Shown here in pieces: positions 1-60,653 of a stretch of 60,653 nt of DNA. The stretch is from Candidatus Peribacteraceae bacterium. Its GTDB lineage: Bacteria > Patescibacteriota > Gracilibacteria > Peribacterales > Peribacteraceae. The notes under the pieces were generated by a model. The model saw only the letters and a list, made by a program, of their open reading frames with translations. It was not told the origin of the DNA and ran no database searches. The position numbers and the translations under genes are program-made. The stretch spans positions 1-60,653 of the forward strand of contig JAQTSD010000004.1 in NCBI GenBank assembly GCA_028711445.1. Direction: 5' to 3'. The first letter of the stretch is position 1. Each line of letters opens with the position of its first letter.

Positions 1-35
1 GCGGTTTTTGGGTATTTCGTAGTACACTGATCCTT

Positions 36-1430
36 ATGAAGCGCTCCGAAATCTTCTTCGGGTTGCTGCGGATCCCTATGGATGCGCTCGCAGTGTGCGC
101 TGCGCTGCTCTTAAGCTATCGCTTGCGCGAAGCGAATATCGACCTCATTCCCTCTGTGCAGCTTCTGGAGCCCGCGCAATCGCTGCCATCTCTCTTCTAC
201 TACTTCCAGTCGTTCGTTTGCCCTGGCATCGCGACGTTTCTTTTCGTGGCGGCGGCCTTGAGTCTGTACAGCATGCAGACGACCGGCAGTGGGTGGCGAG
301 AAATGGGACGCATCATTGTGGCGAGTCTTCTGTGGGCTGTGCTTGTGATGGCGTGGTACTTCCTCGTGGAGCGTCAGCTCTTCTACTCCCGTGTGCTCCT
401 CGTGCAGGCAACGGCATTTCTCGCTTTCTTCGTCATCCTCGCACGCAGTGCCGTGGTGCTCCTCCAGCGTGCATGTCTGCGGCATGGCATCGGGGTTCGT
501 CTCGTCATCTCCGTAGGCAAGCAACCAATCGCTTCTGGCGCACGTGAAACGCTTGCGCGTGACATGCACTATGAGTACCTCGGCCATGTAATGGATTTGA
601 TGTCTCTTCAGAAGATGCAGATTCGATGCTTGCCGGATCTCGTCTTGCAAACCGATCCGAACCCCCTGAGTTCCGAGACACTCGAGCTCATCGATCACTG
701 TCGCAGCCACCATATCGGCTATGCCTTCCTTCCACCGGTTTTCGCAGAGGTTCCACATCAGCTTGTCGTGGATCGCTTGGGTATCCTGCCGATGCTGCGC
801 TTTCAGCCTACGCCCATCGACGGATGGGGGCGCGTCCTTAAGCGCTTGGCCGATGCTCTTGTGAGTGGCATGCTTCTGCTTATTCTCTCCCCATTTTTTC
901 TTCTCATTGCTCTTGCGATTCTGCTCGAATCTGGATGGCCGGTGTGGTACGTCTCGCGGCGGGTGGGAGAGTATGGCCGCGGCCTGATCTCCGTCCTGAA
1001 ATTTCGATCAATGGTCTGCGGAGCTGAGCAGAAGCGCGAGGAATTGCTCGCACATAATGCACGCAGCGACGGGCCGCTCTTCAAAGTGAAGGACGATCCG
1101 CGCGTGACACGTGTTGGCAGAATCCTGAGACGATTCGATCTTGATGAGCTTCCACAACTTCTCAATGTGTTCTTCGGGCAGATGTCGCTAGTCGGCCCGC
1201 GCCCACATCTGCCTGAAGAAGTAGATCGCTACACGCTATTTCAGCGGCGCGTATTCGCCGTGAAGCCAGGGATGACGGGGCTTTCACAGGTTTCTGGACG
1301 CAGTGATCTCCGGTTTTCTGAGGAAGTGCGTCTTGATCTTCAGTACGTGGAAGAGTGGTCGCCGTTGCTGGACCTGTGGATCCTGTGGAGGACGGTGTTT
1401 GCGGTCTTGAGAAAAGATGGGATGGATTGA
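36..1430 (+). CDS. Polyprenyl glycosylphosphotransferase (exopolysaccharide sugar transferase)
   Basis: Membrane enzyme expected to move a sugar-1-phosphate from a nucleotide sugar to undecaprenyl phosphate, starting a surface glycan. The 464-residue protein has about four hydrophobic segments in its first 145 residues, a soluble middle, another membrane segment near 275-300 and a C-terminal bacterial sugar-transferase domain. That domain carries the family motifs KFRSM, DELPQLLNV and SLVGPRP. This is the usual WbaP/EpsE-type length and order. The start is set by TACACT ending 7 nt before ATG, so the mRNA is probably leaderless. The sugar used cannot be read from the sequence. The downstream gene is convergent. 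Confidence 0.9.
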   Translation: MKRSEIFFGLLRIPMDALAVCAALLLSYRLREANIDLIPSVQLLEPAQSLPSLFYYFQSFVCPGIATFLFVAAALSLYSMQTTGSGWREMGRIIVASLLWAVLVMAWYFLVERQLFYSRVLLVQATAFLAFFVILARSAVVLLQRACLRHGIGVRLVISVGKQPIASGARETLARDMHYEYLGHVMDLMSLQKMQIRCLPDLVLQTDPNPLSSETLELIDHCRSHHIGYAFLPPVFAEVPHQLVVDRLGILPMLRFQPTPIDGWGRVLKRLADALVSGMLLLILSPFFLLIALAILLESGWPVWYVSRRVGEYGRGLISVLKFRSMVCGAEQKREELLAHNARSDGPLFKVKDDPRVTRVGRILRRFDLDELPQLLNVFFGQMSLVGPRPHLPEEVDRYTLFQRRVFAVKPGMTGLSQVSGRSDLRFSEEVRLDLQYVEEWSPLLDLWILWRTVFAVLRKDGMD

Positions 1431-1449
1431 TGCACGCCATGAACCGGTC

Positions 1450-3813
1450 TCAAAAAAGTGACAACTGGTCTTTTACTTCCGTGCCTGGTGGCTTCTTCAT
1501 TGGCGGTTTCTTTGTCGAGGTCGGCTTTAGTTCTGAGGAGGCTTTCTTCCGGATTGGAGGAGGCTTGAGTGTGGAGGAGGTTCCTCCCAGGGCTCGCAGG
1601 TAAGCAGCCACAGTTCGCCCGTATTCCTTCGTCTCGAGCCGCTCATCGAGAACGCGTACATCACCCGCTTTCGTGCGATGTCTGCAGAAGGTTCGAAGCA
1701 GCCGGAAGAGACGGTGCCGAAGGCGTGGCATCGTGTACTGCTCGAAGGCATTGCGATAATGCTCGCAGCGTTTGGCTGTTACGGGGTAGGAGGGATGATC
1801 AAATGGCAGACTCTGGATAATGAGATGATCTACAGATCCAAGAGGCAATTCCACTCCCTCATAGGTCCATGGCGTGAGAAGCCATAGACACGAACCCGAT
1901 GTAGCGAGAAACTCCGCCTGCATTCGCTCCTGGCCGCCGCTTAAGTTCTGGCAGATGAGGGTAACGCCTTTCTCTTCAAGCTTCTCGGTATGAGTAATGA
2001 AGAATCCTTCAATGATTCGGCGACTTGGCACAAGAATAATAGTCTTGCCCTGCGGGATTGTTTCGAGGAATGATTCCACACGCCCACTCGGTTCCACGAA
2101 GATGGGTGGCGGTAAATCTTCTACGGGGGTGGGGAGCGAATGAGCAGTGAAGTCCTGCGGAATGATTTCCGGGAGGTGGTCGGCGCTTGCAGGGGGAATG
2201 AGGAGGGTTGTTGGATACGGTGAGAAGAGAGATTCACCGAGAATCGTAGAGATCCGCTCGGGAATCGATTTGATGAACTGGCTGCCGTTCTGTCGCTGCT
2301 CGATCCAAGCGATCCGGCCGGGCAGGAGCGTAGGATCAAGGATCTGCCGCAGAGACCTCAGTTGTGTTTCGACAGTGTCCGTTCGCCGTTGCTCACTCAA
2401 TAAACCGTCGATCATTTCCTTCAATGCGGTTACCTCTGGCATAGTGAGATCCTGCTTACCGATGGGGTGTGAATCTTGGGCGAGACGCACTTTTTCGATC
2501 CATAGTTGTAGGAGATCTGTGAAGCGGGTAAGGGAAAGTTCTCCTTCCGATGCTGCACGTAGGTCATCCAGTGTGCATGACCAGCCGTAGGCGAGAGAGG
2601 CCGTGTCCTCGAGCATAGAGGCATCGGAGATGATGATGTGAGCATTCGCGCTCAACGAGCCGTGCGCCGTGTGTGTTGGGTCGATGAGGAAATGCAGCAG
2701 TTGGCGGTGGTCGAGGAGGACGACAGACGGCAATTCCGCGAACTGGCGCACGTATGCGTTTGAAGTATCTGTACATGCGAGCTTGCCGCGCCAGATGGCC
2801 CGCTCCTCCCCATGAATGGGTAAATCGTGGAACGTCTGTGGCTCGTACCATGCAAGCTTCAACGCAAGAGTGGATTCGTCTGCAGTGTAGACTTCCTGCT
2901 TGGCGAAGATCTTGGCAGCCTCGAAATCGAGGAGAAAGGAGGGGTGATGGAGCACACGTACTTCTTTAGGGATGGTTGTCCTTCTGAGTGTGGCATCAAG
3001 ATTCTTCACGGCGATCCACTGGACAGTGGAGGGGTCGGTGACCGCCCAGTGCAGGAGCTCTTCGAGTGTTGCAGGATCAAGCGGTTCCTCAACGAGTGCG
3101 ACGGTTCCCGCATTCGGCTTCTCGAATGCCGCTTGGGCGAACTTCGGTGTCCGCACACGCTCCCGCTCCGCAGGCTTTGGCGGCGTAAGCCACAGTGGAA
3201 CAGCTTTCGCTGTTGGGGGTGGCAGAGTGCCAAAAAGCAGACGATATCCTGGGGCGCTGCGTTCCATGATGGCGAGTGCAACGGCGTGGAGATCGGGTGG
3301 AAGAGCGACAAGACGTTCCCAACAACGACTGAGTAGCTCCAGAGTTGCATGGACATCTCCGAGAGCTCTGTGGACCGGGTCGTGTCGAAGGCCGAGGATG
3401 CGGCTCACATATCCCAGCGAGTAACTGGCGAGTTCAGGGAAGACGAGGGATGCGAGCATGGAGGTGTCGATCCACGGGCGATCGGTGAGATCGATCCCCT
3501 CTCCCTTAAGCATCTTCAAATCAAAGCTCACGTTCTGTCCCACGATGATTGTCTCTGAGCCGATGTGACTAAGAATCTCTTCGCGGCAGCTCTCCAGTGT
3601 CGGCTGATCTTTCAGGGTATCCTGTTTGATACGGGTGAGGACCTGCACGGGGAGCGGGATCTCCACGGGGATGGAGAAGAGTTGTTCATAGATATCCATC
3701 TCTGCTCCCCCTTCCACGCGTATGGAAGCAAATTCAATGACACGGTTCACCCGCGGAACGAATCCGGTTGTCTCCGTATCAAGGACGGTGAAGGAGAGGG
3801 GCGGCAACTGCAC
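1450..3813 (-). CDS. DEDDh exonuclease fused to a degenerate DinG-like helicase domain
   Basis: Residues 1-180 form a DnaQ-type 3'-5' exonuclease: DTETTG (Exo I), GQNVSFDLKML (Exo II) and HRALGDVHATLELL (Exo III, DEDDh type), so this part looks active. The remaining ~600 residues resemble the DinG/XPD helicase C-terminal region: SLPFDHPSYPV, then LDERLETKEYG near the end. The helicase motifs are decayed. I see no Walker A GKT/GKS. The DEAH box appears replaced by SDAS (IIISDASMLED), and the motif VI core GRxIR reads FRLLR. Start codon is GTG, with TACTAT ending 7 nt upstream. Likely a repair or processing nuclease with a structural rather than ATPase C-terminus. Substrate unknown. Confidence 0.8.
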   Translation of the reverse strand: MQLPPLSFTVLDTETTGFVPRVNRVIEFASIRVEGGAEMDIYEQLFSIPVEIPLPVQVLTRIKQDTLKDQPTLESCREEILSHIGSETIIVGQNVSFDLKMLKGEGIDLTDRPWIDTSMLASLVFPELASYSLGYVSRILGLRHDPVHRALGDVHATLELLSRCWERLVALPPDLHAVALAIMERSAPGYRLLFGTLPPPTAKAVPLWLTPPKPAERERVRTPKFAQAAFEKPNAGTVALVEEPLDPATLEELLHWAVTDPSTVQWIAVKNLDATLRRTTIPKEVRVLHHPSFLLDFEAAKIFAKQEVYTADESTLALKLAWYEPQTFHDLPIHGEERAIWRGKLACTDTSNAYVRQFAELPSVVLLDHRQLLHFLIDPTHTAHGSLSANAHIIISDASMLEDTASLAYGWSCTLDDLRAASEGELSLTRFTDLLQLWIEKVRLAQDSHPIGKQDLTMPEVTALKEMIDGLLSEQRRTDTVETQLRSLRQILDPTLLPGRIAWIEQRQNGSQFIKSIPERISTILGESLFSPYPTTLLIPPASADHLPEIIPQDFTAHSLPTPVEDLPPPIFVEPSGRVESFLETIPQGKTIILVPSRRIIEGFFITHTEKLEEKGVTLICQNLSGGQERMQAEFLATSGSCLWLLTPWTYEGVELPLGSVDHLIIQSLPFDHPSYPVTAKRCEHYRNAFEQYTMPRLRHRLFRLLRTFCRHRTKAGDVRVLDERLETKEYGRTVAAYLRALGGTSSTLKPPPIRKKASSELKPTSTKKPPMKKPPGTEVKDQLSLF

Positions 3814-3852
3814 GCCCGGAATAGTAGAGCGTGTAAAGGAAGCCTACCAGTC

Positions 3853-5130
3853 TCACTCAGCTTTCGGCTCGGATTCCGGAAGGGCCTCTTCCTTTACCTT
3901 CTTGGTTCGCTTCTTCTTCGGCTCTTCGGTGGGAGGTTCCGGCGGCGGAGCCTCGGTCCCGGTTGCAGGTTCGACGGTAGGGACTTCCGCAGAAGGAGAC
4001 TCTTCTGTCGCAGGCAGAGGGGAACCTTCGCTGCGAAGCTCGGCGAGCTTTGCCTTGAAGGCAGGCAGTTCTTCGTAGTTGTACATATCAAGCTCATAAC
4101 CGGTAAGCTCCGTCGCCAGCCGGATGTTCTGCCCCTTCTTCCCGATGGCCATCGGCCGCTGCGCCTCTTCCACGAAGACTGCAGCGCGCTTCTTGATGCG
4201 TCGACCCTGATCATCCAGGTGCTCCTCGGCATTCACAATAATCACTGCAGAGATGGCAGCGGGCTGCAGAGCGGTGGAGATCAGCTTGATGGGGTCGTCA
4301 GACCACTCAATCATGTCCACACGCTCACCGTTGAGCTCTTCCATGACCGCTTGGATGCGTACGCCCTTCTGACCCACACAAGCGCCAATTGGATCAATGC
4401 GCGCATCGGAAGAAAGAACGGCCACTTTGCTACGGAAGCCGGCATCGCGGGCGATCGCCTTGATGGTGACGTCGCCGTTGCGCACCTCCGGGATCTCGAG
4501 CTCCAGAAGCTTACGAACGAGATTCGAGTGTGTGCGGGAGATCTTGAGCTGCGGGCCTTTGCCCGTGAGCTCCACTTTGTCCAAGTACACGCGGATACGC
4601 TTACCCGTATAGTAGTGCTCGCCCGGAATCTGCTCACGCCACGGCAGACTTACCGTCATCCCCTCGATCTCGAGCGTCACCCAATTCGGCTCGACTTTGG
4701 TGACCGTTGCCGTGAGGAGTTCCGCTTCACGCCCCTTGAACATCTCGTAGAGACTCTTCTTCTCTGCTTCTTGCAGCTTCTGGAGGATCACCTGCTTTGC
4801 AGCCTGCGCAGCGATGCGCCCGTACTCCACAGGAGTCACGTCGATAGTAATCTCGTCGCCAACCTCGCTGTCAGGCTTGATCTTCTTGGCATCTTTCAGA
4901 CTGATCTCAAAGTTCTCGTTCTCCACTTTATCCACGATCTCTTTCACGAGGAGGATCGTTGGCATGTCGCGGCCCTCCTCGAGGTCCACGCGGATCTCCT
5001 GCTCCTTATTACCAAAATCCTTGCGGTATGCTGTGGCGATTGCCTGCTTGACGGCTTCGAGTACCTGCGCGGGGTTTACGTTTTTCTCCGAGCAGATTTG
5101 GTTGATGGCGGCGATGAAGGAAGCACGCAT
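3853..5130 (-). CDS. nusA: Transcription termination/antitermination factor NusA
   Basis: RNA-polymerase-binding elongation factor that modulates pausing, termination and antitermination. The order is canonical: N-terminal domain, S1 domain (from about residue 130), then two KH domains with GQKG and GKKGQNIRLA. A ~55-residue Pro/Glu/Lys-rich tail follows the last KH domain; it is low-complexity and lacks the acidic repeats of the proteobacterial protein. I chose ATG at 5130 because the product then aligns with NusA N-termini; an in-frame ATG at 5160 would add ten residues. The gene stands alone, without rimP or infB beside it. A good consensus promoter lies at 5196-5224. Confidence 0.95.
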   Translation of the reverse strand: MRASFIAAINQICSEKNVNPAQVLEAVKQAIATAYRKDFGNKEQEIRVDLEEGRDMPTILLVKEIVDKVENENFEISLKDAKKIKPDSEVGDEITIDVTPVEYGRIAAQAAKQVILQKLQEAEKKSLYEMFKGREAELLTATVTKVEPNWVTLEIEGMTVSLPWREQIPGEHYYTGKRIRVYLDKVELTGKGPQLKISRTHSNLVRKLLELEIPEVRNGDVTIKAIARDAGFRSKVAVLSSDARIDPIGACVGQKGVRIQAVMEELNGERVDMIEWSDDPIKLISTALQPAAISAVIIVNAEEHLDDQGRRIKKRAAVFVEEAQRPMAIGKKGQNIRLATELTGYELDMYNYEELPAFKAKLAELRSEGSPLPATEESPSAEVPTVEPATGTEAPPPEPPTEEPKKKRTKKVKEEALPESEPKAE

Positions 5131-5195
5131 GACGGGGGAGGGGTAGAGGAAAAACACCATCCGATCTGGATAGTGTTATCTATTCGCTCGTCTAC

Positions 5196-5224
5196 AGTAT
5201 AGAACAGACAAGGCTTCACGGCAA
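5196..5224 (-). promoter_or_regulatory. Consensus promoter upstream of nusA
   Basis: On the minus strand, TTGCCG (5219-5224) and TATACT (5196-5201) are 17 nt apart. Transcription would start about 60 nt before the chosen nusA ATG, so nusA has a real leader, unlike most genes here. No Shine-Dalgarno sequence is visible in it. Confidence 0.65.
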
Positions 5225-5240
5225 GACAAAGGACGAAGAT

Positions 5241-5555
5241 TCAGTCGTTCTCCTCCCCCATCCCGCGTCCGGATCGAAGGGCGTCATCGCGCTCGCGGCG
5301 TGTCGCCTCTAGGTCAAAAATCAAGTACTTCATATCTAAACGCAATTGCTCCAATACTTCGCGGATCTGGTCGAGGGTATGTCTGCGTCTCGTACGATCA
5401 ACATTGTAATTCTGAAGGGCGCGTAGCAGGCCGGCTTGCATCTCTCCCGGGAGTTTTTCGATCTCCGCCGAGAGGGGGTGAAGTTCCTCAAGTATGGGCA
5501 GATGCGCCGCACAACCGGCCTCGTTGCCGCCGCTTTCGTCGGGCGTGTTAGGCAT
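5241..5555 (-). CDS. Hypothetical 104-residue acidic helical protein
   Basis: Not recognised. The product is small, charged and predicted helical (heptad-like stretch around residues 55-90), with no signal peptide, membrane segment or metal-binding cysteines. It lies between nusA and lspA and is transcribed towards nusA. A TATTCT box ends 14 nt before the ATG. Codon usage and the absence of a longer competing frame support a real gene, but nothing points to a function. Confidence 0.55.
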   Translation of the reverse strand: MPNTPDESGGNEAGCAAHLPILEELHPLSAEIEKLPGEMQAGLLRALQNYNVDRTRRRHTLDQIREVLEQLRLDMKYLIFDLEATRRERDDALRSGRGMGEEND

Positions 5556-5632
5556 GGGAAAGGCACGAAAGAATAGAGAAAAGAAGCAAATCTTTCAAGG
5601 ATTACCGTGGGATATTTGCTACCATAGGATCC

Positions 5633-6055
5633 ATGTGGCTGTTGCTCACAAGCGCCATCGTCAGCGGCCTTCTCGGTGTTCTTGCCGCCGTCTTCGTCGA
5701 TGCGTTCCTGGCGCAACGCATTGCCATTGTCGGCGCTTTCATCGGTTTCGAGCGCTCAGTCAACGGGGGGGTGGCCTTCGGATGGCATCTCGGAATCATC
5801 CAGCCGTTGCTCATTGCGGTGGCGCTGATCCTCATCGCCTGGCTTGCGACAGTGGCGGCGAAAACAAGAGAGGCGCAGATCGGGTTCGGGCTCATCATCG
5901 GCGGTGGCATCGCGAACATCATCGATCGCTTGAGAGATGGTTTCGTCACCGATTTCATTCAAGTGGGGTCTTGCCCTGTCTTCAATCTGGCTGACAGTTG
6001 CATCACGGCGGGGGCGGTATTGCTACTTCTGGGATACCTGCAGAAGCAGAAGTAG
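5633..6055 (+). CDS. lspA: Lipoprotein signal peptidase (signal peptidase II)
   Basis: Integral membrane aspartyl protease that removes the signal peptide from prolipoproteins. The 140 residues contain four membrane segments. Both catalytic motifs are present: GGGIANIIDRLRDG with Asp98, and FNLADSCI with Asp121. The start is supported by an extended -10 (TGCTACCAT) ending 7 nt before ATG. Its presence implies the cell makes lipoproteins. No lgt gene is in the window. Confidence 0.93.
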   Translation: MWLLLTSAIVSGLLGVLAAVFVDAFLAQRIAIVGAFIGFERSVNGGVAFGWHLGIIQPLLIAVALILIAWLATVAAKTREAQIGFGLIIGGGIANIIDRLRDGFVTDFIQVGSCPVFNLADSCITAGAVLLLLGYLQKQK

Positions 6056-6137
6056 GCGAAAAAGCTTGGGAATCTCCATTTTCTTCTTCCCGATAGCTTT
6101 CTTTTCCTCCTCTCCTTTCACTAGAATACGTAGCCTC

Positions 6138-7412
6138 ATGGCGGATATCAGTTACCGCATCACCGGCGGGGCCCCTCTTAAGGGAGACGTCACCGTGAGC
6201 GGTTCAAAGAACGCCACCCTCCCGCTTCTTGCTGGGAGCGTGCTTTGCAGTGGCGAAATGGTCCTTCACAATGTTCCCTGGCTCAGGGACGTGAAAGCGA
6301 TGCTCAAGATTCTTGAGTTCCTCGGAGCGGAAACGTCGTATCAGGAGGGGACCATACGTGTCCGGACACACAATGTGATGAGCAAGCCCATCCCCTGTGA
6401 ACTTGTCTCCAAGTTGCGGGGTTCTATCGTTCTCTTGGGTCCGCTCCTCGCGCGGTTTGGTGTCGTGGAGATGGCTTATCCGGGCGGGTGTGTGCTCGGC
6501 AAGCGTCCGGTGGATGCGCACTTGGCGGCGCTTGAGCAGCTCGGAGCGAGAAATATGAGCGTGAGCGAGGGGGTCTTGCATCTACAGGGGGATCTGAAGG
6601 CGGGACGCATCATTCTTCCTGAGTTCTCAGTGACGGCAACAGAGAACGCAATTCTCGCGGCAGCGCTCCTTCCCGGCGAAACACGTATCGAGCTGGCGGC
6701 AGCCGAGCCACACGTGCAGGAAGTGGAACGACTCGTGGCCGCTATGGGTGCGGAGGTGGAAGGGATCGGGACGCATTCGGTAACCATTCGTGGGAAGAAG
6801 AATCTCGCGTGCGCTACACATACGGTTACCACTGACTACCTCGAGGCCGGCGCATTCATCATTGCCGCTATCGTGACGGGTGGGAAAATACGTCTTCATG
6901 GTGTGGAGGAGTCCCACCTTATCTCCTTCCTCGGCGCGATCGGACGTACGGGTGGCATTTGCCGGTACGATCCGACGGAGAAGATTCTCTTCGTGGACGG
7001 AGAGATTTCATCGCTCAACGGCATCCGGGTCCAGACGAACATCTTCCCAGGTTTCCCTACTGATCTTCTCCCCTCCATGGGGGTGGCTCTCTCACAGGCG
7101 AAAGGGGTAAGTCGCATCTTTGAGTGCCTTTTTGAGGGGCGCATGGCATACCTCTATGAGCTAGAGAAAATGGGAGCGCATATCGAGATCCTGAACTCGC
7201 ACCAGGCTCTCATCATCGGCCCCACGCGCCTGCGAGGGCGCACTGTGGCGAGTAACGATATCCGTGCGGGAGCGGCTATGGTTCTTGCAGCACTTTGTGC
7301 GGAGGGGGAGACAACGGTGACGGATGTCCGTTATATCGAACGTGGCTACGACCATTTCGATGACAAGCTACGCTCCCTCGGGGCACAGGTTGAGAAGATC
7401 GAAACGGAGTGA
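6138..7412 (+). CDS. murA: UDP-N-acetylglucosamine 1-carboxyvinyltransferase
   Basis: First committed step of peptidoglycan synthesis: transfers enolpyruvate from PEP to UDP-GlcNAc. At 424 residues it has normal family length. The active-site loop reads PGGCVLGKRPVDAH with Cys118 present, i.e. the Cys form expected to be fosfomycin-sensitive rather than the Cys-to-Asp form found in some lineages. The N-terminal GSKNATLPLL motif (substrate-binding Lys/Asn) is intact. An upstream in-frame extension exists, but ATG at 6138 matches the family N-terminus and follows TAGAAT by 10 nt. Confidence 0.96.
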   Translation: MADISYRITGGAPLKGDVTVSGSKNATLPLLAGSVLCSGEMVLHNVPWLRDVKAMLKILEFLGAETSYQEGTIRVRTHNVMSKPIPCELVSKLRGSIVLLGPLLARFGVVEMAYPGGCVLGKRPVDAHLAALEQLGARNMSVSEGVLHLQGDLKAGRIILPEFSVTATENAILAAALLPGETRIELAAAEPHVQEVERLVAAMGAEVEGIGTHSVTIRGKKNLACATHTVTTDYLEAGAFIIAAIVTGGKIRLHGVEESHLISFLGAIGRTGGICRYDPTEKILFVDGEISSLNGIRVQTNIFPGFPTDLLPSMGVALSQAKGVSRIFECLFEGRMAYLYELEKMGAHIEILNSHQALIIGPTRLRGRTVASNDIRAGAAMVLAALCAEGETTVTDVRYIERGYDHFDDKLRSLGAQVEKIETE

Positions 7413-7460
7413 GGGGTTCCCCCATTGTCTGCCTCTCTTCAACCCTCTATCATTCCTCTG

Positions 7461-8006
7461 ATGTTGACTTACACCTCACTCGGCGGAGCTACTGTACAGC
7501 TCGCTAATGGCAAGAAGACTCTCCTCGTATTTCCCGGGAAGACGGTCTCGAAGGATATGCTGGCGTTGCGTTCTGCGCCCGAAGAGCAACCTGTCGCAGG
7601 GACAATTTCCTGGCCTGGAGAGTATGACTTGGATGGTGTGTCCGTTCGCGGGATCGGGCACAACGAGGGGGCCAAAGTATCATTCGTCGTAGAGATCGAT
7701 GATGTGCGCACTGCCTTCATCGCTCCGCCTCTGCATGATTGGTCGGATTATGATTTGGAGTTGCTTGGAGAAGTGGATGTTCTCGTGCTCCCTGCAGAGG
7801 ATGTGAAGATCGCCCAGAAGATCATCGACGAAGTGGACCCGCGCGTTCTGATCCCGCTTCCGACGAAGGAGGGTGGAGACTTCAAGGAGCTGCTTGGTGT
7901 TTGCGGCGTCATTGGCAAGGAATCTGTGGATGAATACAAACTCAAGAGCAAGAGCGGACTTCCGGCAGAAGGGCGTGAAGTAGTCGTTCTAAAGCCGAGA
8001 AGGTGA
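7461..8006 (+). CDS. MBL-fold-like protein lacking the metal-binding motif
   Basis: 181 residues resembling the small metallo-beta-lactamase-fold proteins common in CPR genomes: beta-rich start, a WPGEYDLDGVSVRGIG segment and an alternating strand/helix remainder. The diagnostic HxHxDH metal motif is absent, so it is probably not a metallohydrolase. I chose ATG at 7461 over the longer frame starting at 7425 because TATCAT (7448-7453) ends 7 nt before it. It follows murA by about 50 nt on the same strand. Role unknown. Confidence 0.6.
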   Translation: MLTYTSLGGATVQLANGKKTLLVFPGKTVSKDMLALRSAPEEQPVAGTISWPGEYDLDGVSVRGIGHNEGAKVSFVVEIDDVRTAFIAPPLHDWSDYDLELLGEVDVLVLPAEDVKIAQKIIDEVDPRVLIPLPTKEGGDFKELLGVCGVIGKESVDEYKLKSKSGLPAEGREVVVLKPRR

Positions 8007-8055
8007 AGCAATCGGCAGAGGGGTGTTTGACGCTCGTATTTTTGCTGTGAAGTCA

Positions 8056-8061
8056 TACAAT
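8056..8061 (+). promoter_or_regulatory. -10 box of tRNA-Arg
   Basis: TACAAT ends 10 nt before the first base of the tRNA, fitting a short 5' leader removed by RNase P. No -35 with good spacing is evident. Confidence 0.5.
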
Positions 8062-8071
8062 GGCTTTCGCT

Positions 8072-8146
8072 GGTCCTATAGTTCAATGGATAGAACGACC
8101 CTCTCCTAAGGGGTAGATGCAGGTTCGATTCCTGCTGGGACCACCA
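8072..8146 (+). tRNA. tRNA-Arg (anticodon CCT)
   Basis: Complete cloverleaf. The acceptor GGTCCTA pairs with TGGGACC (one T-G wobble). The anticodon stem ACCCT/GGGGT holds loop CTCCTAA, giving anticodon CCT, which reads AGG. The T arm is GCAGG-TTCGATT-CCTGC. The discriminator is A and CCA is encoded (8144-8146). Confidence 0.95.
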
Positions 8147-8235
8147 TGTACCAGAACGCCGCAGACACCTTCGGTGTTGCTTTTTCCTATGTGACGTTCA
8201 GTGCATGTCTGTCCTTTCCGTAATTATTCAATACC

Positions 8236-8631
8236 TCAAGACCCTCCATCTCCATTGCTATGCATGATCTCCCAGTAACTTTGGAACGTCGAGAGGAGCT
8301 CTACTCCCACTGGATTCCCCTTCCTCTCCTCAGCTCTACTAACATCGAGCAGTCTTTCCTCCAGATCGATGGCAGGGCAGGAGCCGTTGGGAGCTTTTGC
8401 CATGAGCTGTACGCGGCGGATGAGGAACCGGCCGCTTGCCAGACGGGAGATCCACTCACGCAATTCTCTATGGGAGCCGATCGACGGGGCAGCAGGAAGA
8501 GATGATTTCCCGTTCGTGCCTTTGTTTTCGGTTTCCTGTGCGGGCGGATGGCCCGATTCGGCAGTGACCATGGGCGGAAAGAGAAGAAGGAGAAGCACCA
8601 AAATATCATTGAACGAAATGCCCGTCGGCAT
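8236..8631 (-). CDS. Hypothetical secreted or membrane-anchored small protein
   Basis: Not recognised. From ATG at 8631 the 131-residue product starts with a hydrophobic run (about residues 8-20, leucine-rich) ending in a plausible signal-peptidase region (VTAES). A polar linker and a mostly helical C-terminal half follow. An alternative ATG at 8661 adds ten residues with two cysteines. The gene overlaps the 3' end of the upstream gene and is probably cotranslated with it. No -10 box precedes it. Confidence 0.5.
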   Translation of the reverse strand: MPTGISFNDILVLLLLLFPPMVTAESGHPPAQETENKGTNGKSSLPAAPSIGSHRELREWISRLASGRFLIRRVQLMAKAPNGSCPAIDLEERLLDVSRAEERKGNPVGVELLSTFQSYWEIMHSNGDGGS

Positions 8632-9247
8632 AGAGCACTTGCACGGGGTCTTCCGTTTCAAGCCGTTGATTGCTACATTGGCAGGCTCGTACTCGAATGG
8701 TTTCTCTCCTCTCGTTGAGAGGGCCGGTTGTCATGGTAATGACATGTTCGATCGTACTGTCCTCGCCACAGAGATCGCATTTGCCGAAGGTTTGCCTGCC
8801 ATTCAAGAGTGGATAGCTGGAAATGCTTGCGGGAGATTCATCGGTGATGGGATCGCCCATAAGAGGCGCATTTTGTTCATCATCGGGATCAAAGCGGAGC
8901 AAACTGCCTGCCATGGAACGGACACGCCGTGCCTCTTGCTCTGTAAGTCTCGACGACATATCGGCTAACCTGCGAAGGTCGTTGTCGCCGGCGAATTCCG
9001 GTGCGTTGTGAAGGACGAGAGAGTCGCGGGGACGCAGTTCGAGAACAGCCTCTACAACCCTCCTGAACCATTCACGATGTCGCCGGATATGCACGGGGAC
9101 CGTCGCGAGGAAGCAGGGGTCTTCCGCTGCCCGAGCAACAATGAAACGAGCAAGCAGATCGAGATCTGGCCGATCTTGTGTCTCATCGGGAGACTGAAGG
9201 GCGGGGGCACTTTGTAGTCCTGTGAAATGTTCAACAGCAATAGACAT
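8606..9247 (-). CDS. Hypothetical protein with C-terminal zinc-ribbon-like cysteines
   Basis: Not recognised. The 213-residue soluble product has an alpha-helical Arg/Asp/Glu-rich body. A C-terminal module has CxxC (CDLCGE) and, about 25 residues later, a CxC (CQCSNQ), which could bind one zinc. It is first in a two-gene unit whose second member looks exported. A TAACGT box lies 14 nt before ATG. The 185 bp between this gene and the aminotransferase show no gene or strong structure. Confidence 0.5.
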   Translation of the reverse strand: MSIAVEHFTGLQSAPALQSPDETQDRPDLDLLARFIVARAAEDPCFLATVPVHIRRHREWFRRVVEAVLELRPRDSLVLHNAPEFAGDNDLRRLADMSSRLTEQEARRVRSMAGSLLRFDPDDEQNAPLMGDPITDESPASISSYPLLNGRQTFGKCDLCGEDSTIEHVITMTTGPLNERRETIRVRACQCSNQRLETEDPVQVLYADGHFVQ

Positions 9248-9434
9248 GTGCGCGGGCGGTTACGTTAAACGCACAGTTCTAGGGAGAGGCCACCGTCAGG
9301 TCAATCATTCGCGCAGGCCCGCACCGATACTGTTTAAGAAATGTACACCGATGATGGTTTGTCCTGCAGGGCATCTCTCAAATTTTCACTGAAAAACTTG
9401 ATCGTGCGTACGTTCCGATAACACGTTGCACTAT

Positions 9435-10637
9435 TCAATTATTATTTTTTGTGATCCTTAAGACCTTCTCAATGACCGTGGGAATATCTTTCATGGGTAC
9501 CCCTGCGATATTCATCCGGCCATTGTCCGTGAGGAATATATTTTGCCTTCTCAGCGCGAGAACATCCTCCTTTTTCAGAGGAAGGCATGCGTAGAGTCCG
9601 GAGCCGTCGAGTGACGCGGCCCATCGCGGGAAAGCCTCAAGAAGGAGAGAGCGCTTGTGTGCGAGCAACGCGCGTACGTTGGCGAGTTCCCGCATCCATT
9701 CCTCTTTTGCGTACTCCTGTACGGCTGCAACAATCTCCTGCCCCGGGATCGGTGCGGCCGAGTGCATCTCGCGTATGAGGATCATGTAGTGGCGTTCGAT
9801 CTTCTCTTTGGTTGCAGCATCCTCGACTGCGGCACAGGCGAGTCCCGTGCGGAGATTGTAGATCGTATGATTCTTCGATGCGGACCACGAAACGAGAAGC
9901 GGGACGCCTGCCTCTGCGAGAATGCGTGCGGGAAGTGTGTCTTCCCGAGTGCCGTGTGCCAATCCTTGGTATGCGCAATCGAGCAGGACGACGTGTTCTC
10001 CATCCTTGAGCGATGCTGCAAGGTCGTGCCACTGTTGCTCGGGAAGATCGAGCCCCGTGGGGTTATGCCCGCATGCCTGCAGAAGGAGCGCCGTCGGCTC
10101 AGTTGCCCTTTTAAGGGCATTCAGCAGCGGTGCAATCGATGGGATAGTTTCTTCAAGATATATTGTTTCCGTGACGGCGACCCCGAAGCCAGAGAGCAGG
10201 CGTCGGTGATTCGGCCAGGATGGCATCGGCAGCACGACATTCCGGACATTCAACAATTGAAGAAGCTTGAGATTGATGGCAATGGCACCGGTGCCGCCGG
10301 TCGCTGCGACGGAGGCGATATGTTCGCTGGCTTTCTCGAAGATCAGTGTCGTCACAGCCGCGCGGAAGGATGGTAATCCCAGCAGCAGCGGGTAGCTGAA
10401 ATCTCTCGCGATCGAAGCACAAGAAAACGCAGCCTTGCGCACGCAGTCGAGTACGAACGAACCCCCCTCCTCACCCACGATCATTCCAATGGTCGCATCA
10501 ATTGCTCCCGGGCCCGCAGCGCGCGCTTTCTGAGCGATTGCGAAGATGGGATCGATCGGAGCCGGCGGCAGACGGGAGAAGAATGATGGTATGAGGAAGG
10601 TATAGCAGAAGTCCGAAGTCCTGTACTCTACCGCCAT
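9435..10637 (-). CDS. Aspartate/aromatic aminotransferase (class I, PLP-dependent)
   Basis: Interconverts oxaloacetate and glutamate with aspartate and 2-oxoglutarate, or acts on aromatic keto acids. Family features: APIDPI near the N-terminus, NPTG(L), DCAYQG, the PLP lysine in SWSASKNH, and a late GRMNIAG matching the substrate-carboxylate arginine region. The divergent neighbour makes oxaloacetate, so aspartate synthesis is the likely job. The start is uncertain. ATG at 10637 adds 15 residues with no family counterpart and has no -10. An in-frame ATA at 10592 follows TGCTATACC by exactly 6 nt and gives the family-length N-terminus. Confidence 0.88.
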   Translation of the reverse strand: MAVEYRTSDFCYTFLIPSFFSRLPPAPIDPIFAIAQKARAAGPGAIDATIGMIVGEEGGSFVLDCVRKAAFSCASIARDFSYPLLLGLPSFRAAVTTLIFEKASEHIASVAATGGTGAIAINLKLLQLLNVRNVVLPMPSWPNHRRLLSGFGVAVTETIYLEETIPSIAPLLNALKRATEPTALLLQACGHNPTGLDLPEQQWHDLAASLKDGEHVVLLDCAYQGLAHGTREDTLPARILAEAGVPLLVSWSASKNHTIYNLRTGLACAAVEDAATKEKIERHYMILIREMHSAAPIPGQEIVAAVQEYAKEEWMRELANVRALLAHKRSLLLEAFPRWAASLDGSGLYACLPLKKEDVLALRRQNIFLTDNGRMNIAGVPMKDIPTVIEKVLRITKNNN

Positions 10638-12156
10638 GCCTTGGCCCCCTGTTACCATGGCTACCCAGCACCCGGATAATGCTTCTGCTCCGTGGTGGCG
10701 GCAGGATGCGTTCGTTCCGACAGCCGACGAGATCGACGAATTGTTGCTTCTCTTCAAAGATCTGCCGATCGACGAGTATATGTGGGATTGGGAAGGGAAG
10801 TATGTGGATGAATCTGTCGGCGAGAAGCTCTTCTCCCGCGCGCAGGAGTTCTTCACCGCACATCCATTGGGGGAGAGTTTTCATCTCACGTATCGCATCC
10901 CTGCATGGGCGGGCGGCAAACTTCATCGCATGGCGCGCGCTTTCATGAATATTCTGTCACTTGCGGATCTTGCAAAAGATATCGGCCTGCCTCGCCCGCC
11001 GGTTACGGAGATGTTTCTTCCACTCACTACTTCCGCCGAGCAGCCGATCCAGGCGCGCAAAGCATTTGCCGATGTCGCGGAATACCATCGCTCTATTTTT
11101 CATCAGTCGACTGCATCCGAACATTCCATTCTCGATCTCATCTCCATGACGCCGCTCGTGGAAGACATCGATTCTCTCTTCTCCATCGAGCGTATTCTCG
11201 AGCCGTACTGGTCGAGTCTGCCGCCGCCGGAGCATGGTCGCGGACGCCGTATCTTCCTCGCCCGCTCCGATCCGGCCATGAATTCCGGCCTCGTACCGGC
11301 GGTGCTGGCCGTGAAAGCAGCTCTTTCGACCGTCTCGCAACTCGCTGAAAAATTCAGTGTGGATGTCTGCCCCATCCTCGGTACGGGATCGCTCCCCTTC
11401 CGCGGCAGCGTCAATCCGTCGTACACCGAGACATTTCTTGCACAGTATGCCGGGACCCGCACATATTCCATTCAGTCCGCATTTCGTTATGACTATCCTT
11501 TGGATGAAGTGAAGGAGGCGCTTGCCGTCATCCATCGAGAGACACCGAAACGCAAGACCGTGGAGATGTCGGGAGGGGATCGCAGGAAACTGCGGGAGCT
11601 CGCCGATGCCTTCGAGGGATTCTGGAAGCCGACGATTGAGTCGCTTGCGGAGGTGATCAATGCCGTTGCCGCGCACGTTCCGGCCCGCAGGGAACGGCTT
11701 CTGCACATCGGGCTCTTCGGTTACAGTCGTGGCGTGGGCAAAGTGCGTCTTCCCCGTGCAATCGGTTTCACTGCAGCCCTCTACTCGCTGGGCATCCCGC
11801 CGGAGCTCATCGCAACAGGCAGGGGGCTCAAGGTCGCGCGTGAACGGGGGATGCTCGATCTGATTGAGAAATACTATCCTGCGCTGCGGGAGGATTTGAA
11901 GCATGCGGGGAAGTATCTCAATCGTGAAAATGTCGATCTACTTGCCCGCCGCTACCCCGCCTTCGAAGAGGTGAAAGATGGCATCGGCGCAATCGAGGAA
12001 ATCTTCAACATAGAACTCGGTCCGGAGAAGCCGCGGCACATCATCCATCGCAATATCACCTCTACAATCTTCCACCGTCTTCATGGAGAGGGGGGCAAAG
12101 AGGAATTGACGGATGATATCGTGCAGGCGGGAGTGCTCAGGTGCAGCTTGGGGTGA
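10636..12156 (+). CDS. ppcA: Phosphoenolpyruvate carboxylase, archaeal type
   Basis: Carboxylates PEP with bicarbonate to oxaloacetate. The 506-residue length, the N-terminal MATQHPDNA signature, GTGSLPFRG and the GYSRGVGKVRLPRA segment place it in the short archaeal-type family rather than the ~900-residue bacterial form. ATG at 10636 lies 6 nt after TACTCT, predicting a leaderless mRNA; ATG at 10657 would begin at MATQHPDNA. Its start codon overlaps that of the divergent aminotransferase within the tetranucleotide CATG. Its 3' end overlaps the convergent next gene by 20 bp. Confidence 0.92.
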   Translation: MPWPPVTMATQHPDNASAPWWRQDAFVPTADEIDELLLLFKDLPIDEYMWDWEGKYVDESVGEKLFSRAQEFFTAHPLGESFHLTYRIPAWAGGKLHRMARAFMNILSLADLAKDIGLPRPPVTEMFLPLTTSAEQPIQARKAFADVAEYHRSIFHQSTASEHSILDLISMTPLVEDIDSLFSIERILEPYWSSLPPPEHGRGRRIFLARSDPAMNSGLVPAVLAVKAALSTVSQLAEKFSVDVCPILGTGSLPFRGSVNPSYTETFLAQYAGTRTYSIQSAFRYDYPLDEVKEALAVIHRETPKRKTVEMSGGDRRKLRELADAFEGFWKPTIESLAEVINAVAAHVPARRERLLHIGLFGYSRGVGKVRLPRAIGFTAALYSLGIPPELIATGRGLKVARERGMLDLIEKYYPALREDLKHAGKYLNRENVDLLARRYPAFEEVKDGIGAIEEIFNIELGPEKPRHIIHRNITSTIFHRLHGEGGKEELTDDIVQAGVLRCSLG

Positions 12157-14320
12157 GGGTCAGACAGCGGCGAAGCCCAAGAATCTCCCGATTACATCTC
12201 TGTACTTCGCGGTCGAGACTCAGCATCTTCTCCTCTGCCACGGAACGGGGAGTACAGTCATCCTCATTGCGCAACCAGAAGTAATCGTGCACCTCTTTCT
12301 CGAGAAGAGGATTCCCCCCCGACCACTGAAGGACTCCGTGTTCGTCAATGGAAACATCCTTGGCGGGATCGAATGATCGGAGGATGGAATTACGTTCCTG
12401 GTAGTAGCGTTGCGGCACGTGTCCGTGCCAGAGGTGGAAGACGGTGCCATTGCCCATGCCGAGACTGCCTTGTGCGTCGGTGGAGATACCTTGTGTCCAT
12501 CGTCGGAAATGACTGCGAAGCAGCGGGAGGTTCTTCGGCATCGATTCCCGTCCAATAAATGCGTTCGCGATATGAGAATCCCCCCCTCCGACGACGAAGC
12601 GATCATACAGTCCGTGGCGGGCGATCAGTGCGCGCCGCGCCGCCCATACGAGCCCCGGCTTGCCCCAGTTCCACTCCTCCGGCTCCCAACCGTAGCGTGA
12701 TGTGTAAGCGAAGGAGAGATGTCGTTGGTGCTCTCGATCTCCCAGAGGAAAGTGATCGGTGGAGATGGGGGAGAATTCCCCGCGTTGCAGCCGGCAAGCC
12801 GCTTCGAATGGCTGAACGACGATGTACTCCGAAAGCAGCGCGGCCGTTTCGGAAACCCAGAATTCGTTCTCGAAGAGGATATCTCCGTCGATCCAGATGA
12901 CTTTGTCGCACTCCGGCGGAAGGTGGCAGATACCCTCGGTGATGAGCCGTTCCTTTTGCCAGAGGACGGAATCCGATCGCAGTTGCATCAGGATATCTGT
13001 ATCATCTTTCGTTAAGGTGAAGGGGGCAGAACCGAAGGCAAGTTCCACTACAAGGAGTCTGAGCCCCTGTCGGGACATACCTTCGCGAAATCGACGGAAA
13101 TTTTCGAGTTTCGTCGCATACTGTGCCGGGTTGAAATAGGCGGTAACCCCCCAGGTGGACCCCGGAAGTTGTTCGGGAATCCGGATATCGGCAATGAGCA
13201 GGCGGGAGGAAGTCCCCCGTTGTGCTGATGTGTCATCGGGCAGCATCTTGCCAAGCAGACGATTGAGTCTATGAATCTCCCGATGCCGTTCACAAATCTC
13301 TTTCTCTAAAGTGAGGATCTTCTCTTCCGCTAACGACACAGGCGTAGTTCCATCCTCATTGCGCATCAAAAAGTATTCGCAGACGCGCTTAGCCAGTCCA
13401 GGGTTGCGCGGGGTCCACTCCAGACAGCCCTGAGCGCTTACCGTAAGATCGAAATCCGGATCGAAGGAGTCGAGAACCATACTGCGCTCGGCGTAGTAAC
13501 GTTGCGAGATGGAACCGTGCCAAAGGTGGAAGCCAACCCCTTCTCGCAAACCGATACTTCCGCGGACATCTTCTTGAAGAGCCCTTGCCCATTTCTGATA
13601 GCTTTGTGGCAATGAAGAGCGGTACTTCGGCTCGAATTCGCTTCCAACAAGGGCGTACGCGAAGATCGAATCATTCTCGCCCAAAATGAAGCGGTCGTAG
13701 AGGCCGTGACGCTCCAAGAACCATCGCCGGGCGGCCCAGATGAATCCCGGGGCCCCCCAATTCCACTCGTGGAAATCCCAGCCGAACCGCGAAGTGAAGA
13801 CGAAAGACGGTTGCCGCTGATGGTTTAGCCAGCCGGGAGGAAGATCTGCGGAGGCAATGGGACTACGTTCCCCGCGCTCCAGTCGCACGACAGCGGAGTA
13901 CGGCTGTACGATGACATACTCTTCCAACAGAGACGCGGTATCTGTGATCCAATCATCATCTTCCACGAGAGCGTCGGCGTCGATCCAGATAACCTTGTCG
14001 CAATCGGATGGAAGATGCGATACGCCGAGGTTGATGAGACGTTCCTTCTGCCATACCGCCGCGTGCGTGCGCACTTGTACGAGGATGTCCGCATCCTTTT
14101 CCTTCAGACAGAAGGGCTGATCCTCGTAGGCTGCTTCCACAGTCAGGAGCTTCAGTCCTTGTCGAGCCGCTCTTTCTCGGAACAGATGATAGTTCTCGAG
14201 CTTTGTTGTGTACCCGGCGGGATTGAAGAATGTCGAAATTCCCCAGATGGTCCCCGGGAGTCGTTCGGGCCGGTGTACCTCAGAAAAGATGGGAGGATGC
14301 ACAGGGAGGGAGCGTACCAC
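12137..14320 (-). CDS. Glycosyltransferase-like protein with two tandem GT-A-type domains
   Basis: The 727-residue protein consists of two homologous halves, about residues 21-358 and 385-720. Each opens with LPGTIWG or LPGSTWG, then FNPA and a TKLEN helix. Each has a KVIWID followed by a DxD-type motif (DAD at 114-116, DGD at 478-480) typical of nucleotide-sugar-binding GT-A folds. Each then has EWNWG, HGLYDRF and FHLWHG blocks. Both halves keep these motifs, so both may be active. No signal peptide; probably cytosolic. Start is GTG at 14320; an alternative GTG seven codons in follows TACGCT by 8 nt. Donor and acceptor unknown. Confidence 0.65.
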   Translation of the reverse strand: MVRSLPVHPPIFSEVHRPERLPGTIWGISTFFNPAGYTTKLENYHLFRERAARQGLKLLTVEAAYEDQPFCLKEKDADILVQVRTHAAVWQKERLINLGVSHLPSDCDKVIWIDADALVEDDDWITDTASLLEEYVIVQPYSAVVRLERGERSPIASADLPPGWLNHQRQPSFVFTSRFGWDFHEWNWGAPGFIWAARRWFLERHGLYDRFILGENDSIFAYALVGSEFEPKYRSSLPQSYQKWARALQEDVRGSIGLREGVGFHLWHGSISQRYYAERSMVLDSFDPDFDLTVSAQGCLEWTPRNPGLAKRVCEYFLMRNEDGTTPVSLAEEKILTLEKEICERHREIHRLNRLLGKMLPDDTSAQRGTSSRLLIADIRIPEQLPGSTWGVTAYFNPAQYATKLENFRRFREGMSRQGLRLLVVELAFGSAPFTLTKDDTDILMQLRSDSVLWQKERLITEGICHLPPECDKVIWIDGDILFENEFWVSETAALLSEYIVVQPFEAACRLQRGEFSPISTDHFPLGDREHQRHLSFAYTSRYGWEPEEWNWGKPGLVWAARRALIARHGLYDRFVVGGGDSHIANAFIGRESMPKNLPLLRSHFRRWTQGISTDAQGSLGMGNGTVFHLWHGHVPQRYYQERNSILRSFDPAKDVSIDEHGVLQWSGGNPLLEKEVHDYFWLRNEDDCTPRSVAEEKMLSLDREVQRCNREILGLRRCLTLTPSCT

Positions 14321-14338
14321 AACGGGGCCGGCAGACGT

Positions 14339-15181
14339 TCAGGCCTTCAGGGCCTTGGATAGTTCCTCCTTCATCTTCTCCGCAGCCGCTCGCGCGGCCT
14401 CCTGCCAGTCGTGCTTATTTGAGGCGAAAATGATTGCCCGTGCGGAGACCACGATGGCGCCCTGCCCCCCTGCGAATCCGTGTGCCACGTCCGCGGCGGT
14501 GCCTCCTTGAGTTCCATAGCCGGGGATGAGGATGATGGAGTGTGGCATGAGCGTACGCAGATACTTAAGCTCCTCCGGATACGTCGCGCCGACTACCGCT
14601 CCCACACAGGAATAGCCGGATGTCTTCCCAAGATGACCGGCTCCCCAACTCTCCGTCAGTTGTGCCATGTGTTCATGGACCACTTCGTCCCCGACCGGCA
14701 GGTCCTGCAGCTCGCCCGAACTTGGGTTGCTCGTCTTCACAAGAACGAAGATCCCCTTGTTGTTCTTCTCACAGCGCTCGATGAATGGTTGTACGGTATC
14801 GGAACCGAGATAGGGGCAGACGGTGAGGGCATCGATGGGGCTGTGTGCATTCAAATATGCATCCGCGTAAGCTTCGCACGTGGAGCCGATGTCATTTCTT
14901 TTCCCATCGGCGATCACAACGAGGCCATGGCCCTTCGCATAGGCGCAGGTCTCCCAGAAAGCTTTCATTCCTTCCCAACCAAGCGCTTCATAGTACGCGA
15001 GTTGCGGCTTCACTGCGGCGGCGATATCACTTACGGCATTGATGATGCCTTTTCCGAAGGCGAGGATCCCTGCAGCGTCTTTGGAGACGGTTTCCGGGAG
15101 TTTGCTCAGTGCAGGGTCGAGTCCGACGCAGATCGGGGAGAGGGATCGGGAGCGAGCTGTGAGGAGATCGGCGAAGTGCAT
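14339..15181 (-). CDS. pyrF: Orotidine 5'-phosphate decarboxylase
   Basis: Last step of UMP synthesis. The 280 residues match the longer type-2 PyrF group, with CVGLDP near the start and the catalytic loop DGKRNDIGSTCEAYADAY (Lys/Asp pair present). I chose ATG at 15181 because the N-terminus MHFADLL fits the family and TATCGT ends 8 nt upstream; a much longer frame continues upstream without homology. No other pyrimidine gene is in the window. Confidence 0.93.
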   Translation of the reverse strand: MHFADLLTARSRSLSPICVGLDPALSKLPETVSKDAAGILAFGKGIINAVSDIAAAVKPQLAYYEALGWEGMKAFWETCAYAKGHGLVVIADGKRNDIGSTCEAYADAYLNAHSPIDALTVCPYLGSDTVQPFIERCEKNNKGIFVLVKTSNPSSGELQDLPVGDEVVHEHMAQLTESWGAGHLGKTSGYSCVGAVVGATYPEELKYLRTLMPHSIILIPGYGTQGGTAADVAHGFAGGQGAIVVSARAIIFASNKHDWQEAARAAAEKMKEELSKALKA

Positions 15182-15214
15182 CGCCAAGTACGATAGAAGA
15201 CGAAGCAGAAGAAG

Positions 15215-15234
15215 GGAATAGGAATCCCTATTCC
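15215..15234. repeat. Hairpin spanning the comM stop codon
   Basis: GGAATAGG and CCTATTCC form an 8-bp perfect stem with a 4-nt loop, and the comM stop codon lies inside it. It could cap the comM transcript; no T tract follows on the minus strand. Confidence 0.4.
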
Positions 15235-16736
15235 TCATGCATGATGTTCTGCCGGTATTGCAGCGCCTCGGCGACGTGTGGCAGGCCGATCGGCTCCTCC
15301 CCTTCCAAGTCCGCGATTGTGCGCGCGACCTTGATGATGCGATGGTAGCCACGTGCGGAGAGGCCGAGACGCTCCACCGCCTGTCTGAGGAGTCGCAGAG
15401 AGTCGTCGTTCAGCGGGCAGAGGGCATCGATGTGCTTCACGGTCATCTGCGTGTTTGTCTGGATCGTCATCCCGGAAAATCGTTTGAGCTGGCGCTGGCG
15501 AGCTGCCATGACACGTTGGAGGATTGCTGCGCTCTCGGGAGGGCGGTGGCTGACTGATCGTTGCAAGTCCTCGATGGGCACCGCTTCGACGGCAATGGTG
15601 AGATCAATGCGGTCGAGTAATGGTGCGGAGATCCGTCGTCCGATCTTGCGGGCGGAGGAGCTTGAAAATTCCGGTGGATTCATGGCAGCGATCATCGTGA
15701 AGTCCGCGGGGAACGTAACGGCACCCTGCGCGCGCGTGATGGTGATGTGGCGATCCTCGAGCGGCTGACGCAACACTTCGAGCACCTGCGGCGGGAACTC
15801 CGCGAGCTCGTCTAAGAAGAGCACGCCCTTGTGTGCGAGGCTGATCTCACCCGGGCCGGGTACCTGTCCGCCGCCGACGATGGAAACGCCGCTCGCCGTA
15901 TGATGTACGACCCTAAACGGTCGCACGTGAAGCAGCGGCGAGTCAGCGGGAAGCAAATTCGCCACCGAGTAGATCTGTGTCACTTCGATCGCCTCTTCGT
16001 GCGTGAGCGGTGGAAGAATACCCCGGAATGCACGGGCGAGGAGTGTCTTGCCCGCCCCCGGTGCACCGGAGAGCAGCACGTTGTGGCCTCCGGCAGCGGC
16101 GATCTCGAGCGCGCGTTTGGCATGGGCCTGCCCACGGATGTCTGCGAAGTCGATAAGATCGTGTTCGAGGAGAGGAGTGGGAGAGCTTGCAGGAGGCTCT
16201 ACCTTCTCCGGCATACGTTCTCCCAAAAGAATCTCGGTCAATTCCTTGAGGGAAGATATGCCGATGACCTGGACACCAGGAATGAGTGCAGCTTCGGGCG
16301 CATTCACCGCAGGAACGACCAGGGTGGGGATTTTGAGCCTGCGGCAGGCAATGGCAGCAGAGAGCACACCGGAGACATGTCGGAGGCTTCCGTCGAGAGC
16401 GAGCTCGCCAACGAACGCCATGTCCTTCAGGCGTTTCTCCTCGATGGTCAGTGCGTCACTCACAAGCAGGAGCCCCAATGCAATGGGGAGATCGTAACGC
16501 GGGCCGACTTTCTTCAAGTCCGCGGGTGCAAGGTTCACCGTAATAGTGCGTCCCGTGGGGAAGCGGTACCCGCTGGATTTGAGTGCGATGCGCACGCGTT
16601 GCTTGCTCTCCTGCACGGCGGTGTCGCCCAAACCAACGATGATCATGGAACCTTCACCGGCAGTCGCGCCGACTTCGACGGTAATGAGTTCACTGCGGAG
16701 TCCTATGGTTGCAAAGGATGACAATTTAGTAAGCAT
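15228..16736 (-). CDS. comM: ComM/YifB-family AAA+ ATPase (Mg-chelatase-like)
   Basis: Hexameric helicase of the ComM family that aids branch migration during integration of transforming DNA. The 502-residue chain has the N-terminal ChlI-like domain (GLGDTAVQESKQRVR), Walker A GAPGAGKT, Walker B VLFLDELAEF and the C-terminal domain (SARGYHRIIKVARTIADL). ATG at 16736 gives the family N-terminus (MLTKLSSFATIGL). It is divergent from yraN, a common pairing. Together with recJ in this window it hints at DNA uptake, but no uptake gene is seen here. Confidence 0.93.
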   Translation of the reverse strand: MLTKLSSFATIGLRSELITVEVGATAGEGSMIIVGLGDTAVQESKQRVRIALKSSGYRFPTGRTITVNLAPADLKKVGPRYDLPIALGLLLVSDALTIEEKRLKDMAFVGELALDGSLRHVSGVLSAAIACRRLKIPTLVVPAVNAPEAALIPGVQVIGISSLKELTEILLGERMPEKVEPPASSPTPLLEHDLIDFADIRGQAHAKRALEIAAAGGHNVLLSGAPGAGKTLLARAFRGILPPLTHEEAIEVTQIYSVANLLPADSPLLHVRPFRVVHHTASGVSIVGGGQVPGPGEISLAHKGVLFLDELAEFPPQVLEVLRQPLEDRHITITRAQGAVTFPADFTMIAAMNPPEFSSSSARKIGRRISAPLLDRIDLTIAVEAVPIEDLQRSVSHRPPESAAILQRVMAARQRQLKRFSGMTIQTNTQMTVKHIDALCPLNDDSLRLLRQAVERLGLSARGYHRIIKVARTIADLEGEEPIGLPHVAEALQYRQNIMHEE

Positions 16737-16838
16737 GGAAGTAAAAGAAAGTAGACAGCAGAGAGTGTACTTAGGTACACCCTTCCTTCCAAGAAAAGTA
16801 GCTGGACGAACGTACACCTTCACGGTACGATAGCCCAT

Positions 16839-17255
16839 ATGTTCGCTATTTTTCAGGTGATCATTGAAAAGTTCCGCATAGGGAAATCATCCCCTCCTTT
16901 GGCGCAGCACCTCGAAACCGGGAAGTTCGGCGAAAATCGCGCGGCACAGTACATTTTGTCTCTTCATTATCGCATCCTCGGGCGCAATATCCGTATCGGC
17001 CACGACGAGATCGATCTCGTCGCGTGGGATCCTACTGATCAGGTTCTCGTCTTTTTTGAAGTGAAGACGCGGTCGCGTGCAAGTGAAGAATACCGCCCCG
17101 AGCTCGGTATGACATGCAAGAAGAAGTCTCGTATCCAGAGAGCCGCACGCCGGTGGGTAGCGCAACACGATTTCGACGGTGGCTATCGGATCGATCTTCT
17201 CTGCATTGCGGCGGGGCAGATAGTTGATCATGTACGGGAGTTAAGTTGGGAGTGA
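16839..17255 (+). CDS. yraN: YraN/UPF0102 family endonuclease-like protein
   Basis: 138 residues with the UPF0102 pattern: GKFGENRAAQYI, LGRNIRIGHDEIDLVAWD and LVFFEVKTRS. The conserved E/D-x-EVK arrangement is that of restriction-endonuclease-like folds. Members sit beside comM in many genomes, as here, suggesting a role in DNA processing or recombination. TACGAT ends 7 nt before ATG, so the transcript is likely leaderless. Confidence 0.88.
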   Translation: MFAIFQVIIEKFRIGKSSPPLAQHLETGKFGENRAAQYILSLHYRILGRNIRIGHDEIDLVAWDPTDQVLVFFEVKTRSRASEEYRPELGMTCKKKSRIQRAARRWVAQHDFDGGYRIDLLCIAAGQIVDHVRELSWE

Positions 17256-17323
17256 GTAAACAGGCGCATTTCCCTTTTTTCTCTCCTTAACGTATACTGC
17301 AGCCACTCTTTCCCCTCCTTTTC

Positions 17324-17578
17324 ATGGCGGCTAAGTTCGAGAAACTCAACCCCGTGCGCTTCGGTTTGGCATGCGGCCTCACTTGCGCCATCGGCGCACT
17401 CTTCCTCGGCATCATGGCCAGCTACTTTGACTGGGGCAGCGCGATCGTCGCGATCCTCGGGTCCTTCTACCTCGGGTACGATGCCACATTCCCGGGAGCT
17501 TTCCTCGGTGCCGGTTGGGCCATTGCCGAAGGCTTCCTCTTCGGGTGGCTGTTCGCATGGTTTTACAACAAGCTGTGA
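17324..17578 (+). CDS. Holin-like small membrane protein
   Basis: 84 residues with two glycine-rich hydrophobic segments (about 13-35 and 48-78), a FYLGYDATFPGAFLGA turn and a C-terminal FAWFYNKL. It resembles small CPR/chlamydial proteins often annotated as bacteriophage holin, but no phage genes surround it, so lysis is not implied. A TATACT box lies 25 nt upstream; the intervening leader is pyrimidine-rich (tttcccctcctttt) rather than purine-rich. A strong palindrome follows the gene. Confidence 0.6.
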   Translation: MAAKFEKLNPVRFGLACGLTCAIGALFLGIMASYFDWGSAIVAILGSFYLGYDATFPGAFLGAGWAIAEGFLFGWLFAWFYNKL

Positions 17579-17593
17579 AAGTTGATTGAAAAT

Positions 17594-17629
17594 AACCGTA
17601 GCCGGGGTTCATGAACCCCGGCTACGGTT
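17594..17629. repeat. 36-bp perfect palindrome, copy 1 of a palindromic family
   Basis: A perfect inverted repeat centred on CATG, with half-site AACCGTAGCCGGGGTTCA. It lies between the holin-like gene and the next gene and may end transcription, although the T tract is short (TTTCATT). A related 32-bp palindrome at 39061-39092 differs at three positions per arm, each compensated in the other arm. Confidence 0.75.
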
Positions 17630-17816
17630 TCATTACACGATTCCTTCTGAGGGTGATATGTCATTTTCAACGTGTTTGAAGCGATGAGAACACGTAGGGT
17701 AGCCGATCATAACATCTCGTAAAGCAAACAGGCCCCACGATGTCGTGGCAGATACGCTTTTTGAGCTTACGGTAAGTAAAAACGAGGAATATTGAACTCG
17801 ACATGTCTCAAAGGTA

Positions 17817-18290
17817 ATGTCAAGCATGCTTGCTATGGAGCGATTCTCTGCCAACTGTTCTGCGGCTCATGTTGAAGGGGGTGGCGCGGTCTCCACTCTT
17901 CGCAGTGCAATCGAGAAGGCAGTCAGGGATCGTAAACGAGAGGAGTATGAACATCTTCGTCGGGGGGTCCACGGCGCTTTCGAACTCTACGAAATTAGCA
18001 GATCTGAGCGTGGCACTCTTCTTGAATTGCTTAGTCCTCTGGAGCCGATCTCGGAAGAGGAGCGGCGCCTGAGAATTCTCCGTACGACGTATTGCCAAGA
18101 GAACGGTCGGGACATTGCTTGCACTCATCTTCAGTTGGATGCGCGAAACCGGTACCAGGCAGTCTGTACGAAGAATCCCCCGGGAGATCAATGCACGGAA
18201 AAATGCCCCGCGCGCCCGCTGCCAGCGGATGAAAGTCCGGAATATGTAGAAGCGGCAGAGGAAGAAAAAGGGGAGTTGGCAGTTGCATAA
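17817..18290 (+). CDS. Hypothetical protein with cysteine-containing C-terminal half
   Basis: Not recognised. Up to 157 residues (or from ATG at 17826, 5 nt after TAATGT). The N-terminal half is helical and charged. The C-terminal half carries five cysteines between about residues 92 and 129 and an acidic end; there is no signal peptide. The metK riboswitch promoter overlaps its 3' end. The preceding 187 bp hold only a small CCACGA/TCGTGG hairpin. Confidence 0.45.
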   Translation: MSSMLAMERFSANCSAAHVEGGGAVSTLRSAIEKAVRDRKREEYEHLRRGVHGAFELYEISRSERGTLLELLSPLEPISEEERRLRILRTTYCQENGRDIACTHLQLDARNRYQAVCTKNPPGDQCTEKCPARPLPADESPEYVEAAEEEKGELAVA

Positions 18291-18310
18291 TGACGAAAAT
18301 CCGGTACGCT
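18283..18310 (+). promoter_or_regulatory. Promoter of the metK riboswitch transcript
   Basis: TTGCAT (18283-18288) and TACGCT (18305-18310) are 16 nt apart. Transcription would begin near 18317, just before the S-box aptamer. The -35 overlaps the end of the upstream gene. Confidence 0.6.
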
Positions 18311-18327
18311 CTGTCCAACATCACCGC

Positions 18328-18428
18328 CTATCCAGAGAGGCGCCAAGGGAACTGGCCTGCTAGAAGCGCCCCCCAACCATCCCGAGAGGGAAACGGTGGG
18401 ACCTCCAGCCCCTCAGGGGAAAGATAGC
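18328..18428 (+). promoter_or_regulatory. S-box (SAM-I family) riboswitch aptamer upstream of metK
   Basis: S-adenosylmethionine sensor. P1 is CTATC (18328-18332) pairing with GATAG (18424-18428). Conserved S-box elements appear in order: AGAGAGG, the GGGAACTGGCC block, CAACC, GGTGGGACCTCCAGC, and GGGGAAAGATAG closing P1. A terminator-like hairpin follows, and metK begins 70 nt after the aptamer. Binding of SAM is expected to lower metK expression. Confidence 0.9.
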
Positions 18429-18449
18429 GTCACGCAGTCGATTCCGCGC

Positions 18450-18478
18450 TTCTCCCTCTAAGGGAAAGCGGGTTTTCC
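18450..18478 (+). terminator. Putative SAM-controlled intrinsic terminator
   Basis: A CCGC-GCTT-CTCCCT arm pairs with AGGGA-AAGCGGG (two small bulges) and is followed by TTTTCC, just before metK. It is placed as the expression platform of the S-box aptamer. The antiterminator pairing was not worked out. Confidence 0.65.
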
Positions 18479-18498
18479 TACATCTTTCCCTCCTTCCC

Positions 18499-19707
18499 AT
18501 GTCGTACTTCTTCACTTCCGAATCGGTGACCGAGGGTCACCCTGACAAGCTCTGCGATCAGATCTCCGATGCGATCCTCGACGAGGCCCTCAAGCAGGAC
18601 CCGCATGCCCATGTCGCTTGTGAATGTCTCGCCACGACCGGACTCGTGGTCGTTGCCGGCGAGATGCGCACAAAAGGCTACATTCCCATTGCGGAGGTGG
18701 CGCGTCGGACCATCCAGGAGATCGGCTACGACGATGCAACGTATGGATTCGATCACAAGGCGTGCTCCGTGGTCGTGAGCGTCGGCGAGCAGAGCGCGGA
18801 CATCCAGTTGGGGGTTGACGAGGAGAAGAACGAGAAGAAGGAACAGGGGGCTGGTGATCAGGGGCTTATGTTCGGCTTTGCATGCAACGAAACGCCGGAA
18901 CTCATGCCGCTCCCCATTTCACTTGCGCACCAGCTGACCAAGCGCCTCATGCAAGTGCGCAAGGCCAACGGCCTTACCTATCTGCGACCGGACGGCAAGA
19001 GTCAGGTAACCGTGCAGTACAGTGACAGCGGCGTGCCGGAGCGCGTCGCATGTGTAGTTATTTCTACGCAGCATGCGGAGAGCGTCGAACACGACCAGAT
19101 CGAGCAAGACATCATCGAGCACGTCATCAAGCCTGTCTGCGGGAAGTACCTCGACGCCCGTACGCAGTATCATATCAACCCGACTGGACGCTTTGTCATC
19201 GGTGGCCCTCCGGGCGATTGCGGCCTCACCGGACGCAAGATCATTGTGGACACCTATGGCGGCTATAGTCGGCACGGCGGTGGAGCCTTCTCTGGGAAAG
19301 ATCCGAGCAAGGTGGATCGCTCTGCAGCCTATGCCGCGCGTTGGATCGCTAAGCATGTTGTGAAGGCGGGACTGGCCCGCAAGTGCGAAGTGCAGATCGC
19401 CTATGCTATTGGTGTCGCACGCCCTGTTTCTGTGCACGTGGACACGTTCGGAACGGGTTCGGTGAGTGATCGTGTTCTTGAACAGGCATTGAACACGGTT
19501 TTCGATCTTCGTCCCGCAGCGATTATCGCCGATCTCGAGCTCCTCAAGCCCCAGTACAGGGCTTTGGCAGCTTACGGGCATATGGGGCGCGAAGATCTTC
19601 CTGTGAAATGGGAGGAGACACCCCGCATCAAAGATCTCCTCAAGGCTGTGAGTGAGATTACGCAGAAAGAGATAGCCGCTTCACCGAAGTTGACGGTGGT
19701 GCGCTGA
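18499..19707 (+). CDS. metK: S-adenosylmethionine synthetase
   Basis: Makes SAM from methionine and ATP. The 402 residues contain the family signatures: [20 protein letters not shown] at the N-terminus, [10 protein letters not shown] (ATP-binding hexapeptide region) and [18 protein letters not shown] near the C-terminus. The leader carries an S-box riboswitch and terminator, and the start is preceded by a pyrimidine stretch (tttccctccttccc), not a Shine-Dalgarno. A stem-loop follows the gene. Confidence 0.97.
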
Positions 19708-19726
19708 AAAGATGAAAGTGACATTG

Positions 19727-19759
19727 AAGCAGCCGAATCTGTGTAGATCCCGGCTGCTT
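19727..19759 (+). terminator. Stem-loop after metK
   Basis: AAGCAGCCG (19727-19735) pairs perfectly with CGGCTGCTT (19751-19759), 15-nt loop, followed by TCGTAAAAA. The weak T tract lowers certainty. It lies between metK and the convergent amidase-SpoIID gene. Confidence 0.55.
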
Positions 19760-19779
19760 TCGTAAAAACCTGAGGGGGC

Positions 19780-21927
19780 TCACTTTCCGAATTCTCCGAT
19801 CGTCACTCCCGTGTAGTAGTACTTGAGGATCTCCTCTGCTTTCTTCCCCTTCTTCGCCTGTGCCTTGGAACCGCAGCCGGACATCCCTACTCCATGTCCG
19901 TTCATGGACATTCCTTCGCACCACGGATCAGGCTTGCTCACGAAGACGTCCTCGAAAGGGAAGTGATTCCAGCCGATCTCCGATGGCGAGCGCGTTCGGC
20001 CGTCATCGGAGGAGAAGTACGGAGCCTTGATCACTTCGCGACCGACGAAGAGCACCTTATTTTTTGTGGAGTCTACAGCTTGTACCCATCGGGGATTCCT
20101 CTCTTCTGCGAATACGCCCGCGTAAGCTTGGAAACGGGCTGGGGAATCGTCGCCGTCGTAAGGCTTGCCCACAAATTTCCGATGGAGAGGATTGATGTAA
20201 TACGCGGCGTAGCTACGGGCGGCGACAGCGAAAGCCCGCTGCTTCTCATAGGGCTCGGAGTCTGGTTCTTCAATGAGACCTTTGAGGTAGTCCTCAAGGC
20301 CTATTTCATTGATGAGGACGAGTGAATCATCGATGATCCGGCACTCGATGATGCCACGGAAGCGATTGGCCGATCGAGTCCAATTCGTGATCGTCATCAC
20401 ACCGCCGTTCGGATCGATGCGCAAGATGTTTGCAGCAGAACGGAGCCCCCCGATCTCTGCCGCACAAGTACTCCCGTCTCGATAGAGCGAAAAACTGTGA
20501 TCGCCGATGAGTTTTCCATTTAATGTCAGTCCTTCGTTGGAGTAGATGGAGGCAAAAGATTCCGTATACGAAAGGCGAATACGGATGACGGGTTTAGCGC
20601 TCTGATCCGGAGGAAGCGAAGGGACGTCATACTCTGCCAGACGAAAGACGCCCGCTCCGGGGAGAAGTGCCCCCGATGAGGCAGATGGAGTACCGGCAGG
20701 AACGCGAATACGACGCCCCTCCACGCGCAGCGTATAAACGAGGCCGTCGATCTGAATCTCGTAGCTACGTGTCTGGCTTGGGACCTGAACGCGCAAATGC
20801 AAGGTAGTCGTCTCGTCGGGTTTCAGGTCTTGCGGCGAGAAGAGCTCACGTTGAATGACAACATCTTTGCCATCGATGGTTTGCCACAGGGCGATGCGGT
20901 CATGCGACCGATCCACCTGTGCGATGCGTGCCCGTCGTGGAACCTTCGCGCTACCGGCACGAAACAGAATCGTGAAGGAAGCTTGACCCCCCGGTCGTAT
21001 GACGATCTCTGTCTGACCGGATGGGATAAGCATCGGTTGTATCACTGTTGTGGCTTTCTCGACACGGGTTTGTTTGCGTTCCTCTGTACGATCGGTGTAA
21101 GTCCGGTTCGGGGGGTAGAGGATCGGCGCGCCCATTTTTCCTGCAATGATCTGCATACGGATTTGTGTAAGCATCGAGTCCAGGTAATAGCCGGGACAGA
21201 GTGTATGGCCGATGCCTCCGTGGCCTACAACCGGAGGCAGCGATTCTCCATGAAACGATACTTTCTCCTTGAGATTGATACGGTACTTCTTTGCGAGGTA
21301 ATCAATGAGCCATTTTAAACTGAGGAGCTGTGCCTGTGGAGGCTTCTCCAAGTCGAAATTTCCCATGAGTGCGATGCCCATCGTAGAGATATTGCCGCAG
21401 TAGGCATGTCCACCGACGACGAAATCTCCCCCCGCACGCCCCTCGTAAATCTTCCCATCTTCATCAATGATGAAGTTATAACCGATATCCCCCCACCCCA
21501 TTTTGCTTGCATGGTATGTGTAGAGCGCACGCACGCGCTCGAGGGGGGAGCGTTCATCGCCTTGCACCTCGAGAGCGGTATGATGGACGACGATGAGTCG
21601 GACTTTAGAGGAATAGCTCATGGGCCAGCGGTAGGGCTTGCCGTCGGGGCTCTCGTTGATTGTGCGCGCAATCGAAAATTCGCCGGAGTATTTTTTTCTT
21701 GCAGTGATGCACTCCTGAATCCTCGTCGAGGTGTTGCCATTGTCACCAACACTAAGGTCATCTTCAAATACTTCTTTTCTATCGGTCTTAATGAGCAACG
21801 ATTCGTCGGCACCCCACTGGGCCCGCGTAATGATACGGGCGGGCAGTGCCGCTGCTTGTACATGAAGCGGGAGCGCTACAAGAGTGTTTAAAGAGAGAAC
21901 GATGATGGGCCACGCAAAATAACGCAT
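19780..21927 (-). CDS. Exported N-acetylmuramoyl-L-alanine amidase fused to a SpoIID/LytB domain
   Basis: A 715-residue exported cell-wall enzyme: signal peptide (residues 1-25), PGRP/Amidase_2 domain (about 100-265), beta-rich linker, and SpoIID domain (about 470-715). The amidase shows VVHHTA and GHTLCPGYYLD, supplying the usual His/His/Cys zinc ligands. The SpoIID part has the EDYLKG, AFAVAARSYA and GHGVGMSGCGS hallmarks of this glycan-cleaving family. Both strand- and peptide-cleaving activities may sit in one chain. TATACT ends 8 nt before ATG at 21927, favouring this start over the one at 21957. Confidence 0.9.
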   Translation of the reverse strand: MRYFAWPIIVLSLNTLVALPLHVQAAALPARIITRAQWGADESLLIKTDRKEVFEDDLSVGDNGNTSTRIQECITARKKYSGEFSIARTINESPDGKPYRWPMSYSSKVRLIVVHHTALEVQGDERSPLERVRALYTYHASKMGWGDIGYNFIIDEDGKIYEGRAGGDFVVGGHAYCGNISTMGIALMGNFDLEKPPQAQLLSLKWLIDYLAKKYRINLKEKVSFHGESLPPVVGHGGIGHTLCPGYYLDSMLTQIRMQIIAGKMGAPILYPPNRTYTDRTEERKQTRVEKATTVIQPMLIPSGQTEIVIRPGGQASFTILFRAGSAKVPRRARIAQVDRSHDRIALWQTIDGKDVVIQRELFSPQDLKPDETTTLHLRVQVPSQTRSYEIQIDGLVYTLRVEGRRIRVPAGTPSASSGALLPGAGVFRLAEYDVPSLPPDQSAKPVIRIRLSYTESFASIYSNEGLTLNGKLIGDHSFSLYRDGSTCAAEIGGLRSAANILRIDPNGGVMTITNWTRSANRFRGIIECRIIDDSLVLINEIGLEDYLKGLIEEPDSEPYEKQRAFAVAARSYAAYYINPLHRKFVGKPYDGDDSPARFQAYAGVFAEERNPRWVQAVDSTKNKVLFVGREVIKAPYFSSDDGRTRSPSEIGWNHFPFEDVFVSKPDPWCEGMSMNGHGVGMSGCGSKAQAKKGKKAEEILKYYYTGVTIGEFGK

Positions 21928-21953
21928 TGGGGGGCAGTATACAGATGCTTCTC

Positions 21954-23045
21954 TCATTCACGAGATGACAGAAGGCGCGTGTAGTGGTCGACCATGCGAT
22001 CGACGGAGAAGAGTTCTTCTGCAGTGCGTTTTCCCGCTTCAGCTAGGGCTCCGCGCTTTTCCGGGTCATTCCTTAATTCTTCGATCGCGGTGCGCAGCGC
22101 GGATGGGGATCCAGCGCGCGCGATGCAGGCATCAGATTTATCTTTCAAATATGAAGCGATGCCGCAAGCATCCGTCACGATTACGGGGACCCCTGCCATC
22201 ATTGCTTCTGCCGCAGCGATCCCAAACGGATCATGTACGCGGGAAGGGAGGACGAGGAGATCGATCGATGAGAAGAAGATTGAGAGATCCGGAAGATGAG
22301 GGAGAAGAGAAATAGTGGGTTTGTTGGGCAATTCAATGAGCGAACGAAGGTGTTGCTCTTCCCTGCCCGTGCCGACAATCGTGAGAGAAACCGAGGGGAT
22401 GTCTCTCATAGCTTCGATGAGCAGGTCGATTCCCTTATCTTTACTTAAGCGCGCGATGCAACCAATACGGAAAGTGCCGTTCGTCGTCTTCTTTGGGCAG
22501 GAAGCAGGCCGAGTGACTCCATTGGGAATCGCGATCAGCCGCTTGTCATCCCATCCGAGTCGAAGATAAATCCTCCTGCTCAACTCCGAGACGACAATGG
22601 TCGTTACCATGCGGCTCAAGCGTCGCAACTTCGAAAGCCACGGATTCATTGTGAGCCATATCCCCACGCGGTCATGTTCGATCCAGAAAAAGCGGACCTT
22701 CTCCTCTCTGGCGATCGGCGTGAGCAGTAGCTTCTCGCTCAAGCTCAACATGCAGACGGCATCGAGCGGGCCGATTTCCTTAAGTGCGCGCTTTAGTTTC
22801 CTCTGCATGGAAAACTGCCGCCAGAGCATACTCACCGCTGTCCATGGTGTGACCGGTGGCGGACCAATTTCGAGTTCTGCGCACGGGATTGCCAGCTTCC
22901 GGCATTCCCGAAGGAGCGTGGGGCAGCTGCCGAGGAACGCAACGGAGTGCCCGCGGGACCGCAGGCCCCGCATGAGCGCGATGGTCTGCACTTCCGCGCC
23001 GCCGAAGCGGCTCTCTAAGGGGAAGCGGGTGAAGAGGATATTCAT
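21954..23045 (-). CDS. Glycosyltransferase family 4 (GT-B fold)
   Basis: 363 residues. The N-terminal Rossmann half starts MNILFTRFPLESRFGGAEVQ. The C-terminal half has CIARLSKDKGIDLLIEAM, a nucleotide-sugar site PSRVHDPFGIAAAEAMMAGVPVI (E-x7-E type) and a final helix. Expected to act at the inner membrane on surface glycans; donor unknown. The likely promoter has TATAAT about 55 nt upstream, so the mRNA has a leader that includes the left inverted repeat of the four-helix-bundle element. Confidence 0.85.
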   Translation of the reverse strand: MNILFTRFPLESRFGGAEVQTIALMRGLRSRGHSVAFLGSCPTLLRECRKLAIPCAELEIGPPPVTPWTAVSMLWRQFSMQRKLKRALKEIGPLDAVCMLSLSEKLLLTPIAREEKVRFFWIEHDRVGIWLTMNPWLSKLRRLSRMVTTIVVSELSRRIYLRLGWDDKRLIAIPNGVTRPASCPKKTTNGTFRIGCIARLSKDKGIDLLIEAMRDIPSVSLTIVGTGREEQHLRSLIELPNKPTISLLPHLPDLSIFFSSIDLLVLPSRVHDPFGIAAAEAMMAGVPVIVTDACGIASYLKDKSDACIARAGSPSALRTAIEELRNDPEKRGALAEAGKRTAEELFSVDRMVDHYTRLLSSRE

Positions 23046-23051
23046 AGTGAG

Positions 23052-23075
23052 AAGGAGTCCAAAGAAACCAAGGAG
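23052..23075. repeat. Left inverted repeat of the four-helix-bundle unit
   Basis: 24 bp beginning AAGGAGTCCAAAGAA and ending ACCAAGGAG. Its reverse complement recurs at 23476-23508 with one extra 9-nt unit. The two arms bracket the 23093-23452 gene. Confidence 0.8.
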
Positions 23076-23092
23076 TCCAACGATTCCAAGGA

Positions 23093-23452
23093 TTATAACA
23101 GAGAGGAAGACAGGCGAGTGAGTAGGAAACTCACACGGTGAATATGTTGATCGATGCTGGAAAAGTCTTCGAAGGAAATGTAGTGAAGATCATGCACCAA
23201 TCTGCATTGGTAGTGTAATTCTTCGAGGGAACCAATGGCGGTTTCCATGAAATGATACTTCTCTCGTTTCGAGTGCTTCATATTGCCTTCGGCAATATTC
23301 ATGGGGACACTGTATGCAGCTCTGCAGAGCTGACTTACCAAACGAAATCGCTCATCAGCTGGCAGCTTCTTCGTCAGCTCATAGATTTGCAGACACAACA
23401 AATGGGCTTCTTTCCACACAACGAGTTTCTCATACGGTCGTTCATGGGCCAT
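23093..23452 (-). CDS. Four-helix-bundle protein (23S rRNA intervening-sequence protein family)
   Basis: 119 residues matching the S23/IVP family: KLVVWKEAHLLCLQIYELT opening helix, FRLVSQLCRAAYSVPMNIAEG second helix, then EKYHFMETAIGSLEELHYQ and a last helix. Relatives are encoded inside 23S rRNA intervening sequences, or lie free-standing, or act as Avd-type partners of diversity-generating retroelements. No rRNA or reverse transcriptase is nearby. TGCTAGGAT ends 6 nt before ATG. The gene is enclosed by long inverted repeats. Function unknown. Confidence 0.88.
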   Translation of the reverse strand: MAHERPYEKLVVWKEAHLLCLQIYELTKKLPADERFRLVSQLCRAAYSVPMNIAEGNMKHSKREKYHFMETAIGSLEELHYQCRLVHDLHYISFEDFSSIDQHIHRVSFLLTRLSSSLL

Positions 23453-23475
23453 AGGCTCATCCTAGCACGTCAGCC

Positions 23476-23508
23476 TCCTTGGTTTCTTTGGCTTCTTTGG
23501 ACTCCTTG
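23476..23508. repeat. Right inverted repeat of the four-helix-bundle unit
   Basis: 33 bp beginning CTCCTTGGTTTCTTTGG and ending GGACTCCTT; the reverse complement of the left arm with a 9-nt internal duplication (TTTGGCTTC-type). It lies just upstream of the gene's promoter. Confidence 0.8.
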
Positions 23509-23516
23509 ATTTCCTT

Positions 23517-24362
23517 TCAACTTCCCCTCTTCAGGAACATCGGCCACTTCTCCTCGTCGATGCCGAGTTGCGTGAACTCATTGCGCAGCTGGTTGAAGAC
23601 CATGTTCTCCATTTTGCGGCGGGCCTCCACTCCTGAAGGCAGTTGAGTGGTACCCAGAACCATCGCGATCATATTTGCGGCCTGTGCGCGCCAGCTGTAG
23701 TACGCATTCCCTCGCCCTTGCCTCTTTTCCTCTTGGCAGATAGTTGTCAGACGTTTTTCCATTCTCTCTTTCGGTGTGAGCTGTGATGGAGCAACGGGAG
23801 TCGTGCGTGGAGCAGAGGATTGCTGCGGACGAATTGGCTGGACAGGTTTCTTTACTTCGAGAGGTCTGACAGGAGCGGAAGGTTTCTTCGCTTCGGTTGG
23901 TCTGGTGACGGGAGGGGTGGGCTGGTCCGGTCGCTTCGCATCCGACGTAGGCCTCGGAGATGGAGTGAGCTTGGAGGTGACAGCAACTGCCAACTTTGCA
24001 CGCATCGCAGCCGTTTGTCTCTCTGTCTCATCAGGCAGTGCGGGAACGGGACGGGACGTTTCGGGGGCGGGTTTGGACTTCTCCGCGCGAGCGCCACTCT
24101 CGCCAGCTCCTCCGAGCTTGCGTTGCGCCGGGTCGAGTTCCACTGTATCGCCGAGAGTCTCTCGGGCGCGACCATGCACTTGAGCTTCTACTTTTGCTGG
24201 AGCAGGGAGTGGCCGGCGCTCGGGAGGCGCTTCGACTTCCGCAGAGTTGTCACCCCCCTCGTCACTCTGCCATTCCTTCTTGGGCCGCTTTCCCCGCGGC
24301 GGCTCGGCAACGGCGACGCCGCCTTCTTCTTTTCCTCCGAATTTGCGATGGGAATCACACAT
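23517..24362 (-). CDS. Hypothetical Pro/Lys-rich protein with a conserved-looking C-terminal helical region
   Basis: Not recognised. The first ~185 of 281 residues are low-complexity (P, K, A, E, R), with repeated PTEAKKP/PLEVKKP-like units near 150-180. The last ~90 residues look folded and helical (ERMEKRLTTICQEEKRQGRGNAYYSWR onwards). No signal peptide or membrane segment. It lies 15 bp downstream of the giant orphan on the same strand and may be cotranscribed. TAATCT lies 12 nt before ATG. Possibly a partner or scaffold of the giant protein; that is a guess from position. Confidence 0.5.
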   Translation of the reverse strand: MCDSHRKFGGKEEGGVAVAEPPRGKRPKKEWQSDEGGDNSAEVEAPPERRPLPAPAKVEAQVHGRARETLGDTVELDPAQRKLGGAGESGARAEKSKPAPETSRPVPALPDETERQTAAMRAKLAVAVTSKLTPSPRPTSDAKRPDQPTPPVTRPTEAKKPSAPVRPLEVKKPVQPIRPQQSSAPRTTPVAPSQLTPKERMEKRLTTICQEEKRQGRGNAYYSWRAQAANMIAMVLGTTQLPSGVEARRKMENMVFNQLRNEFTQLGIDEEKWPMFLKRGS

Positions 24363-24377
24363 GAGAGAGGGGGAAGA

Positions 24378-27300
24378 TTACACGGTGAGCAGAACCTCGA
24401 GGTGATCGTGCCACTTGGGATCGGCATCGATGACCGTAGGACGATTATCGTTCACCTGTTCTCTGATCCAGTCAAGCAGCCTGCGGACATCGAAGATGAT
24501 GCCATCTTGCGGGGCCTGCTCTGGCCCCATCGCCTCTGCAAGTCGGTGGTACTTCTCGGCACACGCGAAGTACGCGTCCTGGCAGGGTTTCACCGCCTCT
24601 TCGAAATGTTGGATGTTCGGGGCGTTATCCTTGGAGTATTTATCCTCCTCGCTCGTAAAGACCCAGGGGGCTTCCAAAGTTTTCCCGATACCGTAACGTT
24701 TGAGGATGGCGCGCAGCCGCTCCATGAATTCCTTGCCGATGGGTCCGAAGGGTCCGCCGACCTGTTCATCGATGAGAATGGTGCCGATGAGCTGGATGAT
24801 CTCCGCATCGCCCGGGTGGCGCCGGCCGAGCACGTCTGTGCGTCCTTCAAGATTCTCTTCGTCATCTCCGGTACGGGCCATGAAGGGGTACGCGGCGTTC
24901 GGGGCGCCGGCATCGTAAGCGATCATGCGTGCGCCCGTCGCGTGATCATGCGTGGTGCAGAACGACTCCGCCGTGAAACGCGTGGTCCACTGGGTGGCGA
25001 GCAAGCACGTGGCACCGAGGTACCCGCAGCGGTCGGGGGTGATGCGTCCGGGCAGACCCATCTGCAACTCGGGCCGGTCGTCGCTGATGACGCCCTCCTG
25101 CACGAGGATGGCAATGGCGCACTGGAGCTCCTCGACGGATGGGCAAGGGGGTAGCAGCAGCGAGTCGCCGGCGTGGATGAGGTGGAAGTAGCCTGACGAG
25201 TAGCCCAGCATGCTGTGGAGGAGCCCGATGTGGGCGGAGTCGAATGCTTTCTCGACGTGGAGCTTGCCGCCGACGGGCAGCAGCCCACGCGCCTGCTGGC
25301 GCCATGCGCGGACTTGTCTTCGAGCCATGGGAAGCTGCCGTAGAAGGGAGACGTAGTGCTCCTCCACTGATGTCCAGATGTGCTCGATGGGGATGAGAGC
25401 GCCGCCAGCGGATGGAGGGGCTTGCTCATCGGACTGCGGTGCGGGAAGCGCACGCCGGAGGTTGGCGGTTTCGAGCAATTGCTGGCGTGACGTGAGCTGG
25501 TGAGAGAGGATCGGGAGGAGTCTCAGGGCATGGAGATTGGCAGTAGAAATATCGCGCATATTCGCGGGGATGCGTCTTGCATCGATGCCGGGAGTGATGT
25601 CACTTCCGTAGCGCCGCATAGCTGCGACGTGGACGATCTTTTCGAGCTTTACGTTCGCTAGGAGCCGGTCGATGACATCCACTGAGGCAAACCGGCGATT
25701 CTTCCAACGGCCAGAAAGTTCTGCATGGAGCGCAGTGAATTTCTGTTCTATCGACCGATCATCAGAGGTGAGCAGCGCTCCGGAGGAGACGATCTCCCCG
25801 AGCACGGTTTCGACGCGTGCATGCGATGCCCGCAAGTCCTCATGCATCGCCGGAAAGACGGCGATCAGATCCGATAGGCGGTCGCCCGTGGTGGAGCGTT
25901 CCTGGATGGCAGCAAGGAGTGCCACGCGGTCCACGATTCCTGCCTTGAGGCATTCTCCGAGGGTGGCGATGTCTTCGTTGAGCTCGAGGCCGATCTCCGC
26001 GATGGGCGGGTACCACGAGACATCCGGCCGTTGCCAGAAGAGCAGGCAGTCGCGCATGGACTGCCGAAGCTCATGGGCCCGAAAGGCGCCTGCAGAGACA
26101 AGAGTCTGCAGCAGGAGTACCTTCGCGGTACGCTCCTTGAAGGTGATGAGCCGCGCGCTGTGGTCAGAACCGGCTTCCTCCTCGATTCTCCTTCGGGTCT
26201 CCCATTCCAACTCCTGATCATCACTCTCAAAGTAGGAGGGGTGCTCGCCTTCAGCATATTTCGCGCCGAAGTTCTCGTAGGCTTCCCATGCACACTCCAC
26301 TTCCGTTTCCTTATCCGCTCTCGTGGTGAGCCACTGGAGCGTTCCAAGCATCTCCTCCTCCGTGACGATACCCATCGCGAAGGCGTCGAGCAGGTGCGAG
26401 AGCGCCATCATGCGGTCCACGCGGAAACGGGCGTTTCGCTGTGCGACGGAACGCCGATCATACGGGTGGGCGAACATTTCGTGCTGGACGCGCTCATCGG
26501 GGATTCCCTTGTAAGCTTTCAGGAGCGCGAGGAATCCCTCCGGCGGCTTGAGGGGGTCTCTCATCTTCGGCGCGCAGAAGGCGAAATAGAGCTCTGCGAC
26601 GTACCGGTCATCGTAGCTGCACTCGCGGCGCAATTGTGCGTAGAAATCCATGATGGTCCAGACGGGCTTATTGACCGCATCGGGGACGGGGGCAGAGCCA
26701 TCGGGCGCAGGGAGCGCGAGCTGCTGGCGTCCGTTGGCCGCATTTGGCAGTAAGCGAATGGGGTTATCGAGACCACGGTGCATTGTTCCGTCGAGCGGGA
26801 GAGCTAATCGTGCACGCGTGAGGAGCGGGGCCGAAGCGAACGTCCGCATCGCATCTTGAATCTGTGCGGGCTTGATGGTGACAGCGGAGATGCCCTCCGC
26901 GCGCATGCGCTCCTCTCCGAGCACCATATACATGAGCGCCGAGAGCCCGGGCAGGTGCACGGAGACGTTGTCCCCCTCAAGCGCGCTGATGATCGTGCTG
27001 CTCGGCTGCTGCCCTTCGATGAAGGGGAGGAACCGCTTCGAGAGAATCTCTGCGCGTAGAGGCGGCGGCGCTTCTTCGGCGAGCGTGAGGGCGAGCGTGA
27101 GAATGCGCTCGGCACGCGGGACGTTTCCGATCCCGAATCCCTTCACCACTTCAGCCGTGCAGTGGATCGCGCACTCCTGCCCCACTCCCTCGAGGGTAGC
27201 GAGACGGTGGCCGGCTCGGCGATATGCTTCCAGCGTGTTGCGGTATGCGAAGGAGGACTGCTCGGCGATGCCAAGCTGGAGTGCCCTCCCTTGATCATCA

Positions 27301-28451
27301 CAGGGGATCTGCAGTCGCTCTACCTGCGAAGCGCTGCCGCCTGCGGAGGAAGGGCGATCAGGATCGAATGGCTCAATCAGATCGATGTCTTCCTTGAACC
27401 ACCACGGACGCTGCGTCCCGTCGACGGGGGGGTCTCCGCGGCTGACGAGGCCAGTGCTGTCTCCCGCATAGATCGCCATCGTGAGGCGCATCGCGTACGC
27501 GAGGGCTTCGGGTGCTCCGAGGAACGTCGCCTGTCCTCGCACGCACGCAACGAAGCGGTCGACGATGAGACCGTTTCCCAGCATGACTTTCAGCTTCCCG
27601 AAGAATTCGGGGGCGGGAGGGTTCTTCAGTGTTTCTTCCGTGCAGGCGGCGGGAAGCTCGAGTGCGATCATCGCCGCTTCGGGGAGGGGGCAGAGCGCGA
27701 GAGCCGCCTCCATGCACGTACGCTTGGATGCGTCGAGGCGGTACGTACGGGACTCACGCAGGCTGTCGGGAAGGGAATTGCAGACCTGTGATGCCATCTG
27801 CTGGTAGGGGTATTCCATGAAATCCGGCGCGTAGTCACGCCCGCAGCACTCCACGCCGTAGCCGTGCACGATCTTCATGCGCTTGGCCGCCCACTGGAAC
27901 GGATCATCTTCGTGATCGTCCTTGAAGTGCGGGGCGACACACGTGGGGTAGAAGCCGGCATCCGCCTCGTGCCAGTGCCACGGAGAGGGGGATTTCTCTT
28001 GAAGGTAGTAGAGTCCCACGCCGATCTCCTGCTCGCTTGGGCGCGGGTGACGGCGTTGGCCCGGCTGGACGGTCACTTCCGCTGCCGAATGGCGGTTGAT
28101 CCATCCCTCTTCTGATGAGCCGAGTGTCTGGCGGAGGCGGCTACGGTAGCGTTCGAAGGTGGCATCGAAGAGCTCTCGCAGTTCATGGTGTCTGATGCGG
28201 TGTTCGGGATCCGGCATGAGGTCATCCTCTGCCCAGCGCCCCATGCCGATAGGGATGAGTGCGAAGATTTCGTCGCGGGTGAAGCGGCCGAGCTCGGAGA
28301 CGAGCATGAGCTGCAGCTGATGTGCGGGCCGGTCAGCCGGCTCGCATGTTTCCAGCATCGCCTTGTCGAACTCTGCGCCGGGGTTGTACGGCGTTTCCTG
28401 ATCTTCCCGCGACCAGCGGGTATCCCGAAGGAGGACGTCGACGAGACGCAT
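24378..28451 (-). CDS. Very large orphan protein (about 1,357 residues)
   Basis: No family recognised. The product is a long, soluble-looking, helix-rich chain without signal peptide, membrane segments or obvious repeats. Histidines and cysteines cluster around residues 185-235 (WHWHEAD, ECCGRDYAPDF). There is no nucleotide-binding loop. I chose ATG at 28451, where an xAxxxT box with an upstream TG (TGACACTCT) ends 8 nt before it; ATG at 28511 would add 20 residues running into the upstream hairpin region. The intact 4-kb frame argues for selection. Downstream gene is 15 bp away. Confidence 0.7.
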   Translation of the reverse strand: MRLVDVLLRDTRWSREDQETPYNPGAEFDKAMLETCEPADRPAHQLQLMLVSELGRFTRDEIFALIPIGMGRWAEDDLMPDPEHRIRHHELRELFDATFERYRSRLRQTLGSSEEGWINRHSAAEVTVQPGQRRHPRPSEQEIGVGLYYLQEKSPSPWHWHEADAGFYPTCVAPHFKDDHEDDPFQWAAKRMKIVHGYGVECCGRDYAPDFMEYPYQQMASQVCNSLPDSLRESRTYRLDASKRTCMEAALALCPLPEAAMIALELPAACTEETLKNPPAPEFFGKLKVMLGNGLIVDRFVACVRGQATFLGAPEALAYAMRLTMAIYAGDSTGLVSRGDPPVDGTQRPWWFKEDIDLIEPFDPDRPSSAGGSASQVERLQIPCDDQGRALQLGIAEQSSFAYRNTLEAYRRAGHRLATLEGVGQECAIHCTAEVVKGFGIGNVPRAERILTLALTLAEEAPPPLRAEILSKRFLPFIEGQQPSSTIISALEGDNVSVHLPGLSALMYMVLGEERMRAEGISAVTIKPAQIQDAMRTFASAPLLTRARLALPLDGTMHRGLDNPIRLLPNAANGRQQLALPAPDGSAPVPDAVNKPVWTIMDFYAQLRRECSYDDRYVAELYFAFCAPKMRDPLKPPEGFLALLKAYKGIPDERVQHEMFAHPYDRRSVAQRNARFRVDRMMALSHLLDAFAMGIVTEEEMLGTLQWLTTRADKETEVECAWEAYENFGAKYAEGEHPSYFESDDQELEWETRRRIEEEAGSDHSARLITFKERTAKVLLLQTLVSAGAFRAHELRQSMRDCLLFWQRPDVSWYPPIAEIGLELNEDIATLGECLKAGIVDRVALLAAIQERSTTGDRLSDLIAVFPAMHEDLRASHARVETVLGEIVSSGALLTSDDRSIEQKFTALHAELSGRWKNRRFASVDVIDRLLANVKLEKIVHVAAMRRYGSDITPGIDARRIPANMRDISTANLHALRLLPILSHQLTSRQQLLETANLRRALPAPQSDEQAPPSAGGALIPIEHIWTSVEEHYVSLLRQLPMARRQVRAWRQQARGLLPVGGKLHVEKAFDSAHIGLLHSMLGYSSGYFHLIHAGDSLLLPPCPSVEELQCAIAILVQEGVISDDRPELQMGLPGRITPDRCGYLGATCLLATQWTTRFTAESFCTTHDHATGARMIAYDAGAPNAAYPFMARTGDDEENLEGRTDVLGRRHPGDAEIIQLIGTILIDEQVGGPFGPIGKEFMERLRAILKRYGIGKTLEAPWVFTSEEDKYSKDNAPNIQHFEEAVKPCQDAYFACAEKYHRLAEAMGPEQAPQDGIIFDVRRLLDWIREQVNDNRPTVIDADPKWHDHLEVLLTV

Positions 28452-28518
28452 AAAATTTGAGAGTGTCAATCTAGGAGGATATGGCAATCCCTTCAATGAA
28501 AATGGAGGCAAAATTTAC

Positions 28519-28556
28519 GGCGTGTCGACCCTTCGACAGGCTCAGGGTGACACGCC
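28519..28556. repeat. Hairpin with conserved loop TCGACAGGCTC (family copy 1)
   Basis: GGCGTGTC-G-ACCCT pairs with AGGGT-GACACGCC around the loop TCGACAGGCTC (28533-28543), a 13-bp stem with one bulge. It lies between the serS 3' remnant and the giant orphan gene and may act as a terminator. Other members: 28626-28646, 33710-33738, 35452-35480 and 35503-35523. Confidence 0.8.
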
Positions 28557-28564
28557 TTTCATCA

Positions 28565-28627
28565 TCATTTCCCCTCGATCACCTTCTTTCCATCCATGTA
28601 CTTCTGCAGCGCCTTCGGGATCCGCAT
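28565..28627 (-). pseudogene. Detached second copy of the serS 3' end
   Basis: 21 codons reading MRIPKALQKYMDGKKVIEGK then TGA. They are homologous to the last residues of the complete serS (TIPKVLRPYMSGQEAIEPR), which ends 22 bp earlier in the direction of transcription. A hairpin of the TCGACRRGCTC family sits between the two tails. The fragment is too short to be a gene. It looks like the displaced tail of an older or different serS allele. Confidence 0.75.
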
Positions 28628-28646
28628 CCTTCGACGGGCTCAGGAT
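28626..28646. repeat. Hairpin with conserved loop TCGACGGGCTC (family copy 2)
   Basis: ATCCT pairs with AGGAT around TCGACGGGCTC (28631-28641). It lies directly between the serS stop codon and the duplicated serS tail. Confidence 0.75.
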
Positions 28647-28648
28647 GA

Positions 28649-29950
28649 CTATCTTGGTTCAATAGCCTCTTGTCCGCTCATGTAAGGGCGCAACACCTTC
28701 GGGATCGTCACCGACCCGTCTTCATTCTGGTAGATCTCGAGGAGCGGGATCAAGATGCGCGGGCTCGCGATGCAGGTGTTATTCAGCGTGTGGACGAACC
28801 GCTTCTTCCCCGAGGAATCTTCGTAGCGGATATTGAGCCGCCGCGCTTGAAAGTCACCGAGATAGCTACACGAGTGCGTCTCGCCGTAGGCCTTCCGGCT
28901 GGGCATGTAGGTCTCGATGTCCTGCATGAAGACCTTGCCCTTGCCCATGTCGCCCGTGCAGATGTCGAGCACGCGGTAGGGGAGTTCCAACATCTGTAGA
29001 ACTTCCTCGGCATTGGTCCGGATCTCCTCGAATATCTTCATGGCCTCGTCTTCAGCCGCTCTGCAGAGCACCACCTGCTCGACTTTCTGGAACTGGTGCA
29101 CGCGGTAGAGCCCCTTCGTATCCTTGCCGTACGTGCCGGATTCGCGGCGGAAGCAGGAGCTGAATCCGCAGTAGCGCGTGGGGAGAGCCGACTCCGGCAG
29201 GACTTCGTCTTTGTGGTAGCTGCAGACCGAGACTTCCGATGTGCCGATGAGGTAGAGATCATCCGCTTCGATTCTCTCTCCGCGCTTCGGTTGCGCGCCC
29301 ACGGCGTACGTCTGCTCCTCCGCCCCCGGGAAGAACCCCGTACCCATGAGGCATTCCCAGCCGGCCATCAGCGGCGGCGAGAAGAGGGTCCAGCCTTTCT
29401 TGCGCAGGCTCTCAAGAGCGAACTGCATGATCGCCATCTCGAGCCGCGCGCCGTCCCCCTTGAGGAAGTAGCTCCTCGCTCCGGCGATCTTCACGCCGCG
29501 CGGGATGTCGATGATATCGAGTGCTTCTCCGAGTGCGACGTGATCCTTCGGCTCGAAGGCGAATTTCGGGATGTCTCCCCAACGCTTCACTTCCTTGTTC
29601 CCCGTTTCGTCTTTGCCTATGGGTACGCGCTCGTGCGGGATGGAGGGGAGCTCGAGCTGCATCGCCTTCCACTGATCCTCCGTGCGGGCGAGCTCCTCTT
29701 CGCGCTCCTTCAGAGTCTTTCCGAGCTCCTTCATTTCGGAGAGAGCATCTTCCTTCTCTTTCCCCTTCATGTCCGGGACACGTTTGCTCACGGAATTATT
29801 ATTCCCGCGCATCTCTTCCACATGTTCGATTAGTTTCTTGCGCAGAGTGTACAGTTTCAGGAATCTCGAAACGGATACTTTGAGGCGCTTATTCTTGGCG
29901 GCAGCCTCGTAGGCTTCGGGTCTGGCACGGAGATCGTCGAGGTCAATCAT
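28649..29950 (-). CDS. serS: Seryl-tRNA synthetase
   Basis: Class II synthetase charging tRNA-Ser. The 433 residues have the N-terminal coiled-coil arm (about 25-100) that grips the tRNA. The catalytic domain has the serine-specific GTSEV, motif 2 CFRRESGTYGKDTKGLYRVH and motif 3 NNTCIASPRILIPLLE. TACTCT ends 6 nt before ATG, predicting a leaderless mRNA. The gene is complete; its C-terminal tail differs from the detached second copy just downstream. Confidence 0.97.
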   Translation of the reverse strand: MIDLDDLRARPEAYEAAAKNKRLKVSVSRFLKLYTLRKKLIEHVEEMRGNNNSVSKRVPDMKGKEKEDALSEMKELGKTLKEREEELARTEDQWKAMQLELPSIPHERVPIGKDETGNKEVKRWGDIPKFAFEPKDHVALGEALDIIDIPRGVKIAGARSYFLKGDGARLEMAIMQFALESLRKKGWTLFSPPLMAGWECLMGTGFFPGAEEQTYAVGAQPKRGERIEADDLYLIGTSEVSVCSYHKDEVLPESALPTRYCGFSSCFRRESGTYGKDTKGLYRVHQFQKVEQVVLCRAAEDEAMKIFEEIRTNAEEVLQMLELPYRVLDICTGDMGKGKVFMQDIETYMPSRKAYGETHSCSYLGDFQARRLNIRYEDSSGKKRFVHTLNNTCIASPRILIPLLEIYQNEDGSVTIPKVLRPYMSGQEAIEPR

Positions 29951-29992
29951 GACGCCAGAGTAGCAAAAGACGACCGCGATGGGGATGACATA

Positions 29993-31615
29993 TCACAGCG
30001 AAGGTTCTCCGTAGCACCTCTGTGCGAGCGCATCCAATTCCTCTTCCACGATGCGGGCAGCGTCTTTTTCATTCGCGCTTGCGGCCAAGCGTTTGAGGAG
30101 AGGCTCCAGGCGCCCGAAATCGCACCTCGATCGATCGAGCGCAAGATCGATGATTTCGCCGTCTGTCTGCCTGCAGACCGCCGTCCGGGTGAAGACCTTC
30201 CCTCGGAGAATCTTGGGGAGGGAGAAGCGCCGTCCGCCAACTTCGAGGAAATGCTCCGTGATCGGCGGGTCTTCCCGGATGGCAATGTGCGTATTGTCTT
30301 CGAAGTGCTGCGGTGGGGCAGTCACCGCGCTCACGGTGAAGGGGGATTCTTCGGTGATGACATACGATTCGTCTTCGTGCAGGAGGTACTCGTGTCCGGT
30401 CGGGATTTCGATGGTTCCCGATGGTAGCGAATCTCGTTTCCCTGCGGGTGGTTTCTCAAGTGGAAGATCACCCGAAGATGCCCCCTCCTCTTCGCGCCAC
30501 TTTCCAAGATACCGCAACTTTTCCTGCCTTCGGCGCACCTCTCGGCGATTGCAGCTTCGGGTCTCCCTACTAACCTCTTCCTCCCTATGATAGCGCCGCG
30601 TTTCATGTTGTGCGATTTTGCGTGTAGAGCCGTCGCCCGCACGCAGTTTTCTGATGAGCTTGCGCTTCTCACGCAGCTTTGCACGCTTACCGCGCAGGCT
30701 GATGAGGCGCTTCTTCTTTCGATCGATTTCCCCCTCAATAACTCGCACAAGCATGTGAAACTTCTGCTGCGGATTTTCGGGGAAGCGGCACGGGCTCTTC
30801 TGGACAAGTTCCTCCAGTCGCACGATGAGGGCGGCGAGCTGCTCTTTGCGGTCATCCGGACCCGCGCGCAGCACGGGGAGCATGGTGTAGTAGATGTCCT
30901 CTTCAAACTCCGAATCATCGACGCGGAAGGTTCGGTACATTTCCAGCCCCTTCTCCGTATCGATGTGTGGCATGAGCCGCCGGCAGAGATCGAGCATCTT
31001 TCGTTGGAATTGATACTTCCGCACCGTGTATTTGTCCACGTGCGCCGATGCGTCGGCATTTCCAGCCCGGTGGATGTCTTCGCTGAAGCGCGCGCGGACG
31101 TCAGAGCGAATCCTGCGCGAGGCGACGAGAACGCGCCCGAGGTAGGCCATGCCTTCGTCGATTCCTCCGCGTGCGAGAGCCTGCTTCCACTTCACCTTCT
31201 GCTTGTCCGAGAGGACGTATCTCAGGATTTGCGAGATTCTGTCACGGGTTTCTTCCGGCGAGAGCATTTCGGCGCGTAACTCCTCGATTGCCCCGATGGC
31301 GTCCGGGGGGTCATAGGAGAGGCAGGCGAAGCGTGCCTGCGCTGCCCGGTTCTTCAGTTGGTTGATCCGCAAGATGAGATGCTCGAACTTCCTGCGCGGC
31401 CTGCCGCGGCCCGGCCCGGGCTCGAGATCGAAATCAGGCGTGCCCTGCCCGTTGGAATTCCGCTTATCCTTCTTTTCTTCACACGCCTCATGCAGCCGCG
31501 TGCGCGTCTGCCCGGAGTCGACGATGACGCGCTGCATCACCCGCCCGTCCGGAGAGGGGTCGGGAGTGCGGAGACGAAGCCGCGATGTCTCGGGAGCGTG
31601 TAGAAAGGTTTCCAT
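29993..31615 (-). CDS. Hypothetical highly basic helical protein
   Basis: Not recognised. The 540-residue product is rich in Arg, Lys and Glu. A long helical, possibly coiled-coil, middle (about 290-400) is full of RKKKR-type runs; a more compact beta-rich end follows (from about residue 405). No membrane segment or signal. ATG at 31615 is chosen because TATGGT ends 8 nt upstream and a TTGACA lies 16 nt before that box; ATG at 31684 would add 23 residues. It is divergent from uvrB. Charge suggests nucleic-acid binding, but this is weak. Confidence 0.5.
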   Translation of the reverse strand: METFLHAPETSRLRLRTPDPSPDGRVMQRVIVDSGQTRTRLHEACEEKKDKRNSNGQGTPDFDLEPGPGRGRPRRKFEHLILRINQLKNRAAQARFACLSYDPPDAIGAIEELRAEMLSPEETRDRISQILRYVLSDKQKVKWKQALARGGIDEGMAYLGRVLVASRRIRSDVRARFSEDIHRAGNADASAHVDKYTVRKYQFQRKMLDLCRRLMPHIDTEKGLEMYRTFRVDDSEFEEDIYYTMLPVLRAGPDDRKEQLAALIVRLEELVQKSPCRFPENPQQKFHMLVRVIEGEIDRKKKRLISLRGKRAKLREKRKLIRKLRAGDGSTRKIAQHETRRYHREEEVSRETRSCNRREVRRRQEKLRYLGKWREEEGASSGDLPLEKPPAGKRDSLPSGTIEIPTGHEYLLHEDESYVITEESPFTVSAVTAPPQHFEDNTHIAIREDPPITEHFLEVGGRRFSLPKILRGKVFTRTAVCRQTDGEIIDLALDRSRCDFGRLEPLLKRLAASANEKDAARIVEEELDALAQRCYGEPSL

Positions 31616-31720
31616 TCCCAGAGACCATAAATGCATTTTTATGGTTGTCAATAAGTCTGTACCTCTCTTTTTGCCGCTCTCCATTGGAGTGGGGACTTCG
31701 TACGCGTATACTGCTTCGAC

Positions 31721-33700
31721 ATGCCTGCCTCTACGCCCTTCAAGCTCGTGGCCCCCTTCTCTCCCACCGGCGACCAGCCGGCGGCGATTGCGAAACTCTT
31801 AGAAGGCCTCAAGAAGGGCGAGCGGCATCAGACGCTGCTCGGGGCGACCGGCACGGGCAAGACTTTCACCATGGCCAACATCGTCGCCGAGCTCAATCGC
31901 CCCACGCTTGTCCTCGCGCACAATAAAACGTTGGCCGCGCAGCTCTGCAGCGAGTTCAAGTCCTTCTTCCCCGACAACGCCGTTTCCTACTTCGTTTCCT
32001 ATTACGACTACTATCAACCGGAGGCGTACCTTCCCTCGACAGACACCTATATCGAGAAGGATGCTTCTATCAATGAAGAGATTGAGAAGTTTCGCCATGC
32101 TGCGACGTATCATCTCCTCACACGTCGGGATGTGCTCATCGTCGCTTCTGTGTCCTGTATCTACGGTCTCGGTAATGTGCAGGATTACGAGGCGCTTGCG
32201 ATCACGCTCACGCGCGGGGATCAGATACAGCGCGACAAGCTGCTGCGTCGCTTAACCGACATCCAGTACCGCCGGAGCGGTATGGATTTCAAGCAAGGGA
32301 TGATCCACGTGCTAGGTGACACTATCGAGATCTTTCCCCCTGCTGGTGACACCGTTGTTCGCATCGAGATGCCGTTCGATGAAATCGAGACTATCCAGGA
32401 AGTCGACAGCTTCACGGGCGAGCTCATTCAGGATCTTCAGACAGTGAGGATCTTTCCGGCTGTCCACACGGTGACCACGCAGGAGAAAATCGATCGTGCG
32501 GTGGAAGGTATCCGTGAGGAGCTCAAAGTGCAGGAGAAGAAATTCCTCGATAAGAAAGAATTCGCCAAGGCCGAGCGCATCCGACAACGCACGGACTATG
32601 ACATCGAAATGCTCAAGGAGACGGGCTACTGCACGGGGATCGAGAACTATACGCGCTATCTCGAGGGGGCGACGCCCGGTTCCCCGCCCTCCACACTCTT
32701 AGACTACTTCCCGAATGATTTCCTTCTCTTCGTCGATGAGTCGCACATGTCTATCCCGCAAGTGGCGGGGATGCATGAGGGGAACTTCAGTCGCAAGCAA
32801 ACACTCATCGATTACGGTTTCCGCCTCCCAAGCTCCCACGATAATCGTCCTCTCAAGTTCGATGAATTCGAATCACGCGTGAAGCAGGCCGTCTACGTTT
32901 CGGCCACACCGGGCAAGTACGAATACTCCCACACGCCGAAGGGCAGGTTTGTGGAGCAAATCATCCGTCCGACAGGACTCATCGATCCTCTCGTCATCGT
33001 GAAACCGACTAAACACCAAATCGACGACATCACGAAAGAGATCACGACGACCCTCAAACGCAAAGAGCGCGTGCTCCTCACAACTCTCACGAAGAAGATG
33101 GCCGAAGATCTCACGCAATTTCTGCAGGATGCAGACTACGCTGTGCGCTATCTTCATAGCGATGTGGAGACCCTCGAGCGCATCGAGATCCTCCGGCAGC
33201 TTCGGACCGGGGAGATCGACATTCTCGTCGGGATCAATCTTCTTCGTGAGGGTCTCGACCTTCCCGAAGTGAGCTTCATTGGCATCCTCGATGCGGACAA
33301 ACAGGGGTTCCTGCGCTCGCGCGACGCGCTCATCCAGACCATCGGCCGTGCAGCCAGAAATGTTCGTGGCCACGTGACCCTCTATGCGGATCGCGAGACG
33401 GATGCGATGAAGCAGGCCATCGAAGAGACCTTCCGTCGCCGTGCCATCCAGGAAGCTTACAATACGAAGCACGGCATCACACCGAAATCCATCGAGAAAG
33501 CTGTGCACGATATATCAGAGGAGCATCGCAAGCTCGAGCTCAAACATCCGCGCTACGATCCACAGAAGATTCCCTTGGATGAACGCAAACGTCTCTTGGA
33601 AGAGCTCGAGGCGCAGATGGAGCTCGCCGCGCAGAATTTGGAGTTCGAAAAAGCTGCCGATCTTCGGGATGAGATTGAACTGCTCAAACGTAAGAAATGA
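31721..33700 (+). CDS. uvrB: Excinuclease ABC subunit B
   Basis: Damage-verification helicase of nucleotide excision repair, partner of UvrA and UvrC. The 659 residues show Walker A GATGTGKT, the beta-hairpin YYDYYQPEAY, the DESHMS helicase box, GINLLREGLDLPEVS and a C-terminal UVR coiled coil ending LRDEIELLKRKK. TATACT ends 8 nt before ATG. A second copy of the last 12 codons lies downstream behind a family hairpin. Confidence 0.97.
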   Translation: MPASTPFKLVAPFSPTGDQPAAIAKLLEGLKKGERHQTLLGATGTGKTFTMANIVAELNRPTLVLAHNKTLAAQLCSEFKSFFPDNAVSYFVSYYDYYQPEAYLPSTDTYIEKDASINEEIEKFRHAATYHLLTRRDVLIVASVSCIYGLGNVQDYEALAITLTRGDQIQRDKLLRRLTDIQYRRSGMDFKQGMIHVLGDTIEIFPPAGDTVVRIEMPFDEIETIQEVDSFTGELIQDLQTVRIFPAVHTVTTQEKIDRAVEGIREELKVQEKKFLDKKEFAKAERIRQRTDYDIEMLKETGYCTGIENYTRYLEGATPGSPPSTLLDYFPNDFLLFVDESHMSIPQVAGMHEGNFSRKQTLIDYGFRLPSSHDNRPLKFDEFESRVKQAVYVSATPGKYEYSHTPKGRFVEQIIRPTGLIDPLVIVKPTKHQIDDITKEITTTLKRKERVLLTTLTKKMAEDLTQFLQDADYAVRYLHSDVETLERIEILRQLRTGEIDILVGINLLREGLDLPEVSFIGILDADKQGFLRSRDALIQTIGRAARNVRGHVTLYADRETDAMKQAIEETFRRRAIQEAYNTKHGITPKSIEKAVHDISEEHRKLELKHPRYDPQKIPLDERKRLLEELEAQMELAAQNLEFEKAADLRDEIELLKRKK

Positions 33701-33709
33701 GGTAGACGG

Positions 33710-33738
33710 GGCAGTTCTGAGCCTGACGAAGGGCTGCC
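33710..33738. repeat. Hairpin with loop of the TCGACRRGCTC family (family copy 3)
   Basis: GGCAG pairs with CTGCC; on the minus strand the loop reads TCGTCAGGCTC. It starts 9 bp after the uvrB stop and ends 3 bp before the duplicated uvrB tail. Confidence 0.7.
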
Positions 33739-33741
33739 GAC

Positions 33742-33780
33742 ATGAGGGATGAGATTGAGCTTTTGAAACGGAAGAAATGA
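33742..33780 (+). pseudogene. Detached second copy of the uvrB 3' end
   Basis: 13 codons reading MRDEIELLKRKK then TGA, matching the last residues LRDEIELLKRKK of uvrB. Six of the codons differ, nearly all synonymously (for example CGG/AGG, GAA/GAG, CTC/TTG, CGT/CGG). The two copies therefore diverged under coding constraint before becoming neighbours, rather than arising from a recent slip. Confidence 0.8.
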
Positions 33781-33802
33781 CAGGAGAGATGAAGGTTTTC
33801 TG

Positions 33803-33831
33803 CCTGCATTTTTGCAGGACGTTAGTCCTGC
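33803..33831. repeat. Two mutually exclusive hairpins downstream of uvrB
   Basis: CCTGCA-TTTT-TGCAGG (33803-33818) and GCAGGAC-GTTA-GTCCTGC (33814-33831) share the middle segment, so only one can form at a time. They lie in a 155-bp gap between the uvrB tail and the convergent SDR gene. Confidence 0.6.
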
Positions 33832-33935
33832 TAAATGCTTGGGACAATTGCATGGAGAGCGGGTCTCGCGCTGGAGCGCAGCAATCAAGGGAAGGGTGGG
33901 GTCGTGGGAGGGCACCGTAGGTGGTCCTTCCCGGC

Positions 33936-34745
33936 TCAGCCCACAAACTTCTCATGCATCTTCTCGAAGAACTCCTGATCCGTAAGGGTCCTCTTCTCTT
34001 TGATTTCCTCCAGGGCATCGGCGCCAACGGGGTAGCGCAGTTTCTTCGTTCCATCCGTCGCCGCTTCGAAGATGACCTTTGCGATCTGCTCAGCGGTGGC
34101 GTAATGCTCCACGCTCTGTACGTGCTGCGCGAGCTTGCGCTCAGCGAGGTGCTTGTACGGCTCGCTCACGCGATTCATCTCGATGGGGGCGTACGCGCGG
34201 TCGAAGAACTTCGTCTGCACGCGCCCTGGTTCGACGATCTTCACGGTCACACCCATCTCGCGCATCTCATGGGCGAGCGATTCAGAGAAGCCTTCCACTG
34301 CGAACTTCGTGGAGACGTAGATCGGGTAGAGCGCGGAGCCCACCAAGCCGGCGATCGAAGCGACGGAGATGATGATGCCACGTTTCTGGTGTCGCATGAT
34401 CCGGCAGGCGTGCCGTGTCACTTCCATGAGCCCGAAAACGTTGGTCTGAAACATCTCGGCAACCTCCTGGCGCTTCGTATCTTCGAAGGGGAGGGATACG
34501 CCCCATCCGGCATTGTTCACCACGCAGTCGAGCGGCATTTTGTGCTTCTCATACTCTCTAAAAAAAGATTCGACGTTTTCGGGGTCGTTCACATCGAGCC
34601 GAACCGGCTCGATTGATTTGCCCTTGTAGAGGCTCGCATCGGGGTTGCGGCTACCGGCAAGCACGCGCCAGCCCTTGCCCGCGAAGAGTTCGCAGGCAGC
34701 CAGTCCGATGCCGCTGGAAGTTCCGGTGATGAGGACGGTAGGCAT
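33936..34745 (-). CDS. Short-chain dehydrogenase/reductase
   Basis: NAD(P)-dependent oxidoreductase of unknown substrate. The 269 residues carry the classical SDR pattern: cofactor loop TGTSSGIG, NNAGWG, catalytic Ser in ISVASIAG and YVSTK as the Tyr/Lys pair. An AGSRNPD basic position after the second strand fits NADP preference. ATG at 34745 matches the family start and follows TATCAT by 6 nt. Confidence 0.9.
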   Translation of the reverse strand: MPTVLITGTSSGIGLAACELFAGKGWRVLAGSRNPDASLYKGKSIEPVRLDVNDPENVESFFREYEKHKMPLDCVVNNAGWGVSLPFEDTKRQEVAEMFQTNVFGLMEVTRHACRIMRHQKRGIIISVASIAGLVGSALYPIYVSTKFAVEGFSESLAHEMREMGVTVKIVEPGRVQTKFFDRAYAPIEMNRVSEPYKHLAERKLAQHVQSVEHYATAEQIAKVIFEAATDGTKKLRYPVGADALEEIKEKRTLTDQEFFEKMHEKFVG

Positions 34746-34830
34746 GGAGAGATGATAGCAACTCTTACCCAAGAGAGAATATAAGTGTCATCCTGAGTGC
34801 CGCCGTGTTCGCTCTTCGATGCATTCTTTG

Positions 34831-34872
34831 CTTGTCACTACGCGCCTCGTGAAGGATGCCCAGAGTGACAAG
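34831..34872. repeat. Inverted repeat in the SDR upstream region
   Basis: CTTGTCACT (34831-34839) and AGTGACAAG (34864-34872) form 9-bp arms around a 24-nt loop. A partial match to the hairpin family (ATCCTGAGTG near 34790) lies next to it. The 249-bp gap between the SDR gene and the secreted-protein gene otherwise holds only their promoters. Confidence 0.5.
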
Positions 34873-34956
34873 ACAATGTCCCGAAGAAGACACGTTTGCA
34901 CACTCTGTCTTTCTTATAGCCTTCGTCGTAAGGGGAGAAAATGGTTCGAAAGACAC

Positions 34957-34986
34957 TTGACTAAGTCATACATTATGAAATAATAG
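34957..34986 (+). promoter_or_regulatory. Promoter of the small secreted protein gene
   Basis: TTGACT (34957-34962) and TAATAG (34981-34986) are 18 nt apart, and the -10 ends 8 nt before ATG, so the RNA would start at or next to the start codon. Confidence 0.55.
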
Positions 34987-34994
34987 GCGACTTC

Positions 34995-35408
34995 ATGACC
35001 CGTTTCCTCTCCGCCATCACTGCCACTGTCCTTGCGCTCTCTTCGGGCGTTCCGGTCGCTGCCGCGTATGTCTGGGATACCGATAGCCAGTTCTATGGCA
35101 CTCATCCGTATGAGTCGCGCGAGTCACGCCTCACAAGGAGTGGCTACTATTTCGTGCACTACAGCGACTGGTATATCGATACGCATCCGGATCGTTCCGT
35201 CACTTATGCGCTTCACCCGTACTTCCGTGAGGCGTACTACGATTCGCCGCTCACAGCCGTTCAGGCGCGTAAGCGTTGCAACAATATCCGCCTCTCACCC
35301 GAGAACGCTTATGTGCCCAGGCAGGCGACGATGGCATCGTGTGAAAACTACTCCTACGCGAAGCCCAACTATCGTGTGCCACCGTACGAGTTCAACTGTG
35401 CCGACTAG
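34995..35408 (+). CDS. Hypothetical secreted protein, tyrosine-rich, four cysteines
   Basis: Not recognised. 137 residues with a clear signal peptide (about 1-24, ending VAAAY). The mature part is rich in Tyr, Arg and Ser and has cysteines near residues 95, 116 and 135. Probably released or surface-held. The gene has its own near-consensus promoter and stands alone. Confidence 0.6.
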   Translation: MTRFLSAITATVLALSSGVPVAAAYVWDTDSQFYGTHPYESRESRLTRSGYYFVHYSDWYIDTHPDRSVTYALHPYFREAYYDSPLTAVQARKRCNNIRLSPENAYVPRQATMASCENYSYAKPNYRVPPYEFNCAD

Positions 35409-35451
35409 CGGATAGAAAATAGAGAATCGAAAATGAGAAGTGACGATACAT

Positions 35452-35480
35452 CATCCTGAGTCCGCCGAAGGACGACGTGC
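35452..35480. repeat. Hairpin family member (family copy 4)
   Basis: On the minus strand TCCT and AGGA flank TCGGCGGACTC, a diverged form of the TCGACRRGCTC loop. It lies in the gap between the secreted-protein gene and the convergent galU gene. Confidence 0.55.
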
Positions 35481-35502
35481 CCCTGAGCTATTAGAGAATG
35501 TC

Positions 35503-35523
35503 ATGGTTCGACGAGCTCACCAT
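35503..35523. repeat. Hairpin with conserved loop TCGACGAGCTC (family copy 5)
   Basis: ATGGT pairs with ACCAT around TCGACGAGCTC. The stem differs from the CCT/AGG stem of the other copies at both sides, a compensatory swap that keeps the pairing. Confidence 0.7.
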
Positions 35524-35541
35524 AACGTATTTTCTTTTTCA

Positions 35542-36372
35542 TTATCCATTTGTATGCGATAGCACTCGCACCGCTTCCGCATACCCCTGCGGCGTGCCGG
35601 TATCGAGGCGCTTGCCTTCGCACTCGTATCCGTGGATGGGGATCGTGCCGAGCTGAGCAGCCAGAGCATCGATGAGGCGGATTTCTCCACCGTGGCTTGC
35701 AGCGATGGTTGGGAGCACGGAAAACGTGGAGCGCGGGATCAAGTAGCGGCCTACGATACCGAGGGTGGACGGCGCTGTGGATGGGAATGGCTTCTCAACC
35801 ATGCCTTTAAGTTTCTTTAAGCGGATATCCTTTGGATGAGAAGACTCCACATCTACGATGCCGTAGCGCTCTGTCGCTTCGCGTGAAATATTCTCAAGGG
35901 CCAGAATTGCCCCGCCACTGCCGGCGAGTTGAGCAGCTTTGAGCAGTTGTGCGAGCCCCGGGTCAGCACCATGGAAGAGATCGTCCCCGAAGAGGATGGC
36001 CACCGGTTCACTCTTCACCCAGTCGGCTGCTTGCAGGATGGCGTGTCCGTCGCCGAGCTGTTCCTCCTGGTACACGGTGTGGAAGCCCACTTCATCGTAG
36101 CGTTTGAGTTCTTCTAAGTGGTGGAGCTTGCCGCGTTTCTTGAGCTCCGCTTCGAGTTGGGGATTACTGTAAAAGTACTGCGGGATGGATTCCTTCCCTC
36201 TGTTGATGACGAAGCAGATGTCGGTGATGCCGATGGCGAGGCACTCATTCACGAGGTGCGCGATGAGCGGCTCGTTGCCGATCGGCAGCAGCTCCTTGGG
36301 CACCACTTTCGTCCAAGGGAGGAAGCGTGTGCCGAGCCCCGCGACGGGGAGGATGGCTTGGGTGATTCGCAT
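35542..36372 (-). CDS. galU: UTP-glucose-1-phosphate uridylyltransferase
   Basis: Makes UDP-glucose for surface glycans. The 276 residues begin MRITQAILPVAGLGTRFLPWTK, with the nucleotide-binding G-x-G-T-R-F-L-P and the PKELLP lysine motif. GDD(LF) supplies the metal-binding Asp, and VEKP is present later. ATG at 36372 is the family start; a 43-residue upstream extension has no counterpart. No clear -10 at leaderless spacing. It fits with the sugar transferase and GT4 genes of the window. Confidence 0.93.
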   Translation of the reverse strand: MRITQAILPVAGLGTRFLPWTKVVPKELLPIGNEPLIAHLVNECLAIGITDICFVINRGKESIPQYFYSNPQLEAELKKRGKLHHLEELKRYDEVGFHTVYQEEQLGDGHAILQAADWVKSEPVAILFGDDLFHGADPGLAQLLKAAQLAGSGGAILALENISREATERYGIVDVESSHPKDIRLKKLKGMVEKPFPSTAPSTLGIVGRYLIPRSTFSVLPTIAASHGGEIRLIDALAAQLGTIPIHGYECEGKRLDTGTPQGYAEAVRVLSHTNG

Positions 36373-36447
36373 GGGTATATCGCAACGGATTGCGATAGAA
36401 ACAGTGTAGAGATAGTGCGTGTTTCTTGGAAGGAGTTGGGCAGGAAT

Positions 36448-36476
36448 TTGACTTAAAAGACAAAAACGCCTAGAAT
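36448..36476 (+). promoter_or_regulatory. Near-consensus promoter with inverted repeat at the start site
   Basis: TTGACT (36448-36453) and TAGAAT (36471-36476) are 17 nt apart. The region from the predicted start contains GGGGAGAAATTTTCCC, a partly symmetrical element that could be an operator or a 5' hairpin. The leader to ATG is about 20 nt. Confidence 0.65.
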
Positions 36477-36502
36477 GGGGAGAAATTTTCCCAACAAACA
36501 TT

Positions 36503-36832
36503 ATGACCAGAGCCGACGAACTTCAGAAGGTGCAGGAGCTCTATCTCATGCAGATTGAGTTGTGGAAGGTCCTCGATGAGGACATGAGCTCTGCCGCCGC
36601 ACTCCGGCAGGCGCGCGAGCAACTGAAAACATTTGCCGCGCTCTTGAAGCAGGTGAGCTGGGAACACATGGGTGGCGAGGACGTCTACATGACGCTTCAG
36701 CAGATGTGCGAGGAGGCCGGACAGAAATTAAGCCACGCGCCGGTACGCGCTCTCGCGAAGAAGCCCACGGTCGTGAAGCGAACCGTAATGCGAAGCACAC
36801 AAACAAAAGGGAAGAAAGGAAAGAAATGTTGA
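36503..36832 (+). CDS. Hypothetical helical protein with basic tail
   Basis: Not recognised. 109 residues: a helical N-terminal ~75 residues with Leu/Ala/Glu heptads, then a lysine-rich tail ending KGKKGKKC. The tail could contact nucleic acid or acidic surfaces. It has one of the best promoters in the window and is convergent with hsp20, separated by 12 bp. Confidence 0.5.
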   Translation: MTRADELQKVQELYLMQIELWKVLDEDMSSAAALRQAREQLKTFAALLKQVSWEHMGGEDVYMTLQQMCEEAGQKLSHAPVRALAKKPTVVKRTVMRSTQTKGKKGKKC

Positions 36833-36844
36833 GAGATAAGAGTT

Positions 36845-37315
36845 TTATCCTTCGTTGATCCGTACGATCTTCACTTTCTCCTCTTTCGGGATGAGGACTT
36901 TGAGGACGCTGTCTTTCGAGAAGGTTGCTTTCACCTTCTTCGGGTCGATGACAATGGGGAGACGGATGCTGCGACTGAACTCCCCCCAGAAGCATTCCTG
37001 CAGGTAGTACTGATCCTTGGGAACTTCATCTGTCATGCGGCGTATGCCGCGGATGGTCAGCACTTTATCATCCACTTCGATGTCGAGATCACTAAGCTTC
37101 ACTCCTGCGATGGGGGCGCGGATGATGTAGTAGTTGTCCTGCTCGAAGATGTCCACAGCGATGTGCCCTTTTTGCGCTGAAGAGTGCGGAGAAGTAGGAA
37201 CAGGCGTCTCCATCTGCATTGGGGGGAGACCTATGGCGGACGTCTCATCGTGAACGGTGGAGACATCGTCCTGATCGAACGCAGAGAAGATGCCGTGAAA
37301 CGGAGAGGGGCCCAT
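36845..37315 (-). CDS. Small heat shock protein (Hsp20/alpha-crystallin)
   Basis: ATP-independent holdase. 156 residues: a variable N-terminal arm (1-48), an alpha-crystallin domain (about 50-140) with DIFEQDNYYIIRAPIAGV and ECFWGEFSRSIRLP, and a C-terminal VLIPKEE matching the conserved I-x-I/V-type anchor. TATGAT ends 8 nt before ATG. No CIRCE-like operator is seen. Confidence 0.92.
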   Translation of the reverse strand: MGPSPFHGIFSAFDQDDVSTVHDETSAIGLPPMQMETPVPTSPHSSAQKGHIAVDIFEQDNYYIIRAPIAGVKLSDLDIEVDDKVLTIRGIRRMTDEVPKDQYYLQECFWGEFSRSIRLPIVIDPKKVKATFSKDSVLKVLIPKEEKVKIVRINEG

Positions 37316-37452
37316 TTCATGACATCATAGCGAAATCATGTCCTGCATCGCAAAGATGATCGGTAGCGCTCATGCGGAAGTTGTGGCAAAGGATTCAGAA
37401 GAGATACTCTCTCATCCATACGATTCTTCCGATCTCTGTTAGCATGCTTGCC

Positions 37453-38244
37453 ATGACGATCACTCACGCATTCTTTCTCGGTATTCTCCAAGGCCTAAGT
37501 GAACTCCTGCCTGTTTCGAGCTCGGGCCACCTCGCTTTAGCTGAAAAATGGTTTGGGTTTCAGGCCAACGCTTTGAGCCAACAGGGATTCGACGTGGTTC
37601 TTCATGCCGGCACACTCGTCGCGCTCCTGGGATGTTACTTCCCACAGTGGGCGAGATTGACCAAGTCAATCTTCGTTGCCGATGCGGACGGACGTAGACT
37701 CCTCGCATCCCTTGTCATCGCCACGGTTCCCGCAGTGATTGCAGGATTGCTTCTCCAGAAATTTCTTGCGGAGCATATGCGTGATCCACGCCTCATTGCG
37801 TTCTCCTTCCTCGCAACTGCAGGCATCCTTACCGTTGCCGAACTCTTCGGGCAGCGGAGAATCGAACAGCCGCTCTCCTATCGCAGGGCTCTCTGGATAG
37901 GATTGGCACAAAGCTGCGCCCTCATCCCCGGACTGTCTCGCTCCGGACTTACGATATCCGCAGGACGCGCATCGGGTCTCAAGCGTTCCGAAGCGCTCGA
38001 TTTCTCTTTTCTTATGGCTGCTCCGATCATTGGGGGTGCGTTTGTCCTTACGCTCTTTGATATGGCGGTTGGTCGTGTGGTATTGCCGACGTTCTCCATC
38101 GTCCTCTCGGGGTTTGTCGCATCGGCTGTTGCAAGTATGTGCGCCATCGTTGGTTTACGAGAGTTCGTGCGGACGCATAGCCTTGCTTGGTTCGCTCTCT
38201 ACCTCATTCCCAGTGCCACCATCATTCTTATGTGGTGGCACTAA
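37453..38244 (+). CDS. uppP: Undecaprenyl-diphosphate phosphatase
   Basis: Recycles the undecaprenyl carrier for peptidoglycan and surface glycans. 263 residues, about eight membrane segments. The BacA/UppP motifs are present: GILQGLSELLPVSSSGHL (region 1, with the Glu and Ser/His) and IPGLSRSGLTISAG (region 2, with the Arg). ATG at 37453 is preferred over upstream ATGs because TAGCAT ends 7 nt before it and the product starts at the first membrane helix. Confidence 0.95.
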   Translation: MTITHAFFLGILQGLSELLPVSSSGHLALAEKWFGFQANALSQQGFDVVLHAGTLVALLGCYFPQWARLTKSIFVADADGRRLLASLVIATVPAVIAGLLLQKFLAEHMRDPRLIAFSFLATAGILTVAELFGQRRIEQPLSYRRALWIGLAQSCALIPGLSRSGLTISAGRASGLKRSEALDFSFLMAAPIIGGAFVLTLFDMAVGRVVLPTFSIVLSGFVASAVASMCAIVGLREFVRTHSLAWFALYLIPSATIILMWWH

Positions 38245-38342
38245 TGTGCGATCCAAATGCGGAATTTCGGATTCAGATTTTTTTTCTTGAACATCGTGTG
38301 ATCATCAGTACAATGCGCCCACTACCACTCCCTCATTTTCCT

Positions 38343-38567
38343 ATGCCAGCAGCCGTGCTCAAGAACGCGATTCGCCGCCTTCGTTTCGAACACAATATGA
38401 CGCAGGAGGAGCTCGCGCTGCGAACAGGAGTGAGCCGCCAGACCATCATGTCCATTGAGCGCGGGCAGACGAATCCGTCCGTTTTACTCGCTCTCAAGAT
38501 CTCCTCAGCCTTGGAGACACCGGTGATTCAGGTATTCTGGATGGAGGGGAATTTGGTACCTGTCTGA
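38343..38567 (+). CDS. XRE-family transcriptional regulator (compact helix-turn-helix)
   Basis: A 74-residue Cro/CI-like DNA-binding protein that is almost only the HTH: NMTQEELALRTGVSRQTIMSIERGQTNPSVLLALKISSAL. It is of the YozG/HipB-like short class and probably dimeric. ATG at 38343 gives the domain start. A TACAAT box at about 38309 gives a 29-nt leader. No toxin partner is adjacent: the upstream gene is uppP and the downstream gene a nucleotide-binding-like protein. Confidence 0.85.
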   Translation: MPAAVLKNAIRRLRFEHNMTQEELALRTGVSRQTIMSIERGQTNPSVLLALKISSALETPVIQVFWMEGNLVPV

Positions 38568-38625
38568 GCGTGGAAGGATCCACGACGGGCATGCGGGTTT
38601 TGCTCGTTTCGGTTATAGTCGGCGC

Positions 38626-39039
38626 ATGAAAATCGGCATTGTCGGCAGTATGCATTTCACTGAGCAGATGATGGACGCGAAGGAGAAGCTTTTGGCGATG
38701 GGTCATGATGCGTTTGTGACAAGTCTTGCTCCCCCATTCGTTGGATTGTCCGACGATGAAAAGGAGAAACGCAAGATCGAAGATCAGATGGAACGAGACG
38801 CCATCCGTGAGTTCTGGCGGCTCATGCAGGGGGCGGACGCCATTCTCGTCATGAACTTCGACCGCCGTGGTATCAAGAATTACATTGGCGGCAATACGCT
38901 GCTTGAGATGGGATTTGCACACATCCTCGATCAGCAAATCTACCTACTCAATCCCATTCCGGATATTCCCTATTATCGTCAGGAAATCGTGGCCATGCGG
39001 CCGATTGTTCTCAATGGGGATCTCACGCGCATTCGGTAA
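38626..39039 (+). CDS. Nucleoside 2-deoxyribosyltransferase-like protein
   Basis: 137 residues with a Rossmann-like start (MKIGIVGSMHF), a GADAILVMNFD strand and YIGGNTLLEMGFAHILDQQIYLLNP. This is the pattern of small NDT-like proteins frequent in CPR and archaea, where the Glu in the LLEMG helix is the candidate nucleophile. The catalytic role is not proven. TATAGT ends 6 nt before ATG. Confidence 0.6.
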   Translation: MKIGIVGSMHFTEQMMDAKEKLLAMGHDAFVTSLAPPFVGLSDDEKEKRKIEDQMERDAIREFWRLMQGADAILVMNFDRRGIKNYIGGNTLLEMGFAHILDQQIYLLNPIPDIPYYRQEIVAMRPIVLNGDLTRIR

Positions 39040-39060
39040 TTCTATGTGCTCGTCTCTATC

Positions 39061-39092
39061 CCGCAGCTGGGGTTCGCGAACCCCAGCTGCGG
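39061..39092. repeat. 32-bp perfect palindrome, copy 2 of a palindromic family
   Basis: Half-site CCGCAGCTGGGGTTCG, perfectly mirrored. It lies between two convergent genes, suiting a bidirectional terminator. Compared with the palindrome at 17596-17627, arm positions 4, 8 and 16 differ, and each change is matched in the other arm. Confidence 0.75.
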
Positions 39093-39102
39093 ATTCCAAA
39101 GT

Positions 39103-40767
39103 TCATGATCCCATCGCCACAGCCGAGGATCTCGCCACTCTCACATCCTCCACGATCACCTGCGCCTCGCGTCGGCCATTCCAAGAGTCGATGCCGATCT
39201 TGCAGACTGCGTCGACGGGATGGGTGGTTTGATCCATGAATCGTCCGAGCCGGAAACCGATCGCCTTCGCGCCGGCGATCCGTGCTTGCAGGTGTGCGCC
39301 GTCCGTGCCGACGCGTCGGGGGGATTCGATGCGGATACCCCGGAGCAGGAAGAGCGGTTCGGCATTCCCCTCTCCGAACGGCTGCAGCCGTTCGAGAGCG
39401 GAAGCAATCGGAAGGAACGGGGCGGTCGGAGGCAGTTCGGCATCGATGGCGAGCGTGGGGATCAGTTCGTCTTCATTCACTCGGGCGGCGATGTCCCGGG
39501 ACATGCGTGTGATGAGGGCGGCGCCGTTTTTCTGGAGGAAGCTACACCCGGCTGCCTTTGCATGGCCGCCGAAGCTTAGAAGCAGGTCCTGACAGCGTCC
39601 CAGTCCTTCTGTGACGTGGTAGGCGGGAATGGAACGCAGAGAGGCCGTGCAGAGCTCGCCACGCACGGTACCGACCATACTCGGCCTGCCGGTCACCTCG
39701 GCGAGCTTGCCAGCGAGGAGCCCCGTGATTCCTTCCGGGAAGCGTGCGTCGATTGCGGCGTATAGTACCGGTGCAGCGGGAGCGGAAACGGTTGTAGCCT
39801 TCCACCGTGCAAGTAATTCCTTGAAGAGCATGTCAGTGATGTTCTGTCGCTCGTCATTGAGCCGCTCAAGGAGAGCGAGCGCTTCGCCCCCCTCGAGGAG
39901 CGCCTTGAACGCGATACTTGGGTCCTGCATGCGTCCGGCTGCATTGATACGAGGTGCGATGCGGAAGGCGATGTCTTGACTGGTGAGCTTCTCGGGACGG
40001 ATACCCGATTGAAGGACCAAATGCGCGAGCGGATGGTCGTGAAGCTGTGCGAGAGCGCGCAGGCCTCTGCGTACAACGGCGCGGTTCACCCCTTTGAGCT
40101 CCATGACATCGGCGACTGTGCCGATCATGGCAAGAGCCTCATCGATCGGAGCGGTGTCATTGTTATTCAAGGCACGAATCAGTTGGTAGGCGATGCCCGC
40201 TCCGGATGGGTGTGGGAGGGGAATTGCGGGAGCGAGCATCGGGTGGACGATGGCATAAGCATTCGGCACGGCTTGAGGAACGTGATGATGATCGGTGATG
40301 ATGACGTCGAGTCCGTGGCTCTGTGCATACTCCACCTCATCATGTGCCGTAATGCCGCTGTCGACGGTGATGAGCAGTGTTACATTCTGTGCGAGGAACT
40401 CATCGATGATGGTTATGCGCAAACCGTAGCCGTCCCGCACGCGATGGGGCAGGCGCACAACGGGGGCGAGGCCTTTGGCGGCAAGCGCTCGGGAGACGAG
40501 AGCCGTCGCAGTGATTCCGTCGCAGTCGTAGTCTCCGAAGATGCCGACACGCTCGTGCCCGGCGATGGCATGTCGGATGCGCTCGACTGTCTTTGCCATG
40601 CCGTGGATGGCGAACGGGTCGCCGAGTCCGTCTCCATCATCGGCGAAATCGATGCCGCGCATATTGGCGAGACGCTCCGCAAGCCGATCAGGATGCATAT
40701 CGTCCTCCGCATGGCATGTGCCTGGCAGAATCCAGCGCTTTCCGGTGAGTGAAAGGTTGTCCGGCAC
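39103..40767 (-). CDS. recJ: Single-stranded-DNA-specific exonuclease RecJ
   Basis: 5'-3' exonuclease in recombination and repair. 554 residues with DHH motifs FGDYDCDGITATAL, TVDSGI and TDHHHVP, the DHHA1 region (FGGHAKAAGCSF) and a C-terminal OB-like domain. The start codon is GTG at 40767: the extended box TGCTACGGT ends 6 nt before it, predicting leaderless initiation at GTG. Confidence 0.95.
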   Translation of the reverse strand: MPDNLSLTGKRWILPGTCHAEDDMHPDRLAERLANMRGIDFADDGDGLGDPFAIHGMAKTVERIRHAIAGHERVGIFGDYDCDGITATALVSRALAAKGLAPVVRLPHRVRDGYGLRITIIDEFLAQNVTLLITVDSGITAHDEVEYAQSHGLDVIITDHHHVPQAVPNAYAIVHPMLAPAIPLPHPSGAGIAYQLIRALNNNDTAPIDEALAMIGTVADVMELKGVNRAVVRRGLRALAQLHDHPLAHLVLQSGIRPEKLTSQDIAFRIAPRINAAGRMQDPSIAFKALLEGGEALALLERLNDERQNITDMLFKELLARWKATTVSAPAAPVLYAAIDARFPEGITGLLAGKLAEVTGRPSMVGTVRGELCTASLRSIPAYHVTEGLGRCQDLLLSFGGHAKAAGCSFLQKNGAALITRMSRDIAARVNEDELIPTLAIDAELPPTAPFLPIASALERLQPFGEGNAEPLFLLRGIRIESPRRVGTDGAHLQARIAGAKAIGFRLGRFMDQTTHPVDAVCKIGIDSWNGRREAQVIVEDVRVARSSAVAMGS

Positions 40768-40849
40768 ATGCGTACCGTAGCAGAAATGGAAACGGGAAAT
40801 TTGAAAATGGAAACGATTCCATTCCCATCATCCATTCTGTGCGGTGTGT

Positions 40850-41365
40850 TTACTTCACTGCGATGCGTGTGTATCGGCCGCTTTTGTGTGCGCGATAGAG
40901 CGTCCATCCCACAGCGCCTGCCATGACGATCATAGTGAGGATTGCTCCTGCACCCGTCGGAGCCAAAGGATTCGGCGAAAGCGGTGCACCGGTGTGCGCA
41001 CTTGGGAGCATGAGGATATCCTGCCGCCCTTCGATTCTGCCGAGCAGGCGGATCGTGCGGAGCAGTTCCATATCTGTCGTACTGAGCTGCGAGGATGTAT
41101 CAGTTGTCGTGTCCTCTTCCTCCTCCACGGGTGCGGGATGTTGCTTGGCAAATTCCTCCGCTTGGATTACCTCACGTCGAATTGCGCTTTCTGCCGCCTG
41201 CGCAGTTACGCGGTCACGTGTTTCTCGCGAACGGGGTGGGACGAGGCTCTCAGTTGAAAGGAGAACGTCCTCCGGCAGAAGGTAGGCATTCGCCGTCAGC
41301 GGGACGATGAGTCCGGCAATGGAGAAGAGGGCGAGCGTGGCCCATGTTTTTCGAAGACGAAGCAT
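40850..41365 (-). CDS. Hypothetical exported protein with C-terminal membrane anchor
   Basis: Not recognised. 171 residues: signal peptide (about 1-26, ending TANAY), an acidic Glu/Thr linker (about 75-95), and a C-terminal membrane helix (about 135-155) with a basic tail, the layout of a surface-anchored protein. A perfect TATAAT ends 6 nt before ATG; this box lies across the stop codon of the upstream gene (41373-41375). Paired with the TSP3-repeat gene by position and near-identical promoter. Confidence 0.6.
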   Translation of the reverse strand: MLRLRKTWATLALFSIAGLIVPLTANAYLLPEDVLLSTESLVPPRSRETRDRVTAQAAESAIRREVIQAEEFAKQHPAPVEEEEDTTTDTSSQLSTTDMELLRTIRLLGRIEGRQDILMLPSAHTGAPLSPNPLAPTGAGAILTMIVMAGAVGWTLYRAHKSGRYTRIAVK

Positions 41366-41372
41366 CGGAGTA

Positions 41373-42395
41373 TTATAGCTGGAAAGACGAATATTTACAA
41401 GTACCCGTTTGCAAGAGACAGTTGTAGAACTCCTGTTCATCGAGAATGCCGTCTCCGTCGGAATCGCTCTTAAGAGGGCTTGTTTCACCGTTATCGGTGA
41501 TGCCATTCAGGTTCATATCCTCCCCGCGGACTTCCGCGCCAGTTTTCCCTACACGACACATGCCGTCGCACAGGCCATCGTGATCGGAGTCTTGAATGAG
41601 CGGATCTGTCTCGCCCGAGTCGAGAATGCCGTCATGGTTCGCATCCTCAATGCCATCGATAAGGCCGTCACTGTCCGTGTCACGCTGGGACGGATTCGTT
41701 TCGGATACAAAGAGTTCGATGCCGTCACTCAAACCATCGCCGTCCGTGTCGGGATTATTGGGATCGATACCGTGGATATTTTCGACCATATTGTTCGCAT
41801 CGTCCTCATCGGGATCGATGCCGATGGGGAGCGGCGAGGCCGTCATGAGGTAGCAACTCATACCGCCGGCGAACATTTCGATTTGATGGCGGATTCTTCC
41901 ACGATTGTCCGTTGTTTCATTGAGAACATTCTCCTGTAGGCTCGTAGGGAGGCGGAAACCCTTGCGAATGCGCTCAAGCTCTTCTGCTCTGCGGACTGCA
42001 CGTTCCTTTTCAGATAGAAACACGCGTCCGGGTAGCCCCCGTCCGGGCATGGTTTTGAATGTCTGGAAGTCTTCGGGGAAACAGTAGCCCCAGTAGCGGA
42101 CGTTCTCGCCTCGGTTTCCGAGGAGCGTCTCGCGGTTGATCGTTTCAATGGACGGTGGGATCTTGATGATGACATTTGTATCCGCCGGTACGGTCGCACC
42201 GCTCAAAATCATCTGCTCAGTGATCGTTTTCCATTTTGTCTCGCCGCGTTGAGAAGCGGGAATGAGTCGCGCTTGCAAGTCGGCTGGGAATTGATAAACG
42301 AAGAACCCGTACCCCACAACGAAGAGACATACAGCACTCAAGCTCACCGTGAGCCACTGGAGGGATTTCTGTAGAGGGGGTCGCATCGGAGACAT
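41373..42395 (-). CDS. Membrane-anchored protein with thrombospondin type 3-like calcium repeats
   Basis: 340 residues. An N-terminal membrane segment (about 13-33) anchors an extracellular domain. From about residue 210 to the end there are five or six DxDxDGxxD-type repeats, such as [32 protein letters not shown] and [11 protein letters not shown], expected to bind calcium and form a rod. Several cysteines could be disulfide-bonded. TATAAT ends 6 nt before ATG at 42395. Probably adhesion or envelope scaffolding. Confidence 0.8.
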
Positions 42396-42457
42396 CGAAG
42401 TATTATACCACGTTTTTACCTTCGTTTCGAGGTTCAAATTCGCTATCATTCCGCCAC

Positions 42458-43543
42458 ATGCCACGCGATTATTACGAGGTACTCGGCATCGCTCGCGATG
42501 CTTCTTCCGAAGACATCAAGAAGGCGTATCGTCGTTTGAGCAAAGAGCTGCATCCGGATAAGCATCAAGGGGATAAACAAGCAGAACAGAAGTTCAAGGA
42601 GATAAATGAGGCATACGAAGTGCTCTCCGATGCATCCAAGCGTGGTCGATACGATCAATTCGGAGCAGCGGGAGCGGGACAGGGGGGAGGGGCGGGAGGA
42701 TTCGGTGGTTTCGATTTCTCCGGCTTCCAAGGATTCCAGGATGGGTTTGATCTCTCGGATCTCTTCGGGAGTTTCTTTGGCGGCAGTTCGCGCGGGCGTC
42801 GTGAAGCGTCCGAGCGCGGCGCAAATCGGGAGATTCACATCAAAATCGATCTTGCAGAGGCTGTCAAAGGTTCACGCCGGGAGATCTCCCTTGAGCGATC
42901 GGCGGCATGTCCGGAGTGTGATGGCAAGGGCGCCGCAAAAGGGTCGGAGGTCGTCAAATGCCCCGAGTGTGGAGGGACGGGTCAGACAGTGTCCACGTCA
43001 CAGTCTTTCTTTGGAGTGATCCAGCACAATCAGGTCTGTGCGCGTTGCGGAGGATCCGGAAAAGTGCCGGAGAAGCCGTGTTCAGCCTGTCGTGGTGAAG
43101 GTCGCAGAGGAACGAAAGACGCGGTAACGGTGGAAATCCCAGCGGGCATTGCAGATGGTCAGACATTGCGTATCGTGGGCTTTGGAGATGCGGGGCGACA
43201 CGGCACGAAAGCCGGTGACCTATTTGTGCATATATCCGTAGCGGAGGATCCGCGTTTCAGGCGTGAAGGGGATGATATTTACTCATTGGTGACTCTTGCC
43301 GTCACGTCAGCGATCCTTGGCGATGAGATTGATGTGGAGACGGTTCATGGGAATGTGATGTTAAAAATCCCCGCAGGGACGCAGCCCGGACAAGTCTTTC
43401 GGTTGAAAGGTCGCGGCATGCCTGTGCTCAGTGCGAGTCGCGTGGGAGACCACTATGTAACAGTGACGGTCGAGATCCCGAAGAAATTGAGTAGAGAAGA
43501 GAAGAGGCTTGTGGAGGAATGGAAGAAGGTTTCGGATCGATAA
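42458..43543 (+). CDS. dnaJ: Chaperone DnaJ (Hsp40)
   Basis: Cochaperone of DnaK. 361 residues: J domain with HPDK, Gly/Phe-rich linker (about 70-115), four zinc motifs ([32 protein letters not shown]) and two C-terminal substrate-binding domains. TATCAT ends 8 nt before ATG. dnaK and grpE are not in the window, so the usual operon is split. Confidence 0.97.
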
Positions 43544-43589
43544 AAGGCGCAAATGGCTCAGGAGAGCCTGCCAATCTGCCCTTTCATGC

Positions 43590-44132
43590 TTAAATGTCCA
43601 GATTCTCCAGGCCGCTCTCTCCTGCCTCCATCACCGGAGACAACTCTTCTGCCTCCTTTACTGCACTCTTCGATTTCAGTCTCAAAACCACCTGTCGATA
43701 GTCCCCCTCCCCTGTCGATTCGGTCGTGAGGTCCTGGAGGCCGGGGTTATTCGCGACATGCAGGTGCACGATGCGCCGGAAGTATGGGCTCATGGGGGCA
43801 AGAGCGACGCGGCTGCCAGTGCGACGGACGAAATCCGCCTTTTGCTCTGCGATGCGACGTACCTTCTCTTCTTGCATGCGTCGGTATCCATCGATATCGA
43901 GGACAAGGAACGGACTTCGTTCAAGGTTCTCCTTCGCACGTACGATGGCTTTGAGCAGATGCTGCAGTGAGTTCAAAGTTTCACCGTGCCAGCCGATGAT
44001 GCGGCTCGCGTCGGAAGCAGTAATATCCACGCGTGTGAATTCTCCCTCTTCTGCCACTTGGATCTTCTCGAAGGAGAGATCGAGGTACTTCATCAGTTCG
44101 CCGAGCGTTTTTTCGATGAGAGAGTGATCCAT
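43590..44132 (-). CDS. khpB: RNA-binding protein KhpB/Jag (KH-R3H)
   Basis: Small RNA-binding protein linked to cell elongation and division control. 180 residues: N-terminal helical part, KH domain with RIIGWHGETLNSLQHLL and R3H domain with the R-x3-H motif (RRIVHLHV). The N-terminal Jag domain is short. It normally follows yidC; here it stands alone beside dnaJ. TATCCT ends 9 nt before ATG at 44132. Confidence 0.9.
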   Translation of the reverse strand: MDHSLIEKTLGELMKYLDLSFEKIQVAEEGEFTRVDITASDASRIIGWHGETLNSLQHLLKAIVRAKENLERSPFLVLDIDGYRRMQEEKVRRIAEQKADFVRRTGSRVALAPMSPYFRRIVHLHVANNPGLQDLTTESTGEGDYRQVVLRLKSKSAVKEAEELSPVMEAGESGLENLDI

Positions 44133-44161
44133 CGGATGAGGAGGATAGCGCAGCCACGACA

Positions 44162-44202
44162 GAATAGAAAATGTTCCATTTTTCATTTTTCATTTTCTAT
44201 TC
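44162..44202. repeat. AT-rich inverted repeat upstream of khpB
   Basis: GAATAGAAAATG and CATTTTCTATTC form a 12-bp perfect stem around a loop with repeated TTTTTCA units. Similar AT-rich stretches occur at 35409-35440 and 40785-40835 (AATGGAAACG twice). Confidence 0.6.
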
Positions 44203-44244
44203 CCGTGGAGGCAGATTGGAATCTTTCTCTATGGGGCAATTCTC

Positions 44245-44274
44245 AAAAAGAAGCCTCCTTATGGAGGCTTCTTT
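44245..44274. terminator. Bidirectional intrinsic terminator after hup
   Basis: AAGAAGCCTCC (44248-44258) pairs perfectly with GGAGGCTTCTT (44263-44273), loop TTAT, with A/T runs on both sides. On the minus strand it ends in a T-rich run and would terminate hup. Confidence 0.85.
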
Positions 44275-44297
44275 GAAAAACAGGATAATCGGCGAGG

Positions 44298-44573
44298 TTA
44301 TCGCACGGCATCCTTGAGAGTCTTGCCGGCCTTGAAGGACGGAACCTTCATCGCAGGGATGGAGATCCGCTGAGTCGGATTGCGCGGATTCACACCCGTG
44401 CGTGCGGCTCGCCTGGAAACGCGGTACGTTCCGAAGCCTGTGATCGTGACGTTGTTGCCCTTCTTCAGTTCCTTTGTGATGAGTGTAACGAGTGCATCGA
44501 GCGCAGAAGCAGCTGCACGCTTCGTGATGCCCGCTGCATCTGCAATGGCATTGATGATGTCTTGCTTGGACAT
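44298..44573 (-). CDS. hup: DNA-binding protein HU
   Basis: Nucleoid-associated histone-like protein. 91 residues of canonical length: N-terminal helices (SKQDIINAIADAAGITKR), FGTYRVSRRAARTGVNPRN with the DNA-inserting Asn-Pro of the beta arm, and the C-terminal KAGKTLKDAV. The leader before ATG is about 33 nt and pyrimidine-rich (ctttcccccc) without Shine-Dalgarno. Promoter at 44605-44632; terminator at 44245-44274. Confidence 0.96.
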   Translation of the reverse strand: MSKQDIINAIADAAGITKRAAASALDALVTLITKELKKGNNVTITGFGTYRVSRRAARTGVNPRNPTQRISIPAMKVPSFKAGKTLKDAVR

Positions 44574-44604
44574 TTTTTAGGGGGGAAAGAAATACGTCAA
44601 TTTA

Positions 44605-44632
44605 AGTCTACGCACTCAAACCGCTTCTGCAA
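44605..44632 (-). promoter_or_regulatory. Promoter of hup
   Basis: On the minus strand TTGCAG (44627-44632) and TAGACT (44605-44610) are 16 nt apart. The 359-bp gap between hup and topA contains this promoter and the topA promoter; nothing clear lies between about 44640 and 44835. Confidence 0.55.
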
Positions 44633-44837
44633 GCCACTTGTGACGTCCGGATGACAAGTTTTTCTCTTCTGCTAGCCAAATTGCCTTCAGTAAGCCAAAA
44701 AACACGATCACGAAAGGTAGTCAGGAATTGTGAGGATTGCAGGAAAGAAGGACATATTCGGCCTCCTTTCGCAAGAATGTGTACACGAAAGACCATAGAG
44801 GAGTCATGCAGTCCGCGACCCGTAATTTTCATATCCT

Positions 44838-44867
44838 TTGACAATCTCCTCTCTCCATCACTAGGCT
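44838..44867 (+). promoter_or_regulatory. Promoter of topA
   Basis: TTGACA (44838-44843) and TAGGCT (44862-44867) are 18 nt apart. The transcript would have a leader of about 60 nt before topA. Confidence 0.6.
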
Positions 44868-44932
44868 CTCGCACTGTCCGTCCACTTCCGATCCTTTCTT
44901 TCGTCCGAGTCTGTTTTCCCATTTTCGACTCC

Positions 44933-47299
44933 ATGTCATCACATCTTGTTATCGTTGAAAGTCCCACGAAGGCCAAGACCATCAAGAGATTTCTCGGGAA
45001 AGATTTTACCGTCTCGGCAAGCATGGGGCATGTACGTGACCTACCGAGCTCCACGCTTGGCGTGGACCCGGAGGACGATTTCGCTCCGCACTACGTGGTT
45101 CCCAAAGAGAAACGTGCAGTGGTGAAGAAGCTGCAGGAGGAGCTTGATGACGCTTCCGATCTCTGGATCGCAACAGACGAGGATCGCGAAGGAGAAGCCA
45201 TCGGTTGGCACCTCGTGGAAGTGCTCAAGCGCAAAGAAAAGCAGACGATCAAGCGCATCGTCTTCCATGAGATCACCGAGAGCGCCATCAAGGAGGCGGC
45301 CGCGCATCCGCGTGATATCGATCTCAAACTCGTAGATGCGCAGCAGGCGCGGCGCGTTCTCGATCGTCTCGTCGGCTACACGCTCTCGCCGTTCCTCTGG
45401 AGCAAGGTCTATCGTGGGCTCTCCGCGGGGCGTGTGCAGTCTGTCGCTGTGCGAATCATTGTGGACCGCGAACGCGAGATCAAAGCGTTCGTTCCACGCG
45501 AGTATTGGACCATTACAGCCAAACTCAAGAAGAGTGAAGGAGAGGAATTCTCTGCGGATCTGAAGGAAAAGGACGGGGAGAAGTGGGTCCCGGCGAACGA
45601 ATCGGATGCCAAGCAGGCGCTTGCCGATGTGAAAGGCAAGCCCTTCGTCGTTTCGAAGGTGGAGGAGAAGGAGCTCAAGCGCACTCCGCCGCCGCCGTTC
45701 ACCACGTCCACGCTTCAACAGGAGGCGGGTCGCAAACTCGGCTTCTCTGTGAAGCAAACGATGGTCGTTGCGCAGCAGCTCTACGAGGGCGTAAGTCTCG
45801 GCAAGGGCGAAGGGCTGACCGGTCTCATCACCTACATGCGTACCGACTCCGTAAACTTGAGCACGAAAGCTCTTTCTGACGCCAAGGAGGCAATCGAGAA
45901 GAAATATGGACGCGAGTACATTCTCTCGAATCCGCGCACGTACAAGACCAAGAGTAAGGGGGCGCAGGAAGCACACGAAGCCATTCGTCCGACAGAGATC
46001 GCCATGCACACGCCAGAGTCCCTCGAAGATGTACTCGATCATCAGCAGCTCAAGCTCTATACCCTCGTCTGGAACCGCACGATGGCGACGCAGATGGCCG
46101 ATGCGCAGCTCAAGCGCGTGGGTGCAGATATCCGCGCCGATGCGTACACGTTCCGGGCGACCGGCCAGACCGTTACCTTCGACGGATTCCTGCGCGTGTA
46201 TTCCGAGGGACGTGACGAGCCGGAAAATCAGAAAAACGGAGAAGAGGAGGATGAGGGCGAGAAGATTCTTCCACCGCTTCAATCCGGCGAGGATCTGAAG
46301 TGCGGGGATCTCCTGCCGGAACAGCACTTCACCAAGCCGCCTCCGCGCTACACGGAAGCAAGTCTGGTGAAAAAGCTCGAGGAAGAAGGCGTTGGGCGTC
46401 CAAGCACGTACGCCCCGACGATCTCGACTGTCCAGCAGCGTGGCTACATCAAGAAGGAGGGCAAGCAGCTCATTCCCGAAGAGATCGCCTTCACGGTCAC
46501 CGATCTCCTCACGGAGCACTTTCCAGATATTGTGAATCTCTCCTTCACTGCCAAAATGGAGCAATCGCTTGATGACATTGCAGAAGGGGACACCCAATGG
46601 GTGAAGTTCCTCAAGGATTTTTATGGACCCTTCAAGTCGCTCGTGAAGAGCAAGGAGAAAGAGATCAAGAAGGAAGATGTCCTGAAGGAGCGCGTCCTCG
46701 GCACGGATCCCAAGACGGGACTCCCCGTTCTTGTGCGTACGGGCCGTTTCGGGCCGTACCTGCAGCTCGGGCGTGCGGAGGAGATGGAGGACAAGGGTAA
46801 GCCGCGCAGCGCGTCGCTGCCCAAGAAGATCGACAAGGAAGCTGTTACCCTCAAGGAAGCACTCGCACTCTTAAGCTTCCCGCGGGAGCTTGCGAAACTG
46901 GAGGGGGAGATGGTGACGGTGAATACCGGCCGCTTCGGGCCGTACCTGAGATGGGGCAAAGTGACGGTGGCTCTCCCGAAAGACAGAGAGCCCCTCATGA
47001 TTACGATGGACGACGCCCGTGTGCTCATCGCGCAGGCCAAGGAGCAGCACAAGAAGGCTGCGGAGCCGCTTCGGACTCTCGGCAAGGATCCGTCCTCCAA
47101 GAGCGAGGTCATGGTCAAGGAGGGGCGTTACGGCCCCTATGTGACGGATGGCAAGACCAACGCCTCGCTTCCGAAGAAATTTACGCCGCAGGACATCACA
47201 TTTGAGCAAGCTGCCGAGCTTCTCCAGAAGAAACGCGAGCGCGGACCCGGACGGCGTCCTTGGATAAAGAAGGGATTTGGGAAGGTGAAAGACGAGTGA
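44933..47299 (+). CDS. topA: DNA topoisomerase I
   Basis: Type IA enzyme relaxing negative supercoils. 788 residues: TOPRIM domain (VIVESPTKAKTIKRFLG, DEDREGEAIGWH), central domain with the active-site Tyr in TYMRTDS, and C-terminal FGPYLQLG, FGPYLRWG and YGPYVTDG repeats instead of zinc fingers. ATG at 44933 gives the canonical N-terminus; the open frame runs 94 codons further upstream without homology. A 60-nt leader separates it from its promoter. Confidence 0.97.
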   Translation: MSSHLVIVESPTKAKTIKRFLGKDFTVSASMGHVRDLPSSTLGVDPEDDFAPHYVVPKEKRAVVKKLQEELDDASDLWIATDEDREGEAIGWHLVEVLKRKEKQTIKRIVFHEITESAIKEAAAHPRDIDLKLVDAQQARRVLDRLVGYTLSPFLWSKVYRGLSAGRVQSVAVRIIVDREREIKAFVPREYWTITAKLKKSEGEEFSADLKEKDGEKWVPANESDAKQALADVKGKPFVVSKVEEKELKRTPPPPFTTSTLQQEAGRKLGFSVKQTMVVAQQLYEGVSLGKGEGLTGLITYMRTDSVNLSTKALSDAKEAIEKKYGREYILSNPRTYKTKSKGAQEAHEAIRPTEIAMHTPESLEDVLDHQQLKLYTLVWNRTMATQMADAQLKRVGADIRADAYTFRATGQTVTFDGFLRVYSEGRDEPENQKNGEEEDEGEKILPPLQSGEDLKCGDLLPEQHFTKPPPRYTEASLVKKLEEEGVGRPSTYAPTISTVQQRGYIKKEGKQLIPEEIAFTVTDLLTEHFPDIVNLSFTAKMEQSLDDIAEGDTQWVKFLKDFYGPFKSLVKSKEKEIKKEDVLKERVLGTDPKTGLPVLVRTGRFGPYLQLGRAEEMEDKGKPRSASLPKKIDKEAVTLKEALALLSFPRELAKLEGEMVTVNTGRFGPYLRWGKVTVALPKDREPLMITMDDARVLIAQAKEQHKKAAEPLRTLGKDPSSKSEVMVKEGRYGPYVTDGKTNASLPKKFTPQDITFEQAAELLQKKRERGPGRRPWIKKGFGKVKDE

Positions 47300-47308
47300 G
47301 AACGGAGC

Positions 47309-48364
47309 TTACGGCGCAGGGTCGGGAGCGATGACCGCTCCGGTTCCGATTTTCCTTAGAAGGTCGGAGAGCGTTTGTGCGAAGAGGCGCGTGTAGACGC
47401 GGGCACCTTGAGAGCCGAGATGATTGCTGTAGATGAATTGATCTTGTGCGAAGGCTGGCGGATCGTCTGCCATCCGAACGAGCGAGAGCTGATGCTCTGG
47501 TGGGAGGTGACGTAAGATGCACAACGGGTCCTCGTTCCAGGCTGGGAATGGGGGGAAGAAAACCGGATAGACGCCATATTCTTCCGAGAGTTGTATCAGT
47601 TGTTCATAGATCTTTAGGTGTGCGTCGAACATCTTGGTGCAGCGGGTATTTTTGATCGCCTCATCGGTTGCCTTCATGTAGTCATATTGCTGAGTATTCT
47701 TATGGAAGGCAGAGACTTTTTCCTGCAGCCATACTTGGTGCATTTGATCGTCGAGGATACGAAATCCCCTTCCCCCTCGGCCGAGGAGTGTGGGGGAGGG
47801 CACATACAGCGAGATTTTTCTCCAACTATCAATGGCATTGATCCCAAACAAACGGATCAGACAACCTGCTGCATAGTTTTTCAGGTTTATCAGAAGATCG
47901 ATGGTATCGTGACTTGTCTCTCTTGAAGCCCGCATTGCTTGCAAGGTAAGTGGCAGCGTCATCCAGTATCGTCGACTTGTGTTGTAGGGGATCTTTTCTG
48001 GGGGCGTGGTCAGATTGATTTGAAACAGAGCGAGGCGGGGACGCAGATTGTCGTCGCGCAGCAAATGCTCATAAAGATAAAGCGCTTCCAGCGGATTCAG
48101 TGATGCTATGCCAAAATTGAAGGATGAAATGGGAAGGATTGTTTGCATCTCTTCGTCGAGCACTTCCGGATCGATGTGCCCCAATACCCTGCTGTCTCCG
48201 AAGATGAACGTATCGTAGGTCGTACGATGGTCGCGCAGGTGGTTGATCTTCGCGGTGCAATCGTCACAGCCCCATTCATAGGGGAGGAAAGTATTTCGGA
48301 GAACCGCACCGATCAGGATGGTGATGATTGTCGTGCCGAAGAAGGCGAAGAGAAGACGGCGCAT
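47309..48364 (-). CDS. SGNH/DltD-like accessory protein of an MBOAT acyltransferase
   Basis: 351 residues with an N-terminal membrane anchor (about 5-25). An SGNH-type domain follows: the nucleophile block is IFGDSRVLGHI and the late block DQFIYSNHLGSQGARV provides the Asp/His region. Such proteins (AlgX/DltD/PatB type) complete O-acyl transfer to extracellular glycans. It begins 4 nt after the MBOAT gene, so the two are one operon. Confidence 0.75.
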   Translation of the reverse strand: MRRLLFAFFGTTIITILIGAVLRNTFLPYEWGCDDCTAKINHLRDHRTTYDTFIFGDSRVLGHIDPEVLDEEMQTILPISSFNFGIASLNPLEALYLYEHLLRDDNLRPRLALFQINLTTPPEKIPYNTSRRYWMTLPLTLQAMRASRETSHDTIDLLINLKNYAAGCLIRLFGINAIDSWRKISLYVPSPTLLGRGGRGFRILDDQMHQVWLQEKVSAFHKNTQQYDYMKATDEAIKNTRCTKMFDAHLKIYEQLIQLSEEYGVYPVFFPPFPAWNEDPLCILRHLPPEHQLSLVRMADDPPAFAQDQFIYSNHLGSQGARVYTRLFAQTLSDLLRKIGTGAVIAPDPAP

Positions 48365-48368
48365 GCCT

Positions 48369-49799
48369 CTAGAAACGGAAATAGATGAACGGGCTCTCCG
48401 CGAACAAGCCGAGATGCAGGATCAGAAGCAGGCAGCATCCTATCCAGAACATGCGGAGGAACAGCGGTTGTCCCGCGGGCAATGTATCGCTGCGGGGATC
48501 GTTCCTCGTATCGACGATAAGCACGAGGACGGCAGCGGCCGCGATGATGCCCAGATCAAATGTGCGAAGGGGGAAGGTGGCGAGCAGTTGATGCCACTGG
48601 AGGAATCGCGCGCGCTCGAGGAGAGTGAATGCTTTGCCGAGGTTCGGGGCTTGGAAGAGCAGGAAGGTCACGCTCACGAAAGCGGTCGTGCATACCCATC
48701 CGATTGCAGAGAACAGACCTCGGAGGAACTTGGGAAGCGGGGCATGGCATGCGCGTCGGAACGAAGCGGTCACTCCGGCTTCCAAGACGAGCCACGCCCC
48801 GTGCAGCGTTCCCCAGAGGAGGAACTGCCAGCCGCTGCCGTGCCAGACACCGCTCAAGAGGAAGGTCACGAGAATCGCGAGGATCCAGCGCCCCGTTCCC
48901 TTTCTACTTCCTCCGAGCGGAATGTAGACGTAATCGCGGAACCACATGGAGACCGTGATGTTCCATCTGCGCCAGAACTCGCGCACCGTGCGAGCCAGGT
49001 ACGGTTGCAGGAAACTCGGGGAGAGCCGGATCCCGAGGAGGAGCGCACCGCCCGAGACAATGTTCATGTATGCGGAGTAATCCGCGTAGATGCGGATGTA
49101 TGACAGCAGCGCATACAGTGCGATGAGGGCGCTGCCACTCGTGGGGGCGTGTTGCCAGAAATCATTCAAGAGATATGCGATGCGGTCTGCGAGCACCAAT
49201 TTCTTGAAGAGCCCCCAGAGGATGAGCTCGGTGGCCAGAAGTACCGCTCCGGGGAGGATGACCGGACGCTTGGCGAATTGCACGATGGTCGCGCGGGCGC
49301 GTTCCACCGGTCCCGCGAAAAGCTGCAGGAAAAATCCGAGGTACAGCGCGAACCGACCGAAATTCATTTCCACAGGAGTGGTGCCGCGGCGCACGTCGAT
49401 CAGATAGCTTAAGGCCTGCAGGGAATAGAACGACGTGCCGAGCGGCAGGAGGGTTCCGGCGAGGCCGGGGATGACGGAGCCCAGCGATGATCCCCGCGCG
49501 AGAGACCACATCTTCATGCCGAGGAGCGGCACGACGATGGCGAGGATGCCGATGGCAAATGCCCATCGGGAGACCGATGGAGAGGGGTGGTGTTGCAGGC
49601 GCGCCGCCGCATAGCACACGAGCGTCACGCCGATGAGCCACACGAAGCCTGCCGGATCGATCCATGCATACAGCGCATAACCGGAGAGCAGCACCAGCGT
49701 CCAGCCGGTCCAGTTCTCCCGCCGCTGAACGATTGCCATCACGATGGCGAGCAGGATGCCGTACGTGGAGAGGAGCGCGAGCAATGATGTAGAGCGCAT
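48369..49799 (-). CDS. MBOAT-family O-acyltransferase (AlgI/DltB-like)
   Basis: Polytopic membrane enzyme moving acyl groups across the membrane for glycan O-acylation. 476 residues, about ten hydrophobic segments. The MBOAT core includes REFWRRWNITVSMWFRDYVYIPLGGS and GVWHGSGWQFLLWGTLHG with the conserved His. ATG at 49799 starts a membrane helix; the frame is open to 49883. A TAGAAT box about 40 nt upstream is the probable promoter. Acceptor glycan unknown. Confidence 0.88.
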   Translation of the reverse strand: MRSTSLLALLSTYGILLAIVMAIVQRRENWTGWTLVLLSGYALYAWIDPAGFVWLIGVTLVCYAAARLQHHPSPSVSRWAFAIGILAIVVPLLGMKMWSLARGSSLGSVIPGLAGTLLPLGTSFYSLQALSYLIDVRRGTTPVEMNFGRFALYLGFFLQLFAGPVERARATIVQFAKRPVILPGAVLLATELILWGLFKKLVLADRIAYLLNDFWQHAPTSGSALIALYALLSYIRIYADYSAYMNIVSGGALLLGIRLSPSFLQPYLARTVREFWRRWNITVSMWFRDYVYIPLGGSRKGTGRWILAILVTFLLSGVWHGSGWQFLLWGTLHGAWLVLEAGVTASFRRACHAPLPKFLRGLFSAIGWVCTTAFVSVTFLLFQAPNLGKAFTLLERARFLQWHQLLATFPLRTFDLGIIAAAAVLVLIVDTRNDPRSDTLPAGQPLFLRMFWIGCCLLLILHLGLFAESPFIYFRF

Positions 49800-49940
49800 T
49801 GATCCTATCAATGGGGGCCCGTCCTCACAATCGTCATGGAGTATTCTATTTGCTGTAGCAGGCGATGCACCAAGTCGCATCATTCTGTTTTTAGAGATGG
49901 AAGATGGCTTGTCATGAATCGGAGCAAAGCGACTGGTTCA

Positions 49941-50016
49941 TGGCAGGCGCGGCAGGGATCGAACCTGCGACCCCAGGTTTTGGAGACCTGTGCTCTACCA
50001 ACTGAGCTACGCGCCT
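49941..50016 (-). tRNA. tRNA-Trp (anticodon CCA)
   Basis: Complete cloverleaf on the minus strand. The acceptor AGGCGCG pairs with CGCGCCT. The anticodon arm CAGGT-CTCCAAA-ACCTG gives CCA. The T arm carries GGTTCGATCC. Discriminator G and encoded CCA (49941-49943). Confidence 0.95.
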
Positions 50017-50029
50017 ACGAGGCAGCCCT

Positions 50030-50058
50030 ATGGTACCGATATGGAATGTTTGTACAAT
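50030..50058. promoter_or_regulatory. Divergent promoters sharing TTGTACAAT
   Basis: On the minus strand, TTGTAC (50052-50057) and TACCAT (50030-50035) are 16 nt apart and drive tRNA-Trp. On the plus strand, TACAAT (50053-50058) ends 6 nt before the YbaK-family ATG. The -35 of one promoter overlaps the -10 of the other. Confidence 0.6.
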
Positions 50059-50064
50059 GCGATC

Positions 50065-50562
50065 ATGGCTGACATCGAAGCCTTCCTCACAGATTACGGC
50101 GTATCCTTCCAGCACTTCGATCATCCTGCCGTCTTCACCTGCGGGCAAGCAGAGCAGCTCATGCCGCCTATGCCCGGTACGCATACGAAGAACCTTTTCC
50201 TGCGTGATCGGAAGGGTCTAAGGAACCTGTTGGTCGTCGTGGGATACGAGAAGAATGTGGATCTGAAGGCACTGACAGCATTGATTGACATCGACAAGCT
50301 GAGTTTTGCATCTCCAGAGCGACTGAAAACGTACCTCGGCGTCGAGCCAGGCGCCGTATCGCTTCTCGGGTTGGTGAATGATACCGGCCATGCGGTCGAA
50401 GTCATCTTCGATGAGGAAATCTGGCAGGCGGATGCCGTTCTCTGTCATCCACTCGTGAACACGGCGACGCTCGTTATTCCCCATGACGGAGTGGAGCGGT
50501 TCCTGCGGGCGACAGGTCACACGCCGCAGATCATGGAAGTGCCGTCACGGAGTGGCTCATGA
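50065..50562 (+). CDS. YbaK/ProX-type aminoacyl-tRNA deacylase
   Basis: Trans-editing enzyme hydrolysing mischarged tRNA (Ala- or Cys-tRNA-Pro type). 165 residues with the YbaK fold landmarks: FDHPAVFT, THTKNLFLRDRKG (the K-N-L-F-L-x-D motif of ProX proteins), SFASPERLKTYLGVEPGAVSLLGL and a closing HPLVNTATLVIP. ATG at 50065 follows TACAAT by 6 nt. It is divergent from tRNA-Trp. Confidence 0.9.
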   Translation: MADIEAFLTDYGVSFQHFDHPAVFTCGQAEQLMPPMPGTHTKNLFLRDRKGLRNLLVVVGYEKNVDLKALTALIDIDKLSFASPERLKTYLGVEPGAVSLLGLVNDTGHAVEVIFDEEIWQADAVLCHPLVNTATLVIPHDGVERFLRATGHTPQIMEVPSRSGS

Positions 50563-50587
50563 AGCCAAAATCTGCTATACTGATCCG

Positions 50588-51466
50588 ATGCTCCGGATCG
50601 AAATAGATATTCACAATGGCAAGGGCATGCTCCTGACGATCGGCAGCGTGATCGTTGCTATTCTCGTTGCTCAAATGTTTATGGGAGAGAGTATCGCAGC
50701 GGCGGTCGGTGGCAGAGATGAGAGCACGGTTCATGTGGTTCAGGATGCCGAGGATCAGATTCATCGTTTGCGCATCGAACAGGCCGTCCTCGACCGGCGC
50801 GAGGAGATCGTGCGCTCACAACTGAGAGCGCTCGCGCAGGAACGCGAAGAGAGGACGGAACAGTGGGGCGAAGAGGACGAGCAACAGAGCGAGCAGGCGC
50901 GCATGATGCTCGTAGAGCTCTTGCAAGATCGTGCACGAGCGGAGCAGATGTTGCGGGAAACGCTTAGACAATTGTGGGATGCGGAAGGCCGGGCACTCAC
51001 AACCGTATCCGTTCCACGTGCGAAACTTGGAGAACTCGCCTGGCCGGTGAATCCGTCTCAGGGAATCTCGGCGACCTTCCTTGATGAGGTCTATGAGAGG
51101 ACGTTCGGGATTCCGCACAAGGGGATCGATGTCCCCGTTTCACAGGGGTCCCTCATCCGTGCCGCCGCGGACGGTGTGGTGGAGAAAGTGACAGACAACG
51201 GACTCGGATTCAATTCCATCATCATCCGTCACGAGGGTGGAGCGACCCTCTACGGACACGTGAACCAATTTCTCGTGAAGGAAGGTCAGACAGTGCATCG
51301 GGGAAGCCCCATTGCCCGTTCCGGTGGCCGACCGGGTACGCCGGGAGCCGGTGCGATCTCCACAGGACCACACCTGCATTTCGAGGTGATTGCCGATGGC
51401 GTTCGTATCGATCCACTTACGCTCCTTCCGGGGGATATTCTCACTCTTGAGGGGCGCCATTTGTGA
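50588..51466 (+). CDS. M23 (LytM-type) peptidase with coiled coil
   Basis: Membrane-anchored cell-wall endopeptidase or its regulator, EnvC/murein-hydrolase-activator-like. 292 residues: N-terminal membrane helix (about 15-33), a Glu/Arg-rich coiled coil (about 45-125) and an M23 domain (about 155-285) with HKGIDVPV and GPHLHFEV giving the zinc ligands. The extended box TGCTATACT ends 6 nt before ATG. Its 3' end overlaps the convergent dgt gene by 26 bp. Confidence 0.9.
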   Translation: MLRIEIDIHNGKGMLLTIGSVIVAILVAQMFMGESIAAAVGGRDESTVHVVQDAEDQIHRLRIEQAVLDRREEIVRSQLRALAQEREERTEQWGEEDEQQSEQARMMLVELLQDRARAEQMLRETLRQLWDAEGRALTTVSVPRAKLGELAWPVNPSQGISATFLDEVYERTFGIPHKGIDVPVSQGSLIRAAADGVVEKVTDNGLGFNSIIIRHEGGATLYGHVNQFLVKEGQTVHRGSPIARSGGRPGTPGAGAISTGPHLHFEVIADGVRIDPLTLLPGDILTLEGRHL

Positions 51467-52565
51467 AACCAAGCTGCTTTGCTTGTAGGAGCGCATAAGC
51501 GTCTGTCATGCCGGCAATATAGTCTTTTGTGGCTTCCTCTAGGGCTCCGCCCGTATTTGTCTGTAGTTCGGCCACCTTGATGGATGGATGCAGCGAATAC
51601 TGCTGCAAGAGATAGGAGATGATGTTCTTCCCGCGTTCGTTGAGGGAGAGGACCTGTGGGTGAGAATAGAAGGACTTCATGAGGAAGGTGCGCAGCTCAC
51701 TCAAGGCTTCCGCGACTTTTTCGGAGAAGCGAATGAGGGGGAACCGGGCATGCTCGACACCATCCAGCGTGGTAATACGCTGTGACGAGAGTGTCTTCTC
51801 CGAAGCTTCGTACAGATCGGTGATGAGGATATTAATCAGTGCTCCGCGCAGGGATGTCCTACGCTTCTCCGCGTGCGCGTTTGCAATCTTTGGGAGGGGG
51901 ATTTTCAGGATTTCCGAGTGTTCGAAGAGGCCTGCCTTCAGTCCGTCCTCCACGTCGTGACAGGTGTAGGCGATCTCATCGGCAATATTCACGAGCTGGG
52001 CTTCGAGCGTGGGGGAACGAAGAGAGGATCCGCTGTCCGGGGAGTCATGAGGTGTGTGATGTTTCTTCAACCCGTCCAGCACCTCTTCATTCAGGTTCAG
52101 CCCTTTATAGAGCGAAGAATGCTCTTCCAGAATGGTCACGATCCGCAGGGATTGTTCATTGTGTTCGAAACGCGATCCGTGTGTCTTCATCCATGTGTCC
52201 AGTGCCGCTTCCCCCGCGTGCCCGAAAGGCGGATGACCGAGATCGTGCGCGAGGGCGATGCACTCCGCAAGATCCTCATTGAGGGCCAAAGTGCGCGCGA
52301 TGTCGCGGCTGATCTGCGCCACTTCCATGGTGTGCGTGAGCCGCGTGCGGTAGTGATCGCCGTGTCCGGCGACGAAGACTTGCGTCTTACCCTTCAGGCG
52401 TCGGAAGGATTGGGTGTGGATGATCCGGTCACGGTCGCGCTGGAAGGGGAATCGCGTCTCATCCTCCGGTTCGGCGAATGCACGTCCCTTCCCTCCGCCG
52501 TGCTGCACCGCGTAGGGGGCGAGCAGCTGATTGGCCTTCTGCATGCGTTCAGGAAGTGAGAGCAT
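51441..52565 (-). CDS. dgt: Deoxyguanosinetriphosphate triphosphohydrolase-like HD protein
   Basis: dNTP triphosphohydrolase that trims the dNTP pool. 374 residues with the HD-domain series FRRLKGKTQVF, RTRLTHTMEVAQISR, AHDLGHPPFGHAGE and a later NIADEIAYTCHDVEDG. The length fits the shorter Dgt type. Two TACACT boxes are repeated 11 nt apart upstream, the nearer ending 11 nt before ATG. Confidence 0.92.
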   Translation of the reverse strand: MLSLPERMQKANQLLAPYAVQHGGGKGRAFAEPEDETRFPFQRDRDRIIHTQSFRRLKGKTQVFVAGHGDHYRTRLTHTMEVAQISRDIARTLALNEDLAECIALAHDLGHPPFGHAGEAALDTWMKTHGSRFEHNEQSLRIVTILEEHSSLYKGLNLNEEVLDGLKKHHTPHDSPDSGSSLRSPTLEAQLVNIADEIAYTCHDVEDGLKAGLFEHSEILKIPLPKIANAHAEKRRTSLRGALINILITDLYEASEKTLSSQRITTLDGVEHARFPLIRFSEKVAEALSELRTFLMKSFYSHPQVLSLNERGKNIISYLLQQYSLHPSIKVAELQTNTGGALEEATKDYIAGMTDAYALLQAKQLGFTNGAPQE

Positions 52566-53085
52566 CGGAGAAAGAGAGTGTAGCGCAAGTGTAGCGTCTC
52601 TCTCTATGAATCATTGGCACCTTTGCCCGGCGGCAAAGGTGGCGCCCCGCCCGTACCGAACGTCGGTACGTTCGGGCGGGCAAAACGCCGGCGGCGCCTT
52701 AAGTCTCTTCGCCCGGCCTCGTGCCTCCTCGTCGACCCCCTGTCCCGCATGCGCGGGACAGCGGTGCCTTCCCCTTCACCCCCCGTGGCGCGCCAACCCT
52801 CCATGTGATCACCATAGGTGTTCCTCTCCACGCACTCGTCCAAACGACCCCGGCACCAGACGCTTCGCGTCGGTGCGGGGCGAGATATGCAGCCTAAACA
52901 TTCTGGTCATTGTTGGATTCGTCATCCTCGTCCAAACGACCGTCGAGCAGGGACGCTATGCTCCTGGAGATACCAGGTGGGTGACCGCATCCCGAGACCG
53001 ATGGTCCCGGGAGATTGAGCCTCCCATAACGAGCATTGAGGAGAAACGTGACTGCTCAGAACGCGTCGTCGAGACGGAGGAAAAT
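52566..53085. other. 520-bp gap with a cluster of strong hairpins, no convincing gene
   Basis: Stems seen in order: CACCTTTGCC/GGCAAAGGTG (about 52619-52642); CCGAACGT/ACGTTCGG within a GC-rich outer stem (about 52645-52680); CTGTCCCGC/GCGGGACAG (52740-52761); CCCCGGCACC..GACGC/GCGTC..GGTGCGGGG (about 52848-52880); CCTGG/CCAGG (about 52964-52978); and CCCGAGACC/GGTCCCGGG (about 52990-53011). The 15-nt word CTCGTCCAAACGACC occurs at 52835 and 52927. Could be a structured RNA or decayed repeats. RNase P, tmRNA and SRP core motifs were not found. Confidence 0.6.
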
Positions 53086-53766
53086 CTACTCCCGCATCAG
53101 TGCGGCTGCGAAGACATTTGTGTGGACAGTGGCATTGGAAAGTTGGTCTCCTCCACGATAGGTCCAGTAACGTTCACGGTTGCAGCATGTGCAATCGCTG
53201 TGTCGCTCGAAACGTTCAGGTCGTACGCCGCAATATTCAAAACGTTCCTGCGCCGCCCCGCGCAGGTTGACGGTCCTGCCTCGAATAAATCTCGTGTTGA
53301 CGTTTGGGAGTTCTTGGGCAGGGTCGGAGAATTCGGCGCACTTCATGCAGAGCGACGGTCCGGCGGCGACGAAGGTGTCGCTGGCATCGATGTTGCATTC
53401 TTTCTTCAGAGCATCGAAGAATTTCTCGATGGCGCCGCCAATGAGTCCGCGCCATCCGACATGGAGCGCTCCGAGTGCGCGTTTTTTCGGTGCGTAGATC
53501 ACGAAGGCCTGGCAGTCGGCGCACGAGATACACAGTGCGAGGCCGGGCACACTCGCAAGCATCCCGTCCGCATCTTCAGTCGCATTCGCGGCGGTATGAA
53601 TGCGGACGGCGCGATTCCCATGAACCTGATGCACGCGGGCGAACGATTGTGCGCCCAATTCCTGAGCGATGTCTTCGTAGGAGGCTGCGGCATGCTCTTT
53701 CGTGAAGAGCCCAAGCGAGAGCTCCCCTGAAAATTGGGAGAAGAGGGAGAAGGGGTCGGTGCTCAT
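53086..53766 (-). CDS. pgeF: PgeF/YfiH purine nucleoside phosphorylase-like (laccase-domain) protein
   Basis: Multicopper-oxidase-like fold protein of the YfiH family, linked to peptidoglycan editing and to purine nucleoside cleavage. 226 residues with QVHGN, CADCQAFVIY, LHVGWRGLIGG and GPSLCMKC, carrying the His/Cys/His metal site. Its ATG overlaps the stop of nnrD (ATGA at 53763-53766), so translation is coupled. Confidence 0.9.
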   Translation of the reverse strand: MSTDPFSLFSQFSGELSLGLFTKEHAAASYEDIAQELGAQSFARVHQVHGNRAVRIHTAANATEDADGMLASVPGLALCISCADCQAFVIYAPKKRALGALHVGWRGLIGGAIEKFFDALKKECNIDASDTFVAAGPSLCMKCAEFSDPAQELPNVNTRFIRGRTVNLRGAAQERFEYCGVRPERFERHSDCTCCNRERYWTYRGGDQLSNATVHTNVFAAALMRE

Positions 53767-54548
53767 TGTTCAAGGGTGTGCAGCAGGTGCGGGATCTCGT
53801 CGATGACATCGCGAGTCGTGAAGGCGAGACCGTTCTGTGGAGCGAGAACGACTGCGGCACGCTTGATGATTGTGGCAGCGGTCTTGCATGCTTCCGATGC
53901 GTTCATCTTTTGGGCGATCAGCCCTGCGATCAACCCCGCGAGTGCATCTCCCGTGCCGCCGACCGTGAGGCCTGCGTTGCCCCCCTTAAGTTCGATGACT
54001 TGCCCGTCGGGGGACGCGATGCGATCAGTCGGGCCCTTAAGAAGAATGGTGACGGCATACTCCTCCGCCTTCGCCCCGATCTCGTCCGCGGAGATCCCCA
54101 TCCGTTCCAGTTCACCCAAGTGCGGCGTGCAGACGGCCCCCTTTCCCCGTACGAGCGAGAGCGTTTCTTTCTGTAGTGCGCCCGCGTCGAGGACGAGAGG
54201 GAGCGAGGCATCGGCGATGATTTCTTTCAAGGCCGCAAGGCTCTCGCGATTGCTGCGATCAACCCCGGGGCCGAGCACCGCAGAGTCCATCGTTGCGAGC
54301 AGCTCCAAAATGGGCTCAATGTCTTTCTTGCCGAGGTGGTCCCCCTTGAATGGGTGAACCTGGAAATTGAGCGAGGTGGATTTTGCCACTTCTGCGTGAC
54401 AGGCGGGGAGTGCGACGAAGACGAGATCTACGCCGCCCGCCTCCGCAGCGAGAGCGGCGAAGAGGGGCGCGCCGTGCATGGTCAGCGATCCGCCGACAAC
54501 GGTGACCTTCCCATTCTCGCCTTTATGTGAAAGTGGATCGCGGTGCAC
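53763..54548 (-). CDS. nnrD: ADP-dependent NAD(P)HX dehydratase
   Basis: Repairs hydrated NAD(P)H. 261 residues matching the YjeF C-terminal/NnrD domain: VVGGSLTMHGAP, LGPGVDRS, LVLDAGAL, TPHLGELERM and NAGLTVGGTGDALAG with the catalytic Asp. The epimerase half (NnrE) is absent from this chain. The start codon is GTG at 54548, with TATCAT (54555-54560) ending 6 nt upstream, another leaderless candidate. First gene of a two-gene operon with pgeF. Confidence 0.93.
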   Translation of the reverse strand: MHRDPLSHKGENGKVTVVGGSLTMHGAPLFAALAAEAGGVDLVFVALPACHAEVAKSTSLNFQVHPFKGDHLGKKDIEPILELLATMDSAVLGPGVDRSNRESLAALKEIIADASLPLVLDAGALQKETLSLVRGKGAVCTPHLGELERMGISADEIGAKAEEYAVTILLKGPTDRIASPDGQVIELKGGNAGLTVGGTGDALAGLIAGLIAQKMNASEACKTAATIIKRAAVVLAPQNGLAFTTRDVIDEIPHLLHTLEQ

Positions 54549-54582
54549 GGGAGAATGATAGCAGTTTTTTCACTTCCCTACC

Positions 54583-55674
54583 CTAAGAGGCTTGCACAAT
54601 CACTTTGATCTTCTCGCGGAATTTTTCCGCAGAGTATTGTTTGGCATGTGTGCGGATAGCGATCGGATCGTAGATCATGTCTTCGAAGCGTGCGAGAGCC
54701 TCTGCAATAGCACCAGTGGATTGATCGGAGAAGAAAAGCCCGCTCACCCCCTCCTTGACGCTATCCGCCGCTCCACCCCTGCGAAATGCAATGACGGGTG
54801 TGCCGCATGCCTGGGCCTCGAGAGGTACGATGCCGGCGTCTTCGTGCGGAGGGAATAAGAGCGCCCGAGCGTTGGTGTAGATGCGTGGGAGATCCTCGTC
54901 CGCAACGTATCCCAAAAAGGTTACAGTCGGACCTGCGAGGCGTCTCAAGCGTTTTTCGTCCGGGCCGGTTCCGGCGATAACAAGGGGGAGACGTCGGGCA
55001 TTCGCGAAGGCGATGAGCAGGTCGAAGCGCTTGTATGGCACCATGCGTCCGACAGCGAGAAAAGCGTGTCGACGCTCCATTTGTTCTCTACTTAGGGGAT
55101 ACGCGAAGAACCGTTCGTGAATCGGAGGTGATACCACCGTACTCTCGCGCCGATATACGGAGCGGATGCGCGATTGGGTTTCGGAGGAATTGGCTATAAA
55201 AACATCCACACGTTTGGCAGTCGTGAGGTCCCATCGTCGCAATTTTGTGAGAAGACCTTTCACTGTTTTGCGTGCAAGTTTCGGGATGCGGAAATCCTGC
55301 AGGTACCTCTCTTCCATCTCCCATGCATAGCGCATGGGCGTGTGGCAGTAGCAGATGTGCGTTGCACTGCTGGGTGGTACGATCCCCTTTCCCACGGCAT
55401 GTGACGAACTCAGGATGACATCGTAGCCTCTCAAGTCCATCGCCTCCACCGTTGCGGGCATCCACGGGAGAAGCAGTCGGTGGTCGTGTAGAAACTGAAA
55501 CCACGGCTGGAGACGGGAGACACGTATATCGGCGTTCTGCAGTGGTCCCAATCCCCGGCGCGCAGCGACAGTCGTGAAGATCGGTGCGGACGGCCAAAGC
55601 GTATGGAACTCTGCGATCACATGTTCTGCGCCGGCGAAGATGGGAAGCCAATCTGCAGTGAGTGCGAGGCGCAT
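54583..55674 (-). CDS. Glycosyltransferase family 4 (GT-B fold)
   Basis: 363 residues. N-terminal acceptor domain MRLALTADWLPIFAGAEHV. C-terminal donor site: AVGRMVPYKRFDLLIAFA, then FPPHEDAGIVPLEAQACGTPVIAF with the two Glu of E-x7-E. HICYCHTPMRYAWEM is typical of mannosyl/rhamnosyl-type GT4 enzymes, but the donor is not certain. The promoter shares the symmetrical CTATGATAG box with divergent ftsQ; the leader is about 37 nt. Confidence 0.87.
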   Translation of the reverse strand: MRLALTADWLPIFAGAEHVIAEFHTLWPSAPIFTTVAARRGLGPLQNADIRVSRLQPWFQFLHDHRLLLPWMPATVEAMDLRGYDVILSSSHAVGKGIVPPSSATHICYCHTPMRYAWEMEERYLQDFRIPKLARKTVKGLLTKLRRWDLTTAKRVDVFIANSSETQSRIRSVYRRESTVVSPPIHERFFAYPLSREQMERRHAFLAVGRMVPYKRFDLLIAFANARRLPLVIAGTGPDEKRLRRLAGPTVTFLGYVADEDLPRIYTNARALLFPPHEDAGIVPLEAQACGTPVIAFRRGGAADSVKEGVSGLFFSDQSTGAIAEALARFEDMIYDPIAIRTHAKQYSAEKFREKIKVIVQAS

Positions 55675-55717
55675 GGGACGGAAGAGATGCGGGGAAGCGG
55701 GAGGAGGTTGCTTGCTC

Positions 55718-55724
55718 TATGATA
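55718..55724. promoter_or_regulatory. Symmetrical -10 serving two divergent genes
   Basis: TATGAT on the plus strand (55718-55723) ends 8 nt before ftsQ. The same bases read TATCAT on the minus strand, towards the GT4 gene. RNA polymerase could bind in only one orientation at a time. Confidence 0.5.
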
Positions 55725-55731
55725 GCGGTCG

Positions 55732-56646
55732 ATGCCCCTGAAGCCACCGCGTCGCCTTCCACGGCAATTCAACCGTCCCATTACGGCACGGACACAACAG
55801 CTCCTCAAGCGTCACCGCGGAACGAACACTGTATGGAGTGACCGTTGGAAGCGCGTCATGAGACGCGGTCAGCATCTCTTCAGGGATATTCGTTATTCTT
55901 TGCTCAAGTGGATACTTATCGGAGTGATCGCTTGCGCGGTGTTGCTGGTGGGATTGATGACGTTCTCCCCGATTGTCGAAGTACGGGAAGTGACGGTGAC
56001 GCGTGTCTCGACGCGTCTCGACATCGAGCAAGTGCAACACGCCCTCGCACCTGTCTTCGGGCAGCGTCTGCTCTTCCTCTCCGATCGTACAGTTGAACAA
56101 ATGGTGCGCAGTGCGGTTCCAGATATCCAAGATGTGAAGGTGGAGAAGCAGTATCCGTCGCGACTGGGGGTCATGATTACGCTTCAGCCACTTGTGGCCC
56201 GACTGAAGATCCAATCACCTGAAGAGCTGACTGCCTCACAATCGGGATCGGGAAATACCACAGATTTCCTCACAGGACGAGGCATCTACATTGTTGCCCC
56301 GTTGGCCGATGAAGGAGCCGATCTTCCGCTTATTACTCTCGTTGACTGGGGCGTACGTCCTATCCCGGGCTCTCAGCCGCTTTCGCCGGAATTTCTCACC
56401 CGAATGCAACGGACCGAGCAGGCACTCTCGGAACAATTCGGCTATCACGTGGTACGCCGGATTGCATACCAGCGCGCTCAAGAATTTCATTTGCGCATAG
56501 GAGAGAAGACAGAGCTCTGGTTCGATACAGTTGGTTCCATCGAAGAACAGTTGAAACGACTTCGATCCTTTTTGCAGAATGTTGATATGAAGACGGTGAA
56601 ACAGTATGTGGATCTGCGGATGTCGGATCGAGTGGTGTTTCAGTAG
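55732..56646 (+). CDS. ftsQ: Cell division protein FtsQ/DivIB
   Basis: Bitopic divisome protein. 304 residues: basic cytoplasmic N-terminus (1-58), one membrane helix (about 59-82), POTRA domain directly after it (VEVREVTVTRVSTRLDIEQVQHAL...) and a beta domain to the end. It is outside a dcw cluster (no ftsA, ftsZ or murC/ddl beside it) but upstream of dacF and an M23 peptidase. The family is called by architecture more than by sequence. Confidence 0.8.
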   Translation: MPLKPPRRLPRQFNRPITARTQQLLKRHRGTNTVWSDRWKRVMRRGQHLFRDIRYSLLKWILIGVIACAVLLVGLMTFSPIVEVREVTVTRVSTRLDIEQVQHALAPVFGQRLLFLSDRTVEQMVRSAVPDIQDVKVEKQYPSRLGVMITLQPLVARLKIQSPEELTASQSGSGNTTDFLTGRGIYIVAPLADEGADLPLITLVDWGVRPIPGSQPLSPEFLTRMQRTEQALSEQFGYHVVRRIAYQRAQEFHLRIGEKTELWFDTVGSIEEQLKRLRSFLQNVDMKTVKQYVDLRMSDRVVFQ

Positions 56647-56775
56647 AGGTCGCCTCCCCCTTTCATTCTTTTGAATTTTAATAGAAAAGAGGTGCTTGAC
56701 CTTAAGAACTTTTCTTCACCACAAACTGCTTTCACCCCCTTCACCTGAGAGACGAATGCCCCTATCCTTCTGAAG

Positions 56776-57633
56776 ATGTATCGGTCCATTCTCGCGGCGC
56801 TGCTTATGGGCATCGTTCCTCTGCCGGCGACTTCACCGCAGAGCACGTCCGCACCGCTTGCTCAAGTGCAGATCTCCCCTCCTGTTTCCCGATTATCTGT
56901 CGCGGAACGTCTGTCGGCTTCGGGGGTGATCGTCCTCGATTTGCAGGGGGGGCAGCAGATCTACGGAAAACAGACGGATGTTGAGCGCCCGATGGCGAGT
57001 CTCACGAAGCTCATGACAGCGCTTCTTATCGTCGAAAATCATTCCTTGGATGTGTGGGTAAAGATTCCGAACGGTGCGGATTCTGTAGACGGGAGCAAAG
57101 CATATTTGCCTGAAGGAGAGCAGTTCACCGTTGGAGATCTTCTTTCTGCACTTCTCCTTCCTTCTGCCAATGATGCTGCATATACCCTTGCTCTCTATCA
57201 CAGTGGCTCCATCGCGGCATTTGTCGATGCCATGAACGCGCGCGCCGAGGCATTGGGTCTCAAGGGAACACACTATGCCAATCCATCGGGCATCGACAAC
57301 TCCCAGCAGTGGTCCACGCCGCAGGATATCGCGTGGCTTACCGCCTTTGCATTGCGGAATCCCGCGATTCGCAGTCGCATGGGCAAGCGTGGCGATCGGA
57401 TCATCAGCCGCGAAGGAACACCTATCCGCTTCACGCACACACATGCGCTCATGCATGCAGCCACGTCCATTGAAGCCGGTAAGACCGGTACTACAGAAGC
57501 AGCAAAACAGTGTCTTGTCTCTCTCGTGAAAACCAACGGACGCGAATATCTAGTGGTTCTTCTTCACTCGCTGCAACGGTATACCGACATGAGCATCATT
57601 CTCGATGAGCTCAAGAAGCAACCGATTCTCTGA
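56776..57633 (+). CDS. dacF: D-alanyl-D-alanine carboxypeptidase (PBP5/DacF type)
   Basis: Trims the terminal D-Ala of peptidoglycan stem peptides. 285 residues: signal peptide (1-22), active site SLTK (S-x-x-K), PSANDAA (S-x-N) and AGKTGTT (K-T-G), the full penicillin-binding triad. It lacks the long C-terminal PBP5 domain. TATCCT ends 7 nt before ATG. The next gene starts 6 bp later and is likely cotranscribed. Confidence 0.92.
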   Translation: MYRSILAALLMGIVPLPATSPQSTSAPLAQVQISPPVSRLSVAERLSASGVIVLDLQGGQQIYGKQTDVERPMASLTKLMTALLIVENHSLDVWVKIPNGADSVDGSKAYLPEGEQFTVGDLLSALLLPSANDAAYTLALYHSGSIAAFVDAMNARAEALGLKGTHYANPSGIDNSQQWSTPQDIAWLTAFALRNPAIRSRMGKRGDRIISREGTPIRFTHTHALMHAATSIEAGKTGTTEAAKQCLVSLVKTNGREYLVVLLHSLQRYTDMSIILDELKKQPIL

Positions 57634-57639
57634 CCATTT

Positions 57640-58677
57640 ATGCCCTCTCCTGATCTTACGATTCACTGGCTTTCCGTGCGAGTACGCCTCCTGTGTCTTC
57701 TTGTGCTTCTTGTGGGATCACTGCTTCCGCCCTATGTGCCAAAGGCCGCACTCGCCCCGCAAGAGCTCACGACGGCTGTTCCACAGTTCCTGCTTGTGGA
57801 GGAGGGATTCATCATGAAGTCATCCTCCCTGACCAAGCAGAGTGCACGACGGGCGTATGCCGAGGGCATCGTGCACACTGTGAAAGAGGGTGAGAGCCTG
57901 GAGAAGCTTTCCAACCGTTATGGTATCTCCGTACAGACGATGCGGTGGGTGAACAAGCTTTCCGAAGAGAAGAGCATTCAGCCAGGTGACGAATTACTCA
58001 TCCTTCCCGTCGACGGTGTTCTCCACACGGTTGCGCGCAGTCAGTCGCTCACGCAGATCGCTGAAATCTATGGTATCGATGCGGATGTGATTACCAGGCA
58101 GAACAAGCTCAAGAGCGGGTTCCTTATGGCTGGCCAAGAGCTCATCATCCCGGGTGGCAAGCCTATTGTCGGCAAGCCCAAAGCAATCGCCATGGTTGAG
58201 CCGGACAAGACGGGAAAGGCGCCGTCTGATGCGGGGCCGAAACCCGCGGAGGGCCCCAAGCGGTCGGCGGTGAAGTCCTTCACGAGTGAGCCCACTGCAG
58301 GGGTGCTCCAGAAGCCTTGTTCCGATGTGTGCTTCGTCACGCAGTACTACCATGTGGGGCACTATGCGCTTGATCTGCAGGAGCGGGGAGCCGGGCCAAT
58401 CTATGCGGCCGAAGCAGGCACAATTACGCGTGCCGATTACGGATGGGACGGCGGATATGGCAATGTCATCGAGATCGATCATGGCAATGAACTCATGACA
58501 CTCTATGCACATTGCAAGGAACTCTATGTGAAAGAGGGAGACACGGTGGAGCGCGGGCAGCTCATCGCGTGGATGGGCAACACGGGGCTCGTCTACGGCT
58601 CGACGGGTATTCATGTGCACTTCGAAGTGCGTCTCAAGGGGACGAAGAAAAATCCGCTCTTGTACATACAGGAGTAG
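57640..58677 (+). CDS. LysM-M23 cell-wall peptidase
   Basis: Exported peptidoglycan endopeptidase. 345 residues: signal or anchor helix (about 15-38), two LysM domains (about 75-125 and 127-170), a Pro/Lys linker and an M23 domain (about 225-340) with HYALDL and HVHFEV as zinc motifs. No -10 lies near its ATG; translation probably follows dacF. The last 91 bp, including HVHFEV and the stop, recur exactly at 59974-60064 beyond the next gene. Confidence 0.92.
   Translation: MPSPDLTIHWLSVRVRLLCLLVLLVGSLLPPYVPKAALAPQELTTAVPQFLLVEEGFIMKSSSLTKQSARRAYAEGIVHTVKEGESLEKLSNRYGISVQTMRWVNKLSEEKSIQPGDELLILPVDGVLHTVARSQSLTQIAEIYGIDADVITRQNKLKSGFLMAGQELIIPGGKPIVGKPKAIAMVEPDKTGKAPSDAGPKPAEGPKRSAVKSFTSEPTAGVLQKPCSDVCFVTQYYHVGHYALDLQERGAGPIYAAEAGTITRADYGWDGGYGNVIEIDHGNELMTLYAHCKELYVKEGDTVERGQLIAWMGNTGLVYGSTGIHVHFEVRLKGTKKNPLLYIQE
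58587..58677 (+). repeat. 91-bp direct repeat, copy A (3' end of the LysM-M23 gene)
   Basis: Identical to 59974-60064. Identity starts at GCTCGTCTACGG and stops exactly after the TAG stop codon. The repeats are 1,387 bp apart and bracket the orphan gene at 58758. Confidence 0.95.
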
Positions 58678-58757
58678 AGAGCAAATCCTCTGGTTCCAGG
58701 TGCGATTGGAAGAGGATGAGTACTTGACTAAACGGCGATAGATCGTAAAGTCTTTCT

Positions 58758-59933
58758 ATGCCTCCATCGAGCTTACGTGCTGGCTATTTGGATTATCTCC
58801 ATGGCGAAGCGACTGATCAGTTGGATCAGGCCTTTCGGGGAGAGGACATGCCAGAAGGTTTGGCGTATCGCACGGCCCTGAGAGATGCGATCAACACCTA
58901 CTGCACGCTCTTCGACCGTGCGGCCGAACTCGTTGCACGCTTCGTGGAGACGCTGCCCTACGAGGGGTCTTTCCGGCACCAAGATGCGTTGCTGGCTCTG
59001 ATCATCCTGCAGGAAACGAGAACAGCTCTCGATGAGCTCCTCGCACACGATGCCGAGCTTCGTGGTTCGGTGGTGGGAGAGGTGCGGACCGATGGGCGAA
59101 CGGACAATGAGATCCGTACCGGCTCGCGTGAGTTCGATGAGTATCACGAGATCGACGAAAAGAGGCGGATCGAGCAGGAGCAAGTGCGGAAAGATGCTGA
59201 GCGGGACGCGGATATTCGGTCAAGTTTCTACAGTGGGGCAAACGCCGACCGTGTGGATGAGTCTGTTCACCAAAGTTCGCGAGATGTGCTCGGCGGTCCC
59301 AGGAAGGTCAGTGTCTATTCCTTCGACAAGCCTGCGGAAGGAGATGGCGAATCACCTGCACATGAAGTGGAGCCGAGCCCTCCTCCATCGTCTCCCTCGG
59401 ATACTGCCACTTCGTCGTCCGAGGGGGCTCAGCCGCAAGAGGGCCTTCCGAAGCCATCTCAAGGAGAATCCGCTGCGATGAGGTTCTTCGGTGAACGGCC
59501 GAGGTTCATCGAAATCGATGTCCCTGACTTCAAGGGGGAGGATCCTATCATCGTCTTCAGGCAGGCTTCTCAGTGGCTGGTCGAACAGATCATTGCGGTC
59601 GCCTCGGGGAGTCATCAGCGCGACAGTTTTCCGCGTATCGCCCCGATCATCGACCTCGAGGGAGAGAAGCACACAACCACCGTCGATGCACTGAGAGCGG
59701 TCGCGGAAGACATCCGGGGCAAAGTGAAGAGGCTCCGCCCGCCCATGGGCGATGGGTTGGACCAGCTGCACGACCTGATGGATCACATGCGAACGATTGA
59801 CCCGAACGATCAACGGGGTCTGTACGAGATACTTGGCGAGATGGATCAGATCTTCGGTTCAAAAAAACGAGACGATCCTCCGTGGGAAAAGCCGTGGGAG
59901 GAGGGTGGTTGGCGGGAGGGGAGTGGTGAATGA
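58758..59933 (+). CDS. Orphan protein between the 91-bp repeats
   Basis: Not recognised. 391 residues: helical N-terminal domain (1-115), charged region (115-185), Pro/Ser/Glu-rich disordered linker (about 195-245), helical C-terminal domain (about 250-365) and a Trp/Glu/Lys-rich tail. No signal peptide, membrane segment or recombinase motif. It has its own promoter: TTGACT, 16 nt, then TAAAGT ending 6 nt before ATG. It lies in the segment that separates the two copies of the peptidase 3' end, so it looks like inserted cargo. Confidence 0.6.
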   Translation: MPPSSLRAGYLDYLHGEATDQLDQAFRGEDMPEGLAYRTALRDAINTYCTLFDRAAELVARFVETLPYEGSFRHQDALLALIILQETRTALDELLAHDAELRGSVVGEVRTDGRTDNEIRTGSREFDEYHEIDEKRRIEQEQVRKDAERDADIRSSFYSGANADRVDESVHQSSRDVLGGPRKVSVYSFDKPAEGDGESPAHEVEPSPPPSSPSDTATSSSEGAQPQEGLPKPSQGESAAMRFFGERPRFIEIDVPDFKGEDPIIVFRQASQWLVEQIIAVASGSHQRDSFPRIAPIIDLEGEKHTTTVDALRAVAEDIRGKVKRLRPPMGDGLDQLHDLMDHMRTIDPNDQRGLYEILGEMDQIFGSKKRDDPPWEKPWEEGGWREGSGE

Positions 59934-59973
59934 TGGGGCACAAATCGGGTGTGAAGTATGGTGGATCGATAGT

Positions 59974-60064
59974 GCTCGTCTACGGCTCGACGGGTATTCA
60001 TGTGCACTTCGAAGTGCGTCTCAAGGGGACGAAGAAAAATCCGCTCTTGTACATACAGGAGTAG
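59974..60064 (+). repeat. 91-bp direct repeat, copy B (detached peptidase 3' end)
   Basis: An exact copy of the last 91 bp of the LysM-M23 gene, without an upstream gene body. It encodes about 29 residues, including HVHFEV, then TAG. The DoxX gene ends 16 bp further on, on the opposite strand. Confidence 0.95.
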
Positions 60065-60079
60065 GGCCGCTTGCGCGCT

Positions 60080-60475
60080 TCAAAAGAGTTCCCGCTTAAA
60101 GATCCACCATTCGATGCTCGCGGAGCGCGCACCGTAGACGAAGAGGATCGCGAAGCATGCGACGTAGAGCAGCGCGAGCTCGCCGCGATTCTGGATGGGG
60201 AGCAAACCGTTGCCCATGTGAGCGGTGACGTACGCTCCGATGAGCAGGATGCTGCCGAGCACGGCAACGAGGCGCGTCCAGAAACCCGCAACGAGGGCGA
60301 TGCCACCCAACAGCTCGCATATACCGACGAATCCCATGAATCCCTGTACAGAGAACTGACCGTCAAGCAGGCCGAGCTTCTGCAGCCCGTGCTGGAGGAA
60401 GAGGAGTCCTACGAGGACGCGGAAGAGGAGGTAGAACATGTTTGCGCTTTTGGAGGAGAGTGTGGAGAAGAGCAT
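60080..60475 (-). CDS. DoxX-family membrane protein
   Basis: Small polytopic membrane protein. 131 residues with four membrane segments and the DoxX pattern LLFRVLVGLLFLQHGLQKLG, CELLGGIALVAGFWTRLVAV and HMGNGLL. The family is linked to redox or thiol stress, but its biochemistry is uncertain. ATG at 60475 (22 nt after TACAAT) or at 60439, directly before the first helix, are both possible. Confidence 0.85.
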   Translation of the reverse strand: MLFSTLSSKSANMFYLLFRVLVGLLFLQHGLQKLGLLDGQFSVQGFMGFVGICELLGGIALVAGFWTRLVAVLGSILLIGAYVTAHMGNGLLPIQNRGELALLYVACFAILFVYGARSASIEWWIFKRELF

Positions 60476-60593
60476 GGAAGATGGGGAAGGAGCGTCCATT
60501 GTAAACAAATCAATAGGCCATCGCAGAGGACAATGGAGTTGCCGTCCAGCCCGGTTGGGAAATGCGTTACGAGAACTATTTTGCGGAGCAGAA

Positions 60594-60653
60594 TGGCGGG
60601 GCTGACGGGACTCGAACCCGCGACCTTCCGCGTGACAGGCGGACGCTCTAACC
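60594..60653 (-). tRNA. tRNA-Asp (anticodon GTC), cut by the window edge
   Basis: On the minus strand, anticodon arm TCCGC-CTGTCAC-GCGGA gives GTC. The T arm is GCGGG-TTCGAGT-CCCGT. The 3' acceptor CAGCCCC is followed by discriminator G and encoded CCA (60594-60596). The 5' acceptor strand lies outside the window. Confidence 0.93.

Follow-up and report, generated by a model that had tools for sequence, protein, structure and literature searches.

The 391-amino-acid accessory gene that lies between a LysM/M23 peptidase gene (P) and a DoxX-like gene in an uncultivated dwarf Candidatus Peribacteraceae bacterium is flanked on both sides by exact copies of the last 91 bp of P. The explanation that we favor, with reasonable but far from full confidence, is a one-off, lineage-specific insertion of this gene into the P–DoxX spacer, combined with a recent partial duplication of the 3′ end of P beyond the new gene. 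The stretch analyzed, referred to here as the window, is 60,653 nucleotides of contig JAQTSD010000004.1 (C1 in our numbering of the 1.25-Mb, 45-contig assembly GCA_028711445.1). The initial observation is correct and the insertion, judged by comparison with a congener, is real; what we see is mostly ordinary and does not indicate a new kind of mobile element.

Results

An Exact 91-bp Direct Repeat Flanks the Accessory Gene

The features of the region are collected in Table 1. As the preliminary description had reported, exact copies of the end of P bracket the accessory gene: the two 91-bp blocks form a direct repeat, are 100% identical, lie 1387 bp apart, and occur at just these two places in the assembly. 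No direct repeat in the window is longer; second in length is one of 30 bp at 87% identity. With a chance expectation of about 1e-45 for an exact 91-mer pair, a coincidental origin can be ruled out. When compared with the context of P, the flanks of copy 2 are identical at 6 of 20 bases upstream and 2 of 20 downstream; edges this sharp show that copy 2 is not a decayed second gene.

Table 1. Features of the P–DoxX region (window coordinates)
Feature	Position	Strand	Remarks
LysM/M23 peptidase gene (P)	57640–58677	+	PF01476 and PF01551; last gene of the ftsQ–penicillin-binding protein (PBP)–P block
Copy 1 of the 91-bp repeat	58587–58677	+	Apparent native 3′ end of P, stop codon included
Putative remnant of the native spacer behind P	58678–58697	+	15/20 identical to congener G001; resemblance trails off beyond about 35 bp
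Weak sigma-70-like promoter match (TTGACT-16-TAAAGT)	58724–58751	+	9/12 consensus, 6 bp upstream of the start codon
391-aa accessory gene	58758–59933	+	Intact ORF; full-length homologue in G026
Copy 2 of the 91-bp repeat	59974–60064	+	Apparent displaced duplicate of the 3′ end of P; both edges sharp
Short junction between copy 2 and the DoxX-like gene	60065–60079	+	Lacks the native spacer and the terminator that G001 has here
DoxX-like gene	60080–60508	−	PF07681; convergent with P; right-hand neighbor of P in this genus

The block was also said to end exactly at the stop codon, which is accurate for the identity between the two copies. However, copy 2 and the congener G001 both read TAGGG at the stop, whereas copy 1 reads TAGAG, and with these two additional common bases the duplicated block may run beyond the stop codon. 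The “exact” boundary may then stem from a single later substitution, although this is suggestive only. The near coincidence of the block end with the stop codon is softened by the common TAGGG and receives no explanation from a one-off insertion. We note that the 91 bp fold somewhat better than shuffled versions (z −2.15); a structured RNA was set aside as a candidate, as the sequence is constrained coding sequence.

Copies 1 and 2 differ at 0 of 91 positions (95% upper bound on divergence, 3.2%), and copy 2 shows no evident coding constraint. The corresponding block of the congener has eight differences, all at third positions or at the first position of leucine codons and hence synonymous, while third positions of P are 64% identical (36% divergence) between the window’s species and G001. 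Set against that 36%, complete identity of the copies makes the duplication appear recent relative to the split of the genus, unless gene conversion keeps the copies alike; to this extent, the proposal of a recent event agrees with the comparison.

The Congener Retains an Empty Site

In G001, the sole other genome of the genus that was compared, P is followed by a 117-bp spacer containing a strong hairpin and T-run (terminator) and then by DoxX. This is the empty site that the preliminary description had suggested looking for among relatives. No accessory gene or second piece of P was present beside P in the P loci of 29 relatives. Taken together, the empty site in G001 and the absence beside P in these relatives lead us to regard the accessory gene as an insertion in the lineage of the window’s species.

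The flanking spacers suggest which copy is the older. The 20 bases behind copy 1 resemble the G001 spacer (anchored binomial p 6e-6, gapped shuffle p 0.0025), whereas the bases behind copy 2 show no significant match to the start and end of that spacer (p 0.67, 0.81, 0.31). Given this native-like flank behind copy 1 and not behind copy 2, an argument drawn over about 35 bp and from a single congener, we take copy 1 as the likely original end of P, with copy 2 as a displaced duplicate. No counterpart of the terminator-like hairpin in the G001 spacer (locus L010, 2533–2649) was found in window positions 58678–60080. Farther to the right, the contig ends inside a minus-strand tRNA gene (60597–60653), and resemblance to the congener breaks off shortly ahead of this gene, at window position 60570 (L010 3138); past DoxX, the two species therefore differ.

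P itself is well conserved. Matches to it are present in every genome of the family that was searched, the ftsQ–PBP–P order is kept in 30 of 30 loci, and the P protein of G001 is 95% identical to that of the window. The gene downstream of P varies in nearly all genera, matching in only 3 pairs among the 30 loci, and of the loci examined, only those of this genus have P and DoxX adjacent. This variability may simply mark an operon boundary, the comparison having included no control operon. A search 7–19 kb downstream of P in 21 relatives found no second copy of the P end, so the variability there is not accompanied by duplicated gene ends. Relatives were likewise checked for a complete second peptidase gene near P, named beforehand as the sign of a simple duplication, and none was found.

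The Accessory Gene Is a Patchily Distributed Gene of the Family

The 391-aa protein matches no Pfam, NCBIfam, PHROGs, or PADLOC model, which is in keeping with its earlier designation as an orphan. That designation must be qualified: a full-length homologue, 32% identical, exists in another genome of the same family (G026, named Candidatus Peribacteria isolate AH-03may19-31 in the genome-contig scan), from which we conclude that the ORF is a real gene. The two proteins have a common layout of an N-terminal helical region, a variable middle, and a conserved C-terminus. The distribution is patchy, with the gene detected in 2 of 353 genomes of the class (E below 1e-4), namely, the window’s genome and G026, and G026 is the sole source of a high-confidence homologue in the genome collections. 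A profile built from these two sequences additionally recovered G022 as a distant match and G012 as a weak one, and the N-terminal part of the protein has only weak matches to short genes on another contig of the window’s genome (G000:C6, E about 2e-4) and in the congener (G001:C7, 1e-3). No relatives were found in phage, plasmid, and viral collections. In G026, the homologue and P lie on different contigs and no convincing repeat flanks the homologue.

The GC content of the accessory gene (58%; GC3 64%) is like that of its neighbors, with nothing in base composition to suggest a foreign origin; its codon usage is the poorest fit to the neighbors of nine genes compared (0.038 vs 0.050–0.197). 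The structure model is poor (mean pLDDT 45), with helices predicted at low confidence, and the middle region is probably disordered. From composition and predicted helices, our best guess is a non-enzymatic, lineage-specific helical protein. Profile matches of 50–60 residues to RecA fusion chains and to a designed protein among solved structures were rejected as chance (best E 0.0015, no stretch significant alone). The gene had also been described as promoter-equipped. One consensus match is indeed present (Table 1), but at 9 of 12 positions it is near chance level, the random expectation for the scanned region being 0.7 matches of this quality.

Recombinases Encoded in the Genome

No recombinase was found in the unit, as had been stated, and its ends carry no terminal inverted repeats. 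A transposon was considered and rejected, given the lack of terminal inverted repeats, a 91-bp repeat too long for a target duplication, and a sole substantial ORF without a transposase match. The genome encodes one tyrosine recombinase, with a counterpart of near-equal score in the congener, and it looks like the chromosomal Xer protein. An extra tyrosine integrase that could act in trans was not found in the genome, which speaks against the earlier suggestion that the unit is moved in trans. Two large serine recombinases are encoded on other contigs, at L085 (G000:C10, 3053–4447) and L086 (G000:C28, 2867–4573), one of them beside an uncharacterized 250-aa gene; these two loci are possibly small integrated elements.

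Discussion

How the Arrangement May Have Arisen

In the one-off insertion that we favor, the accessory gene would have entered the non-conserved spacer behind the conserved ftsQ–PBP–P block by ordinary homologous or illegitimate recombination, removing the distal half of the P–DoxX spacer, terminator included. The 91-bp copy would have arisen at the repair junction, either through a template switch or through tandem duplication and subsequent deletion. Consistent with this course of events, copy 1 is native-like on both sides and copy 2 has the P context on neither, and exact local duplications are also seen elsewhere in the sampled parts of the genome. A donor sequence of the insert was not found. 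On this account, a gene-free strain would show P followed by AGAGCAAATCC and the terminator; GGCCGCTTGCGCGC directly after P in such a strain would mean that the native flank is the one behind copy 2, contrary to the one-off insertion.

The preliminary description had seen in the repeat the mark of target-gene restoration, whereby a small element carrying a copy of the P 3′ end integrates site-specifically into P and displaces the host’s own end as copy 2, its recombinase acting in trans or having been lost since. Identity beginning within P and running as far as the stop codon, the empty site of the congener, and the two large serine recombinases on other contigs would all suit such an integration, which would have the P of a gene-free strain run directly into GGCCGCTTGCG, the native flank behind copy 2. 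What decides against it in our view is that restoration predicts the native spacer behind copy 2, while the native-like spacer sits behind copy 1. The event has no parallel at P in the 21 relatives searched, the only tyrosine recombinase is the Xer-like protein matched at near-equal score in the congener, and neither the window nor the other sampled stretches (together 241 kb) revealed a second such unit. The duplicated cores left by large serine recombinases are normally very short, a few identical bases and not 91. We consider this integration decidedly unlikely. The native context at copy 1 also fits with a tandem duplication of a unit consisting of the P end, the spacer, and a pre-existing accessory gene, after which the second spacer and gene were deleted and the repeat was left as a later amplification scar. 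The sharp left edge of copy 2 and the presence of another tandem duplication elsewhere in the genome speak for this origin, and of the alternatives raised earlier, a local-duplication scar does fit better than target restoration. As a full scenario, however, it requires a pair of events, and the later one must happen to stop at the stop codon or slightly beyond it. Between copy 2 and DoxX, no leftover of another spacer or gene was seen. We rate this origin as unlikely.

There is also a slim chance that the arrangement is an artefact of a strain mixture or of a mis-joined repeat. The assembly is fragmented into 45 contigs, a contig end, itself broken within a tRNA, is no more than 2.1 kb from the feature, and 91 bp falls within the k-mer range of metagenome assemblers. 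Against this, the junction of the insert with copy 2 should derive from reads, P and DoxX are truly adjacent in the congener, and completeness and contamination of the assembly are put at 99.73% and 0.46%. Finally, one can imagine a recombinase-less cassette of Peribacteria that uses copies of the 3′ end of a conserved gene as exchange sites, is moved in trans by one of the large serine recombinases of the host genome or by natural transformation, and is lost via its repeats; we find this highly improbable.

Relation to Known Systems

The region invites comparison with several known systems. According to the definition quoted in PMC3082526, the minimal mobile elements of Neisseria consist of an accessory whole gene between two conserved neighbors, without a mobility gene. 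Here too, an accessory whole gene sits between two neighbors kept in the genus, and no mobility gene accompanies it. The differences are that we see one occupied and one empty state, in different species, and that a duplicated gene end lies outside the definition as quoted there. The unit resembles a minimal mobile element in kind, by analogy. Tyrosine-integrase islands integrate at gene 3′ ends, for example, those of tRNA genes or icd, with restoration of the target. They share with the window two copies of a gene 3′ end enclosing foreign DNA, with the target gene left whole, but differ in that here there is no integrase, the site is not reused, and the native flank follows the wrong copy. 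Template-switching repair yields gene duplications with short junctions as well as templated insertions, and copy 2, a sharply bounded, exact copy of sequence close by at a junction that has been rearranged, resembles these products. Nothing that we observed conflicts with this likeness.

Homology of 23 bp suffices for RecA-type recombination in E. coli, as cited in PMC12455944. Recombination of this type between the 91-bp repeats would probably excise the gene together with one copy and leave P intact, and the gene would be easily lost. If the one-off insertion is the right explanation, the window offers a clean, young example of streamlined Peribacteria acquiring an accessory gene where a conserved cell-envelope operon ends, with gain and possible loss proceeding without mobile-element machinery. 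It would also illustrate that a gene end repeated around foreign DNA does not by itself prove site-specific integration; the copy that has the native flank decides.

Other Duplications in the Genome

The search for sister units and duplications covered 241 kb in all, comprising the window and other stretches of the genome, and within it no second gene bracketed by gene-end copies was recognized. Local duplications in this sample include short tandem repeats. At L048 (G000:C2, 4485–4699), a 98-bp exact tandem duplication extends over a 19-bp tRNA end and the adjoining region, resulting in three copies of the tRNA end. At L060 (G000:C9, 3686–6619 and 10517–14134), two large paralogous genes 6.8 kb apart have near-identical starts and diverging later parts, a pattern as after gene conversion or recent duplication.
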